In this document: one piece after another, positions 1 to 41,353 of the stretch
Position numbering within the stretch: position 1 is the first letter of the stretch
How the letters are laid out: the number at the start of each line of letters is the position of its first letter
Program-made: the position numbers and the translations under genes
The notes under the pieces: model-generated
Told to the model about the DNA's origin: nothing
The model's input: only the letters and a program-made list of their open reading frames with translations
The model's database searches: none
Virus record (IMG/VR): IMGVR_UViG_3300037245_001585
Coordinates: 1 to 41,353 of that record
Length of the DNA: 41,353 nt
Direction: 5' to 3' (one strand)
Source: a virus

Positions 1-21
1 TCAAACAGTATTAAGCCAGAT

Positions 22-321
22 ATGTATGATGAATACATGAAATATTGTAACGAAGAGATAATCACATATAAAATAGTTCGAAAAATAGACGAGTACGACA
101 AAGGTCAAAAGAGAACCATATTAGATACTGCAAATGTAGATAAAGAGACATTAATGTTGTTTGTGGATTTAATAGGCAAAACAATAGAGGTAAACTTTGG
201 GAGTCCCATGACTCCATGTATAACAGTGAGGGAAATAACTATTATTAATATTGAATATTTACCAAAGATAAAACCATCTTTTGAGGGGTTTTATTATTGG
301 AGGAAAAATAAAAATAAATGA
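22..321 (+). CDS. Hypothetical protein, possibly 5'-truncated
   Basis: A 99-residue reading frame that I do not recognise. The frame stays open upstream of this ATG to base 1, and no clear ribosome site precedes the ATG, so the real start may lie outside the window. The last bases overlap the next start as ATGA, which suggests translational coupling with the small membrane peptide that follows. It contains no cysteine cluster, membrane segment or motif I can name. Confidence 0.6.
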   Translation: MYDEYMKYCNEEIITYKIVRKIDEYDKGQKRTILDTANVDKETLMLFVDLIGKTIEVNFGSPMTPCITVREITIINIEYLPKIKPSFEGFYYWRKNKNK

Positions 322-440
322 GATTTAAGCTACTATTATTCGCAATTCTCTTGGTTATGTTGGTGATTTTCATTAATTTAACATACGAAAAGCCGATAAA
401 ATCTGAGTGTAAAAAGGAATTTAAACTATTTATAAAATAA
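318..440 (+). CDS. Small single-pass membrane peptide (40 aa)
   Basis: The start overlaps the stop of the preceding gene (ATGA). Residues 3 to 20 form a hydrophobic helix (LLLFAILLVMLVIFINL), followed by a lysine-rich tail with one cysteine. The layout fits a small inner-membrane phage peptide. Function is unknown. Confidence 0.5.
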   Translation: MRFKLLLFAILLVMLVIFINLTYEKPIKSECKKEFKLFIK

Positions 441-444
441 CGAT

Positions 445-507
445 ATGAAACAAACAACTAAAGATTACATTGATAATCTGCACCCAAAGGATATAATGAT
501 TGGCTAA
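445..507 (+). CDS. Possible 20-residue peptide
   Basis: A very short frame (MKQTTKDYIDNLHPKDIMIG) begins four bases after the previous stop and keeps the plus-strand gene spacing. Nothing beyond position supports it, and it could be a decayed remnant of a longer gene. Confidence 0.2.
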   Translation: MKQTTKDYIDNLHPKDIMIG

Positions 508-539
508 AAAAGAAATTGCATATAAAATAGATTAAAATA

Positions 540-680
540 ATGAAAGTAAAACGACTATCAGATAACAAAGAGTTTGAAGTGCAAAAATATATAAAAGCCT
601 CAGATGATGAAGAGTCGGTTTGGTGTAATGAGTGGTATGGTCGGCACGTTGTTGGTCGGCATTGTGAATTTGTAAAATAA
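540..680 (+). CDS. Small hypothetical protein (46 aa)
   Basis: A short, charged protein with an aromatic and cysteine-containing C-terminal half (VWCNEWYGRHVVGRHC). The two cysteines and two histidines could bind a metal, but no family is recognised. It lies in the run of small accessory genes that precedes the terminase. Confidence 0.45.
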   Translation: MKVKRLSDNKEFEVQKYIKASDDEESVWCNEWYGRHVVGRHCEFVK

Positions 681-707
681 GAGAATTGTTAATTAAAGTA
701 GATAGCT

Positions 708-908
708 ATGGAATTAATGACAGTGAACGAAGATGCAAACTATATTATTCAATTAGAAGTAAATGGCAAATGGCAAACGCTAACTGAGGAATATAGCGCA
801 AGTGCAGCGACTACCGTAATGAGCAATGCGCATACGCTCACTAAATTCAACGCTAGATTTTTAAGCAAGCGAAGTAATAATATGGTTATCGGTGAGTGCG
901 GAAAATAA
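708..908 (+). CDS. Hypothetical protein (66 aa)
   Basis: An unrecognised small soluble protein. A second in-frame ATG three codons in (MTVNEDANY) is an alternative start. The gene ends two bases before the first of the repeated start-site hairpins that space the next genes. Confidence 0.5.
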   Translation: MELMTVNEDANYIIQLEVNGKWQTLTEEYSASAATTVMSNAHTLTKFNARFLSKRSNNMVIGECGK

Positions 909-909
909 G

Positions 910-956
910 TTTAACCAACTCTTCTAAAACACAGGAGAGATAAAACAATTTAGATT
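910..956 (+). repeat. Start-site hairpin repeat, copy 1
   Basis: After the upstream stop the spacer starts TTTAACC, forms a stem CTCTTCT/AGGAGAG around 920 to 939, then continues TAAAACA to the next ATG. It matches the layout of the later copies. Confidence 0.5.
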
Positions 957-1229
957 ATGGAATTTTGTAGAATAACAGAAACGATTAAACCAAAATCAGG
1001 GGTTGAAGTATTGCTGTTTAGCAAGAAGTGGATTAATGAAGATTATAATCCTAGTGGAGTAAGAATTGGTTTTTTTGATGATGTTGCTGGATGGACCTCT
1101 GCACGTTGGTGTAATTACCACGACGATTATCATACAAGAAAAAGCGAAGATGATGACAAAAATTTTAAAGATTTTAAGGGGTCAAATCAAATCCCTTCAC
1201 ATTTCGCTGTTATTAATGTAAATATGTAA
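957..1229 (+). CDS. DUF551-like small phage protein
   Basis: A 90-residue protein rich in tryptophan and tyrosine with the rhythm of DUF551-type phage proteins: a short N-terminal strand, a central block ending in W and N (SARWCNYHDD), then a 'IPSHFAVI' strand near the C-terminus. A possible distant relative is encoded at 40146-40364 on the other strand. The role of the family is unknown, and the assignment rests on general resemblance only. Confidence 0.5.
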   Translation: MEFCRITETIKPKSGVEVLLFSKKWINEDYNPSGVRIGFFDDVAGWTSARWCNYHDDYHTRKSEDDDKNFKDFKGSNQIPSHFAVINVNM

Positions 1230-1273
1230 TTTAACCCCTCTATCCTAAAGGGTAGAAACAAATAAAAATAGAT
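1230..1273 (+). repeat. Start-site hairpin repeat, copy 2
   Basis: The spacer directly follows the upstream TAA. It reads TTTAACCCCTCTATCCTAAA and then GGGTAGAAACA. CTATCCT pairs with AGGGTAG (one G-T pair). An A-rich segment leads to the next ATG. Confidence 0.55.
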
Positions 1274-1681
1274 ATGAATATAGAGACATTTAAAGAAGTA
1301 GTTTCAAAAACAAACATCCTCATAGAAAATATTAAAAATGCTGTAAAAAAGCCAGAACTAGTATGTATATGTGGTTCGAGTAAATTCTGCGATCTAATAG
1401 CAGTAGTTAAATGGATGATCGAGAAGCAAAATATTATGGCAACTGGATTACATTTGTTGCCATCGTGGTACACCGAGCGTATGAGTTGGAAAGAAAATCA
1501 TCATGGTGCAGAGAATGAAAATGTAGCTAAAGAAATGGACGATATTCATTTGCGTAAAATTAATAAATCGGATTGTGTAGTTGTAGTTAATCCCGGGAAT
1601 TATATTGGGGATCGTACTAAATTTGAAATTGAATACTCTATAAGTAAAAACAAGCCTATATTATATTGGGAAACCAAATAA
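1274..1681 (+). CDS. Nucleoside 2-deoxyribosyltransferase-like protein
   Basis: A 135-residue protein with the Rossmann-like fold signature of the nucleoside deoxyribosyltransferase superfamily. It has an N-terminal strand and glycine-serine loop (CICGSSKF, residues 31-38) and a central 'DDIHLRKINKSDCVVVVNP' block near 89-107. The 'GDRTKFEIEYSISKNKPI' block near 112-129 supplies the conserved glutamate region. Family members cleave or swap the base of (deoxy)nucleosides; phage versions may remodel nucleotide pools or remove NAD-related signals. The substrate cannot be read from the sequence. Hairpin repeats flank the gene on both sides. Confidence 0.7.
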   Translation: MNIETFKEVVSKTNILIENIKNAVKKPELVCICGSSKFCDLIAVVKWMIEKQNIMATGLHLLPSWYTERMSWKENHHGAENENVAKEMDDIHLRKINKSDCVVVVNPGNYIGDRTKFEIEYSISKNKPILYWETK

Positions 1682-1731
1682 TTAACCCCAAACCTCTCTC
1701 ATATAATAGGGAGAGGGTAAATGTATTTATT
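1682..1731 (+). repeat. Start-site hairpin repeat, copy 3
   Basis: The spacer begins TTAACCCC after the stop. CCTCTCTC pairs with GGGAGAGG across an ATATAATA-type loop, and GTAAATG follows. This is the longest stem of the set. Confidence 0.55.
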
Positions 1732-2007
1732 ATGAAAATAACAACGTTGCTAATTGCATATATTATTGAGATGTTACATAGGTATTGTTTTGATAAATAT
1801 TATGTGCAAAATTATAATATTAGATTTGTTGATAGTATAGTTTTAAGAGTTTATAAAATATTGGTGTGGTCATTTAAAGATTTCCGGCAGCATTTAAAAC
1901 TTACTAAGAAGATATTTAATCGGGCATATTTACAACACCGCCTTTCATTTAAGTATGTATGTATATATTTTCTACTCAATAAAAGGAATTATATCAGGTA
2001 TAATTAA
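1732..2007 (+). CDS. Hypothetical basic protein (91 aa)
   Basis: I place the start at the ATG after the hairpin repeat (MKITTLLIAYIIEML). An upstream in-frame ATG at 1666 would run through the hairpin and the end of the previous gene. The protein is basic and rich in tyrosine and phenylalanine, with a hydrophobic N-terminus that could be a membrane anchor. No family is recognised. Confidence 0.5.
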   Translation: MKITTLLIAYIIEMLHRYCFDKYYVQNYNIRFVDSIVLRVYKILVWSFKDFRQHLKLTKKIFNRAYLQHRLSFKYVCIYFLLNKRNYIRYN

Positions 2008-2044
2008 CCCCTTCTCTTTAGGGGAGGGTAAAAAGATATTAGTT
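2004..2044 (+). repeat. Start-site hairpin repeat, copy 4
   Basis: The spacer begins TTAACCCC. CCCTTCTC pairs with GGGGAGGG around a TTTA loop using G-T pairs, then GTAAAAAG follows before the ATG. It overlaps the previous stop codon. Confidence 0.6.
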
Positions 2045-2230
2045 ATGAGAATTAGGTTAGGTAGAAATAAAAATGAATGGTATGCTGGTGTATATACTGG
2101 CAAAGGTGGAATTTCTTCGCTTGTAAACTACAAACAAAGCAAGAGTTTTCTTAAAATACTAACGGTGTTTAAGTTGAAAAACTTATGGATCTGTATTGTA
2201 GGCAAACGTGCATTAACTTCTTCTCTTTAG
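2045..2230 (+). CDS. Hypothetical protein (61 aa)
   Basis: The start is the ATG just after hairpin copy 4 (MRIRLGRNKNEWYAGVYTG). The product is small, basic and aromatic, with no recognised family. Its last codons and stop lie inside the next hairpin repeat. Confidence 0.5.
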   Translation: MRIRLGRNKNEWYAGVYTGKGGISSLVNYKQSKSFLKILTVFKLKNLWICIVGKRALTSSL

Positions 2231-2246
2231 GGGTAAAACAAAAAAG
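2213..2246 (+). repeat. Start-site hairpin repeat, copy 5 (degenerate)
   Basis: The segment TTAACTTCTTCTCTTTAGGG followed by GTAAAACA resembles copy 4 but has a weaker stem (CTTC/GGGG). It overlaps the 3' end and stop of the upstream gene. Confidence 0.4.
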
Positions 2247-2351
2247 ATGAATCTCAGAACGCTAATAGCAATATTTAAGAAGCCTAGAACGAACAAACAC
2301 ACTTCAAGAGCTGAAATTATGCGGAAGATTTTATGGAAATCTAAAAATTAG
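2247..2351 (+). CDS. Small basic peptide (34 aa)
   Basis: A short lysine- and arginine-rich peptide starting right after hairpin copy 5 (MNLRTLIAIFKKPRTNKHT). It ends five bases before the next gene. Function is unknown. Its position in the ordered gene-hairpin-gene series is the main support. Confidence 0.4.
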   Translation: MNLRTLIAIFKKPRTNKHTSRAEIMRKILWKSKN

Positions 2352-2356
2352 ATAAA

Positions 2357-2881
2357 ATGAAAAATAATTTGACAATAGAAGATGTTGTGATGTATTTGCC
2401 ACATAAGGTGATGGCTAAATTTACAAAATCAGTAATAATTAGTCCTGTGAGTATAAATATGTCAGACTTTCTAAGAAGTGATAGGATTTTCTTTTCAGTA
2501 AACGATATAATTACAGGCATAGCACAATTAATTATGCACCCCCTATCCGACCTAACAAGCCCAATAACCGTAAAAGGATATAATAACGATAAGCCGTTTG
2601 TGCCTATTGTAGAATTGGCTAAAGTTGCTTATCCAAGTATGAGTCAAATGGCAGAGATTGATAGTTATCGAGTAAAACTAGGGCATGGGTACTCGTTTTT
2701 CTTTAGCAAAGAAAGTCTATCGTTTGACTGTCAATCAGGGTGGAATGGTGAAAGATGGGATTATAATTGTTTTGTTCCTAACCAGTATGATATGTTCCAA
2801 TTGTTAGCCAAATGGCACTTCTGGCTTGGATCACAGGATATGTTCGGAAAAGAAATTATTGACATTAATACTTTAAAATAA
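2357..2881 (+). CDS. Hypothetical phage protein (174 aa)
   Basis: A mid-sized soluble protein with no membrane segment and no family I can name. The C-terminal half is rich in tryptophan and aromatic residues (QSGWNGERWDYNCF, AKWHFWLGSQDMFG). It is one of the larger genes of the left accessory block and is followed five bases later by a small gene. Confidence 0.6.
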   Translation: MKNNLTIEDVVMYLPHKVMAKFTKSVIISPVSINMSDFLRSDRIFFSVNDIITGIAQLIMHPLSDLTSPITVKGYNNDKPFVPIVELAKVAYPSMSQMAEIDSYRVKLGHGYSFFFSKESLSFDCQSGWNGERWDYNCFVPNQYDMFQLLAKWHFWLGSQDMFGKEIIDINTLK

Positions 2882-2886
2882 ATATT

Positions 2887-3075
2887 ATGGGACTATTTGG
2901 ATTTATAGGAGAAATTGCGAGTGCAGCCGTTAAAGTAGTGGCTTCACCAATCGCTATTGTTAAAGATGCTTCGGATATCTTAGAAGGAAACGAAGCTAAT
3001 AACACAAGCAATTTAATTGAGTCAATAGGTGACAATATTGAGGATGGATTCGACAAGCTAACAGGAGAGCATTAA
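2887..3075 (+). CDS. Small amphipathic protein (62 aa)
   Basis: The N-terminal half is a glycine- and alanine-rich hydrophobic stretch (MGLFGFIGEIASAAVKVVAS), followed by an acidic tail ending DGFDKLTGEH. Proteins with this layout are common in phage accessory regions, but I know no function for them. Membrane association is possible. Confidence 0.5.
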   Translation: MGLFGFIGEIASAAVKVVASPIAIVKDASDILEGNEANNTSNLIESIGDNIEDGFDKLTGEH

Positions 3076-3116
3076 GCAACAATAACCCTTAAATTAAGAT
3101 TATTACCAATAACTTA

Positions 3117-3163
3117 AATAACCTTACTTCTAATTAAAGAAAGTGGGGTAAAACTTAAATAAG
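3117..3163 (+). repeat. Start-site hairpin repeat, copy 6 (degenerate)
   Basis: ACCTTACTT pairs with AAGTGGGGT, using G-T pairs, across TCTAATTAAAGA. The stem is followed by AAAAC and then the next ATG. The outer TTAACC/GGGGTAAAA frame of the family is kept. Confidence 0.45.
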
Positions 3164-3592
3164 ATGAAAACAGAAAGATTATACACATTAAGCCAATGGT
3201 TAGACACTGTAGGATTTGGAGGCGAAATAGGAGCAGTTGAAGCCCTTGCGCAAATACATAAATGGCATCGTTTTTTAAAGCAACCATTAACCGAAGAGAT
3301 GGTTTTTAATAAACTAAGCGAACCGACTATTTACTCCAATTTGGGCGACGCAAACCCCCATGAATTATCTGCGCATAGAGAATGGAGAGAATACGAAAAG
3401 AAAGTGATTTTCGAAAACGTAAAAAAGATAAACAAAAACACATACTTTATTGATCAAAAATGGATACTAAAATTCGGTAAATCGTGGTGTAATATTCAGC
3501 ACAACGATAAGCCTATAATAAAAACTTTTACTTCACTCTCAGAGATTGCATTATACACCAAGGGCGAGATGCCTGTAAATATTGAGATATGA
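3164..3592 (+). CDS. Hypothetical protein (142 aa)
   Basis: An unrecognised soluble protein. The N-terminal half is helical with many aromatic residues (LSQWLDTVGFGGEIGAVEAL), and the C-terminal part looks beta-rich. It begins after hairpin copy 6. Its stop overlaps the start of the double-glycine peptide gene as ATGA, so the two are probably translated together. Confidence 0.55.
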   Translation: MKTERLYTLSQWLDTVGFGGEIGAVEALAQIHKWHRFLKQPLTEEMVFNKLSEPTIYSNLGDANPHELSAHREWREYEKKVIFENVKKINKNTYFIDQKWILKFGKSWCNIQHNDKPIIKTFTSLSEIALYTKGEMPVNIEI

Positions 3593-3750
3593 AAAACCTA
3601 AACAAAAAACAATTAGCAAACATCTCCGGCGGACATTGCTGGACGATGTTATTAGACTATTTCCTTCACAATGGAATGCCCGCAAGTGTCGGAAACGCAA
3701 AACGAACTTGTCGTATAATTTTCGCTGTGATGCGGATGAGAATGTTTTAA
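3589..3750 (+). CDS. Double-glycine leader peptide (bacteriocin-like, 53 aa)
   Basis: The first 15 residues, MKNLNKKQLANISGG, match the double-glycine leader seen on many Bacteroidetes peptides (pattern MKNL-K-ELk-I-GG), which C39-type proteases cut after GG. The predicted core is 38 residues. It starts HCWTMLLDYF, is cationic towards the end (RMRMF) and holds two cysteines. The gene is coupled to the upstream gene by an ATGA overlap and followed two bases later by a gene with a signal peptide. No dedicated C39 ABC transporter or modifying enzyme lies nearby. The leader match is direct; a bacteriocin or signalling role is inference. Confidence 0.5.
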   Translation: MKNLNKKQLANISGGHCWTMLLDYFLHNGMPASVGNAKRTCRIIFAVMRMRMF

Positions 3751-3752
3751 TT

Positions 3753-4146
3753 ATGAAAACAACTATCTTTTTACTATTAACTTTTTTAGCCCTCAATTGC
3801 TTCGCTCAAAACGAAAGGGCAATGTTTTTAACTAATCACTCCTAGTATCGAAACTAGTACAGTAGTAGCAACAGGACTCCTTAATGGCTATATGATTGGT
3901 GTTATCGGAGAAAACACACGACAAGATGGGTGGGTCGAAGGATGTCTATATTTTACTGCCGGAAAAGTAATTAAAAATCACATTGTAGTTGCTCCGATGG
4001 TTGGTGTTGGAAAGTCATTCTATAATCACAGAGATTTGCAACTTGGAGGACTCGTAGTTGTTAATATTAAATTTATCAGCTTCGGATGTATGTATAACAC
4101 CACTAGTAAATTATCGCTGTTATTTGGGATTAATTTTAAATTGTAA
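3753..4146 (+). pseudogene. Secreted outer-membrane beta-barrel-like protein, frameshifted
   Basis: The first part encodes a clear Sec signal peptide, MKTTIFLLLTFLALNCFAQN, and stops at 3843-3845. The +1 frame continues without a break from 3832 as PSIETSTVVATGLLNGYMIG to a stop at 4144-4146. Its end, LLFGINFKL, with alternating glycine and aromatic strands, is typical of a small outer-membrane barrel. Joining both parts gives about 130 residues. One extra base near 3832-3843 explains the break. It may be real decay, a sequencing error, or less likely a programmed shift. A surface role such as receptor masking is speculation. Confidence 0.55.
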
Positions 4147-4165
4147 ATAATAATCACTATCTTTA
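4142..4165 (+). promoter_or_regulatory. Promoter-like element
   Basis: The stretch TGTAAATAATAATCAC is followed by TATCTTTA, a good match to the Bacteroidetes -7 element TAnnTTTG. It resembles the two elements at 33877 and 34061. No TTTG sits at the usual -33 distance, so it is weak evidence of a promoter. Confidence 0.35.
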
Positions 4166-4185
4166 TAAATCATAAATACAACAAA

Positions 4186-4266
4186 ATGCCAGCATTTGAA
4201 GACTTATTAGACGAAGAAGAAAAAGACGAATTAACTTGGTTTTATACACACGTAATTCACGAATAG
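4186..4266 (+). CDS. Small acidic peptide (26 aa)
   Basis: An acidic peptide (MPAFEDLLDEEEKDELTWFY) whose stop is directly followed by the next ATG with no gap. That packing and the promoter-like element 20 bases upstream support it. Function is unknown. Confidence 0.4.
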   Translation: MPAFEDLLDEEEKDELTWFYTHVIHE

Positions 4267-4530
4267 ATGATAATCGAACTTCCATATATCGAAAGCAACG
4301 AAGAGATAATCGAGGGCGTAGAGCATGATGATTTGATGATTCAGTTCTATAACTTCAGGTATTTGGAAGCTCTCAGACCAAAACTTAAGATATTAAACCT
4401 ATTAGATTTTTATTATTTTGGAATAGATTACTTAACACCGGGAGAAACAAATAACGTATTTTACAGCCAAAAACACGGTAAAGATGTTTTTAGGATTGAC
4501 GTTGGAATTGATAATTTTAGATTGAATTGA
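4267..4530 (+). CDS. Hypothetical protein (87 aa)
   Basis: A small acidic, beta-rich protein with no recognised family. It abuts the preceding peptide gene and is followed one base later by the next start, so it is part of a tight operon of small genes. Confidence 0.5.
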   Translation: MIIELPYIESNEEIIEGVEHDDLMIQFYNFRYLEALRPKLKILNLLDFYYFGIDYLTPGETNNVFYSQKHGKDVFRIDVGIDNFRLN

Positions 4531-4531
4531 T

Positions 4532-4795
4532 ATGGTATGTTCAAATAATTATCCAAAAGATATAGGCGAATGCCAACACAATTTAGGCATGGCAACGGGT
4601 ATGAGCATTGAAAAAGGAGAAGGAAATAGCGGGAACACAATAGAGGTCGGCGACACCTTTACTCTTGAGATGAAAAACAGAGATTGTATTATGGAAATAA
4701 AAGGAGTAAGAAGCGATGAAAAAACAATCTTTATCAAAATAGGCAACAGTCAGGAGTTTGGATTTCCGAAAGACCTTTTTAAATTTAATCAATGA
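4532..4795 (+). CDS. Hypothetical protein (87 aa)
   Basis: A short protein with an N-terminal cysteine pair (VCSNNYPKDIGEC) and a beta-rich C-terminal half (TLEMKNRDCIMEIKGVRS) that could form a small SH3-like barrel. No family is recognised. The stop overlaps the zinc-ribbon gene start. Confidence 0.5.
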   Translation: MVCSNNYPKDIGECQHNLGMATGMSIEKGEGNSGNTIEVGDTFTLEMKNRDCIMEIKGVRSDEKTIFIKIGNSQEFGFPKDLFKFNQ

Positions 4796-4890
4796 ATCGT
4801 TGTAAAAACTGCGGAGAAGAAACAAAGCCCGGATATGACTATTGTAGTCGAGGATGTGAGAATGAATATAATTCTAAATTGAAGATATGA
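4792..4890 (+). CDS. Zinc-ribbon peptide (32 aa)
   Basis: The peptide is almost entirely one metal site: CKNCGEE near the N-terminus (C4, C7) and CSRGCEN later (C18, C22), the spacing of a treble-clef or ribbon zinc finger. Both ends overlap neighbours by ATGA, so it is embedded in a coupled operon ahead of the terminase genes. It may bind nucleic acid or a partner protein; the role is unknown. Confidence 0.55.
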   Translation: MNRCKNCGEETKPGYDYCSRGCENEYNSKLKI

Positions 4891-5033
4891 AACTAACTGC
4901 AGAAGATAAGAATACTATTTATGAATTAAAAGGCGAATGTGTTACACAAAAACAAGTAGCAGAAATATTTGAAGTATCACAGTCGACTATAAGTAGAGAG
5001 ATGAATCGAAAGGGCTTAAGGCTTACGAACTAA
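4887..5033 (+). CDS. Small helix-turn-helix DNA-binding protein (48 aa)
   Basis: The central segment VTQKQVAEIFEVSQSTISRE is a textbook helix-turn-helix of the kind found in resolvases and phage terminase small subunits. The whole protein is little more than this motif. Its place just upstream of the terminase genes suggests a role in DNA recognition for packaging or in local regulation. The start overlaps the previous stop (ATGA). Confidence 0.6.
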   Translation: MKLTAEDKNTIYELKGECVTQKQVAEIFEVSQSTISREMNRKGLRLTN

Positions 5034-5043
5034 TAAAAGAGTA

Positions 5044-5325
5044 ATGAACGAAAGCACAATAGAAACAAAACAACAAGTACTAGGACATCTAAAAATGGAG
5101 GCATACGCTAAGTTGATAGCAATAGATAAGCTAACCAAGGATAACTCAATGGCAGATTACTATATACTGGCAATGAGATGGGGTAGATTGACCGCAAAAA
5201 TAGAAAAGATAGAAACCACCGAATTACCATCATACATAAAAGGCAATCCAGAGCGTGAAAGTCAATGTAAATGGATAGTGTCAGAAGATAGAAGCATAAT
5301 TTTGCCTGTTTATTTAGGTAATTAA
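5044..5325 (+). CDS. Hypothetical protein (93 aa)
   Basis: A helical, charged small protein of unknown function that sits between the HTH gene and the terminase small subunit. The conserved-looking block is DYYILAMRWGRLTAKIEKI. It could take part in packaging given its place, but nothing in the sequence proves it. Confidence 0.5.
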   Translation: MNESTIETKQQVLGHLKMEAYAKLIAIDKLTKDNSMADYYILAMRWGRLTAKIEKIETTELPSYIKGNPERESQCKWIVSEDRSIILPVYLGN

Positions 5326-5335
5326 TTGATATAAA

Positions 5336-5821
5336 ATGGCATCGTACACCGAGAAGGAAAGAGAAGGGCTAATAACGACTATTTGCAGGAAGATAGCAAC
5401 AGGGCGATCTTTAAGGTCTGTATTGAAGGATAAGGATATGCCATGCCGACAAAGCTTTCATGATTGGATAGAAGAGAAGCCGGAGCGAATAGACCAATAC
5501 GTATGCGCCCGAGAGGATAGGGCAGATTCGATATTTGAGGATATGCTTGATATTGTTGACAGTCAGGAGAAGGATGTAATAATATTAGAAGATGGTAAAG
5601 AGGTGACAAATCACGATGTTATACAAAGGGCTAGGCTTCGAGTTGATACCCGTAAATGGATGATAGGCAAGATGCAACCAAAGAAATACGGCGATAAATT
5701 AGAACTTGAAAATAAACATTCCGGCGAAATAAAAACCACGGAAAATATAGACCTATCAAATTTAACTAAAGAAGAAAAACATCAACTAGGAACATTGAGG
5801 CTAAAAGCTAAAGGATTATGA
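5336..5821 (+). CDS. terS: Terminase small subunit
   Basis: A 161-residue protein with an N-terminal helical HTH-like part (SLRSVLKDKDMPCRQSFHDW, residues 25-44) and the signature common to phage small terminases, RLRVDTRKWMIGKMQPKKYG (about 102-121). It recognises viral DNA and regulates the large subunit during packaging. The stop overlaps the large subunit start by ATGA, the classic order. The final 40 residues are charged and probably contact the motor. Confidence 0.85.
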   Translation: MASYTEKEREGLITTICRKIATGRSLRSVLKDKDMPCRQSFHDWIEEKPERIDQYVCAREDRADSIFEDMLDIVDSQEKDVIILEDGKEVTNHDVIQRARLRVDTRKWMIGKMQPKKYGDKLELENKHSGEIKTTENIDLSNLTKEEKHQLGTLRLKAKGL

Positions 5822-7260
5822 CCGAAGATTTCTATTATGCAGTCGAGTTTTATAAGGCTGGCATGTATGAATTAATAGTCTTTGAGGATAAAATTACAGG
5901 TGAATTATTTCGATTCCACCCAAGACAAATACAAGCGCTACAATTACTAAACGATAACACAACTTCTTATGTAGGCTATGGAGGAGCGGCAAGAGGTGGT
6001 AAGAGCGCGCTGATTGCAGCCGATGCAATATTAAGTGCCTACGCCTTTCCTGAGTGTGTTAATTTGATAGGTCGCAAGAACTTGACCACTTTATGGGAAA
6101 CTACATGGAAGACGCTCTTAAGAATGTTGAATAATTTTGGATTTGAAGATAAAAAAGATTTTAACTATAACGGGCAAAGACATGAATTGACATTTGAAAA
6201 CAAGAGCGTAATTATTGCGAAAAACTTAGAACTTAAACCGTCCGACCTTGATGCTACAGAATACGGATCTCTTGAAATACTTAAAGCATATATAGACCAA
6301 TCGGAACACGTACCTATTAAGATAATAGAAAAGGTTGGGGAGCGTGTTGGTTCTCATTTCACAACCGCAGAATACGGATTGAAAGGGAAAGTATTTGAGG
6401 CGTTTAATCCATCAACTTCACACACTAAAAGGAGATATTGGATTCCATTTAAAGCGGGCAATGAAAAAAAAACACGTAAATTTGTACGTGCATTACCTTC
6501 AGACAATCCCGGCAAAGAGGCTAAAGACTGGGTTTCACAAAAAGAGATAGACTTCCAAGATGGAACGATGAGTAAATCAGAATACCAAAAACAGATAAAA
6601 GGTAATTTTGATTATGATGATAGCCCGGATAGGCTTTGTGATTATGATAGTATTATTGCAATGTTTAGTAATAATCACATTAAAGAGGCAATCGAACATT
6701 ATTTAACCGCAGACATAGCGCGTTTAGGTAGCGACTACGCACGCATAGGAGTATGGAAAGGGCTTGAGCTAATAGAAACAGTTAGTTATCCGATATCTAA
6801 AACTACGTTGATTCAGGACGCTATAAATATGTTAAGGAATAAATATAATATTCCTGCCCATAGGTGCGTAGCCGATGAAGATGGGGTAGGCGGAGGCGTT
6901 GTTGATAACTGTAATATAAAAGGATTTATAAATAACGCAACGCCAATTAAGCAAGAGACTGGAAGCAAGGATAAACCGCAATACAAAAACTTGCAAACTC
7001 AATGTCTTTATATGGTTGCGAAGGAAATACAATTACACAATATTTATATATCGGCAGAACTAACCCAGCAGGAAACGGACGAGATAATCGAAGAGTGCGA
7101 GCAAATACAAAGCTGGAAAACAGACGACGACCAAAAGTTAAAATGTAAACCCAAAAAGGAAATAAAAGAGGCTATTGGAAGATCGCCCGATTGGAGGGAC
7201 TTATTCTTAATGAGAATGTATTTTGAATTATTTAAAAAACGCAAAGGATTTTGGGATTAA
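5818..7260 (+). CDS. terL: Terminase large subunit (ATPase and nuclease)
   Basis: A 480-residue packaging motor. The Walker A region is VGYGGAARGGKSALIAA (about 52-68), the expected P-loop of TerL proteins. The acidic stretch near 155-164 (AYIDQSEHV) is the Walker B candidate. The C-terminal RNase H-like nuclease starts at TADIARLGSDYARIG, where D299 is the first metal ligand. A second acidic cluster is VADEDGVGGGVVD (351-363). The protein pumps DNA into the prohead and cuts concatemers. Length and domain order are normal for the family, and it follows TerS with a 4-base overlap. Confidence 0.93.
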   Translation: MTEDFYYAVEFYKAGMYELIVFEDKITGELFRFHPRQIQALQLLNDNTTSYVGYGGAARGGKSALIAADAILSAYAFPECVNLIGRKNLTTLWETTWKTLLRMLNNFGFEDKKDFNYNGQRHELTFENKSVIIAKNLELKPSDLDATEYGSLEILKAYIDQSEHVPIKIIEKVGERVGSHFTTAEYGLKGKVFEAFNPSTSHTKRRYWIPFKAGNEKKTRKFVRALPSDNPGKEAKDWVSQKEIDFQDGTMSKSEYQKQIKGNFDYDDSPDRLCDYDSIIAMFSNNHIKEAIEHYLTADIARLGSDYARIGVWKGLELIETVSYPISKTTLIQDAINMLRNKYNIPAHRCVADEDGVGGGVVDNCNIKGFINNATPIKQETGSKDKPQYKNLQTQCLYMVAKEIQLHNIYISAELTQQETDEIIEECEQIQSWKTDDDQKLKCKPKKEIKEAIGRSPDWRDLFLMRMYFELFKKRKGFWD

Positions 7261-7401
7261 AACCTAAATTATCTTTTTGTACATAAAACACCACCCAAAG
7301 AAAGATATATGATAATTTGCCCGGCGAGTCATTCGCACTTTTAATACTCAATTGTACATTAAAATAGCATAAAGTCAAAATCCACACAATCACACTTATT
7401 A

Positions 7402-7440
7402 AAACAATATTGTTTATTAATATTATTATATGTATCTTCG
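7402..7440 (+). promoter_or_regulatory. Promoter and palindromic operator of the Rha-type gene
   Basis: The perfect 14-base palindrome AAACAATATTGTTT lies at 7402-7415. Its right half contains a TTG (7410-7412), followed after 20 bases by TATCTTCG (7433-7440), a match to the Bacteroidetes -7 element. A repressor on the palindrome would cover the -33 region. Transcription would begin near 7446, at the start codon itself, so the message may be almost leaderless. The remaining bases from 7261 show nothing I can name. Confidence 0.5.
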
Positions 7441-7444
7441 GGGC

Positions 7445-8161
7445 ATGAAAACAGAAATAGTACACATAAGCAAAAAAGAGATATTCACAGATTCAAAAGT
7501 AATATCCGAAATGTTGGAAGTGAATCATAAAGACTTGTTGAGAACAATTGCAAAGATTGTTATACGCCAAAAAAACAATGTGCCACGCAGCCCCTTGAAA
7601 TTTCCACAAAAATTTATTGAAAGTGCATTTCATAATAAAATGAATAGAGAATATAAGATGTACGAATTGAACGAACAGGCTTATATGAAATTGGCAATGA
7701 ATCTAAAGGGATATGAAAAAGCCGAATATGTACAGGATTGTATTATTGAGGCATTTTCTATGATGAAACAGGCGTTATTAAATCATCAAAACACAAGCTG
7801 GCTTAATGCACGAAACAAATCTAAAGAGATTAGGAGTTCGGAAATGGATATTGTAAAAGAGTTTGTGGCTTATGCCACAAAACAAGGAAGTAAAAAAGCA
7901 TCTATGTATTACCGGAATATTACGAAGATGACAAACAAGGCTCTTGAATTGCTAATACAGTCAAATCATGGCGCACCCCTCCGGGATTTAGCCTCAATTA
8001 TGGAATTAGGGTTTATCCAAATACTCGACAATCGGGCGATGCAATCCATAAATCAAGGGATGGTCGATAAATTACCCTACAGATTTATATATAAGTACGC
8101 TAAAGAAGAGGTTAATAAATTAGCTGATAGCCTGAACTTTAATAAACAATTAAGCAAATAG
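7445..8161 (+). CDS. Rha family phage regulatory protein
   Basis: The N-terminal 95 residues match the Rha (pRha) domain: a beta-strand start IVHISKKEIFTDSKVISEML, a 'NHKDLLRTI' helix, and the 'YELNEQAYMKLAMNLKGYEKAEY' block typical of the family, where the usual reading is ELT-dGF--L-M-ftG-kA. Rha proteins act in phage regulation and can block growth in some hosts. The C-terminal 130 residues are helical and unassigned. I prefer the ATG at 7445 because Rha proteins begin close to this point and the promoter ends near it; another ATG lies at 7430. The gene lies between the terminase and the portal. Confidence 0.8.
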   Translation: MKTEIVHISKKEIFTDSKVISEMLEVNHKDLLRTIAKIVIRQKNNVPRSPLKFPQKFIESAFHNKMNREYKMYELNEQAYMKLAMNLKGYEKAEYVQDCIIEAFSMMKQALLNHQNTSWLNARNKSKEIRSSEMDIVKEFVAYATKQGSKKASMYYRNITKMTNKALELLIQSNHGAPLRDLASIMELGFIQILDNRAMQSINQGMVDKLPYRFIYKYAKEEVNKLADSLNFNKQLSK

Positions 8162-8210
8162 CTAGTTGTGGGATGGAAATTTATCAAACGAACTAAAGGG
8201 GAGAAAGATA

Positions 8211-8498
8211 ATGGGACTAAGTAATATTATTAGATTTTTTAAAAGACAAGGCAAATCAAGTATAATAATCGAATACGACACGTGCCAATCCCAAAGCGGG
8301 AAGCTATACCACCTTGATATAATTAATCACTTCGAGAAAATTCAGATAACAGGGAATAGGCTTGTTGTTTATACGTCAGATAATGGATTGACTAAAAATG
8401 GAAGGATTGGAGCGCAATATAATTTAGACAATCATAGTGTTAGTTTTTTATCACAACCAAACAATAAAATGAAATCAAAAAAGATATGTTTTTATTAA
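8211..8498 (+). CDS. Hypothetical protein (95 aa)
   Basis: I choose the ATG at 8211 because AGGGGAG lies about 10 bases upstream, one of the few clear Shine-Dalgarno-like sites here. The protein is basic at both ends, with a beta-rich centre (SSIIIEYDTCQSQSGKLYHL). No family is recognised. The next small membrane peptide begins inside its last codons. Confidence 0.5.
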   Translation: MGLSNIIRFFKRQGKSSIIIEYDTCQSQSGKLYHLDIINHFEKIQITGNRLVVYTSDNGLTKNGRIGAQYNLDNHSVSFLSQPNNKMKSKKICFY

Positions 8499-8554
8499 TT
8501 ATATTTATTGCAGTATTATTTATTTGGGGAGGATGGAGCGTGTTCACGGATTAA
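8486..8554 (+). CDS. 22-residue membrane peptide
   Basis: The whole peptide is one hydrophobic helix (MFLLIIFIAVLFIWGGWS) with a short polar tail. It overlaps the previous gene by 13 bases. Peptides of this kind recur in this genome (318, 27330, 28543). Function is unknown and support is limited to composition and spacing. Confidence 0.35.
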   Translation: MFLLIIFIAVLFIWGGWSVFTD

Positions 8555-8566
8555 AAATAACTCAAA

Positions 8567-8743
8567 ATGCCAATCCACATACTCCCAACAAACGACATCG
8601 AACCGCACGAAGAAAAAACAACGTGCAAATGTAATCCAAAGGTTGAGTTTGAGAGTGGTGAAATGATAATAATACACAACTCTTTTGATGGGAGAGAATT
8701 TATTGAGAAATTAACATCTAATATAAATGAAAGGATAAATTGA
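8567..8743 (+). CDS. Small conserved-looking phage protein (58 aa)
   Basis: The sequence begins MPIHILPTNDIEPHEEKTTC and continues CNPKVEFESGEMIIIHNSFD. This pattern is familiar from short proteins in Bacteroidetes phages. The C-x-C pair and histidines could bind a metal, but no function is known to me. Confidence 0.5.
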   Translation: MPIHILPTNDIEPHEEKTTCKCNPKVEFESGEMIIIHNSFDGREFIEKLTSNINERIN

Positions 8744-8744
8744 T

Positions 8745-9092
8745 ATGATGGATCATTTAGGAATAAAACCATTCGATTACCACGAAAGTAAATTTACAAG
8801 AGGCGATGACTCATATATGGTAACCGATTTAATCGAGCTATCAAAAAAGTACGAGCCGTTTGATTTGCCAATAATCGGAATTGACCTGAACGTGCATCCG
8901 TGGGGAGATATGGATATAAAAATGTTCTGCGATAATATGAAGCGTGTAAACGATACCGAAATGAAATATCCCATAATATTAGATGATGCCGGGTTTATTT
9001 GTGATGGGTGGCATAGATTGGTAAAGGCGATAATTAGAGGAGATAAAACAATAAAAGCAATTCGCCTAACAATTATGCCAGATAAGATATAA
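8745..9092 (+). CDS. ParB/sulfiredoxin-like domain protein
   Basis: A 115-residue protein whose centre reads YPIILDDAGFICDGWHRLVK (75-94). This is the 'v-d..g.-i-dG-hR' motif of the ParB/Srx superfamily, with DGWHR in place of DGRHR. Members bind CTP or DNA, or act as nucleases. Phage versions stand alone next to packaging genes or methylases. The short length leaves no room for a HTH domain, so it is not a full ParB. Two adjacent ATGs are possible starts. Confidence 0.65.
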   Translation: MMDHLGIKPFDYHESKFTRGDDSYMVTDLIELSKKYEPFDLPIIGIDLNVHPWGDMDIKMFCDNMKRVNDTEMKYPIILDDAGFICDGWHRLVKAIIRGDKTIKAIRLTIMPDKI

Positions 9093-9113
9093 CCCAATTT
9101 CTCACAAAAACAA

Positions 9114-9152
9114 TGACTTTTGTCATATAATTAAATAATTGTTGTACATTTG
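9114..9152 (+). promoter_or_regulatory. Promoter of the head gene operon with palindromic box
   Basis: TACATTTG (9145-9152) matches the Bacteroidetes -7 element. Upstream is the palindrome TGACTTTTGTCA (9114-9125) followed by TATAATT, and TTTTG at 9118-9122 could serve as the -33 element with a 22-base spacer. The palindrome resembles the TGATTTAAATCATATAAAA box at 30069 and 38323, but stands 12 rather than 16 bases from the -7 element. It lies just before the portal gene. Confidence 0.5.
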
Positions 9153-9179
9153 ATGATATTATAATATTATTGATTGTCG

Positions 9180-10829
9180 ATGATTACACTTGAACAAGTC
9201 AAAAAATCATTAGAAAAAGAAAATCCTTTGATAAAATGGGCGAGGGATTATAGTAAAAAACTACGCCTCCACGTCAATGGGGAATTTCTTCAAGAATTTC
9301 TATCCCGAATAAACTCATACGAAAACGAACTCCAATTTCAAGCAAGAGAAAAACATGCCATTTCTAATAAATTTGTAACTGAAGAGCTTTTGCGACCCGT
9401 TGATAATGCGTTTGCAGCCAAAGGAGGATCTCGAAACTACATATTTGATACTAAACAAGAAGAGAACGAAGAGTTATTTGTAGAAGATTTATTAAATGTA
9501 AAGAATGGTGTATCTCTAGGTAATTACATTGAGAATATTTGGTTTAATAAATTTGTTACTGATCCAAATGGGTTAATAATGATTGAGACCGACAGCGAGG
9601 ACGTGGCTATTAAAAGCGAAGAGGACGAGGATAAGGCTCAGTTAATGTACAAGTCTATTCACTGCATTAAAGACTACAGACAAAACGGAATACACGTTGA
9701 TTGGGTTGTGTTTGAGCCGCACGATACTAAAACCATAGACAAAAAAGAAACTAAGCTCTTTTGGGTGATAGATGAAAAAAACTACTATCTATATTCTAAT
9801 GGTAAGGAATTAACCATCCTAGATACGATTGAACATGGATTTGATAAAGTTCCCGCCGTATTAACATCCAATATAGTAAACAATGTAAATGGATGGAAGA
9901 TATCACCTATTGATGCACAAATTGAGCTATTAGATAAATATGTGGTTTCAAACTCAGTGCTTAGTATTGCTGAATTTTTTCACAACTTTCCACAGCAATA
10001 TACATATGTTGATGACTGCCCAAAATGTGATGGGGAGGGAACGGTTGATAAATATGATATCCGCCCCGGCGTTACGTCAACTAATTGCCCAAAATGTGAT
10101 GGATCAGGAAAAGCCGAAACAAAAGATGTAACAGACATAATCAAGCTAAAAATACCAGAACAAGGAGAGCAGAAAATTGATCCTCCTTCTGGATTTATCT
10201 TTATGCCGACAGAACCATGGAAATTAATGACCGATGCGGTTGATAGAACTTTCAAACAAATATATTTTAGCCAATGGCACGCAATAGTAGATAAGGATTC
10301 AAAAAACGAAACAGCAACAGGTAGATTTTTAGATGCTCAGCCAGTTAACAACCGATTAAATAAGTACTCAAAAACAATCGAGACTATACATTCGGCATTA
10401 GCTAACTTCTTAGGTGAGTTTTATTTCCCTGCTACATTTAAAAAAGCAATTGTACAATATGGGCGAAGGTATCTAATTGAAACCCCCGATCAGATTTGGG
10501 AAAAGTATTTAAAATCAAAAAAAGATAGCGCACCTATAAGCGTCTTAGATTTACTTTTAACTCAATTTCTTGAAAGCGAATTTAGAGAGAATGAACAGCT
10601 ATTTATATATGAATTTAAAAAGATAAAATTAGAACCGTTTGTTCATTGGGACGTAGAGACAGTAAGAAAAGCAACTTTAATAAGTGAAGAGGACGCAAAA
10701 AAGAAAGAATATTTTAGCGAATGGATAAAACTTAAAACCAGAAATGAAGTAATAAAAACAGATATAGATAAACTTGGAGAAGAGTTTACAGAATTTGTCG
10801 AATCAAAAACAGTTCAAGATGAAAAGTAA
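9180..10829 (+). CDS. Portal protein with DnaJ-like zinc-finger insert
   Basis: A 549-residue protein placed between the terminase and the scaffold and capsid genes, where the portal is expected. The mixed fold with a long helical C-terminal region (ISEEDAKKKEYFSEWIKLKT) and a 'NETATGRFLDAQPVNNRLNK' helix fits a gp6/SPP1-like portal. Unusually, two CxxCxGxG motifs sit in the middle (CPKCDGEG at 280-287 and CPKCDGSG at 303-310), the metal-binding repeats of DnaJ. I place the start at ATG 9180; a TTG at 9174 is an alternative. Portal rests mainly on position and size. Confidence 0.65.
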   Translation: MITLEQVKKSLEKENPLIKWARDYSKKLRLHVNGEFLQEFLSRINSYENELQFQAREKHAISNKFVTEELLRPVDNAFAAKGGSRNYIFDTKQEENEELFVEDLLNVKNGVSLGNYIENIWFNKFVTDPNGLIMIETDSEDVAIKSEEDEDKAQLMYKSIHCIKDYRQNGIHVDWVVFEPHDTKTIDKKETKLFWVIDEKNYYLYSNGKELTILDTIEHGFDKVPAVLTSNIVNNVNGWKISPIDAQIELLDKYVVSNSVLSIAEFFHNFPQQYTYVDDCPKCDGEGTVDKYDIRPGVTSTNCPKCDGSGKAETKDVTDIIKLKIPEQGEQKIDPPSGFIFMPTEPWKLMTDAVDRTFKQIYFSQWHAIVDKDSKNETATGRFLDAQPVNNRLNKYSKTIETIHSALANFLGEFYFPATFKKAIVQYGRRYLIETPDQIWEKYLKSKKDSAPISVLDLLLTQFLESEFRENEQLFIYEFKKIKLEPFVHWDVETVRKATLISEEDAKKKEYFSEWIKLKTRNEVIKTDIDKLGEEFTEFVESKTVQDEK

Positions 10830-11238
10830 CAAAAAAACATTTGCAAAACATTATGTAGAGCGTAATCCTATGAATCTTCAATTATTAGAAGAAAAAGGAA
10901 AACCAGTTATTGGCTCATTTATCCGCACGACCAGAATACTACAAGGTATCGCAGACCAATTAAACGCTAATTGGAAAACATCAGGTGTTATGTGGGTTGA
11001 GGTAAAAGAGAAAAAAGAGCCAAAAGCTAATGTTCCAAAAAAAGAACCATCTAAGGAGTCCCCTAAAAAAGAGTTATCCGAAGAGGATAAGGAAAAAGAG
11101 GCTCGAAAAGAGAAGAAAGCTAAATTAATGAAAGTCGCAGAACAATTGGTTAAGGATGGCAAGTTGCCGGAATTACCACCAAAGAATATCCCTTTAGAAA
11201 AACTAGAGGCTAAGTTAAACGAATTAAAAGAAAATTAA
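10819..11238 (+). CDS. Lysine-rich head-region protein (139 aa)
   Basis: Residues 60 to 110 are a low-complexity stretch of lysine, glutamate and proline (KKEPSKESPKKELSEEDKE), followed by a short helical end that looks like a 'lxxLeaKLnEL' cap. The start overlaps the end of the portal gene by 11 bases. The lysine-rich linker suggests a flexible structural or chaperone role in the head, but no family is recognised. Confidence 0.5.
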   Translation: MKSNKKTFAKHYVERNPMNLQLLEEKGKPVIGSFIRTTRILQGIADQLNANWKTSGVMWVEVKEKKEPKANVPKKEPSKESPKKELSEEDKEKEARKEKKAKLMKVAEQLVKDGKLPELPPKNIPLEKLEAKLNELKEN

Positions 11239-11241
11239 GAA

Positions 11242-12084
11242 ATGAGTTTTAGTCAAGTAGATTTACAAACGATTTCAACGGTGTTTGGAAAAACAGTTGA
11301 AGAAATTAGCGGTGCTATATCTTCGGAGCAAGAGGTATCGCTTGATTTAAGATTAAACGGAAGAGTTTACACCCCTCAACAAATCGAGGATGTTACAAAA
11401 GCCAATCAAGATGCTTATATCGAGATAGGGTTAAAGAAGTTCGCAAAAGAGGCGGGTATTGAACTGTTACCCGGCGAAAAGGACGTAACAGTAATTGTTG
11501 AAAAGATCAAGACAGGAATAACAACAACATTGGAGGAGAAGTATAAAAATCAAACACCTCCAGAAGAGTTGTCAAAAGCTCTGAAAAGTATAACCGAATG
11601 GGAAAACAAATATAATCAACTATTCGAAACGCACGAAGGGGTAAAGGGGGATCTGGATACCTCAAAGGCTAGTTTTACGGACTTAGAAGGAAAGATTAAA
11701 ATTAAAGAGCGCAATAGTTTGATACGTTCGGCATTTCCTGAGAAAATGAAATTTGATAAAGAGGATGGACTTTTGATATTTACCAATACTCACGAATTTG
11801 AAGAGACAGAAAGTGGGGCTACGCAGATTAAAAAAGGAGGCAATATACTACTAAACAAGCTCGGAGAGCCTGAAACCTTAGAGAATGTAGTTAAAGGATT
11901 TACCGAGGATAAGGGATGGATGGGGAAAAAAGGAAATAGCGGAGAAGATCGAAATAGAAATGGCGATCCTCGTGGAATGACAGAAGAAAAGGCTATAGAA
12001 TATTTAGACGAAAAAGGGGTTGATTCAATGAGCGAAGAGGGAGGTAAGCTATTTCTCGAAATAACATCAGAAGCAAAAGAATAG
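11242..12084 (+). CDS. Probable capsid scaffolding protein
   Basis: A 280-residue acidic protein directly upstream of the major capsid gene. The middle is strongly helical, with likely coiled coil from about 95 to 155 (LEEKYKNQTPPEELSKALKS, then EWENKYNQLF). The C-terminal part is rich in glycine, asparagine and acidic residues (NSGEDRNRNGDPRG). This composition and position are typical of scaffolding proteins that shape the prohead. No protease motif is seen. Confidence 0.6.
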   Translation: MSFSQVDLQTISTVFGKTVEEISGAISSEQEVSLDLRLNGRVYTPQQIEDVTKANQDAYIEIGLKKFAKEAGIELLPGEKDVTVIVEKIKTGITTTLEEKYKNQTPPEELSKALKSITEWENKYNQLFETHEGVKGDLDTSKASFTDLEGKIKIKERNSLIRSAFPEKMKFDKEDGLLIFTNTHEFEETESGATQIKKGGNILLNKLGEPETLENVVKGFTEDKGWMGKKGNSGEDRNRNGDPRGMTEEKAIEYLDEKGVDSMSEEGGKLFLEITSEAKE

Positions 12085-12150
12085 CGGTGCTATAAACAAC
12101 AAAGGCGGTGTCCTGAAAGTAAATTTAATTATTAATTTAAAATCAATCAA

Positions 12151-13242
12151 ATGGCAAATTTTACACCGAGTAACCTCGTCAAAGGGCAAGCGTTATTCAA
12201 CCAGAAATTTCAGTCAGGAGAATGGAGATTTCCAGATACCGCCGTACTTGCGAGTATGTTTATAGGTGAAAAGGCTAACCCATCTCTTGCCGGATTGCGA
12301 AGGAGAGAAGATCGTGCAGTCTCTGCATACTTTCCTATTCGCAGGGCTTTAGGCTCAGCAACCGAGAGACTTTATAATCATACTGGCGCAAGAGGCGACT
12401 CTTCAGAGGTGGTTTTAAGTTGGGATTCAATTGCTGAAACGTTCTCTATTTCCTTAAAACAAAATGACAGTAATATGCTATCTTTTGAGGAAAATTGGGC
12501 AGCTCAATTAAGATCTGCAATTTTTAATGTTCTGCAAAGAACAGACTCTGCTAAATTGGCTCAACTAATTGCTGATAAAACCCAAATCAACAAAGGCATT
12601 ATTCAGGGTGCTTTTAATCAGGAAGATGATGTTATGGAGGTTGACGCAAGCGCAAGTGATCTGTTTTTCCAAAATGTAGGACAATCAATGCGAAATAACC
12701 TATATAATAACAATATTATGGTTATTGCTGATTCTCTAGCTACCATTAACGCTAAATTCGGATCTGCACAAGGTCAGGGCAACGGTGTTAATCTTGGTTT
12801 CCAATTCAACGGAATGAACATTGCATCTACAACTAAACTTATAGATTCTGATTATGCGGGTGCGGCACTTGCTTTCGATATGGATTTAGCGGGAATGATT
12901 CCGTGGATTCCTAAACAAAACAGAAAAGCCCTTGACCCTAAGTTGGCAATGTCATTTAATGGCGACTTTGGAAAAGTCAGTGTTCCTGTTCTTGACGATA
13001 AAGGCATTCCCTCTTATACTCTTGATTTTGCTCTTCATTCTTACGCTCAAAGGGCTGATACATCAGCTTCCAATGGCGTTAAACAAGACGTTGAAATAGA
13101 AGTTGAAGTATCTTTGGATACTGCTTATGTTTCTGCGCCTCTTTCAGATTTAAGAGCAACAGACGACACGGGATCGGGTGGTTTGAATTGGACAGGAAAA
13201 ACCGATTCGACAATTTTTCAATTCGGACAAAAACCAGCTTAA
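12151..13242 (+). CDS. Major capsid protein
   Basis: A 363-residue protein following the scaffold candidate. It has the mix expected for a HK97-fold capsid protein, with an N-terminal arm (MANFTPSNLVKGQALFNQKF), a 'RREDRAVSAYFPIRRALG' strand region, a long helix near 110-145 and a C-terminal beta-rich domain with acidic loops. Its own A+T-rich leader lies at 12085-12150. No prohead protease gene is seen. The identity comes from gene order and composition. Confidence 0.75.
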   Translation: MANFTPSNLVKGQALFNQKFQSGEWRFPDTAVLASMFIGEKANPSLAGLRRREDRAVSAYFPIRRALGSATERLYNHTGARGDSSEVVLSWDSIAETFSISLKQNDSNMLSFEENWAAQLRSAIFNVLQRTDSAKLAQLIADKTQINKGIIQGAFNQEDDVMEVDASASDLFFQNVGQSMRNNLYNNNIMVIADSLATINAKFGSAQGQGNGVNLGFQFNGMNIASTTKLIDSDYAGAALAFDMDLAGMIPWIPKQNRKALDPKLAMSFNGDFGKVSVPVLDDKGIPSYTLDFALHSYAQRADTSASNGVKQDVEIEVEVSLDTAYVSAPLSDLRATDDTGSGGLNWTGKTDSTIFQFGQKPA

Positions 13243-13244
13243 TT

Positions 13245-13667
13245 ATGAAAAAGTTAGTTATATTTTTAGTAGCGATTTTCGCATTTGTAGCATTTGCGAA
13301 CGCTCAGAAGATTTACAGCATCCCTAATGATACAATTCAAGGTGCTGAAACTGTAAATTTTGCAACCGTTAATAGTTCCACTTCGGCTGGGGCATTGACA
13401 TTTCAAGCCTTATGCACGGAGCTTGGGGGAACGTCCGATGGGACTCTCATTTGGCAGGGCAGCGTTGATGGTTTAAGTTTTCAGGATATCACTGAGACTA
13501 CAGGGCTGTTTAATTTTTACCCTAACGACACGTTAACTATAACCGATGGTGCTGTATCTATTATGACGGTGACCAATAGCCCTTTTAAATATTATAGAGC
13601 AAAAGGGGTTGGAACTACAGGAGACACAACTTTAATTAGTATTAAATACGTGCCTAAATTGAGATAA
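13245..13667 (+). CDS. Structural-region protein with Sec signal peptide (140 aa)
   Basis: The first 20 residues, MKKLVIFLVAIFAFVAFANA, form a clear signal peptide with an ANA cleavage site. The mature part is beta-rich and Thr/Ser/Gly-rich (TSDGTLIWQGSVDGLSFQDI). It follows the capsid gene by two bases and directly abuts the next structural gene, so it is part of the head operon. The next in-frame Met is about 100 residues away, so the signal peptide cannot be an artefact of a wrong start. It could be a decoration or surface-exposed protein; why it would be exported is unclear. Confidence 0.6.
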   Translation: MKKLVIFLVAIFAFVAFANAQKIYSIPNDTIQGAETVNFATVNSSTSAGALTFQALCTELGGTSDGTLIWQGSVDGLSFQDITETTGLFNFYPNDTLTITDGAVSIMTVTNSPFKYYRAKGVGTTGDTTLISIKYVPKLR

Positions 13668-14729
13668 ATGATTAGGGTTGATAAAATAAAAGATTCATTT
13701 TTCGGTGAGGTCGGGTTTCGTAACTCGACCGTTGCCGGATATGATATTGTGGACAATGATAACAAGGCGAGTGTGTCGGGTTTATTCTTTCAGGATGTTT
13801 CTAGGCTAGTTACAATTAAGAATATAAAAGATACGCAGGAAAACCCTGATATAACAGATCCGCAATTCAATGATCTTTTAAAACAACTGCAAGATACGGC
13901 TATCTTAAACGTGTGTAATAAAGTATCACAAGGTAAAAGTGATTTTATTCAGAGTGATAATTTATTCCCATTTGAGAAAACTTTTGATCAGACTCTTGCC
14001 ACTTCAAATAGGTTTATTGGGTTTCGTATCGAGCCGATTTATATTATTGATTTAATCAGCAAAGTAAATTGGATTGAGGCTTCATTTGACAAAGCAGTTA
14101 CTTTTAATTTGTATCTGTATAATTCAAATAAACCCAATGCTGCGATAAAAACAAAATCAGTAACCACTATTGCAAATGAATCAGTAATAGTAAATATTAA
14201 TGATTGGTTTATTGCAGACAATGAAAGCTATAAAGGTGGTACTTTTTATCTTGGCTATTTCGAAGATGATTTATCAGGGGCAAAACCGATTAAGCGTAAT
14301 TTTGAAATTGCAAATCTTCAAACGCATACAAAGTGTTATGATGTGTTAGCTGTTTCATTGGAGCATGTGGGAACTGTAATTGATGTTTCTTCGGATGTTA
14401 ACCTTTCCGATACGGGAGGGCTTAATATTGGAATGGATATTTACACCGATTATACAGAGTTGTTTATTAGGAATAAGAGCCTATTCAGTCAAGCTATTCA
14501 ACACGAAATGGCTATTGAAGTTTTGGGTATCATATCAAAATCAACACGTTCAAATCGTACCGAAAGGATAACAAGAGATTTTTTAAAACAAATAAACTTG
14601 GAGCTTTACGGATATAAAGACGAGAATGTGTTCATTATGGGACTGATAGCAAAACATGGTCGTCTTATTGCAGATTTAAGAAAGTCTTTTTTCCGTCAAC
14701 CCAAAATTAGTAAAGGAACTTTAAGGTAA
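13668..14729 (+). CDS. Head-tail region structural protein (353 aa)
   Basis: An unrecognised protein between the head and tail genes. The N-terminal third is helical, the middle beta-rich (VTFNLYLYNSNKPNAAIKTK), and the C-terminal end basic. It overlaps the next gene by one base (TAATG). Its place suggests a connector or adaptor function, but nothing in the sequence settles this. Confidence 0.5.
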   Translation: MIRVDKIKDSFFGEVGFRNSTVAGYDIVDNDNKASVSGLFFQDVSRLVTIKNIKDTQENPDITDPQFNDLLKQLQDTAILNVCNKVSQGKSDFIQSDNLFPFEKTFDQTLATSNRFIGFRIEPIYIIDLISKVNWIEASFDKAVTFNLYLYNSNKPNAAIKTKSVTTIANESVIVNINDWFIADNESYKGGTFYLGYFEDDLSGAKPIKRNFEIANLQTHTKCYDVLAVSLEHVGTVIDVSSDVNLSDTGGLNIGMDIYTDYTELFIRNKSLFSQAIQHEMAIEVLGIISKSTRSNRTERITRDFLKQINLELYGYKDENVFIMGLIAKHGRLIADLRKSFFRQPKISKGTLR

Positions 14730-15229
14730 TGAGCAAAGGGATAGACATACCGATTAATAAGCTATTAGGCGACATTGCGGCTTATTTATGGAATGGGAAA
14801 ACTAATAGTTTTTTTGGGCGAGTATTCCGAAATGAAAGAGGCGACTCGATAAGTCCCGAGATATGGATAAACACAACCAAATACATTGAGGTATTAAAAG
14901 ATACCGAATTTGATGGTCAATGTTTTTTTGATGTTCAGCCTACGGATTCGGTTGATTCAAATGTTCATAACGCTACTGTTTGGATTTGTTTTATGGTAGA
15001 TTTAAATAAAGTTTACCCTCTACTTACGAGAACAGAAGCGACCGAACAGGCACACATTGACACTCAAAGTATAATTATTGATTCAATGTTTGAGATTACA
15101 GGATTAATAAGGGGCTTTGATGGTTTTAGTACTTATGATTGGGGTTCGGAAGGTCAGGCGAGAGCAGATATGTCACCCCATTATCTTTTTAGGTTTAATA
15201 CGAGTTTAGAATATAATATTAATTGTTAA
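14729..15229 (+). CDS. Probable neck or tail-completion protein (166 aa)
   Basis: A 166-residue protein ahead of the tail tube candidate, the usual place of the tail-completion protein that joins head and tail. It has short strands and helices such as IINTTKYIEVL-like and DTQSIIIDSMFEITGLI, with no motif I can name. The call is made by order and size. Confidence 0.45.
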   Translation: MSKGIDIPINKLLGDIAAYLWNGKTNSFFGRVFRNERGDSISPEIWINTTKYIEVLKDTEFDGQCFFDVQPTDSVDSNVHNATVWICFMVDLNKVYPLLTRTEATEQAHIDTQSIIIDSMFEITGLIRGFDGFSTYDWGSEGQARADMSPHYLFRFNTSLEYNINC

Positions 15230-15240
15230 AAAAATAAATT

Positions 15241-16128
15241 ATGAGTAATTGTCCACCTATTGTATATAGCGGACTCGGAGATTGTGACGCACTTTTTAGA
15301 AGATTGACCGGATTCTTGGTTTTAGATAAAAAGACAGCGATTTCCAACGAGAAGCTATTGGCTACATGGCAAGCGATTATCGCGGGCGTGGCAAGCCAGA
15401 CAGGTATCTATCTGCCAATTACGAGAGGATACCAGAATAACACCGCAGAACCAGAAAGAACTACCGCCAATACAGGGCAAACAGAAAAGACGGGCGATCC
15501 GTTAGTTGCTCTTGTGGGATTCTTGCAAGGTTCGTATTGTGACTATAAAACCCTTTACGATTGGGATGGTCGCCAAATTGATTTTGTCGGAGTACTAGAC
15601 ACGGGTCAGCTATGGATAACCAGATCGAGTGCTGGGGCAACTCAGGGATTTAGATCTAATTTCACTATCCGTAAAAATGCGCCATTAGCCGATAATGTAG
15701 CTGAAGGTACACCGCTATATGTTGATTTTCTTTATTTAACAGACATGGATAACGGTGATGTTTCAACACCTGAGTTCACAACTAGAGAATTAAGGGATGT
15801 CGTGCCTGTTGGCTTAAGAGCTACGGTTACCGACCCTTACGACACTGGGGACGTAACGATATTAGTAACTAAGCGTTGTTCTTCCGATCCTCAAACTGAT
15901 TTAACGGCAGTTGATAATTGGGAAATTATAAGTGCAGGGACTCAATTAGATGTTGATATTACGGCAGTTGATGCAACAAGTGCCGCCGTTGGCTCTTACA
16001 TCTTAACTATCAAGCAAAATGCAGGAACGACTCCTATTGACTTAACACAGGACGTTGTTCTTAGGGCGGTTAAAGATGACAGTTCTAATTTAACTTATGT
16101 TTCACAAAAAGTAAATATACCTGTATAA
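15241..16128 (+). CDS. Probable major tail tube protein
   Basis: A 295-residue beta-rich protein positioned between the neck genes and the tape measure cassette, as expected for the tail tube. Its centre is tube-like (FVGVLDTGQLWITRSSAGAT), and the C-terminal 80 residues look like an added Ig-like domain (AVDATSAAVGSYILTIKQNA). The stop overlaps the next start by one base. Confidence 0.6.
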   Translation: MSNCPPIVYSGLGDCDALFRRLTGFLVLDKKTAISNEKLLATWQAIIAGVASQTGIYLPITRGYQNNTAEPERTTANTGQTEKTGDPLVALVGFLQGSYCDYKTLYDWDGRQIDFVGVLDTGQLWITRSSAGATQGFRSNFTIRKNAPLADNVAEGTPLYVDFLYLTDMDNGDVSTPEFTTRELRDVVPVGLRATVTDPYDTGDVTILVTKRCSSDPQTDLTAVDNWEIISAGTQLDVDITAVDATSAAVGSYILTIKQNAGTTPIDLTQDVVLRAVKDDSSNLTYVSQKVNIPV

Positions 16129-16310
16129 TGAATGAAAATAAAGAAGTGAAAAAACCTACGGGTAAGCAAATAGGGAAACTACACGTTTCCGATTCTATTC
16201 TAAATCTTCCATATCCCGCATTTGTTAAATACTGGGATGACTCGCATAAGAAGAGCAAGATAACAGGCAAAGAAGCCGCGAAACAATTAGGGATAGAATC
16301 TCCTAAATAA
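16128..16310 (+). CDS. Small basic protein (60 aa)
   Basis: A lysine-rich 60-residue protein (MNENKEVKKPTGKQIGKLHV) translated with the tail tube gene through a one-base overlap. It is followed by a strong terminator. Tail chaperones often follow the tube gene, but this one is shorter than usual, so its function stays open. Confidence 0.5.
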   Translation: MNENKEVKKPTGKQIGKLHVSDSILNLPYPAFVKYWDDSHKKSKITGKEAAKQLGIESPK

Positions 16311-16313
16311 TAC

Positions 16314-16340
16314 AAAGGGGGCAAACACCCCCTTTTATTT
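16314..16340 (+). terminator. Intrinsic terminator after the tail tube genes
   Basis: AAAGGGGG, a CAAACA loop and CCCCCTTTT form a G/C-rich stem with a T-rich end. It splits the late structural operon between the abundant head and tube proteins and the low-copy tail genes, which would lower expression downstream. Confidence 0.8.
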
Positions 16341-16347
16341 TACTCTT

Positions 16348-16767
16348 ATGGAAAAAACAAAAACAGAAATAGTATTAGCAATCGAATCACGATTGAAAGA
16401 GCGCGAGAAGAGGGATACAATCAGGTCGCTAAAAGTTGTGCCGAAAATCACCCGAAAACAATTGGTAAGAATTGCCAATAGGTTAAAGCGTATTTTCGAT
16501 CAGCAATTTGATATTGGTGTTATTGAGTTGAAAGTTTTACGAGCTTCATTTAAAAGTTCGGTAACGCTAGATGAACTCGAACAGTTAGTTGCTAAGACCG
16601 GGAAAATCTACGCTGAGAAATGTGGTACTATCGACAAGATGCTATCAAAGTTTGCAAAAGAAGCGAATAGGATTAACCGAACAAAGAATAATCCTGATAC
16701 GTGGCTTAAAAAGTTAGTTAATGGTTTCAATAAAACAAGCAGCGCAAAGGTCGCAACAGTGGGTTAA
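16348..16767 (+). CDS. Hypothetical tail-region protein (139 aa)
   Basis: A basic, helical protein (ITRKQLVRIANRLKRIFDQQ) that starts just after the terminator. Its end overlaps the following gene by 47 bases. In tail operons this position often holds a tail assembly protein, but no family is recognised and no slippery heptamer for a chaperone frameshift is evident. Confidence 0.5.
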   Translation: MEKTKTEIVLAIESRLKEREKRDTIRSLKVVPKITRKQLVRIANRLKRIFDQQFDIGVIELKVLRASFKSSVTLDELEQLVAKTGKIYAEKCGTIDKMLSKFAKEANRINRTKNNPDTWLKKLVNGFNKTSSAKVATVG

Positions 16768-17158
16768 TAATATATCTGTTAATGTTGAGAATGCGATTAA
16801 GTCGGTAGATAATCAAATCATTGATATTAACCGCGAACAACTATTGTTAAGCCGTGATTCAAATGATAGACCATTAATACATAAATCAACCGGGAGCGCA
16901 TTATTAACGCCCCCATACGCAGAGGCTCAGAATAAACCAACGCCTGACCTGTTTGTTACAGGCGATTTTCAGGGAGCGATGTTTTTAGATGTCAATCTCC
17001 CTAACTATCTAATCGGAAGCGACGACGAAAAAACAAACATATTACAAGATGCTTACGGAAAGCCATTATTCGGAATACAGAAAAAGAATCAACCAGAGGC
17101 GAAAGGGATGACGAACAAAGCAATCGGTCAAAGCTATAAAAAAGCAGTTTTCAGATGA
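16721..17158 (+). CDS. Phage minor structural protein (145 aa)
   Basis: The layout of a small family in Bacteroidetes phages is visible: an N-terminal helix (AAQRSQQWVNNISVNVENAI), a 'IIDINREQLLLSRDSNDRPL' segment and a 'DLFVTGDFQGAMFLDV' strand pair. The role is unknown, probably tail completion or assembly. The start lies inside the previous gene and the end overlaps the next as ATGA. Confidence 0.55.
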   Translation: MVSIKQAAQRSQQWVNNISVNVENAIKSVDNQIIDINREQLLLSRDSNDRPLIHKSTGSALLTPPYAEAQNKPTPDLFVTGDFQGAMFLDVNLPNYLIGSDDEKTNILQDAYGKPLFGIQKKNQPEAKGMTNKAIGQSYKKAVFR

Positions 17159-17814
17159 TAAAAAATATCGACGATATAACATTAGGGGACGTAATCAAAT
17201 TGATTGACAGGAAAACGGGCGACCATTTTAAAAGGTGGTATAATCCATTTCCTGTAAAGTGGTGGTTTGAGAGACGTGAAAAATTAGTTAGAGAAATTTA
17301 TTCACGAATAAATGAAGATAAAATAAACGGTAACGACAAAGAAAGAGAAGAGAGAGATGAGTATTTGATACGAAACAAGGTGTTAGAATTGGATGTTTCC
17401 AGACACGGGATAGCTATCGAGATGGGTTTTAGACCCAAAGCGTTAAATATTTTATCATGGTACAAATATAAGCGTAAGATAAAAAAACCAACCCCTGATG
17501 CGAAGGTGTTTATTGATAAGATACATTCGATCACTGGGATTAAAATTGAAACCGATAAAGATATTATACGAGTCGATAAGGAGATTGAAAGGAGAAAAGA
17601 TAAGCTGTTAGAATTGTATCCAATCAAAAAAGATGAGCCGAAAGGGGAAAGCATATCATTTAGGAGGTTAGTTGCATATACTTATGCACAAACGCCACAA
17701 GGGTATCACGACAAGGTTAAATTATTAGATTATTTAGAATTACGGGCATCAATAGCAGAATTTAACGCAGCAAAAGCAAAGAACAATGCCGGAGATAGGA
17801 CAGATAGTAAGTAA
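17155..17814 (+). CDS. Probable tail assembly protein before the tape measure (219 aa)
   Basis: A basic, helical 219-residue protein directly upstream of the tape measure gene, which starts inside its last 29 bases. It holds a WYNPFPVKWWFERREKL aromatic block at 27-43. Tail assembly chaperones sit here in most siphoviruses, so that role is the best guess. No family signature is visible. Confidence 0.5.
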   Translation: MIKNIDDITLGDVIKLIDRKTGDHFKRWYNPFPVKWWFERREKLVREIYSRINEDKINGNDKEREERDEYLIRNKVLELDVSRHGIAIEMGFRPKALNILSWYKYKRKIKKPTPDAKVFIDKIHSITGIKIETDKDIIRVDKEIERRKDKLLELYPIKKDEPKGESISFRRLVAYTYAQTPQGYHDKVKLLDYLELRASIAEFNAAKAKNNAGDRTDSK

Positions 17815-20713
17815 AAAAAGTGTTGACGAAATATTTCGATTAGATGAGGGGTTTCAGAAATCTTCCATATCCTTAAAAGCTATGTTAGATATTTTAGAAA
17901 AGGCAAATACTTTACTTAAAAGTTCAGCTCTAACCACCGAAAGCCTAAATAAAGCACAAAAGCAAACTGCCGAAATATCAACCAATTTAACCAAAATAGG
18001 AGGGCAGTTAGCCAAAGGGCAAGAGAAATTAAAAAATATTGAGATTGAGAGAAATCGTATTCAGGAACAACAAAGGAGGGTATTAGCCAAAAACTTAACC
18101 GTTCAAGAAAAAAGCAATGTAATACTACAAAAAGGTAAACTATTGCTCCAACAAAGAAACAAGGAGGTAAAACAAAATATATTAGCGAATCAGGCACTCA
18201 AAGGCTCATATAATGCCATTAGCATATCATTAAGTAAAAATATAGCCAAATTTAAGGCTATGAGCGAATCGGAGAGAGAAACAAGCAAGAGGGGCAAAGA
18301 ATTAACCGCAACTATTAAACGCCAAGATGCCCAATTAAAAAAGCTTGATGGGCAGATGGGTAGAAGCCAGAGACATGTTGGTGATTATGGTAGAGCAATA
18401 GCCGGAAGTGCAAAAGCATTGTTAGGGGCATTTGGATTAATCGGGGGCGTTGCTGCACTTGCAAGGGTGCTAACATCTTCGTTTAAAACCGTTGTTCAGT
18501 TTGAGAAAAAACAATCCGAATTAGCAGCAGTATTGAGAACGAATACTAAAGGCATTGAGAGGCTAACAAAAGCGTCTTTAGAATATGGTAGAGTAACAAA
18601 ATTTACAGCCTCAGAAGTCTCCACACTCCAAAAAGAACTGGCGAAGCTTGGTTTTACGCAGTCCGAGATAATTTTATCAACAAAAGCCGTTTTAGATTTA
18701 GCCGCAGCAACAGAGAGCGATTTAGGAGAAGCCGCAAAAGTTACAGGAGCAGCATTGAGAGCGTTTAATCTTAGTGCCTCAGAGTCCGAAAGGGTTGCAT
18801 CCGTTCTGGCAGTAGCAACAACAAAAAGTGCATTAGCCTTTGAAGATTATGGCAGTGCATTATCAAATGTCGCCCCGGTTGCGGCAGCGTTTGGATTTTC
18901 AATAGAGGACACAGTCGCACTTTTAGGAACGCTAAGAGATGCGGGATTTGAAGCTAATAAAGCGTCTGTTGCAACTAGAAATATTTTATTAAACCTTGCA
19001 GATTCAGGGGGTGTATTGGCTCAGAAACTAGGAGGTAGCGTAAGGTCGTTTGATGAACTTATTCCGGCATTGATTAAATTAAGAGAAGAGGGAATAAGCC
19101 TAGGTGAATCATTAGAATTAACCGACAAACGTAGTGTTGCAGCATTTAATAGATTCTTAGAAGGGGCGGAAAGTGCCAACAAATTAAGAGATGGATTAAT
19201 AGGTGTTACAGGCGAGCTTGACAGGATGGTTGAGGTGCGTTTGGATAACGTTGCTGGGGATGTTACATTATTAGCAAGTGCATGGGATGGTTTGGTTTTG
19301 GCGATGGGAAAGTCGGGGTTTTTTAGATCTATAATCCAAGGGGCTACTAACGTAGTAAAAGAGTTAACCCCTATCACTAATGAATTTGAGATTTTATTTA
19401 ATAAAATAAAAGAAGGTGAAGAGATTATTAAGGATGTAGGATTTTTTGATTTTCAAGATTTGAGCAAAAAAGCTCAGGATGTAATAAAAGGTTTTAGAGT
19501 CGTTTCGACCGAAGAGTTAAAAGAGGTAAGAATTGCATTTGTAAACGAGTTAAAAGAGATAGGTTTTACAGCAAAAACAGCCTCTGGAATTTGGGGGGCA
19601 TACTTAAAAGATAGGATAGCACAGACGAAAGCCGAAGAAGATGCAGTAATTGCATCTGAAAAGAAAAAACAGGATGCAATAGACAGGACAGCAGTAGAGA
19701 ATAAGGCGGCAGCGAAAAAAACAGCAATAGAAAACGACAAGAAAAATGATAAAATAGCGAGGTCTGATAAGAAGTTAGCCGAAGAACACGCCGATATAAT
19801 AGAAGATGATTTTAACGCCGTTGAAGATTTTGAGACTAAAAAATTAGGGGTTCAAATAAACTCCAATATAGCAAGCCTTGAACAAACTAAAAAGTTTCTA
19901 AAAGAACAGGCTAAATCAGAAGAGGACGATCGCAAGAAAAAAGCAGCCGACAAGAAAAAGGATGAAGATGACGCAAGGGAATTAGAAGAAGAAATATCAC
20001 TCCAAAAAAATGAATTAGCATTTGAAGCCGCAAGTGTAGCGGGTGATATCCTGTTTGCAGGAAAACAGGCACAATTAGCCGAGGACTTAACGCTATTACA
20101 ACAAGAAAAAGAGGCAAGATTAGCAGCCGCAGAGGGAAATGCAGAGGAATTGGAGCGAATAAACAAAGAGTTTGCAGTAAAAGAGAATGCAATCAAAACC
20201 AAGCAAGCCAAGGCGGATAAACAAGCCTCATTAACTCAGGCTATAATTAACACCGCAGAAGCTATAACAAAAGCATTGCCAAATATTCCTTTATCAATTT
20301 TAGCCGCAGCGTTCGGAGCGTTACAGATAGCTAAGATTGCATCAACTCCAATTCCTAAATTTCACAAAGGAACAAAGAACGCACCGGGAACAGGTTTTAT
20401 AGCAGGAGATTCGCCAACTAGTAGGGCGGCAAGCGAATTAGTAATAACAAAAGGTGGCGAAACTTATCTGGCTAAAAAAGATACCTTATTTGTTGGCAAT
20501 AAATTTAAGGGGGCAGAGGTTAAAAACAGCAAAGAAACCGAAGCAATATTAAGAGGCGACAAAGGGGTTAGTAACACAATTGTGAACTTTGATACTTTGG
20601 AGCTACAGAAGTCGAACGCAAAAGGATTTAAGGATTTGAGAAGAACAATTATAGCCACACAAATCAAAAACAACAGAACAGTTTCAAACGCATATAAGCA
20701 ACAGTTTTTATAA
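17786..20713 (+). CDS. Tail tape measure protein (TP901 type)
   Basis: A 975-residue protein. An N-terminal coiled coil (residues 1-195) leads to a hydrophobic segment LLGAFGLIGGVAALARVL (212-229) and a TP901-core domain (about 236-440, KFTASEVSTLQKELAKLGFT). A long charged coiled coil follows (about 620-790), then the typical C-terminal 'FHKGTKNAPGTGFIAGDSP' loop. The protein sets tail length and is ejected with DNA. At roughly 0.15 nm per residue the tail would be near 145 nm, by the usual rule. The start overlaps the previous gene. Confidence 0.88.
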   Translation: MPEIGQIVSKKSVDEIFRLDEGFQKSSISLKAMLDILEKANTLLKSSALTTESLNKAQKQTAEISTNLTKIGGQLAKGQEKLKNIEIERNRIQEQQRRVLAKNLTVQEKSNVILQKGKLLLQQRNKEVKQNILANQALKGSYNAISISLSKNIAKFKAMSESERETSKRGKELTATIKRQDAQLKKLDGQMGRSQRHVGDYGRAIAGSAKALLGAFGLIGGVAALARVLTSSFKTVVQFEKKQSELAAVLRTNTKGIERLTKASLEYGRVTKFTASEVSTLQKELAKLGFTQSEIILSTKAVLDLAAATESDLGEAAKVTGAALRAFNLSASESERVASVLAVATTKSALAFEDYGSALSNVAPVAAAFGFSIEDTVALLGTLRDAGFEANKASVATRNILLNLADSGGVLAQKLGGSVRSFDELIPALIKLREEGISLGESLELTDKRSVAAFNRFLEGAESANKLRDGLIGVTGELDRMVEVRLDNVAGDVTLLASAWDGLVLAMGKSGFFRSIIQGATNVVKELTPITNEFEILFNKIKEGEEIIKDVGFFDFQDLSKKAQDVIKGFRVVSTEELKEVRIAFVNELKEIGFTAKTASGIWGAYLKDRIAQTKAEEDAVIASEKKKQDAIDRTAVENKAAAKKTAIENDKKNDKIARSDKKLAEEHADIIEDDFNAVEDFETKKLGVQINSNIASLEQTKKFLKEQAKSEEDDRKKKAADKKKDEDDARELEEEISLQKNELAFEAASVAGDILFAGKQAQLAEDLTLLQQEKEARLAAAEGNAEELERINKEFAVKENAIKTKQAKADKQASLTQAIINTAEAITKALPNIPLSILAAAFGALQIAKIASTPIPKFHKGTKNAPGTGFIAGDSPTSRAASELVITKGGETYLAKKDTLFVGNKFKGAEVKNSKETEAILRGDKGVSNTIVNFDTLELQKSNAKGFKDLRRTIIATQIKNNRTVSNAYKQQFL

Positions 20714-23310
20714 TGGGAATATTTAGATACGAAATATCATCGCCGGGAGTCGAAACGCTAAATATGGCGGATGCTCCAAATGGATGGAAGGATGACGAAT
20801 CTACATTTCCACGCTCTGAAACCTATAAGGGTATCTTCAGAAAGTTTTCAGCTAATACATTAAAGTTTACAGGCGATGGGGCTGCGAAACTAAGAGAAAT
20901 ATTTGCATTTAATAGCTTCGAGGCGCAAGGTACGTTCATAGTTTACGAGCAGGACTTAGACACATATACTGAGTTTATAAGATTTACAGGTTCGTTTGAC
21001 TTCGTGGAGTATCAAGATATTGAAGATAACGGCGACGGCGATAGTGTAGAGATAATAGTTATTGATTCAGCGTTCTGGAATAAGATTAAAAACCGAGAAA
21101 GCGATAAACCTCAATTGTCTAGTCTAGTCGGGATGGACGGACTACAAATAACCGGGTTTACCAATGAGGAAACATTTGTGACTCTTCCAAGTATACCCGA
21201 TCAATTCTTTGGTTTATCTTCAACTATCTCAAATTCGCCCGACCCCCAGAGTGGGGATCACTCTGTTCCGGCGGCAGCAAGTGGTAACGATACTAATAAT
21301 ATAACCGTTGTCGATTCGGAGGTAATAGATGCGATTGATGGGGCTTTTTACAGCGTACAGAGTGTTTTGTTTGAGGTTCGTTTTGATTTTAACTACAACA
21401 CCGAAATAAATATACAAGCCGGAACAGGAGGGGCGGGAGTTAATTTAATACTTAAGAGATTTAATACAGGTGGCGGATTGGTTTCGTCCGAGATATTAAC
21501 CTCCGTTACCGGGGCAATAGGTAATCATTCATTGATATTCTCAGGTAGTAGAGTTTTTAATCCTGATTTTGGAGACTTCTTTTTGCTGACAGTAGAGGGA
21601 ATATCTGGTTTTGCTCAGTTTGTTACCGTCGATCCTTACACTTCGCTAACTTCTATAAATTCAGATAGTGAAATTATACAACCTGTTCAGATAACAGGAA
21701 TGTTGGTACATGAGGCGATGAGCCGTGAGCTTCAAATTACATCTAATACCGACCTACCACTATGGTCTGATATATTAGGTCGCATAGATTCAGAGCCTAG
21801 ATCCTACGCTCAAAATGGAATCTTAAGCGAAATACTCTTAACCAACGGCGAGCGAATAAGGGGTTTTAGCCGAGATGTTGCACCGATAGTAACAGGCTTT
21901 AAACAACTATTTACGTCATTGAATGCAATTTACCCAATAGGTGCAGGAGTAGAGAAAATAAACGGAATAGATACCCTTAGAATCGAAGACATAAAGTACT
22001 TCTTTGATAATAGAGTTGTATTAGTAATTGAAGACCCAGCAAATATTAAAAGGTCGGTTGAGAGACGTTCGATTATTAGTCGAGTTTCTTCAGGTTACAA
22101 AAAAGCTGAATACGAGGAAAAAGAGGGGCGTTTTGAATATAATCAAAAAACAGCATATAGCACACCGATATCCGTTGTTGACAATGAGTATAATATACAA
22201 TCAGAGATAAGGGCAGACGACCAAGGAATTAATAACGCAAGAGCAAAAAATGCAGATGAATTTCCAACCGAAGACACACGGTATGACCAAGCTAACTTCT
22301 TTGTAAAGGTCATTAAAAACAATACCGACCTGTTAAATGGTGAGTTTGATGATTGGTCGGATGACAACACCCCGGACAATTGGACTATAAACGATTTAAC
22401 TGTTCTTAGGAAAACCCTTCTAGGTTCTGATAGATGTTATTATTTATCTGGCGATGGAGATATCCTACAAAACGTAGTATTTGCACAGGTCAAAGCATTA
22501 AGCATAAAATTTAGCTTTGCCAACATCGGTGCAAGTCCTGTCAATTCTTCGTTTTCTGTTAGGTTAATTGCAACGGCTGAAACTTATTTATTGCAAGCTG
22601 ATGGTCAATGGTTTTTTGGATTCCCTCCGGGGACAGTAACTAAGATTAATTCAGGAGCAGTAAACCCAACACCCGAAAACGAATTACAATCGTTCGAATC
22701 GTTTTCTTTGATAACTGAGCTAATGCCAGATACCGGGACGTTAGAATTTAGATTATATTCAAGTGAAGGATATATAGTTGATAATATCTATATTGGAGAG
22801 CCGGAATATAAAGCGAAAACTAACGAAGGATATGCGAGTATTTCGGGAGCAATAAACGGCGATGGTTCATACAACTTAGACATAACAGCCGCCCGGAACT
22901 TTCGTAACCATGGCAAGATAATAAGAGCCGGACTTGAAAATAATCTAGGCAAGGTTATAAGATTTAATAATTCAGATAAAAACAGCACTTTATCAACTAG
23001 AAAAGATACCGAAACCGTGGCTATAACAGAAACGGACGACATCCCTATCATTGAATTAGACCAGCCATTTTTTACACCCGATAAGTGGGAGGCAGAAATT
23101 AGAGTCGATAAAGCCGTTATTGATGTGCTTAATGGTACGTTTCCGGGGGAGACAAAACGTAAGTATTTAGGCATTGTAAAAATCTTTCATCAAAAAGCAA
23201 ATAAATATATCTACCTTTGGATAGATGATTTACCTACAGGCGGGCAGTCTGGAATAGGCGCGATAATAGGAAGAGAAGTTTCAAAATATGTAACAATAAT
23301 AGAGTTATAA
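20713..23310 (+). CDS. Distal tail / baseplate protein (865 aa)
   Basis: A large protein directly downstream of the tape measure (one-base overlap). It starts MGIFRYEISSPGVETLNMAD and contains beta-rich domains with many FTG, SGD and DNT turns, followed by lectin-like segments (about 550-690, including 'LPDTGTLEFRLYSSEGYIVD'-like strands). The layout fits a baseplate hub or tail-tip protein with carbohydrate-binding insertions. No lysozyme domain is seen. Confidence 0.6.
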   Translation: MGIFRYEISSPGVETLNMADAPNGWKDDESTFPRSETYKGIFRKFSANTLKFTGDGAAKLREIFAFNSFEAQGTFIVYEQDLDTYTEFIRFTGSFDFVEYQDIEDNGDGDSVEIIVIDSAFWNKIKNRESDKPQLSSLVGMDGLQITGFTNEETFVTLPSIPDQFFGLSSTISNSPDPQSGDHSVPAAASGNDTNNITVVDSEVIDAIDGAFYSVQSVLFEVRFDFNYNTEINIQAGTGGAGVNLILKRFNTGGGLVSSEILTSVTGAIGNHSLIFSGSRVFNPDFGDFFLLTVEGISGFAQFVTVDPYTSLTSINSDSEIIQPVQITGMLVHEAMSRELQITSNTDLPLWSDILGRIDSEPRSYAQNGILSEILLTNGERIRGFSRDVAPIVTGFKQLFTSLNAIYPIGAGVEKINGIDTLRIEDIKYFFDNRVVLVIEDPANIKRSVERRSIISRVSSGYKKAEYEEKEGRFEYNQKTAYSTPISVVDNEYNIQSEIRADDQGINNARAKNADEFPTEDTRYDQANFFVKVIKNNTDLLNGEFDDWSDDNTPDNWTINDLTVLRKTLLGSDRCYYLSGDGDILQNVVFAQVKALSIKFSFANIGASPVNSSFSVRLIATAETYLLQADGQWFFGFPPGTVTKINSGAVNPTPENELQSFESFSLITELMPDTGTLEFRLYSSEGYIVDNIYIGEPEYKAKTNEGYASISGAINGDGSYNLDITAARNFRNHGKIIRAGLENNLGKVIRFNNSDKNSTLSTRKDTETVAITETDDIPIIELDQPFFTPDKWEAEIRVDKAVIDVLNGTFPGETKRKYLGIVKIFHQKANKYIYLWIDDLPTGGQSGIGAIIGREVSKYVTIIEL

Positions 23311-23311
23311 T

Positions 23312-24430
23312 ATGTTTTTTATTAGTCCATATAACAGTCTTAAATTTATCGAGAGAAACGATAATCTACCTAGTAAGCTAAACCGCTTAAATAGCGAATT
23401 GGAACAACCGGGATTGTTGCTTAAAAATTATTGTCAGCTAATAAATAATGCAGACGAGGTAACTATTCAGATAAGAACAGATTATGATGTTGTTACGGCT
23501 CGAATAGTTAACAACGAAACGAATGTTAGCACTCCAATAATAGTAACAAAAAAGGCGACATATCCCACTTTTTCAACATGGGAATTTACACATACGTTTA
23601 ATGTTAATGACAATTTTACAATATTTGTAAATGGAACGGACTCAGTACAGCCGGATATAGAGAACGAAAGCGAACCTATTGATGTTGACACTAACCATGT
23701 TAATACGCTAAAGGTTGATTATTTTAATGTTTCAAACACTGAGTTTGTCGATTATTCAACAGGGATAAGGCACTTCGCGAGAGTGGTGGGTAGGATACCA
23801 GACGGAGACGACGAAACCGACCAAAACATTTTCGATAATCAGAATCAAAAAAGTAAAACATATTCAGCGACTACATTTAACGGCGAATTTACATCTGATC
23901 CGATACCTGAGTATTTAGTTAGGCAGCTAGTTTTAGCGCAAGGATTGAAGTTTTTCTTCATTGAAGATGTTCAATATACAGTGAGCGACAGAACGCCTGA
24001 AAGATTCGGACAATCAACATCTAAACAAATAGTATTTATTTGTGCAGAAGTAGAAGTGCCGGGCGTAAACAGTGACGATAGTGGACAATTACCAGAACCA
24101 ATACCAGAAGATATGCAAAATACATTTCCAATACCATTAACGGGAGTTTCAGGAAATCAAGAGATTGATGTTACGGCAAATTACATGCCGGATACTATGA
24201 TGTTTGTTCTTAAAACAGGATCATCGGGAACAGTAAAAGTAGGAACAGTTCCGGGAGGCGATGATATATTAAGCCCTAAAACTATCACAACCGCAAATCC
24301 GGTAAGCACAAATGACAGAGAAATATTAAAACAATTAGCTAATTATGAAAATACGTATAAGCTATATTTCACAATCACAGGAGTAGGGGTAACCGTAGAT
24401 ATTAACACAATAATAAAAAAATACAAATGA
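23312..24430 (+). CDS. Tail-tip associated protein (372 aa)
   Basis: A beta-rich 372-residue protein between the distal tail gene and the fibre gene. It shows Ig-like strand runs such as TFSTWEFTHTFNVNDNFTIF and an acidic proline linker (GQLPEPIPEDMQ). It may link the fibre to the baseplate. The stop overlaps the fibre start as ATGA, so the two are probably made together. Confidence 0.5.
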   Translation: MFFISPYNSLKFIERNDNLPSKLNRLNSELEQPGLLLKNYCQLINNADEVTIQIRTDYDVVTARIVNNETNVSTPIIVTKKATYPTFSTWEFTHTFNVNDNFTIFVNGTDSVQPDIENESEPIDVDTNHVNTLKVDYFNVSNTEFVDYSTGIRHFARVVGRIPDGDDETDQNIFDNQNQKSKTYSATTFNGEFTSDPIPEYLVRQLVLAQGLKFFFIEDVQYTVSDRTPERFGQSTSKQIVFICAEVEVPGVNSDDSGQLPEPIPEDMQNTFPIPLTGVSGNQEIDVTANYMPDTMMFVLKTGSSGTVKVGTVPGGDDILSPKTITTANPVSTNDREILKQLANYENTYKLYFTITGVGVTVDINTIIKKYK

Positions 24431-27285
24431 AAAAACTAATATTATTTTTAGGATTATTTATAATAGGGCTTAACCTATTATCTCAGGACGCCGAAATAGA
24501 TGTCTTGACCCTTAAGGACAGTATGATTCAATACAAAAACAGCACTTTCACTACTTTGATTATTCCACAAAACGACGGAACGGCAAAGTATAAAAATGGA
24601 GCTACACCAATAGTATTTGAAGATTTAACAACTAAAGGTTACGTAGATGCGCTTTTAGCAGGATTAAACCTAACAGAATTTGACGATCCAACAGCCAACG
24701 AAGCAACAAGCACCGCCGTAATTGATACCACACAGGGCGTTTTGGTGACCTTAACAACTACGGGAGTTGATCAAGTAATGCAGCAGCCAACCGACAAGCG
24801 ACGTAGGCGATTTGTATTTATGAATGACAATAGTAGCGTTGCGAATATAACAGTAAGTTTTGATAGTGACAATGAATCTGCATTGATACCTCCGGGGTTC
24901 TTTTATGAAATGGTTTATGATAGCGTTGAGTGGCTGGGATCGAGCATCGCATCAATTGCAACCATCAATCTAAATGGAACAGGATTGAGCGAAGGAGGAT
25001 TAATCGACACAATTACAGGAGATGCAACAACCTTTAATATCAGTGCTGGCGATGGTTTCATAATCGACAATGTGACTGACCACGAAAAACCGATTGTTAC
25101 GCCTGTGTCATGGGATGATATTTTAGATATTCCGATGGCTAATATAGGCACGGTGAATATTAGTCGAGTAGCAATTGACATAACCGGGTCTGTAGTTCAG
25201 CAATCAACTAATTTTACATCCTCTCAATCTAGAACATTGATTGAGATAGGGAACGTGGGGAGTGCCAACAACTTAACTATAACAGCCTATTCAATGACCC
25301 CTAATCTGACGTTTAATAGGGCATTGGATGTATCAGATTTAGCAAGTGCTATCGGCTCTATCAATGCCGCTGGCAATGTATTTTCTGGTTCAGTAGGGGA
25401 TTTAAACTTAGATAAATCAAGCGGAAAAACATATCGAAAAGGGATTAATCACGGGACAGACGACACGTCCCCATCTATAACCACAGACCCGCTATTAACG
25501 TCGGCAACGATTATTTATGGATATAGGAATGGTGCAGGTAAATTAACATTTGACGTGGAGTCCGCAGTCATTCCGGGAATGTATGACGATGGGTCTGGAA
25601 CACTTCAGGCGGTTAGTTCAAATGACTTTTCTATTCAATTAGGGCTTTATTTTGCCGGGAGCAATACGCTTGTAGTTTTATATGGGCAAACAGTTTATAA
25701 CACTTTCACGGACGCTAAAGCCGGACTTGCTGATCCCTTCGAAATCCCAGCCGACATACTAACAGGTGCAACACAACGAACGAAAGCTATACTTAAACAA
25801 AATTTAGCCTCGTTTAGCGACCCTTTAACAGACGGATCTACTTTTGAATTTATCGCATTGAACAGATTTGGAGATTTGGGAGGTGGAGCGAGCGCAACAG
25901 CAACCGATTTACAGCAAGCCTATAATAATAGTGTGCAGCCTCAAATAGCAACCAATAGTGGATTGGGGGCTTTACAAATCAAATCAGGAACGGGCAACGA
26001 CTCCGATAATATTCAGGAGTGGTTAAATAATGCCGGAACGGTCACCGCCTCAGTTGATGGTAGGGGATTTATGTCAATAGATGGCGATTTTGATCTAGGA
26101 GGAGGCGACTTAACATCGACAAATACAAATGCAACTATATTCACAAGTGTAGTCACAGATATAACAATCGGGAACACAGGTTCAGATATATTTTTACGAA
26201 ACAATGTGGAAATAGAAGGCGATTTAGAAGTAGACAATATTTTCCCATCGAGCAATGGAATTTATGATTTAGGCTCTACTCTACTAAAATGGAATAACAT
26301 ATATACCGAAGAGTTAGTAGTGACAGCTAATGGAATTGATATAATAGGAGAAACAACAACGCAAGATATAGTATCACAAGCTGGCTCAACTTTCGATATT
26401 GGATCACTAACTAATGGTTACGTTGATGGTTATTGTGAAGCGATTAAAACACACGTTACTACTGCAAGCCTTTACGATGCAGTAGTAACCACTTTAGACA
26501 TCGGAGGTGCATCAACAGCAACAAATATCGGAGCAGCTACTGGCACTACTACTATTGGTAATGACTTAGAGGTAAGGGGCAATTTGGGGGTAGGGACATC
26601 GACTCCCCAGAGAGATCTTGTTGTACACGATGCGACTAATGCTGTATTTCAACTCACGAATAACACTTCTGGTGTAACTAATGTTGATGGATTACTAATT
26701 AACATTGTAGGGGTAGATGTTAATATAAGTAATCAAGAAGCTGGTGTAATGGAATTTGGCACGAATGGAACTAATGCTATCTCTATTAGCTCTTCTCAAA
26801 ATGTTGATTTTACGTCGCTAGGTACAGGAGCAGTATTTTCAAACGCAGGAGTATTAACAAACTCCGATCCTTCTTCTGCAAGCTATAAAGAGAATATAGT
26901 AGATATGCCAAATATCACAAATAAAATGATGCAAACTCGACCTGTTGGATTTGTTGTTAAAACAGACTCAACAAGAAGAGTAAGAGCAGGTTTTATAGCA
27001 GGGTACGAAGAGGGAGAGTTTGGCAATGTTTTCCCTAACCAGATTGAAGCAATAGATTCTACTCATTATGGTATTAAAACAACTGAAATTGTGGCTTTAA
27101 ATACGAAGTTTATACAGGAGGTTTATACTAAAATGATGAACAGAACAATCTCGCTTAACAATAAAGTTGATAGCCTAGAGTTTGAATACCTATCCTTAAG
27201 GTCAGAGTTTGACACGTTTGTAGAAAGCCAAGGGATAAAAGATTCTATTATGAACGCTAAATTAGACTCTTTATTGAGCCAGTAA
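24427..27285 (+). CDS. Tail fibre with S74 intramolecular chaperone domain
   Basis: A 952-residue fibre. The last 137 residues form a peptidase S74 chaperone domain that starts SSASYKENIV (816), where the serine and lysine of the self-cleaving dyad are expected, and ends in a coiled coil with regularly spaced DSL motifs. Upstream are fibre repeats such as YDLGSTLLKWNNIYTEELVV and a long Thr/Gly/Asn-rich beta region. The N-terminus MKKLILFLGLFIIGLNLLSQ reads as a Sec signal peptide, odd for a virion protein. A later ATG near residue 33 would remove it, but the ATGA overlap favours this start. Confidence 0.8.
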   Translation: MKKLILFLGLFIIGLNLLSQDAEIDVLTLKDSMIQYKNSTFTTLIIPQNDGTAKYKNGATPIVFEDLTTKGYVDALLAGLNLTEFDDPTANEATSTAVIDTTQGVLVTLTTTGVDQVMQQPTDKRRRRFVFMNDNSSVANITVSFDSDNESALIPPGFFYEMVYDSVEWLGSSIASIATINLNGTGLSEGGLIDTITGDATTFNISAGDGFIIDNVTDHEKPIVTPVSWDDILDIPMANIGTVNISRVAIDITGSVVQQSTNFTSSQSRTLIEIGNVGSANNLTITAYSMTPNLTFNRALDVSDLASAIGSINAAGNVFSGSVGDLNLDKSSGKTYRKGINHGTDDTSPSITTDPLLTSATIIYGYRNGAGKLTFDVESAVIPGMYDDGSGTLQAVSSNDFSIQLGLYFAGSNTLVVLYGQTVYNTFTDAKAGLADPFEIPADILTGATQRTKAILKQNLASFSDPLTDGSTFEFIALNRFGDLGGGASATATDLQQAYNNSVQPQIATNSGLGALQIKSGTGNDSDNIQEWLNNAGTVTASVDGRGFMSIDGDFDLGGGDLTSTNTNATIFTSVVTDITIGNTGSDIFLRNNVEIEGDLEVDNIFPSSNGIYDLGSTLLKWNNIYTEELVVTANGIDIIGETTTQDIVSQAGSTFDIGSLTNGYVDGYCEAIKTHVTTASLYDAVVTTLDIGGASTATNIGAATGTTTIGNDLEVRGNLGVGTSTPQRDLVVHDATNAVFQLTNNTSGVTNVDGLLINIVGVDVNISNQEAGVMEFGTNGTNAISISSSQNVDFTSLGTGAVFSNAGVLTNSDPSSASYKENIVDMPNITNKMMQTRPVGFVVKTDSTRRVRAGFIAGYEEGEFGNVFPNQIEAIDSTHYGIKTTEIVALNTKFIQEVYTKMMNRTISLNNKVDSLEFEYLSLRSEFDTFVESQGIKDSIMNAKLDSLLSQ

Positions 27286-27329
27286 GGCACGATAATTGCA
27301 TATACTTAAATAAACAATAGCAATGTGTT

Positions 27330-27431
27330 ATGCGAGTATTTGTAATAGAAGTAGCCGTCCCTTTGTTCGTCCTGTTTGTTATGCCTGTAGCATTTTATGT
27401 AATTAAGTATTGGAGTGTGGCAAAAAAGTAA
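27330..27431 (+). CDS. Single-pass membrane peptide (33 aa)
   Basis: Almost all of the peptide is hydrophobic (FVIEVAVPLFVLFVMPVAFY), with a basic tail (YWSVAKK). It begins the lysis region and could be a holin accessory or antiholin-like peptide. Alternative ATGs in other frames exist, so confidence is limited. Confidence 0.4.
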   Translation: MRVFVIEVAVPLFVLFVMPVAFYVIKYWSVAKK

Positions 27432-27439
27432 TATCTTTA
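27410..27439 (+). promoter_or_regulatory. Promoter of the lysis cassette
   Basis: TTG at 27410-27412, a 19-base spacer and TATCTTTA at 27432-27439 match the Bacteroidetes promoter pattern closely. A second TATCTTTA overlaps at 27438-27445. The start would be near 27446, twenty bases before the next gene. Confidence 0.55.
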
Positions 27440-27464
27440 TCTTTATTAACTTAATATTCATATT

Positions 27465-27539
27465 ATGAAAAATTACAAGATGCCAGACCCGCCAGTAGTC
27501 CCAAAACCAGACCCGAATCCAGACCCACCAGATGACTAA
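27465..27539 (+). CDS. Proline- and aspartate-rich peptide (24 aa)
   Basis: After MKNYK come repeated PD units (MPDPPVVPKPDPNPDPPDD). The gene follows the promoter and abuts the membrane gene. The composition is striking, but the short length leaves function open. Confidence 0.4.
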   Translation: MKNYKMPDPPVVPKPDPNPDPPDD

Positions 27540-27541
27540 AT

Positions 27542-27904
27542 ATGAACTGCAAGAAATTAAATAGCTATTTACCTATTGTAGCGGTGTCTATTGGCATCGT
27601 TGCAATATTAGCATATAATCTGATATGGTGGATTACTGATGTAAAAATTAGTGTGATATTATACTGGTCGTTTATGATTGAAATAGCTATATTAAGTGGG
27701 GTTCATGTCGGCAAATATAGAAACAGATTTGCAAGGGCTATTCTCGTAATGGCGTGGACTTCACATAGTGCAATGGCTTTATCGTTAATGTGTTATTATC
27801 TGTATTTTAATAGTTTTAGATATCTGCCATTTTACTCGATGGGATTAGGATTAATGATAGCTATTATTTACTTTTTTTACGAACTGATAAAATCTAAAAA
27901 ATAA
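27542..27904 (+). CDS. Four-helix membrane protein, holin candidate
   Basis: The protein has four hydrophobic segments (about 9-31, 37-55, 65-87 and 95-115) and a basic tail KSKK. It belongs to the group of membrane genes upstream of the endolysin, the usual position for a holin. It overlaps the next gene by one base. No named family is recognised. Confidence 0.5.
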   Translation: MNCKKLNSYLPIVAVSIGIVAILAYNLIWWITDVKISVILYWSFMIEIAILSGVHVGKYRNRFARAILVMAWTSHSAMALSLMCYYLYFNSFRYLPFYSMGLGLMIAIIYFFYELIKSKK

Positions 27905-28206
27905 TGTTCACAAGCATGACCTCCGCAGATGCAGCCGTTGCCATTACGTGCATCGGATTAATTCTAACCGTAATATGGCAGACACGAAGAACGCTAAATA
28001 ATAAACTTGAAAAAAAAGCCGACCTAAAATACGTGGACGATATGTTCGTTCAGCAATCTAAGATATTAAAGGCTCACTCTGAAACTGAAAAAGCCTATAG
28101 ATCCGCCGAAAAGGCATATAGAGAAGGATACGATAAGGAAATAAAAGCGATACGCGACGATACGAGGGAGATTAGAAAGATGGTAAATGGTAATAAAATA
28201 AACTAA
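27904..28206 (+). CDS. Membrane-anchored coiled-coil protein (XhlA-like layout)
   Basis: One N-terminal membrane helix (about 9-26, AAVAITCIGLILTVIWQT) is followed by a charged coiled coil (about 35-95, with a repeated ETEKAYRSAEKAYREGYDKE). This is similar in layout to phage XhlA/hemolysin-type lysis helpers, though these usually carry the helix at the C-terminus. It lies just before the endolysin and probably helps lysis. The call is by architecture. Confidence 0.5.
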   Translation: MFTSMTSADAAVAITCIGLILTVIWQTRRTLNNKLEKKADLKYVDDMFVQQSKILKAHSETEKAYRSAEKAYREGYDKEIKAIRDDTREIRKMVNGNKIN

Positions 28207-28216
28207 TACCGAATAG

Positions 28217-28540
28217 ATGAAAATAAAAAAAGGCGCAAACATCCAAGGGATAGATATCAGAATACGCCCGATATTAGTAGCAGCCGAAAGACTATGGAAA
28301 GAATTTGGTCAGCAACTTGTAATTACGTGCGGGACGGAGGGAACGCATTCAGCGAGAAGCCTACACTATTACGGATTAGCCTTAGACCTCAGAATTAATT
28401 ATTTCACCCTCGAACAGCAAACAGATATAGCCAACCTTTTACGTGTAAGACTTCAAGAGATAGACAAGCATTTTGACGTAGTTTTACACTCTACACATAT
28501 TCATGTCGAATTTGACCTATTTAAAATTATCATACTTTAG
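28217..28540 (+). CDS. Endolysin, M15-type peptidase
   Basis: A 107-residue enzyme with both M15 signatures: SLHYYGLALDLR (48-59), giving the zinc ligands H50 and D57, and HSTHIHVEFD (91-100), giving the catalytic acid and third histidine. Such enzymes cut peptide stems of the cell wall (L-Ala-D-Glu or D-Ala-D-Ala type). It lacks a signal peptide, so a holin is needed for release. Its length is normal for compact phage M15 endolysins. Confidence 0.85.
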   Translation: MKIKKGANIQGIDIRIRPILVAAERLWKEFGQQLVITCGTEGTHSARSLHYYGLALDLRINYFTLEQQTDIANLLRVRLQEIDKHFDVVLHSTHIHVEFDLFKIIIL

Positions 28541-28542
28541 AT

Positions 28543-28614
28543 ATGTTTCTAGCTTTAGTAATAATTGTGTTTTTAATCAAAATTGCTTATTTTACCGACT
28601 TTAACAAATATTAG
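28543..28614 (+). CDS. 23-residue membrane peptide
   Basis: A hydrophobic helix (MFLALVIIVFLIKIAYF) with a polar tail sits between the endolysin and the holin-like gene. Spacing and composition support it; function is unknown. Confidence 0.35.
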   Translation: MFLALVIIVFLIKIAYFTDFNKY

Positions 28615-28619
28615 ATATT

Positions 28620-28829
28620 ATGAAACTCATAAACTTTATTGGAAAATTCTTTACAGACAAATCCGGCAACCCATCAAGCAAGAGATTAACTGGGTTTACA
28701 GCTTTAGGATTAGTTGTAGTTTTTGCCCTTAAATCACTATCAGGCGTTGATATCAATATGGAAATGTTTTATATTTTGGTTTCTTTGATTGGATATACTG
28801 GCACATTATCTGTAATTGAAAAGAAATGA
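28620..28829 (+). CDS. Holin-like protein (two membrane helices)
   Basis: The N-terminus MKLINFIGKFFTDKSGNPSS followed by KRLTGF and two hydrophobic helices (about 25-41 and 48-64) resembles a group of small phage holin-like proteins with the 'D-GNPSSKR' motif. Its place directly after the endolysin supports a lysis role. The stop overlaps the next start (ATGA). Confidence 0.6.
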   Translation: MKLINFIGKFFTDKSGNPSSKRLTGFTALGLVVVFALKSLSGVDINMEMFYILVSLIGYTGTLSVIEKK

Positions 28830-28987
28830 AACACTACGATATAATGTGGTGGTTAATGGTCGGAATCATAGTCTTTTGCATGATGGGAATTGGCGCAAGA
28901 TGCACAAAATCTGCAATCGAAAACGATTATCGGAAATCTAACAGCCTGAATATAACCACAGAACAAAAACTTTTGGATAATAATTAA
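28826..28987 (+). CDS. Small membrane protein (53 aa)
   Basis: One helix (WWLMVGIIVFCMMGIGA) with a polar C-terminal half that ends in asparagine and lysine residues. It is coupled to the holin-like gene by ATGA and may be part of the lysis set, for example an antiholin or spanin helper. Confidence 0.45.
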   Translation: MKHYDIMWWLMVGIIVFCMMGIGARCTKSAIENDYRKSNSLNITTEQKLLDNN

Positions 28988-29015
28988 TTGTAATCACTAC
29001 AGAAACATTACTTAT

Positions 29016-29549
29016 ATGAAATCAATCTTAATAATATTACTGGCTCTTTTCTCTTCATGCCTAACAGTTAAGCGAATAGAAAAGAACTGTGATAAGTTTG
29101 CAAAAATATGTGTAACTGAAACCGCAATTGAAACAATAATCAGAGACACAACCATCTACATTAAAGATACCGTATTTTTAACGCTACCAAAAGACACGGT
29201 AGTTATTACCAAAAAGGTGAAGATAATCGAAGGAAAGGCGCAAATGAGTCCCATACACAAAGAATTTGGCTATATTGGAATGGATGCCGGAGTAATAGAT
29301 TCTAAATTGTGGGGCAAAGCGTACTTTCTTGATCCTGAGATAATATTTCCAAGAGTGGATACAGTTACAATAACTAAATATATTGTTAAAGAATCTAAAA
29401 AAGAAGTTGTTCAGTTGCCGCCAGAAAAGTATATTCCGGGATTCTATAATTTTACATTCTGGTTTTTTATTGGTGCGGTGCTGTTGATAGGTGGGTATGT
29501 GTTTATAAAATTCAGTTCAATAATAGGATTTATCAAAGGGTTAAAGTAA
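29016..29549 (+). CDS. Probable unimolecular spanin (lipoprotein with C-terminal membrane helix)
   Basis: Residues 1-15 (MKSILIILLALFSSC) form a lipoprotein signal with a lipobox ending at C15. Residues 146-168 (FTFWFFIGAVLLIGGYVFI) form a membrane helix near the C-terminus. A protein tied to the outer membrane by lipid at one end and to the inner membrane by a helix at the other is the layout of a u-spanin such as T1 gp11, which fuses the two membranes after endolysin action. The linker of about 130 residues is beta-prone and threonine-rich. It ends the lysis cassette. Confidence 0.65.
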   Translation: MKSILIILLALFSSCLTVKRIEKNCDKFAKICVTETAIETIIRDTTIYIKDTVFLTLPKDTVVITKKVKIIEGKAQMSPIHKEFGYIGMDAGVIDSKLWGKAYFLDPEIIFPRVDTVTITKYIVKESKKEVVQLPPEKYIPGFYNFTFWFFIGAVLLIGGYVFIKFSSIIGFIKGLK

Positions 29550-29574
29550 CTTAGTAAAGTGATATTCCTCTCAC

Positions 29575-29603
29575 GCCTCTCAATGAAGCGCACCCGGAGA
29601 GGC
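29575..29603 (+). other. Hairpin upstream of the late terminator
   Basis: GCCTCTC and GAGAGGC pair over 7 bases around a 15-base loop, followed by a short T-rich stretch (CTTTC). It may be a first weak terminator before the stronger one at 29632. Confidence 0.45.
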
Positions 29604-29631
29604 TTTCAAAAACGTATTAATTATTATTAAG

Positions 29632-29662
29632 AAGCCCGGAGCGTCAAGTTCCGGGCTTTTTA
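29632..29662 (+). terminator. Strong terminator between convergent late and accessory genes
   Basis: AAGCCCGGA and TTCCGGGCTTTTT form a long G/C-rich stem with a T-tract. It ends the late operon. The opposite strand also shows a stem followed by CTTCTTAAT, so it may work in both directions for the minus-strand gene that converges on it. Confidence 0.85.
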
Positions 29663-29723
29663 ATGCTGAAGCGTAAATAGATATCTCCTTTCTATAGTTT
29701 AATGCAAGGGAATATCTCGCTTC

Positions 29724-30014
29724 TTATTGCTTATTGCTTATTTCTATCATTTTATCAATGGCTCTATATGCACTATCTCTGTAAGCCCACCACATATCCA
29801 TGTTTCCTAATACACCGCCTGAAGAATCTTGCATCATATTATAATAATGGACTAAATCATGCGCTTTATTAAACTCCACGGTCAAGCTATCTGTAACATT
29901 CTTTTTGCGATCAGCCTCCTTTATCTCCAGCCTAATACCCCAGCCGCCACATAGCAATAAAATATAAATTGCAAAATGTTTTATTCTAAAAACCTTTCTC
30001 GATATATTCATCAT
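29724..30014 (-). CDS. Membrane-anchored accessory protein (96 aa), paralogue of the gene at 32353
   Basis: A hydrophobic N-terminal segment (FAIYILLLCGGWGI) precedes a helical soluble part that reads DSLTVEFNKAHDL and later RDSAYRAIDKMIEI. The same pattern, DSLNIEFDKAIEM, occurs in the lipoprotein at 32353. It is the only minus-strand gene left of 34,967 and ends facing the terminator at 29632. Small exported proteins of this type often change the host surface (superinfection exclusion), but that is a guess. Confidence 0.55.
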   Translation of the reverse strand: MMNISRKVFRIKHFAIYILLLCGGWGIRLEIKEADRKKNVTDSLTVEFNKAHDLVHYYNMMQDSSGGVLGNMDMWWAYRDSAYRAIDKMIEISNKQ

Positions 30015-30068
30015 TAAATCTTTTAATTAAACATACACAAACCTACAGCTAAAAAACTTTCCAAAACC

Positions 30069-30111
30069 TGATTTAAATCATATAAAACCGAAAAGATTCG
30101 TTGTAACTTGC
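30069..30111 (+). promoter_or_regulatory. Promoter with palindromic box, copy 1
   Basis: TGATTTAAATCATATAAAA (30069-30087) holds a perfect 12-base palindrome. After 16 bases comes TAACTTGC (30104-30111), similar to the Bacteroidetes -7 element. The same 19 bases with the same spacing occur on the minus strand at 38323-38299. The palindrome centre lies 33 bases before the -7 centre, near -42, a normal activator position. A dedicated TTTG at -33 is missing, which fits activator-driven transcription. Confidence 0.55.
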
Positions 30112-30138
30112 GAGTATGTTAAACTAATAAAAACGAAG

Positions 30139-30330
30139 ATGAAAACTTCAATTAAAATTACATCGAGACTGATAACCCTTTTTATAATCAAAAAACTTGA
30201 ACGATTAAATGTTTCATTTATTGAGACTGAAACATCAATAGTGGCAGATATCGACCCATCAAGGGCATGGAGTATGAATATAATAGAATCTGGTGGCGGA
30301 TTTGGAGACTATGAACCTGTTTTAAATTAA
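30139..30330 (+). CDS. Hypothetical protein (63 aa)
   Basis: First gene of the accessory run, reading from the palindromic promoter. The protein is small, basic at the start and ends in a glycine-rich loop (SGGGFGDYEPVLN). No family is recognised. Confidence 0.45.
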   Translation: MKTSIKITSRLITLFIIKKLERLNVSFIETETSIVADIDPSRAWSMNIIESGGGFGDYEPVLN

Positions 30331-30331
30331 T

Positions 30332-30412
30332 ATGAAACAACCGAATACTATTATGAGCTGTAATATTTCAAACGATACAAATGTAATAAACCTATTTAAA
30401 GATGAATCATAA
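30332..30412 (+). CDS. Possible 26-residue peptide
   Basis: A short frame (MKQPNTIMSCNISNDTNVIN) follows the previous stop by one base and overlaps the next gene by 11 bases. It is supported only by operon-like packing. Confidence 0.3.
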   Translation: MKQPNTIMSCNISNDTNVINLFKDES

Positions 30413-30677
30413 TACCTTAAAGAAAACGGAATTAATTGTACGCGAAGATAATACTATTTATGGCGAATATGATTATATTGATTTGCTGCAATTGAAAATA
30501 GAGATAATAAAAGGCAATATAAACGAACGGTTATATTACAGAAATGAACACGGAGGGATTGAGCAAATAGACGAGTTTGGATGCAGTAGTTATCTTGACT
30601 TTGAAAACGTAATGGATCTGTTACACACTGTAGTAAAATTACAAATGGGGAAAAGAATTAAACTCAAAAACTCTTAA
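30402..30677 (+). CDS. Hypothetical protein (91 aa)
   Basis: An acidic, helical soluble protein (IDLLQLKIEIIKGNINERLY) without a recognised domain. It is tightly spaced with its neighbours in the accessory operon. Confidence 0.5.
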   Translation: MNHNTLKKTELIVREDNTIYGEYDYIDLLQLKIEIIKGNINERLYYRNEHGGIEQIDEFGCSSYLDFENVMDLLHTVVKLQMGKRIKLKNS

Positions 30678-30679
30678 TT

Positions 30680-30853
30680 ATGGCATACCTAGCGGTGGAT
30701 AAAAAAGGTAAATATCATTTAAGCCTATCTAAACCAGTAAAAATACACGGCTCTTTAATTCAGGCGTCATTTAGTACTGTAATTAAAATATATAATGTAA
30801 AAGATCTGATAAACAGATCATTAACTTGGGATGATGAACCCGTAGAAATATAA
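30680..30853 (+). CDS. Hypothetical protein (57 aa)
   Basis: The start follows the previous stop by two bases. The short beta-rich protein MAYLAVDKKGKYHLSLSKPV ends in acidic residues. It resembles small phage proteins that begin 'yLavdk-G', but no function is known to me. Confidence 0.45.
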   Translation: MAYLAVDKKGKYHLSLSKPVKIHGSLIQASFSTVIKIYNVKDLINRSLTWDDEPVEI

Positions 30854-30856
30854 GAT

Positions 30857-31039
30857 ATGACAAAGAAAGGCAGCGAATTAATATTCATTAACAGGATAGA
30901 CAAAAAGGGCGAAATATTAAAACCTGTACCTAAACCGTATCTATTCAAAAATGCTAAATTTGAATTATATCGCCTTTCAATAAATTATGACACATATATC
31001 GCCATCGGATTCAATTCCTTTGTTGTAAAATTAAAATAA
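30857..31039 (+). CDS. Hypothetical protein (60 aa)
   Basis: A basic, beta-prone small protein (MTKKGSELIFINRIDKKGEI). It starts three bases after the previous stop and ends one base before the next gene. Not recognised. Confidence 0.45.
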   Translation: MTKKGSELIFINRIDKKGEILKPVPKPYLFKNAKFELYRLSINYDTYIAIGFNSFVVKLK

Positions 31040-31040
31040 T

Positions 31041-31232
31041 ATGAGCGACGAAAACAAAATTATCATATCACTGTGTGTATTTGTAGTTGTAGCCATTAGT
31101 GGTATATTAGCTACATGGTCATGTCCTGACAGACTAAAGGATTTAGGAATGGCTCTCACACTTCTAATTTCAGTAGGGGCAGGTATAATAGCGAGAACAG
31201 CATTAGAAGATCCTTATTTTGATGAAAAGTAA
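31041..31232 (+). CDS. Two-helix membrane protein (63 aa)
   Basis: Two membrane helices (about 6-26 and 34-51) flank a short loop with a cysteine (TWSCPDRLKDLG), with an acidic tail. The layout is similar to small holins or membrane effectors, but the gene lies away from the lysis cassette, so the role is open. Confidence 0.5.
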   Translation: MSDENKIIISLCVFVVVAISGILATWSCPDRLKDLGMALTLLISVGAGIIARTALEDPYFDEK

Positions 31233-31250
31233 CAACATAAATAAACAAAA

Positions 31251-31385
31251 ATGGAGCTAAATAAAGCAGTAGAGATATTGCGATGGTACACCAAGTATAG
31301 GCGTGGAACAAAACATCAAATGAGATACAAGAGCCAAGAAATTAGCTTGGCGATTGATATTGTAATTAGAAACGTAACTAAATAA
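31251..31385 (+). CDS. Small basic protein (44 aa)
   Basis: A helical, arginine- and lysine-rich peptide (MELNKAVEILRWYTKYRRGT). It could bind nucleic acid. Not recognised. Confidence 0.4.
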   Translation: MELNKAVEILRWYTKYRRGTKHQMRYKSQEISLAIDIVIRNVTK

Positions 31386-31391
31386 TAAGGC

Positions 31392-31730
31392 ATGAAAACA
31401 AAATTAAACTACTACTATGACGAAGGTGGTATTTTCTGCACTCACACAAAACTAAAGTGCCATATTAAAAGCCCTGTTCCGGGCGCGTGCTGTTTTGATT
31501 GCATAAGGAATCCTGAAGTGCCTAATGTTATATTTCATTATTATGAGTCTTCACCAAAATATGAGGTGCAAATAAAAAACGTCGTATTGGATATTATTGA
31601 TTTAGAATGTCTCTTTAAAGTAAACCAATTAGGAGTGAACGGATGGATGCTAGTTAATGTAACTAGAGAAATAACGTCTGTAAGCAAAAAAGCTATACAC
31701 GTATTAACGTATAATAAAATCATAAAATAA
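31392..31730 (+). CDS. Cysteine-containing hypothetical protein (112 aa)
   Basis: Cysteines at the start (FCTHTKLKCHIKSPVPGACC, then FDC) form a possible metal site. The rest is a compact alpha-beta segment (NVVLDIIDLECLFKVNQLG). No family is recognised. Confidence 0.5.
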   Translation: MKTKLNYYYDEGGIFCTHTKLKCHIKSPVPGACCFDCIRNPEVPNVIFHYYESSPKYEVQIKNVVLDIIDLECLFKVNQLGVNGWMLVNVTREITSVSKKAIHVLTYNKIIK

Positions 31731-31736
31731 TCATAT

Positions 31737-31910
31737 ATGAAAAAATTCAAAGGGCTTAATGTGCCAGAGATTACCACAACAAAACGAGAGAAGTTGTGCA
31801 ATGCTATAAGAGAATCTTATTCATGCGTTGATGTTGAGTGTGATAAGTGTGTCTATAGTGGGCATAATTATGAGGAATATAACGAATATCTAAAATCAAA
31901 CAATAAATAA
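31737..31910 (+). CDS. Small cysteine-rich protein (57 aa)
   Basis: Cysteines in the centre (SYSCVDVECDKCVYSGHNYE) could form a zinc site of four ligands with the histidine. The next gene starts one base after its stop, suggesting coupling. Confidence 0.45.
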   Translation: MKKFKGLNVPEITTTKREKLCNAIRESYSCVDVECDKCVYSGHNYEEYNEYLKSNNK

Positions 31911-31911
31911 A

Positions 31912-32088
31912 ATGGAAAAACTACTAAACGAAAAAGCCCGGATACTAAAGACAGGCAAAACAGGCAAAATCCAGAGCATAGGTAACTACAAAACGCCTAA
32001 CAGATTGATTCTGGTACTTATGAACAGGAAAAAGAAAACGCTCGTATATGGGCGGGGTAAAGTTGAGATTGTTAACCCTAAAAATTGA
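31912..32088 (+). CDS. Small basic protein (58 aa)
   Basis: A lysine-rich protein with alternating strands (GKTGKIQSIGNYKTPNRLIL, then KKTLVYGRGKVEIVNP), which looks like a small SH3/KOW-like barrel. That fold would bind nucleic acid, but this is inference from the pattern only. Confidence 0.4.
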   Translation: MEKLLNEKARILKTGKTGKIQSIGNYKTPNRLILVLMNRKKKTLVYGRGKVEIVNPKN

Positions 32089-32091
32089 GAT

Positions 32092-32346
32092 ATGAGAGAT
32101 TTAAAATTAATATTAATCCTAATACTTATATTTCTAGTCGTGTCGTGTGTTCCCTTCGTTCCAGAAGAAAACACTTTAAACACCAAAGGAGAGCGGTACA
32201 ATACAAATAGAAAGAAAAGAGATTGGGATAATGATATTGAAATAATAAAGGTTAGAGACTGCGAATATGTATTCTGGCATAATGGATACGGTTCGGACAT
32301 GGAGCATTACGAAGGGTGTACTAATCCAATACATTATAAAAACTAA
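32092..32346 (+). CDS. Small lipoprotein (84 aa)
   Basis: The N-terminus MRDLKLILILILIFLVVSC ends in a lipobox at C19. The mature part is polar with two further cysteines (VRDCEYVFWHNGYG, HYEGCTNP). It would be anchored to a membrane facing the periplasm. Phage lipoproteins often block superinfection at the receptor or DNA entry step; nothing here proves it. Confidence 0.55.
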   Translation: MRDLKLILILILIFLVVSCVPFVPEENTLNTKGERYNTNRKKRDWDNDIEIIKVRDCEYVFWHNGYGSDMEHYEGCTNPIHYKN

Positions 32347-32352
32347 AGGACG

Positions 32353-32667
32353 ATGGAAAAGAAATTAACTACCAACAAGCAATATACAATAGTCATATTG
32401 CTTTGTATGTTAGCCATAAGTGTGATGATTGTATTCTCCGGGTGTAGGGTCTCCACACAATCAAAGATAGATAGAAAAATTGATAGCCTAAATATTGAAT
32501 TTGACAAGGCGATTGAAATGCACGGTATTCAAGATAGCTTATGTCGTCTTGCATGTGATAAATCAGATTCAAAAAAGGCAGGATTACATATTGATAGCAT
32601 GCGTTATTATTATCATAAAGCATATGCGATAAATAATAATATAATATGTTTGCAATATGTAAAATAA
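32353..32667 (+). CDS. Small lipoprotein (104 aa), paralogue of the gene at 29724
   Basis: A hydrophobic segment TIVILLCMLAISVMIVFSGC ends in a lipobox-like FSGC at residue 31. The soluble part starts with DSLNIEFDKAIEM, matching DSLTVEFNKAHDL in the minus-strand gene at 29724. Both later hold a DS-x-R/Y-helix. Duplicated exported accessory genes suggest selection at the cell surface. Confidence 0.55.
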   Translation: MEKKLTTNKQYTIVILLCMLAISVMIVFSGCRVSTQSKIDRKIDSLNIEFDKAIEMHGIQDSLCRLACDKSDSKKAGLHIDSMRYYYHKAYAINNNIICLQYVK

Positions 32668-32705
32668 TTTGCATCTAAAATAAACATTAATAAAAACTAA
32701 AAATT

Positions 32706-32975
32706 ATGAATAGAACACCCGAACATTACGCATCACTTATAATGGCTGCTATTATTATGCAACTAGACGAAGATAGCGAAAATTATATTGATCCAAAAGA
32801 GTTGCAAGAGGGCGACAACTTAACTCATTATATTCACGCACTTGCCAACCTTTCACCATCCGTAGTATATGAGCAAATTACAGGGGAAAAGGTTAATGGC
32901 TTAGAATTTAATCATATTGCTAACCGCTTGTGTTTTCAGTATTCTAATAAAATAGATACCAAAAAGGAGGGTTAA
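32706..32975 (+). CDS. Hypothetical protein (89 aa)
   Basis: An acidic, helical protein (HYASLIMAAIIMQLDEDSEN). It is the last gene before the non-coding region. The bases AAAAAGGAGG inside its last codons could serve as a ribosome site for something downstream, but no gene starts there. Not recognised. Confidence 0.5.
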   Translation: MNRTPEHYASLIMAAIIMQLDEDSENYIDPKELQEGDNLTHYIHALANLSPSVVYEQITGEKVNGLEFNHIANRLCFQYSNKIDTKKEG

Positions 32976-32977
32976 AC

Positions 32978-33008
32978 TTTGATTATTAGATTATCATTTC
33001 TATCTTTG
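32978..33008 (+). promoter_or_regulatory. Bacteroidetes-type promoter of a small RNA
   Basis: TTTG (32978-32981), 19 bases, and TATCTTTG (33001-33008) match the -33 and -7 consensus exactly. Transcription should begin near 33013-33015. There is no open reading frame directly downstream. Confidence 0.7.
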
Positions 33009-33013
33009 TAATA

Positions 33014-33130
33014 GAGATGGTAAAATTTAATAACATAACTAAGGATAAGAGAACCTACAAGGTAGGCTTCAGATATTATCATCTCTATAAAATGCCCTTT
33101 CGAGTTTTTGAACTTGACTGGGCATTTTTA
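33014..33130 (+). ncRNA. Probable free-standing small RNA (about 115 nt)
   Basis: Between a perfect promoter and a strong terminator lies a stretch with no gene. It folds from a long closing stem in which GAGATGGTAA (33014-33023) pairs with TTATCATCTC (33076-33085); the pairing would extend 3 bases further outward in the DNA. It encloses a smaller hairpin, CCTAC/GTAGG with loop AAG, near 33055-33067. The terminator stem follows directly. This is the layout of a stable small RNA or of a riboswitch with terminator, but the next gene is 300 bases away. I do not recognise the family. Confidence 0.65.
33090..33129 (+). terminator. Intrinsic terminator of the small RNA
   Basis: AAATGCCC (33090-33097) pairs with GGGCATTT (33120-33127), and inside it CGAGTT pairs with AACTTG around a TTTG loop. 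The T-tract TTTTT at the 3' side ends it. Both stems stack into one hairpin. Confidence 0.8.
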
Positions 33131-33426
33131 TGTTCTGATAAATCTGTTATTTTCGGCTAAATTACCTTGTGTAATAGAGTAGGAACAAAAAAGGCTTTCT
33201 TCAAGACTCATGGAAAGTGAAGCAAGTACAAAGTGGATGCTTAGAGAAGGGCTATAACCTATCACGTGAAGTGTAGCGAAAAACCACTAAATTGATAATC
33301 GTTAATAGGCTGTATTATCATGCTCGATGAATGACTCCGATCCTTATTGGATGATTTTATGAGTTTACTTTTTTCTGACTAAGGGGAAAGTATGCTCAAA
33401 TCTTAACCCCTTAACCTTCTGGATGA
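33131..33426 (+). other. Non-coding folded leader before the nuclease gene
   Basis: There is no gene in 296 bases. TACCTTGTGTAATAGAG (from 33163) partly repeats the promoter and start of the small RNA (TATCTTTGTAATAGAG). Hairpins are seen at TGATAAT/ATTATCA (33293-33299 with 33314-33320), ATCC/GGAT (around 33340-33352) and TAAGGGG/CCCCTTA (33380-33413). The pattern suggests a second structured RNA or a long leader. Core motifs of group I or II introns were not found. Confidence 0.45.
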
Positions 33427-33852
33427 ATGAAACACAAACAAAAAGAACACCAACAAAGGATCATAAACCACCGAATTAATAAGAATAAAGCGAAAAGAAA
33501 TGCAACAAAATTAAAACGTGGAATTACAAGAGCCGAAAGGATTGTAAAAAATATCTTAGATGAAGATGGAATAATTTACGATTTTCAAAAACCTTTTCAC
33601 TCTCATAACTGTTGCTATATTGTTGATTTCTATTTTGAAAATACTATTGGTCGAAAATATGTAATTGAATTGGATGGGAAAACACACAACCGATTCACGA
33701 AAATATATAATAAAAACCGTTCATTTTTCCTATATCACAAAATGGAGTGTGCTGTTATTCGATTTGAAAATGAAGATGTATTTAATGATATCGATAAAGT
33801 TATGGAGAAAATCTATAGCTTTAACCCTCGATGTATTGATGATAATTTTTAA
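33427..33852 (+). CDS. DUF559/Vsr-like nuclease, possible free-standing homing-type endonuclease
   Basis: The 141-residue protein has a very basic N-terminus (1-35) and then the DUF559 fold: RAERIVKNILDEDG with E37, YIVDFYF with D67, YVIELDGKTH with E81, D83 and H87 (79-87), RSFFLYHK and AVIRFENED. These residues form a PD-(D/E)XK-like metal site, as in Vsr and related endonucleases. Members occur as free-standing or intron-borne homing nucleases and as repair enzymes. The 300-base structured leader and the adjacent small RNA make a mobile cassette plausible. Confidence 0.7.
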   Translation: MKHKQKEHQQRIINHRINKNKAKRNATKLKRGITRAERIVKNILDEDGIIYDFQKPFHSHNCCYIVDFYFENTIGRKYVIELDGKTHNRFTKIYNKNRSFFLYHKMECAVIRFENEDVFNDIDKVMEKIYSFNPRCIDDNF

Positions 33853-33876
33853 GATAAAAAGCTGTATGGGATAGTG

Positions 33877-33898
33877 TGAAATAAATAACTTATCTTTA
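33877..33898 (+). promoter_or_regulatory. Repeated promoter-like element, copy 1
   Basis: TGAAATAAATAACT is followed by TATCTTTA, a Bacteroidetes -7 match, just before the gene at 33903. The same element recurs at 34061. No TTTG is seen at the -33 distance. Confidence 0.4.
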
Positions 33899-33902
33899 TA
33901 TT

Positions 33903-34052
33903 ATGGACTACAATAAAATGACATTCACCGGAGATCAAATAATTTGTACTACATGTGGGAAGCCGATAAACATGAATAATGCTATATTAGAGCCTCTTTG
34001 TATATGTAACCTAAGTGGAATATTAACAACATTTGCTTACGATTCGGATTAG
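33903..34052 (+). CDS. Zinc-ribbon small protein (49 aa)
   Basis: CTTCGK (C15, C18) and CICN (C33, C35) form a likely zinc site, with a polar tail. The start follows the repeated promoter-like element. Function is unknown. Confidence 0.45.
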   Translation: MDYNKMTFTGDQIICTTCGKPINMNNAILEPLCICNLSGILTTFAYDSD

Positions 34053-34060
34053 CATATAGT

Positions 34061-34081
34061 TGAAATAAATAACTACCTTTA
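34061..34081 (+). promoter_or_regulatory. Repeated promoter-like element, copy 2
   Basis: TGAAATAAATAAC is followed by TACCTTTA, nearly identical to the element at 33877 and in the same place relative to the next start, before the cysteine hydrolase gene. Confidence 0.4.
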
Positions 34082-34095
34082 AACAAACAAAAGAA

Positions 34096-34599
34096 ATGAA
34101 GAAGGTTTATCAGGAGATAATAGACAAAGATAATGGTGATTGCATGCGAGCCGTAATCGCAACATTATTAAATAAAAAACTACATGATGTTCCACATTTT
34201 CTAGGACTAGGAGATAAGTGGTTTTCTGAATTATATGAGTTAATGAAGGAAAATGGATATAAATATAGTATGATCATTAATCGAAACCACACAACACTAT
34301 GCCAAGATCAAAAACACTTCTGTTTTAAACAGAATAAATGGCACTATCCTAGTATTATGACAAAAAATAAGTTACATAACCATAAAGGTATAAATGGGCT
34401 ATTTTTTGCGGGTGTGCTTAGTCCTAATTACTTTAATCTAACGGATGGATTTATGGCAAATCATGCCGTGATAATAGATCAAGACTATAACATTATTCAT
34501 GATCCTAATCCCGAATATAAAGGAATCTCACAATACCCACTTTCGCCGCTACTTGGATATAATGGAATAATACACGTATATATATTTGATCCAATATAA
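34096..34599 (+). CDS. Papain-like (C39-like) cysteine hydrolase
   Basis: A 167-residue protein with the pattern of small phage papain-fold proteins: GDCMRAVIATLLNKKLHDVP with C16 as nucleophile, ANHAVII with H123, and IIHDPNPEYKG with D136 or N138 completing a triad. C39 peptidases of this fold cut after double glycine in leader peptides, but phage members of this shape have no confirmed substrate. The gene has its own promoter-like element upstream and overlaps nothing. A link with the double-glycine peptide at 3589 is possible but unproven. Confidence 0.6.
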   Translation: MKKVYQEIIDKDNGDCMRAVIATLLNKKLHDVPHFLGLGDKWFSELYELMKENGYKYSMIINRNHTTLCQDQKHFCFKQNKWHYPSIMTKNKLHNHKGINGLFFAGVLSPNYFNLTDGFMANHAVIIDQDYNIIHDPNPEYKGISQYPLSPLLGYNGIIHVYIFDPI

Positions 34600-34600
34600 T

Positions 34601-34786
34601 ATGAACAAAGCCAGACGACAAGAAATAACAAACCTTAAGCATAAAAAGCGATGTAAGGCAATGGGACTAAAAAAAGAAGAGCATTATTGCTTTAAGGCAC
34701 AAGGAAAGCCATGCAGCTGTGATATATGTAGCCCTTATAGATATAGCCGAAAAGAAAAACATAAAAATGAAAACACTACACATTAA
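34601..34786 (+). CDS. Small cysteine-rich protein (61 aa)
   Basis: The start is the ATG one base after the previous stop (MNKARRQEITNLKHKKRCKA). The C-terminus has a tight cluster HYCFKAQGKPCSCDICSPYR, a likely zinc knuckle. Similar short proteins are frequent in Bacteroidetes genomes, with no known role. Confidence 0.6.
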   Translation: MNKARRQEITNLKHKKRCKAMGLKKEEHYCFKAQGKPCSCDICSPYRYSRKEKHKNENTTH

Positions 34787-34922
34787 GCACCCATCTAAAG
34801 AGCTACTAAAGTTTATGCGAAAAGAGCGTAAACGGAGCATTGAAAAATATGGAGAGTTTAAAGTAATCGACCCGGAGCAGATTAAAAAGGAGAGATCGGA
34901 TGCTTATGATTATATGTTTTAA
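34767..34922 (+). CDS. Small charged protein (51 aa)
   Basis: MKTLHIKHPSKELLKFMRKE opens a highly basic helical protein ending in an acidic tail. The start lies inside the previous gene's last codons. It is the last plus-strand gene before the converging minus-strand block. Confidence 0.45.
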   Translation: MKTLHIKHPSKELLKFMRKERKRSIEKYGEFKVIDPEQIKKERSDAYDYMF

Positions 34923-34966
34923 AAGCGACCAGTAAAAGATACCAACCGCTTAACACATTCCCAAAC

Positions 34967-35893
34967 TTAAAACAATATAGGCATACATATTTTAATCTGA
35001 ACAAAAACAAAATGTTGCAATGTCTTATAGTTAATAATTGGGTTTTTATGTTCCTTCACAAAATTCCAACTCTCTTCTTTTACGATATCATAATAGACGG
35101 AATTTAGAAGCCTTGGAATATCTTTACTGTAAAAACCATTGTTAGCATTCTCAATATTAGATTTAACCTTTTCGCATAGAGAGGTGGTTGTATATTTCTT
35201 TGCTATCTCCTCTTCTATCATCTTTTTGCCTTCAATTTTTGGCGCACCCATCACTTTTGAATGTCGCTCTTTAAATTCAGATGTTACAATCTTAGCCCAC
35301 GTTTGGCGACCATATGTATTAAAAAAATCATAGTTTTTTAATACAATCCCTTCTCCTGCCCCTTTGCCATCCTGAATAAGAAATACATTTTTATCTAATT
35401 GCTTAATAAACTGCTCGTAGTTGGCTCTATCTATAATTGCTATTGGGGGTATATATTCTATATCAAAACGCTCTAATATTGGCTTATAGTAAAGGTAATG
35501 TAGGTATTTCATGCTATCCGATCCCTCGTGTTCCATTTCGCTTGCGGTTTTATCTATAGCGACATCAAAAACATAAAACTTTTTCCACGCATCATCTTTG
35601 TAGGTTTTTAAACTATGAGGCACAAGCCATTCGCCAAACAATCTGCATTCTGGAAATTCGTTTAAAAAGTCGAGTATGTTTTTTTGACCGATAACCCAAT
35701 CATTAAACCCTGCATTATCAGAATTTAATGATAAGTGTCTTTTCCGACTGCCCGCCTGTACTGTTCCATTATCAATCCAGACACTCGCATTTGTACCGTC
35801 AATTTTAGGGAAAATATAACATTCGCCTAATTCAATATTCTGAACTTCGGTTGTTCCAAATCTTTCAATATGCTGATATTTTTTAAATTCCAT
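34967..35893 (-). CDS. RNA ligase (Rnl2-like nucleotidyltransferase)
   Basis: From MEFKKYQHIE, all ligase motifs appear in order: I, KIDGTN with K30 as the AMP-binding lysine; III, RLFGEWL (84-90); IIIa, FYVFDVA (106-112); IV, EGIVLKN (181-187); V, WAKIV (199-203). RNA ligases of this family seal nicks in RNA, for example tRNA broken by host anti-phage nucleases. No polynucleotide kinase gene is seen in the window. I choose the ATG at 35893 because upstream codons lack support. The gene begins with the shared A+T-rich leader. Confidence 0.88.
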   Translation of the reverse strand: MEFKKYQHIERFGTTEVQNIELGECYIFPKIDGTNASVWIDNGTVQAGSRKRHLSLNSDNAGFNDWVIGQKNILDFLNEFPECRLFGEWLVPHSLKTYKDDAWKKFYVFDVAIDKTASEMEHEGSDSMKYLHYLYYKPILERFDIEYIPPIAIIDRANYEQFIKQLDKNVFLIQDGKGAGEGIVLKNYDFFNTYGRQTWAKIVTSEFKERHSKVMGAPKIEGKKMIEEEIAKKYTTTSLCEKVKSNIENANNGFYSKDIPRLLNSVYYDIVKEESWNFVKEHKNPIINYKTLQHFVFVQIKICMPILF

Positions 35894-35911
35894 AATATAT
35901 AATTTAAAGTT
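35891..35911 (-). repeat. Shared start leader, copy C
   Basis: On the coding strand AACTTTAAATTATATATTAT leads into the start codon of the RNA ligase. A TTTG lies 17 bases before the TAACTTTA of this leader, so it may also be the -7 of a promoter. Confidence 0.4.
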
Positions 35912-36075
35912 AAAACCACAACCTAGCAACAAACGACCAAAAAGCAACAACAAAGGCAACTCCTGTGAGTATTAAGCAAAGAGCTAACCATTGAATGATG
36001 TTTGGGCTTTGGGTTAATCTTGCCTCGCTTTACGCTGGCTTTATAGTTTCTTTTTGTTATTTTGGATAGTTTCAT
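35908..36075 (-). pseudogene. Small membrane protein with possible frameshift
   Basis: From the ATG at 36075 the sequence reads MKLSKITKRNYKASVKRGKI, then loses a sensible composition (CLCCCFLVVCC). In the +1 frame a clean membrane helix appears (WLALCLILTGVAFVVAFWSF), ending ARLWF. A basic N-terminus plus helix would be a normal small phage membrane protein, so one base may be missing or extra near 35990-36010. Confidence 0.35.
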
Positions 36076-36077
36076 TA

Positions 36078-36359
36078 TTAACCTTTATATCTGTGAAAAC
36101 CGCTAGGTTTATATTCCTTCTCTCCTACCCCGACATCCAAACAAGATCCCTTAAACGAACGGGCAAATACTGTTTTAGCTTTATCTAATTCCATGCACTC
36201 CCAATTTAACGCCGTATTTGCCTTGTCTATTTGCTTGGGCGTAGATGTTCCCGGATTAGTATTGAATGCCTTATCGCTTAGTTTATCCCTCTTTATCAGG
36301 GTGTTTTTGATGTATTTGAGTTGCGATAATAGGTTTTCGATTTGTTTTGACTCTTCCAT
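36078..36359 (-). CDS. Hypothetical helical protein (93 aa)
   Basis: A charged coiled-coil-like protein (ENLLSQLKYIKNTLIKRDKL). Its start meets the stop of the methyltransferase gene (one-base overlap), suggesting they are translated together. Function is unknown. Confidence 0.5.
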   Translation of the reverse strand: MEESKQIENLLSQLKYIKNTLIKRDKLSDKAFNTNPGTSTPKQIDKANTALNWECMELDKAKTVFARSFKGSCLDVGVGEKEYKPSGFHRYKG

Positions 36360-37042
36360 TAGAATAATATCGGGTTAGTTTTGCTTATTTCAGTCTTAGC
36401 AAAGCCGAGCTTTTTAATCTCTTCGCGCTTTATTATATGGGCTTCAACTCTTTCTTTACCTGAGTTATAATAATCTTCGTCAAGTTCGATAATATCCAAA
36501 TCAAACCCTAAATCATAACAGGCTATTGCGTGACTCATTGATCCGCCGTGGGTATCTAATATTTTATTTCCTTTTTTTGCGTATTTCTCGAGCAGCCATT
36601 TGTATAAGAGTATTGGTTTTTGTGTAATATGAATGCGCTCCTTATCCGCTCCTAAAAATCCTTTATATCGGATTGGAGCGATTCTCAAAACGGTGTCAAA
36701 CGATGTCCAAATTAGCTCCCCATCGGCAAAAGAACAATCGCCGTTTATCCCTTTGTCCCAAAACACCCAAGATTTAGATATTGGTAATTTATCTGCAAAG
36801 TAGTTACCACCGCATATCATTTGATTTTTCGACACTCGGCACAATTCATTGAAATAGGATTGGGGGGGGCTTGTTTTATCCCAGTTTTTCTTGATGTATT
36901 TTTTGTTTTTGCCGCTACCCATGACCATATTACCCGCATCTATTCCATATTCTGGATCTACAATCGCCAAATCCCAATAATTATCAGGCTTATCCTTCAT
37001 TAGCTCCATGCAATCTCCATGTAATATATTAATCTCTGGCAT
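36359..37042 (-). CDS. DNA methyltransferase (N6-adenine or N4-cytosine type)
   Basis: A 227-residue enzyme of the DNA methylase class with motif order IV then I. NILHGDCMELMKD starts it. DPEY (29-32) stands for the usual DPPY catalytic motif. HITQKPILLYKWLL (138-151) is the conserved TQKP block, and ILDTHGGS (161-168) replaces the DPFxGSG AdoMet loop. Phage enzymes of this kind protect DNA from host restriction. A run of 8 C lies in the coding sequence near codon 58, where slipping would cut the protein short. Length is normal. Confidence 0.85.
   Translation of the reverse strand: MPEINILHGDCMELMKDKPDNYWDLAIVDPEYGIDAGNMVMGSGKNKKYIKKNWDKTSPPQSYFNELCRVSKNQMICGGNYFADKLPISKSWVFWDKGINGDCSFADGELIWTSFDTVLRIAPIRYKGFLGADKERIHITQKPILLYKWLLEKYAKKGNKILDTHGGSMSHAIACYDLGFDLDIIELDEDYYNSGKERVEAHIIKREEIKKLGFAKTEISKTNPILF
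36862..36869 (-). repeat. Homopolymer tract in the methyltransferase gene
   Basis: Eight G in a row on the plus strand (8 C in the coding strand) inside the codons for Ser-Pro-Pro-Gln. In such A+T-rich DNA this run is unusual and could vary in length by slipping. Confidence 0.7.
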
Positions 37043-37057
37043 CTGTTCAGTTTTAAA

Positions 37058-37084
37058 ACCACCCGCATAAACTATACGGATGGT
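37058..37084 (-). terminator. Hairpin upstream of the methyltransferase
   Basis: On the minus strand ACCATCCGTA and TGCGGGTGGT form a 10-base stem (with G-T pairs) around TAGTTTA, followed by TTT. It lies 15 bases before the methyltransferase start, so it could be a partial terminator or attenuator, or shape the leader. Confidence 0.5.
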
Positions 37085-37150
37085 TAATTAATCAACCCAA
37101 TCTCATATGGGTGAACGCTTCAATAGTGTGTGTCTGTGTGTTAATTGGGA

Positions 37151-37291
37151 TTAATTATAAATGACGTGTTGTATCATTATGGTTTTGCCGTTTTCCATTT
37201 CTATGAATTGTCTCTTTCTGCCTTTTGTGGATTTGCGATTGTTGCTATTCCATATTACTGTTCCGGCTCTTCTATTTCCTTTGTGAATCAT
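37151..37291 (-). CDS. Small basic protein (46 aa)
   Basis: A strongly basic protein (MIHKGNRRAGTVIWNSNNRK) preceded by the shared A+T-rich leader. It may bind nucleic acid. Support comes from the conserved leader and packing next to the gene at 37307. Confidence 0.5.
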   Translation of the reverse strand: MIHKGNRRAGTVIWNSNNRKSTKGRKRQFIEMENGKTIMIQHVIYN

Positions 37292-37308
37292 AACCTATAG
37301 TTTAAATT
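37289..37308 (-). repeat. Shared start leader, copy B
   Basis: Coding strand TTTAAACTATAGGTTATG, almost the same as copy A ahead of the gene at 37912. It overlaps the end of the gene at 37307-37912. Confidence 0.45.
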
Positions 37309-37912
37309 AAATACTTTCAATAAAATCGCTATACCATTTATTGTGCTCGGTGCATCTTATAACCTCTTCATTGTGTTCCTTGGTGTGATATTTGATACTT
37401 TCTGATGATTCGTCCTCTATCTTAATTCGGATATCTTTTGCATTAATATTTTTTAGTTTAATATCAATAGATTTCAATTCGTCGGCATGATATGTTCCTT
37501 TGCAATCTAAATCAATAGTTTTTTCTAATTGATCTATCATAAATTCGGCTATATTTTCGTGTCTGTTAGTTGGTGGTTTATACGCTTTCGCATCAGCTAA
37601 AAACACATCCATCTTAATTCTATTCGCCTCTTCTTTTTTTCTCGCGCCTAAGTGGCAGTTTTTTTGGTCGATTAAATTAGCCCTCTCTTTGGCAACTAGC
37701 TTTTCATCAGATAAAGACTCAGTCATCTTCAGTTTATTCTCGGCTTCTGTAATTTGTTCTGTGTGATAATTTCCCGCCTCTCGTTTTTTATACTCACTAT
37801 TTGTTGGCTCGTCTCTCATGTGTACAATAAAAGCTCTCGAACATTGCTTTGCAAATTCTTTAAAATCTTTAGTTGTTCCTTCTAAAATTCCGACTGTGTA
37901 TCCTGTTGGCAT
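37307..37912 (-). CDS. Hypothetical protein (201 aa)
   Basis: The protein begins MPTGYTVGILEGTTKDFKEF, with a helical, charged middle (about 60-115, a likely coiled coil) and a C-terminal part with many K, E and N. The start MPTGYT-g is familiar from phage proteins of unknown role. It carries a 'CTEHNKWYSDFIE' end. Leader copy A precedes it. Confidence 0.55.
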   Translation of the reverse strand: MPTGYTVGILEGTTKDFKEFAKQCSRAFIVHMRDEPTNSEYKKREAGNYHTEQITEAENKLKMTESLSDEKLVAKERANLIDQKNCHLGARKKEEANRIKMDVFLADAKAYKPPTNRHENIAEFMIDQLEKTIDLDCKGTYHADELKSIDIKLKNINAKDIRIKIEDESSESIKYHTKEHNEEVIRCTEHNKWYSDFIESI

Positions 37913-37930
37913 AATTTATAGTTTAAATTT
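37910..37930 (-). repeat. Shared start leader, copy A
   Basis: Coding strand AAATTTAAACTATAAATTAT and then G, the best match with copies B and C. Confidence 0.45.
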
Positions 37931-37946
37931 AACATCTTTTACCACC

Positions 37947-37984
37947 AAAACCCCGCCTCCCAAAAATAAAGCATGGAGTCGGGG
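37947..37984 (-). terminator. Terminator after the gene at 37989
   Basis: On the minus strand CCCCG-A-CTCC pairs with GGAG-G-CGGGG, followed by TTTTGG. It separates the single-gene unit at 37989 from the next minus-strand genes. Confidence 0.65.
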
Positions 37985-37988
37985 CGGT

Positions 37989-38267
37989 TTATCCTGCGAG
38001 ACTTTGCAGCAACTCGGAGGATTGGTTAAAAAATCCTTTAGTTATTTTATCATTAAATAAATCCTTTTTTGATAAACGAACTTTATAAAATGGATAATTT
38101 TCATTTGGGGTTCTCAGTATTTGTGTAAAATCATCTTTATTAGGCTTTGCTGCATCGCTTAATTGAGCTGTAAATGATAATTCATCAACCCTTATGGTTA
38201 ACCGAAATAAACCAAGTGAAATTAAGTAGTTGTAAAAATACTCCGTTGTAATTTCTGTAATTTTCAT
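37989..38267 (-). CDS. Hypothetical protein (92 aa)
   Basis: A soluble protein with mixed strands and helices (TTEYFYNYLISLGLFRLTIR). It forms its own transcription unit between the palindromic promoter upstream and the terminator downstream. Not recognised. Such isolated control suggests a role at a distinct time. Confidence 0.5.
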   Translation of the reverse strand: MKITEITTEYFYNYLISLGLFRLTIRVDELSFTAQLSDAAKPNKDDFTQILRTPNENYPFYKVRLSKKDLFNDKITKGFFNQSSELLQSLAG

Positions 38268-38298
38268 AATTGCAAAGTTTTAATGAATTAATATACAA

Positions 38299-38341
38299 CG
38301 AAGATACAGCCGATAAATTAACTTTTATATGATTTAAATCA
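38299..38341 (-). promoter_or_regulatory. Promoter with palindromic box, copy 2
   Basis: On the minus strand TGATTTAAATCATATAAAA (38341-38323), 16 bases, and TATCTTCG (38306-38299) lie ahead of the gene at 38267. The same box and the same 16-base gap occur at 30069-30111. TATCTTCG is also the -7 element seen before the Rha-type gene. Confidence 0.6.
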
Positions 38342-38365
38342 TGTTTGAAAATTATTTTCAAAAAA

Positions 38366-38518
38366 TTACCACTCACAAGGAAATAACCACAGCCCACATT
38401 CAGAACATTGTGTTTGTTTGCTGCCTCGCTTATCCATCTTTTCTAACCAATCAGAATGTTCCAGATATCTCATTGTTTTAGAGCGTGGTTTGTGTTTTTT
38501 GCAACAGGGATCTTTCAT
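38366..38518 (-). CDS. Zinc-binding small protein (50 aa)
   Basis: An N-terminal cysteine pair (MKDPCCKKHKPRSK) and a C-terminal site CSECGLWLFPCEW form a likely zinc ribbon. Its start lies just below the end of the preceding gene in the minus-strand chain. Function unknown. Confidence 0.5.
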   Translation of the reverse strand: MKDPCCKKHKPRSKTMRYLEHSDWLEKMDKRGSKQTQCSECGLWLFPCEW

Positions 38519-38519
38519 A

Positions 38520-38609
38520 TTAAAAAATTACATCTTCGTCCGGGTATGGTTTTAAATCGTATAGTATCTTTTCTTCTTCTGTTAAATAATCTTTTGGCTC
38601 ATAATTCAT
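38520..38609 (-). CDS. Small acidic peptide (29 aa)
   Basis: MNYEPKDYLTEEEKILYDLK and then PYPDEDVIF, coupled to the NinG-like gene whose stop it overlaps. The role is unknown, but it is well supported by overlap and by the next gene following at once. Confidence 0.45.
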   Translation of the reverse strand: MNYEPKDYLTEEEKILYDLKPYPDEDVIF

Positions 38610-39162
38610 TCTCTAATCTGTTTATTTCGTTTAACATTTCTTTTAGTAAAAATTCACGTTCAAAAACATAGTAATGTGATGTTAACTGAGCCTGAAGCCT
38701 TAGTTCGGTCATAAACTCCATCCCTTTATATTTTAATAACCAATCAGAGAACTCAAAACTCGTCTTGTGCGCTGAGAAATTAACACCTATATGATGTCCG
38801 ACACATAAACAAATACCATTTCTAGTATCCCATCTAACCGACATTTTCGCCCTTGAGTAAATATGATGTGAGTTGAGAGATTTTGTTTTACCGCAATACT
38901 CGCATTTATTCCCGGCTTTTAGCTTTATAAGTTTAGACCACGCATCATCTAGTTTCTTATTTAATTTCTTCTTCGTATTGGCTCGTTTAGGCTTCGTATC
39001 TGCAACCTTTGTGTTATTCGGCTGCAATGGCTTCTTTTTACTCTGTTCGTGTAATTTTCGGCACGTTTTGCACCTTCTCGACTTTATTATCCCTGTTTTG
39101 TAATCCCGGATAGGGACAAAGTCGCATTTACAGTTTATACATTTGATATTATCTACTTTCAT
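38599..39162 (-). CDS. NinG/Rap-like recombination endonuclease (HNH)
   Basis: The N-terminal zinc ribbon (C8-C11 and C31-C34) is followed by a lysine-rich linker and a NinG-type HNH core: KCEYCGKTKSLNSHHIYSRA with C87, C90, H99 and H100. WDTRNGICLC and VGHHIGVNFSAH follow. NinG (Rap) cuts Holliday junctions and branched DNA in lambdoid phage recombination. The layout and length (187 residues) fit the family. Neighbouring genes include a NinB-like one, as in other phages. Confidence 0.8.
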   Translation of the reverse strand: MKVDNIKCINCKCDFVPIRDYKTGIIKSRRCKTCRKLHEQSKKKPLQPNNTKVADTKPKRANTKKKLNKKLDDAWSKLIKLKAGNKCEYCGKTKSLNSHHIYSRAKMSVRWDTRNGICLCVGHHIGVNFSAHKTSFEFSDWLLKYKGMEFMTELRLQAQLTSHYYVFEREFLLKEMLNEINRLENEL

Positions 39163-39377
39163 TATTCCCCCTCTTTTGGTAATCCAATATTTAGCTCATT
39201 CAATAAATCCTGTAGCTGCATATCATCTTTATTTAAGCGAACAGCCTTAATTGCAGCGAAACAAACTTTTGTTATTAGCTCTGAGTCATTTGGCAGGTGC
39301 GTACTATTATAATCAAATTCCACCGACCTCAATCCAAGTTTATCAGTTAAATTAAATGTTAATTGTATTCGTTTCAT
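39162..39377 (-). CDS. Hypothetical protein (71 aa)
   Basis: An acidic, helical protein of 71 residues (KVCFAAIKAVRLNKDDMQLQ) between the NinG-like gene and a larger unknown. The stop overlaps the NinG start. Not recognised. Confidence 0.5.
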   Translation of the reverse strand: MKRIQLTFNLTDKLGLRSVEFDYNSTHLPNDSELITKVCFAAIKAVRLNKDDMQLQDLLNELNIGLPKEGE

Positions 39378-39398
39378 TATATGAGCATTTAGAAGGTT

Positions 39399-39827
39399 TC
39401 ATTTAATTTCAAGCTCTTTGCCTGTTAGTAAATGATAAGTATTCTGTAAAAAATGAACATGCAAAACACCATCACAATCACCATTAAATAAACAAACTAA
39501 ATCTTTAGCTAAAGCGTATCCAGTGTCTCCGTCCTGAATCTTATGATAATATTCCTGAATAAAAATATATTGATTCCCATTTTCAACAGTAACAGAAAGC
39601 CTCCTGTTGCGTCCTAATTCAATATGCCACGTAGGTATAATTATAGATGCCTTTATTTTATTACACTGTTTAATATTATCCAACAACTCTTCATTTAATG
39701 GGATAGGATTAAACATATGTACCCATTTATACCATTCAGGTTTATATTGATACTCCCCGTGCCATTGCTCCCCGTGAAATTCTCCTGAATTTATAAAATT
39801 ACCTACTCGCAAATCTTCTAGTTTCAT
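39399..39827 (-). CDS. Conserved Bacteroidetes phage protein (142 aa)
   Basis: The pattern 'LRVGNFI...IPLNEELL...HVHFLQNTYHLLTGKEL' is familiar from a family widespread in Bacteroidetes phages and islands, where the end reads H-LQNLYFALTG-EL. No biochemical role is known. The C-terminal helix is the most conserved-looking part. Leader copy D precedes the start. Confidence 0.65.
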   Translation of the reverse strand: MKLEDLRVGNFINSGEFHGEQWHGEYQYKPEWYKWVHMFNPIPLNEELLDNIKQCNKIKASIIIPTWHIELGRNRRLSVTVENGNQYIFIQEYYHKIQDGDTGYALAKDLVCLFNGDCDGVLHVHFLQNTYHLLTGKELEIK

Positions 39828-39847
39828 ATCTACAAATTTAAAAGTTC
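39825..39847 (-). repeat. Shared start leader, copy D
   Basis: Coding strand GAACTTTTAAATTTGTAGAT before the ATG. Very similar to copy E. Confidence 0.45.
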
Positions 39848-40110
39848 AAATCAATAAATCTAACATTATATTTTAAACATAATTTGCCAAAATCCAACTT
39901 ATCAAAATCTTTTTCAAAGAATGTGAATCCTAAATCAAAATATCTATATTTTTTGCTATATGCCATTTGTACAAGCTTAGAATAGTCATTATCGACTTTG
40001 CCGTCAATATCTAAAGCGATAAACCCTACAATTAAATTGCCATCTTTTAGCAACTGCAATAGTTTTTTATAATCAGTAGATAGTTTATATTTGATTTCTG
40101 TATTTAGCAT
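39838..40110 (-). CDS. Hypothetical protein (90 aa)
   Basis: A small alpha-beta protein (GNLIVGFIALDIDGKVDNDY, later YFDLGFTFFEKDFDKLDFGK). The repeated KD-FDKLDF motif is acidic. Not recognised. It follows leader copy E. Confidence 0.5.
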   Translation of the reverse strand: MLNTEIKYKLSTDYKKLLQLLKDGNLIVGFIALDIDGKVDNDYSKLVQMAYSKKYRYFDLGFTFFEKDFDKLDFGKLCLKYNVRFIDLNF

Positions 40111-40130
40111 TTTATAAATTTAAAAGTTTA
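40108..40130 (-). repeat. Shared start leader, copy E
   Basis: Coding strand AAACTTTTAAATTTATAAAA before the ATG. Confidence 0.45.
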
Positions 40131-40145
40131 ACCTCATTATTGTAT

Positions 40146-40364
40146 CTAACAATTGAAACATTCCTTAAATTCATCTCCTATTTTTGGCATATAAGCCCAC
40201 AATACAACATCGTCAATTGGTTCGTTCTTCATATTAACCCACCTCCCATTTTTAGTCCTGCCAATGTCATACTTATACATTCTACACACAAACACATCAA
40301 CATCGCTATAGCTGCCCTTTGCTTGCGGGGGCGTTTCTTTTTTTGCATCTTTCCAAAAATCCAT
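40146..40364 (-). CDS. DUF551-like protein (72 aa)
   Basis: Reads WKDAKKETPPQAKGSYSDVD and then a central GRWVNMKNEPIDDVVLWAYM, which is the DUF551 pattern of small phage proteins (W-n-n-ne-id-V-W). Function is unknown. A possible distant relative lies at 957-1229. Confidence 0.6.
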   Translation of the reverse strand: MDFWKDAKKETPPQAKGSYSDVDVFVCRMYKYDIGRTKNGRWVNMKNEPIDDVVLWAYMPKIGDEFKECFNC

Positions 40365-40369
40365 AATAT

Positions 40370-40675
40370 CTAATTTTCAAAGTGTAAACAAAGTTCAACA
40401 ATCTTTTTAACAGGCTTTAATTTAACCTCTTTAAAGAAGTTTTCCAATCGTATTTTATGCTCTTCTTTTTTAACCGCCTCCCTTAATATATCAGTATTCT
40501 TTTTAAATGTTAAAATAGCCATGTAATCGCAATCTGATTTATCCATACAGTAAAGTAATTTTCTCATCGAAGCCTTGAAGGTTTCACTTTTATAACGACT
40601 TCGACCTTTTAAGATTAAATAAAATCTATGGTTTATCATCTCCGTGATTAGATGTTTGATGTTTAGATTGTTCAT
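40370..40675 (-). CDS. Hypothetical basic protein (101 aa)
   Basis: A helical, strongly basic protein (LKGRSRYKSETFKASMRKLL). The stop of the next upstream gene overlaps its start (ATGA). It could bind DNA, but no domain is recognised. Confidence 0.5.
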   Translation of the reverse strand: MNNLNIKHLITEMINHRFYLILKGRSRYKSETFKASMRKLLYCMDKSDCDYMAILTFKKNTDILREAVKKEEHKIRLENFFKEVKLKPVKKIVELCLHFEN

Positions 40676-40875
40676 TTATCTCTGTCTTTAATTGTGTCAA
40701 AAAACGTATTCCCGGAGGCAGTCGCTCCACTACATAAATCATCAGCTATCATTTTGCTCTCAATCAAATAGCCTTTTTTATAATCGATTTTACAGGTATT
40801 GCAACCACATAATGGATTTTTAGGATAAACTACTTTGCCTATTCTGTCTATAAACCATTGCTTGGTATTTGCCAT
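40672..40875 (-). CDS. Small cysteine-containing protein (67 aa)
   Basis: CGCNTCKIDYKKG (residues 23-35) forms a possible metal site, followed by a polar tail. It lies one base from the NinB-like gene. Unrecognised. Confidence 0.5.
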   Translation of the reverse strand: MANTKQWFIDRIGKVVYPKNPLCGCNTCKIDYKKGYLIESKMIADDLCSGATASGNTFFDTIKDRDK

Positions 40876-40876
40876 T

Positions 40877-41323
40877 TTAATACTGTTTTACCCATTCTTT
40901 TTGATGTTCCAATTCTGCCTCTAGTTGTGCGATATATTCCTTTTCGTGTGGCTTAGGTAGCTGTATATTTAATTCGTCTTTAGCCCAATCAATAAACCGA
41001 TCAATAGCGGTAGTCATTTCTTTGCTGTCTAATTTTGCGGATGAACGTGTAGTTTTCTCAACTCCTAGTTTTCCTATTCTTTCTTCTGGTTTAAATATAT
41101 CCGGGCTTAATAATATCTTAAAAACATTTTCTTTGATATATGGCAATGAGTGTCCAGTTTCTAATGCTATGTATCCTAATAATAAATGTAAATACCTATT
41201 TTGTAAATACGTTCTTGGCTTCCGGCGTTGTTTTAATTCTATCAAAACCTTTCTTGCAATAAGGGTTTCAAAGTAATCTTTCGCCCGGTTGATATCTACT
41301 ATATTTTTTAGGTCGTATTTCAT
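40877..41323 (-). CDS. NinB-like recombination protein
   Basis: A 148-residue protein whose key blocks are RTYLQNRYLHLLLGYIALET (39-58), SLPYIKENVFKILLSPDIF and TTRSSAKLDSKEMTTAIDRF. A block WAKDELNIQLPKP follows. These match phage NinB/Orf-type proteins, which bind single-stranded DNA and help recombination, usually found near NinG as here. Some divergence in the N-terminal region keeps the call moderate. The start overlaps the end of the gene beyond the window edge. Confidence 0.65.
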   Translation of the reverse strand: MKYDLKNIVDINRAKDYFETLIARKVLIELKQRRKPRTYLQNRYLHLLLGYIALETGHSLPYIKENVFKILLSPDIFKPEERIGKLGVEKTTRSSAKLDSKEMTTAIDRFIDWAKDELNIQLPKPHEKEYIAQLEAELEHQKEWVKQY

Positions 41324-41353
41324 TTATTTTTCCAGTTATAACAAACTTCGCAA
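41320..41353 (-). CDS. Partial gene at the window edge (3' end only)
   Basis: The last codons read CEVCYNWKNK and then stop, with an ATGA overlap into the NinB-like gene. The C-x-x-C ending and coupling suggest a real gene whose start lies outside the window. Confidence 0.4.
   Translation of the reverse strand, partial: CEVCYNWKNK

Follow-up and report, generated by a model that had tools for sequence, protein, structure and literature searches.

Introduction

The best-known examples of mobile nuclease genes controlled by a leader RNA come from T4-like phages. In the T-even phages, the homing endonuclease genes mobE, segB and I-TevI/II/III are under hairpin control (PMC2988022). A different pairing of RNA and protein is found in C. 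difficile, where an abiF-type RNA acts in trans to neutralise the AbiF toxin (PMC12373285). Here we describe a locus in a 41,353-base virus record of a tailed phage (this whole stretch of DNA is called the window). The portal protein of this phage has relatives among Bacteroidota phages. The analysis points to an undescribed leader switch that controls a mobile phage nuclease gene. We give about an even chance to the reading in which the feature at 33 kb is the 5' module of a structured leader of about 430 nt, belonging to a mobile cassette of homing-endonuclease type (33001-33852) and working as a translation-coupled termination switch.

Results

Signals and folds at 33 kb

The feature had been described, in an initial annotation made from the sequence, as a free-standing small RNA with a perfect promoter and no reading frame. 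Its signals, TTTG-N19-TATCTTTG, a long closing stem, a CCTAC/GTAGG hairpin and a terminator, are all present where the annotation had placed them (Table 1). The promoter pattern, with TTTG at 32978 and the -7 box at 33001-33008, has its single match in the window here, but a "perfect" promoter is weak evidence when taken by itself, since the full pattern occurs 19 times in seven related or linked phage records against 18 times for the reversed pattern. The pattern alone thus proves little. Support for the promoter comes from its position just after the upstream stop codon, from the -7 box that recurs in sister cassettes and from a 16-base identity, CTATCTTTGTAATAGA, between the window promoter region and the region before a gene of the related phage G006. 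It does not come from the -33 box, which is not conserved across the sister cassettes.

Table 1. Features of the cassette in the window
Feature	Position	Strand	Basis and remarks
Bacteroidota-type promoter (TTTG, 19 bases, TATCTTTG)	32978..33008	+	-7 box 33001-33008; -7 box recurs in sister cassettes
5' module	33011..33088	+	Closing stem 33011-33023/33076-33088, A-rich loop, inner CCUAC/GUAGG hairpin; AUG within stem
Leader ORF, 47 codons, through stem and terminator	33017..33160	+	Peptide probably not conserved
Intrinsic terminator hairpin and U run	33089..33128	+	Folding; terminators at same place in sister cassettes
3' module of leader, including hairpin before nuclease start (about 33366-33402)	33161..33426	+	Folds; alignment similarity
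DUF559 (PD-(D/E)XK/Vsr-like) nuclease, homing-endonuclease type, basic N-terminal tail	33427..33852	+	Domain and PHROGs matches

The stem pairs GAGATGGTAA with TTATCATCTC (33014-33023/33076-33085) and is lengthened to 13 pairs in the minimum-energy fold. The unit of promoter, stem and terminator folds at -40 kcal/mol (z -6.6), a value reached by 0 of 200 shuffles; the stem part by itself has a z of -4.3 and the terminator by itself one of -7.8. Among 1031 tiles of 120 nt on the + strand of the window, the unit is the second most unusual fold. The first is the terminator of an abiF-type RNA at 29.6 kb. The third, at 16241-16400, is a strong terminator after a gene ending at 16310. From these signals, an RNA of about 115 nt running from promoter to terminator is plausible, as had been proposed.

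The start region of the window feature (33007-33025, TGTAATAGAGATGG) reappears 163 nt downstream, at 33170-33188, as TGTAATAGAGTAGG after a TACCTTGTG box. The repeat might serve as an additional, weaker promoter beyond the terminator.

The abiF RNA (RF03085) lies on the + strand at 29567-29603, scores 38.5 bits against a cut-off of 37 bits and is followed by a strong terminator at about 29627-29661. The window record contains no AbiF/Abi_2 gene. By analogy with the C. difficile system, this orphan RNA could be a phage-borne antidote against a host AbiF defence.

Nuclease cassettes in other phages

The nuclease encoded downstream belongs to PF04480, and its PHROGs group is that of intron-encoded/homing endonucleases, from which a homing function is predicted. 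It is a free-standing gene in an intergenic region. The sole IMG/VR relative found for it, in IMGVR_UViG_3300043172_000590 (L002; record G001), is 71% identical, and that gene is also preceded by a promoter-like site, a stretch of about 120 nt and a terminator. From promoter to ATG, the window has 449 nt and G001 has 452 nt. When the full promoter pattern was combined with a terminator 40-230 nt downstream, four places were found in 287 kb of phage records, and the window and G001 sites were the strongest two.

A terminator scan revealed a like arrangement in G005 (L036:6962-7413), followed by an HNH nuclease gene; the portal of this phage is 56% identical to that of the window. A BLAST search with the G005 leader led to OP947161.1 (E 9e-42), which carries two cassettes, both before HNH genes. 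Five cassettes are thus known in four phage records, namely the window, G001, G005 and OP947161 twice, and no further ones were found in the phage records examined. They share a common order: a -7 box, an RNA of about 120-185 nt, a U-tract terminator, 250-300 nt, and a small nuclease. The nucleases have 105-143 aa, and only an HNH or a DUF559 domain was recognised in them, with no recognised RNA-binding domain. The leader RNA accompanies DUF559 nucleases in the window and G001 and HNH nucleases in G005 and OP947161, and both versions bear basic tails. A comparison of cassette flanks revealed no flanking gene in common, and insertion at an empty site was not seen.

The association with the "nuclease next door" that the initial annotation had raised is therefore supported by the comparison with other cassettes. 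The same comparison makes "free-standing" doubtful, because a structured stretch of about 300 nt and the DUF559 gene come next in the window, and a like arrangement stands at a nearly equal distance before nuclease genes in other phages. The RNA of about 115 nt, if it exists, would probably not be free-standing.

Some features of the related records lie outside the cassettes. OP947161.1 (L050) is labelled as a Rhodobacteraceae phage, yet it bears Bacteroidota-type TATCTTTG boxes, and its portal is the best match to the window portal in the phage collection (31%); the host label may be wrong. In the related phage G006 (L038:8161-8290), a promoter TTTG-N19-TAAATTTG starts 4 nt after a stop codon and is followed by an RNA of about 100 nt and a CCCCGG terminator, with no nuclease after it. 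As a candidate free-standing phage sRNA, this unit is preferable to the window feature. The related phage G003 carries a Type-P3 twister ribozyme at L032:5795-5862 (RF03154, 50.1 bits).

An open reading frame through the terminator

The statement that the transcript holds no reading frame does not stand. The ATG at 33017 opens an ORF that runs through both stem and terminator, and each of the five cassettes has an ORF spanning the terminator that begins at the first ATG behind the -7 box (47, 34, 44, 67 and 48 codons). The combined p for this openness is 9e-5, a value that overstates independence because the cassettes are related. Between the leader ORFs of OP947161-1 and OP947161-2, identities at codon positions 1, 2 and 3 amount to 25, 21 and 24 of 44. 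Codon positions are without bias in the sister leader ORFs and the peptides are not conserved, which suggests that translating itself matters, rather than the peptide. In minimum-energy folds, every base of the AUG pairs within the closing stem of the window. In G001 and G005 its pairing is partial or weak, so that full sequestration is seen only in the window.

Two annotated genes of OP947161.1, RPMD05_14 ("membrane protein", L050:4584-4787) and RPMD05_59 (L050:20558-20704), are leader ORFs that overlap the conserved RNA. They may not encode functional proteins.

Homology and covariation of the leaders

The leaders of G005 and OP947161-2 share 77% identity over 289 nt (E 1e-46), and the two OP947161 5' modules share 74% over 194 nt (E 9e-23). 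The similarity extends across the nuclease families, with 71% identity over 152 nt (E 1e-9) between the leaders of G001 (DUF559) and G005 (HNH). Compensating base changes, which had been proposed as a check on the RNA, are found in these homologous leaders. Covariation was assessed on the sister leaders and not on the window closing stem, because no close relative of that stem was found. All 34 of 34 pairs, those of a pseudoknotted helix beside the AUG among them, are kept in both OP947161 5' modules, with five two-sided changes; a slid-partner control gave at most 61% paired positions and zero two-sided changes. In the 3' module (G001, G005 and OP947161-2), six pairs have two-sided changes, the covariation score was reached by 0 of 500 shuffles, and one covarying helix adjoins the nuclease start. 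These counts come from two sequences for the 5' module and three for the 3' module, with structures chosen on those same sequences, so that the covariation is suggestive rather than final. The leaders of the sister cassettes are homologous RNAs, and the covariation suggests selection at the RNA level.

The window leader is more distant. It outscores shuffled copies of every one of the sister leaders (G001, p 0.043; G005, 0 of 300; OP947161-1, p 0.003; OP947161-2, p 0.017), and against random segments of the same phages the p values are 0.035, 0.0225, 0.0075 and 0.0225, respectively. The alignments place the window terminator with that of OP947161-1 and the window -7 box with that of G005. A covariance model built from the two OP947161 5' modules only, at 4530-4718 and 20502-20692, without the window (R1), ranks 33001-33134 first in the window with an E value of 0.17. 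The corresponding 3' model (R3), made from G001, G005 and OP947161 and likewise free of window sequence, fails to single out the 3' module of the window. The window leader is a divergent family member, significant by alignment and not by covariance model alone. Its membership is likely, rather than proven, given the alignment scores, a nuclease with 71% identity and a spacing that agrees with that of G001.

At both gathering and permissive thresholds, Rfam has no match at 33 kb and no family match for any leader copy. BLAST of the phage and plasmid collections returned no match for the window RNA or ORF, a degenerate-pattern search for the leader ORF gave no match, the upstream gene used as a query found no relative, and neither did the window nuclease or portal in the genome collection. 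A search of IMG/VR with the exact-stem pattern returned a single unrelated match in four copies; it lies within a coding gene, is 63 rather than 72 nt long and was set aside. A 46-nt match of the downstream stretch at L036:1966-2011 is antisense in a gene and was judged to be chance.

Discussion

A proposed translation-coupled termination switch

At the sequence level, features of an attenuator, i.e. a promoter, a short ORF and an intrinsic terminator before a structural gene, are present in 5 of 5 cassettes. We infer that transcription would start just downstream of the TATCTTTG box and would mostly end at the terminator to give a short RNA, while read-through of the terminator would produce the nuclease mRNA. 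The decision probably depends on whether the short leader ORF, with its AUG inside the closing stem, is translated. With the stem closed, the leader ORF would be left untranslated and RNA polymerase would terminate. A ribosome that enters and trails the polymerase would cover the terminator arms, and transcription would then continue into the nuclease gene. A second element that may act before the nuclease start is a hairpin that is conserved and covaries in G001, G005 and OP947161-2 and has a similar counterpart in the window; the hairpin is not seen to mask the start codon.

The coupled model has two weak points, namely the partial or weak pairing of the AUG in G001 and G005 and the antiterminator, which was not found. 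In the window, the fold up to the 5' arm of the terminator shows no alternative pairing of this arm. Ribosome coupling would need no antiterminator helix.

Alternative readings

The feature might be a trans-acting phage sRNA, a regulator or decoy, that merely lies beside a nuclease gene. We regard this as unlikely, even though the unit is compact from promoter to terminator with protected ends, G006 has such a unit without a nuclease behind it and the window phage carries an orphan abiF-type RNA elsewhere. Against it stand the ORF that runs through the RNA and the recurrence of this order, at matching spacing, ahead of nuclease genes in other phages. One role suggested initially, control of a phage gene, is without support as far as it would work through base pairing, since complementarity to phage translation starts is within chance (the best duplex has -14.0 and shuffles have a mean of -15.7, p 0.79). 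The suggested role as a decoy for host defence gained no direct evidence, although the orphan abiF antitoxin-type RNA is present in this phage. It is decidedly unlikely that the locus is an ordinary intergenic start and stop, whose likeness to other leaders reflects chance and base composition. The weak sequence similarity of the window and a promoter pattern not rarer than its reversed control fit this view, and it is opposed by the significance of the four-way alignments against both shuffles and genomic segments, by the matching spacing and by the 71% identical nuclease. It is very unlikely that the locus simply encodes a protein of 47 aa, the hairpins being incidental: the ORF suits the regional gene spacing, but its codon score of 0.08 falls within the range of non-coding ORFs as well as that of small genes, no protein relative was found and the sister ORFs lack codon-position bias. 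Moreover, the ORF begins within a few bases of the predicted start of transcription; in B. thetaiotaomicron, only 3.7% of 5' UTRs are under 10 nt (PMC7366714).

Other readings give the RNA a part in the nuclease system. The leader RNA could be a functional partner of the protein (in an RNP, as a guide or antitoxin-like), making the cassette an RNA-nuclease system. The RNA is retained while the nuclease family changes, both the DUF559 and the HNH versions have basic tails, and the order of RNA, terminator and protein resembles that of RCd22-AbiF. Basic tails equally suit DNA binding, however, no guide-like or repeat region was seen, no RNA-binding domain was recognised and the terminator divides the two RNA modules; we give this partnership a poor chance, and nothing found demands it. 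The chance is a little slimmer still that the leader of about 430-500 nt defines a nuclease-associated RNA class, for RNA-bound or RNA-guided homing, held constant across the swap between DUF559 and HNH. Structured RNA with interchangeable nuclease genes would be explained if a homing endonuclease gene were carried by a self-splicing intron or a ribozyme element. We consider this extremely unlikely, as the cassette is inserted between intact genes, has a promoter and terminator inside, and in no copy matches an Rfam intron, even at the permissive threshold; group I and group II introns were rejected for want of a catalytic-core match.

Significance and comparison with known systems

The leader is large, structured and absent from Rfam. 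Cassettes of both nuclease families, which are unrelated, share it, and the phages that carry them have Bacteroidota-type promoters. If the termination-switch reading is true, it would be a portable expression control that lets different nucleases spread without harm to the phage. The alternative meaning would be that the leader RNA itself participates in nuclease function.

The intergenic sRNAs of Bacteroides thetaiotaomicron (PMC7366714) resemble the 5' part of the cassette in their -7 box (TAnnTTTG), transcript of about 100 nt and intrinsic terminator. Unlike them, the window unit overlaps an ORF, and a further conserved RNA module and then a nuclease gene come after it. In the RCd22-AbiF and type III toxin-antitoxin loci (PMC12373285), there is likewise an RNA, a terminator and a downstream protein gene, with the short RNA expected in excess. 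The cassette proteins are DUF559 or HNH nucleases and not AbiF or ToxN, and the leader RNA has neither an abiF match at 33 kb nor a tandem repeat array; this class was rejected because the window nuclease is PF04480 and the window record has no Abi_2. The HEARO/OMEGA RNAs of IscB are also structured RNAs upstream of an HNH-containing nuclease. Here, in contrast, a terminator lies between RNA and gene, the DUF559 version is without HNH and the nucleases are small. With no Rfam match and proteins carrying only HNH or DUF559, a HEARO/OMEGA assignment was rejected.

The T-even homing endonuclease genes are similar to the cassettes in being small phage nuclease genes, several of them intergenic, that carry a leader RNA structure; it limits expression in the T-even genes and may do so in the cassettes. 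The conserved hairpin before the nuclease start recalls, by analogy, the T-even hairpins of mobE, segB and I-TevI (PMC2988022). The T4-type control consists of a hairpin hiding the ribosome binding site together with a late promoter, and the cassettes differ from it: their terminator lies 250-300 nt before the gene and is crossed by the leader ORF, and an RNA of about 430-500 nt with a Bacteroidota-type -7 box accompanies, as one RNA, two unrelated nuclease families.

What the first reader, a model, noticed from the sequence alone, without database searches (positions are those of the whole stretch)
33131..33852. DUF559-type nuclease behind a 300-base folded leader next to the small RNA
The nuclease gene is preceded by 296 non-coding bases with several hairpins and a second copy of the promoter-start motif (TACCTTGTGTAATAGAG against TATCTTTGTAATAGAG). 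Free-standing nucleases with upstream RNA can be mobile elements or RNA-guided systems. No known intron core is visible, so the unit may be a new RNA-nuclease cassette.
Basis: partly seen in the sequence, partly recalled or inferred. Interest (0 to 1): 0.7.

Follow-up and report, generated by a model that had tools for sequence, protein, structure and literature searches.

The report
Phage RNA–nuclease cassette with swappable nuclease
A small phage DNA-cutting enzyme sits behind non-coding RNA; related phages carry the same kind of RNA module in front of a quite different cutting enzyme, so the RNA and the nuclease appear to travel as one selfish unit whose working is not yet known.

Summary
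The ORF (33427-33852) is a 141-aa DUF559 nuclease; its closest solved structure is homing endonuclease I-Bth0305I. It lies behind 451 non-coding bases, the longest such gap in the window. The 'second promoter motif' is chance, and the leader as a whole folds no better than shuffles. One leader hairpin (33360-33398, 16 bp) is real. The nuclease's only close relative found (L002, 72%, an otherwise unrelated phage) has the same layout: small RNA with terminator, about 290-nt leader, long hairpin, nuclease.

That hairpin led to three more cassettes, one in contig G399 and two in phage OP947161, whose nuclease is HNH, not DUF559. The leader (L002, L031, L052) and a pseudoknotted small RNA (L002, L031, L052, L053) are conserved with compensatory changes; all flanking genes differ. 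Rfam has no family for it at gathering score.

So a recurrent phage RNA-nuclease cassette with interchangeable nuclease is supported. The window's membership rests on its nuclease, layout, hairpin and a weak leader-model match; its small RNA does not fit the shared fold. Most likely this is a free-standing homing-endonuclease cassette with RNA control of the nuclease; RNA guidance is unsupported.

The parts
32978..33008 (+). Bacteroidota-type promoter TTTG-N19-TATCTTTG of the small RNA
   Evidence: pattern counts in the window are not above chance, so it rests on position before a folded RNA
33009..33128 (+). Small RNA: closing stem 33011-33088 and terminator hairpin 33089-33128 followed by U-rich tail
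   Evidence: MFE -40, z -5.7, 0 of 200 shuffles. Pseudoknot topology of the relatives not found
33131..33426 (+). Non-coding leader of the nuclease gene
   Evidence: No ORF on the + strand, no Rfam match, whole-leader z -0.87; leader model R1 matches 33285-33444, E 0.0076 per 601 nt, E 0.52 over the whole window
33293..33320 (+). Stem PA (33293-33299 with 33314-33320), equivalent to stems in L031, L052, L002
   Evidence: Pairs changed on both sides across four loci
33360..33398 (+). Long leader hairpin, 5 bp outer stem, 1x1 mismatch, 11 bp inner stem
   Evidence: 16 bp; 7 of 3000 shuffles; same place and architecture in L002, L031 and, by reading the sequence, L052
33427..33852 (+). DUF559 (Vsr/EDxHD-like) nuclease, 141 aa, basic N-terminal helix

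Best explanation
The unit is a free-standing homing-endonuclease-type mobile cassette of Bacteroidota-type phages: promoter, small structured RNA with terminator, about 290-nt structured leader, small basic nuclease. The nuclease domain has been exchanged (DUF559/Vsr-like in the window and L002, HNH in L031, L052, L053) while the RNA part was kept. The nuclease most likely cuts cassette-free phage DNA so that repair copies the cassette in. The RNA part most likely keeps nuclease synthesis low or correctly timed: the terminator limits read-through and the leader hairpin holds back translation. Shown: nuclease fold and purifying selection; same layout at five loci; RNA conservation with compensatory changes across nuclease types; unrelated flanks; two copies in one phage. 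Inferred: cleavage, homing and the RNA's regulatory role.
For: Homing-type nuclease by PHROGs, PADLOC, PDB sequence and fold. DUF559 pair dN 0.19 against saturated dS. Leader of L031 and L052 76.8% identical over 273 nt, E 5e-43; L002 to L031 71% over 152 nt, E 1e-9. Small-RNA topology with near-constant spacings in four loci, covariation 2/500; model from HNH-type RNAs finds the DUF559-type L002 RNA, E 0.0082 per 501 nt. Long hairpins in both DUF559 leaders. Flanks unrelated; two units in OP947161. T4 precedent for hairpin-controlled free-standing homing nucleases (PMC2988022).
Against: No cassette-free site was found, so insertion is not shown. T4-type cassettes do not carry a separate pseudoknotted RNA. 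The window hairpin ends 28 nt before the start codon and does not cover it. The window's small RNA lacks the shared fold.
Confidence: 0.5

Rival explanations
1. The RNA binds the nuclease protein. Either the pseudoknotted small RNA is an inhibitor, as in type III toxin-antitoxin systems (promoter, RNA, terminator, nuclease), or it is a scaffold or guide for the cut.
For: RNA conserved while the nuclease domain is replaced. Pseudoknot and terminator order resembles type III toxin-antitoxin layout (own knowledge). Nuclease N-termini are very basic in W, L002, L031 and L053: 16-24 K+R in the first 60 residues.
Against: HNH and DUF559 are DNA-nuclease folds, not ToxN. No tandem repeats. Basic tail absent in L052, which keeps only the HNH domain. 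No guide segment recognised. No binding data.
Confidence: 0.2
2. The RNA is a phage gene of its own with an unrelated role, and different homing nucleases have settled next to it because they target or tolerate that site (as T4 segB sits among tRNA genes).
For: Two unrelated nuclease types behind the same RNA. T4 segB precedent (PMC2988022).
Against: In about 430 kb of fetched phage sequence the RNA models hit only in front of nucleases. Both copies in OP947161 have a nuclease. Flanks differ at every locus.
Confidence: 0.17
3. The window is not a member: an ordinary free-standing homing endonuclease gene that lies by chance behind an unrelated small RNA and an ordinary untranslated leader.
For: Window small RNA does not match model R2. 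The leader match is only E 0.52 over the whole window. No similarity between the window and L002 leaders by plain alignment or by the own fold-and-align test.
Against: The nuclease is 72% identical to that of L002, a firm member. Same gap length and layout. Long hairpin at the same place. Model match in register in the expected region. PA stem with pairs changed on both sides.
Confidence: 0.2
4. The leader is a divergent self-splicing intron core or its remnant carrying a homing endonuclease.
For: A structured RNA better conserved than the nuclease behind it, with exchangeable nucleases, is how group I introns behave. EDxHD nucleases are known from group I and II introns (PMC3943268, PMC12350094).
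Against: No Rfam intron match at relaxed threshold. Flanking genes look complete; no split host gene. A terminator and own promoter lie inside the unit.
Confidence: 0.06

Closest known systems
EDxHD homing endonuclease I-Bth0305I (PDB 3r3p) and the EDxHD/Vsr-like phage homing nucleases
   Same: Nuclease fold: best PDB match by sequence (E 3e-5) and by fold (E 5e-4)
   Different: Only 141 aa, no NUMOD or other DNA-binding domain found, not inside an intron; RNA module upstream
Free-standing homing endonucleases of T4-like phages (segB, mobE, seg43(25)) with leader hairpins
   Same: Intergenic nuclease gene with a stable hairpin before the start codon (PMC2988022)
   Different: Separate promoter-terminator small RNA with a conserved pseudoknot; RNA conserved across two nuclease folds; different hosts
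Type III toxin-antitoxin systems (ToxIN and relatives)
   Same: Order promoter, pseudoknotted RNA, terminator, nuclease (own knowledge of ToxIN)
   Different: No tandem RNA repeats, no ToxN-type ribonuclease, an extra structured leader of about 290 nt
HEARO RNA / IscB (OMEGA)
   Same: Structured RNA beside an HNH-containing nuclease gene in a mobile setting
   Different: No RuvC domain, proteins of only 105-143 aa, no Rfam HEARO match, no guide segment recognised
Rfam RF02932 Betaproteobacteria-1 RNA
   Same: The leader of one HNH unit (L053 2216-2308) matches it at 27.2 bits, E 0.0019
   Different: Below the 49.4-bit gathering score; the other leaders, the window's included, do not match

Membership tests
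DUF559 / Vsr-like nuclease domain | Sequence match above the curated cut-off | tested here: met
   51.8 bits against a cut-off of 20.6
DUF559 / Vsr-like nuclease domain | Conserved acidic and histidine active-site residues | tested here: met
   E37, D67, E81, D83 and H87 invariant in 14 DUF559 proteins
EDxHD homing endonuclease | Catalytic domain related to I-Bth0305I | tested here: met
EDxHD homing endonuclease | Extra DNA-binding (NUMOD-type) region | tested here: not met
   Pfam finds only DUF559; model shows one N-terminal helix and the nuclease domain
EDxHD homing endonuclease | Cleavage of the matching empty site | not testable with these tools
   Needs purified protein; no empty site found
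Homing-endonuclease cassette | Presence in unrelated genomes or sites without shared flanks | tested here: met
   Five loci, four phages, unrelated flanking proteins
Group I or II intron | Intron core detectable by covariance model | tested here: not met
Group I or II intron | Interrupted host gene | tested here: inconclusive
   Neighbouring ORFs look complete on reading; no empty site available
Type III toxin-antitoxin | Tandem-repeat antitoxin RNA | tested here: not met
   No tandem copies in the small RNA region
Type III toxin-antitoxin | ToxN-type endoribonuclease | tested here: not met
   DUF559 and HNH only
OMEGA / IscB | HEARO RNA and a RuvC/IscB protein | tested here: not met
   No Rfam match; proteins match only DUF559 or HNH
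RNA module of L002/L031/L052 (leader) | Match to leader model R1 | tested here: inconclusive
   Window 33285-33444: E 0.0076 per 601 nt, E 0.52 over 41 kb
RNA module of L002/L031/L052/L053 (small RNA) | P1-P2-pseudoknot topology | tested here: not met
   Window small RNA: none found

The most novel reading that the evidence does not exclude
A new class of mobile RNA-nuclease system in phages: a pseudoknotted small RNA and a structured leader act on, or together with, whichever small nuclease is plugged in (DUF559 or HNH), for example as an RNA inhibitor, chaperone or guide of the nuclease.
Probability: 0.15. Interest if true: 0.9.

Novelty: new variant of a known kind. Interest (0 to 1): 0.62.

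Why it matters
Known phage homing nucleases are controlled by short hairpins or hide in introns. Here an RNA module without an Rfam family at gathering score is conserved while the nuclease domain behind it is replaced by an unrelated one. That makes the RNA, not the enzyme, the constant part of the unit. Two covariance models and five loci now allow a direct test: do nucleases of either kind need this RNA, and does it ever occur without one?

Tried and rejected
(1) Second promoter copy: the 10-mer repeat is below chance. (2) Whole-leader folding: z -0.87; the own two-sequence fold-and-align test of window against L002 is no better than shuffles for leader or small RNA, so only local features are claimed for the window. 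(3) Group I/II intron, HEARO and other Rfam families: no match in the unit at gathering score and none convincing at relaxed thresholds except the RF02932 lead in L053. (4) Small peptide in place of the small RNA: short ORFs overlap it at each locus, but the conserved stretch of L052 and L053 is read in different frames, judged by eye from the sequences. (5) Small RNA-leader antisense pairing: 21/500 and 128/500 shuffles do as well. (6) Further relatives of the DUF559 protein: INPHARED none, plasmids one weak hit, about 790 Bacteroidota genome searches gave only 32-43% chromosomal DUF559. (7) RNA models against Bacteroidota genomes: no hit in 395 each. (8) An A-rich match in L037/L038 was chance on reading the sequence. 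(9) Empty insertion site: G400 shares the RNA ligase gene but not the neighbourhood. (10) Literature searches for a described phage RNA with an HNH or DUF559 nuclease gave nothing in the held library, which misses most subscription papers.

Full report
WHAT WAS CHECKED. The ORF 33427-33852 (+, 141 aa) matches Pfam DUF559 at 8e-14. It also matches PHROG 'intron encoded nuclease' and 'homing endonuclease' and a PADLOC homing-endonuclease model. Its best PDB relative by sequence is 3r3p, the catalytic domain of the mobile-intron enzyme I-Bth0305I, E 3e-5. An AlphaFold model (pLDDT 84) puts the same chain first by fold. Upstream lie 451 non-coding bases, the longest gap in the window. These hold a small RNA with promoter TTTG-N19-TATCTTTG and a terminator (33009-33128, z -5.7), then the 296-base leader.

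WHAT DID NOT HOLD. The repeated 'promoter-start' string is a 10-mer; dinucleotide shuffles of the region give 2.5 such repeats against 1 seen. The leader as a whole is not unusually folded (z -0.87). Rfam finds nothing convincing in it even at relaxed thresholds.

THE CLOSE RELATIVE. Only one close homologue of the nuclease was found in IMG/VR: contig IMGVR_UViG_3300043172_000590 (locus L002), 72% identical, under strong purifying selection outside the N-terminus. The two phages share little else. Yet L002 has the same layout: about 470 non-coding bases, a small RNA with terminator, a leader of about 285 bases, then the gene. Plain alignment of the two upstream regions is not significant, nor is a simultaneous fold-and-align test. 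One feature stands out in both: a long hairpin near the start codon. The window has 16 bp (33360-33398; 7 of 3000 shuffles). L002 has 19 bp (2907-2949; 0 of 3000 shuffles). Both have an outer stem of 5-6 bp, a 1x1 mismatch, then a UAC...GUA inner stem of pyrimidines against purines. The L002 hairpin is followed by a T-run and could act as a terminator; the window's is not.

THE SWAP. Scanning the fetched phage contigs for such hairpins turned up a 20-bp one, similar in sequence to that of L002, in G399, a contig related to the window phage by its portal gene (L031 7315-7360). Reading that place showed promoter, small RNA with terminator, a leader of about 318 bases, the hairpin, and then a 126-aa HNH nuclease (Pfam HNH), not DUF559. 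Its leader matches L002 (71% over 152 nt, E 1e-9). In the INPHARED collection it matches phage OP947161 (76.8% over 273 nt, E 5e-43), again directly before an HNH gene (L052). OP947161 carries a second such unit 16 kb away (L053), with a related small RNA (74%) and HNH protein but a different leader. Flanking genes of all five units are unrelated to each other. Modules are mixed: L031 and L052 share the leader, L052 and L053 have the closest small RNAs, and the long N-terminal tail is shared by the L031 and L053 nucleases. Between L031 and L052 the leader is 75-77% identical, against 66% for the nuclease DNA.

THE RNA. In L002, L031, L052 and L053 the small RNA has one topology: hairpin P1; helix P2; and a pseudoknot between the P1 loop and the bases just 3' of P2. 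Sequences differ, but spacings are 7-9, 45-51, 4-5 and 0-1 nt. Each alone is reached by 1-7 of 300 shuffles. On the three-sequence alignment the covariation is reached by 2 of 500 shuffles, and sliding the partners destroys it (the structure was read from these sequences, so this leans in its favour). A model built only from the HNH-type RNAs finds the L002 small RNA in register, E 0.0082 per 501 nt, and best in its 6.4 kb (E 0.11). In the leader, stem PA covaries across four loci including the window.

HOW FIRMLY THE WINDOW BELONGS. The leader model built without the window picks 33285-33444, end to end and in register, as its best match in the region (13.7 bits, E 0.0076). Over the whole window it ranks third, E 0.52, and default filters miss it. 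The small-RNA model finds nothing in the window, and the pseudoknot topology is absent. Membership therefore rests on the shared nuclease (72% with a firm member), the layout, the hairpin and the in-register leader match. I put it at about 0.8.

MECHANISM. Best supported: a free-standing homing-endonuclease-type mobile unit with RNA control of its nuclease. T4 offers the precedent: hairpins regulate I-TevI, segB and mobE, and a very stable hairpin of unknown effect sits upstream of seg43(25) in Aeromonas phage 25 (PMC2988022). EDxHD/Vsr-type nucleases form a large, partly unrecognised group in phages (PMC12350094). The separate pseudoknotted RNA, and the fact that the RNA stays while the nuclease changes, go beyond that precedent. 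They leave open that the RNA acts on the nuclease protein itself. No test here bears on cleavage, homing or RNA binding.

LIMITS. The family stands on five loci in four phages. Two covariance-model searches of 395 Bacteroidota genomes each were empty, which for phage elements says little. L053's leader resembles Rfam RF02932 (27 bits, below the 49-bit gathering score, E 0.0019), an unexplained lead. The hairpin and the topology were found by looking, so their shuffle counts are not corrected for that search; the sequence matches and the model matches are the independent checks.

Noticed in passing
window 29567-29603 (+) and 29621-29669: The only Rfam match of the window: abiF RNA, 38.5 bits against a gathering score of 37, just before a 21-bp hairpin with a T-run that looks like a terminator.
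   Followed up: no
L053 2216-2308 (phage OP947161, record about 4749-4841): The leader of the second HNH unit matches Rfam RF02932 Betaproteobacteria-1 RNA at E 0.0019, below gathering score; possibly another RNA type in front of the same nuclease family.
   Followed up: partly
L038 6506-8743: The terminase-like ORF of a relative phage contains what looks like an intein (GNTSISTINGD ... VANTHEYLANGVLVHNC) by reading the translation.
   Followed up: no
L052, L053 (OP947161): The record is labelled Rhodobacteraceae phage, but its cassettes use TATCTTTG-type promoters and match Bacteroidota-type phage contigs; the host label may be wrong.
   Followed up: no
window 33315-33334 and 33411-33430: A direct repeat (80%) reaches over the start codon. 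In the other loci a short sequence before the long hairpin also recurs just before the start codon, with a core that differs between phages but matches within each (read by eye).
   Followed up: no
window 34967-35959 (-) and 38599-39162 (-): An RNA-ligase gene (Pfam RNA_ligase) and a NinG/Rap-like HNH endonuclease gene lie near the cassette on the opposite strand.
   Followed up: no
G061 contig C114 35437-36336 (loci L021, L007): Two DUF559 matches lie in tandem about 250 nt apart in one Bacteroidia genome.
   Followed up: no
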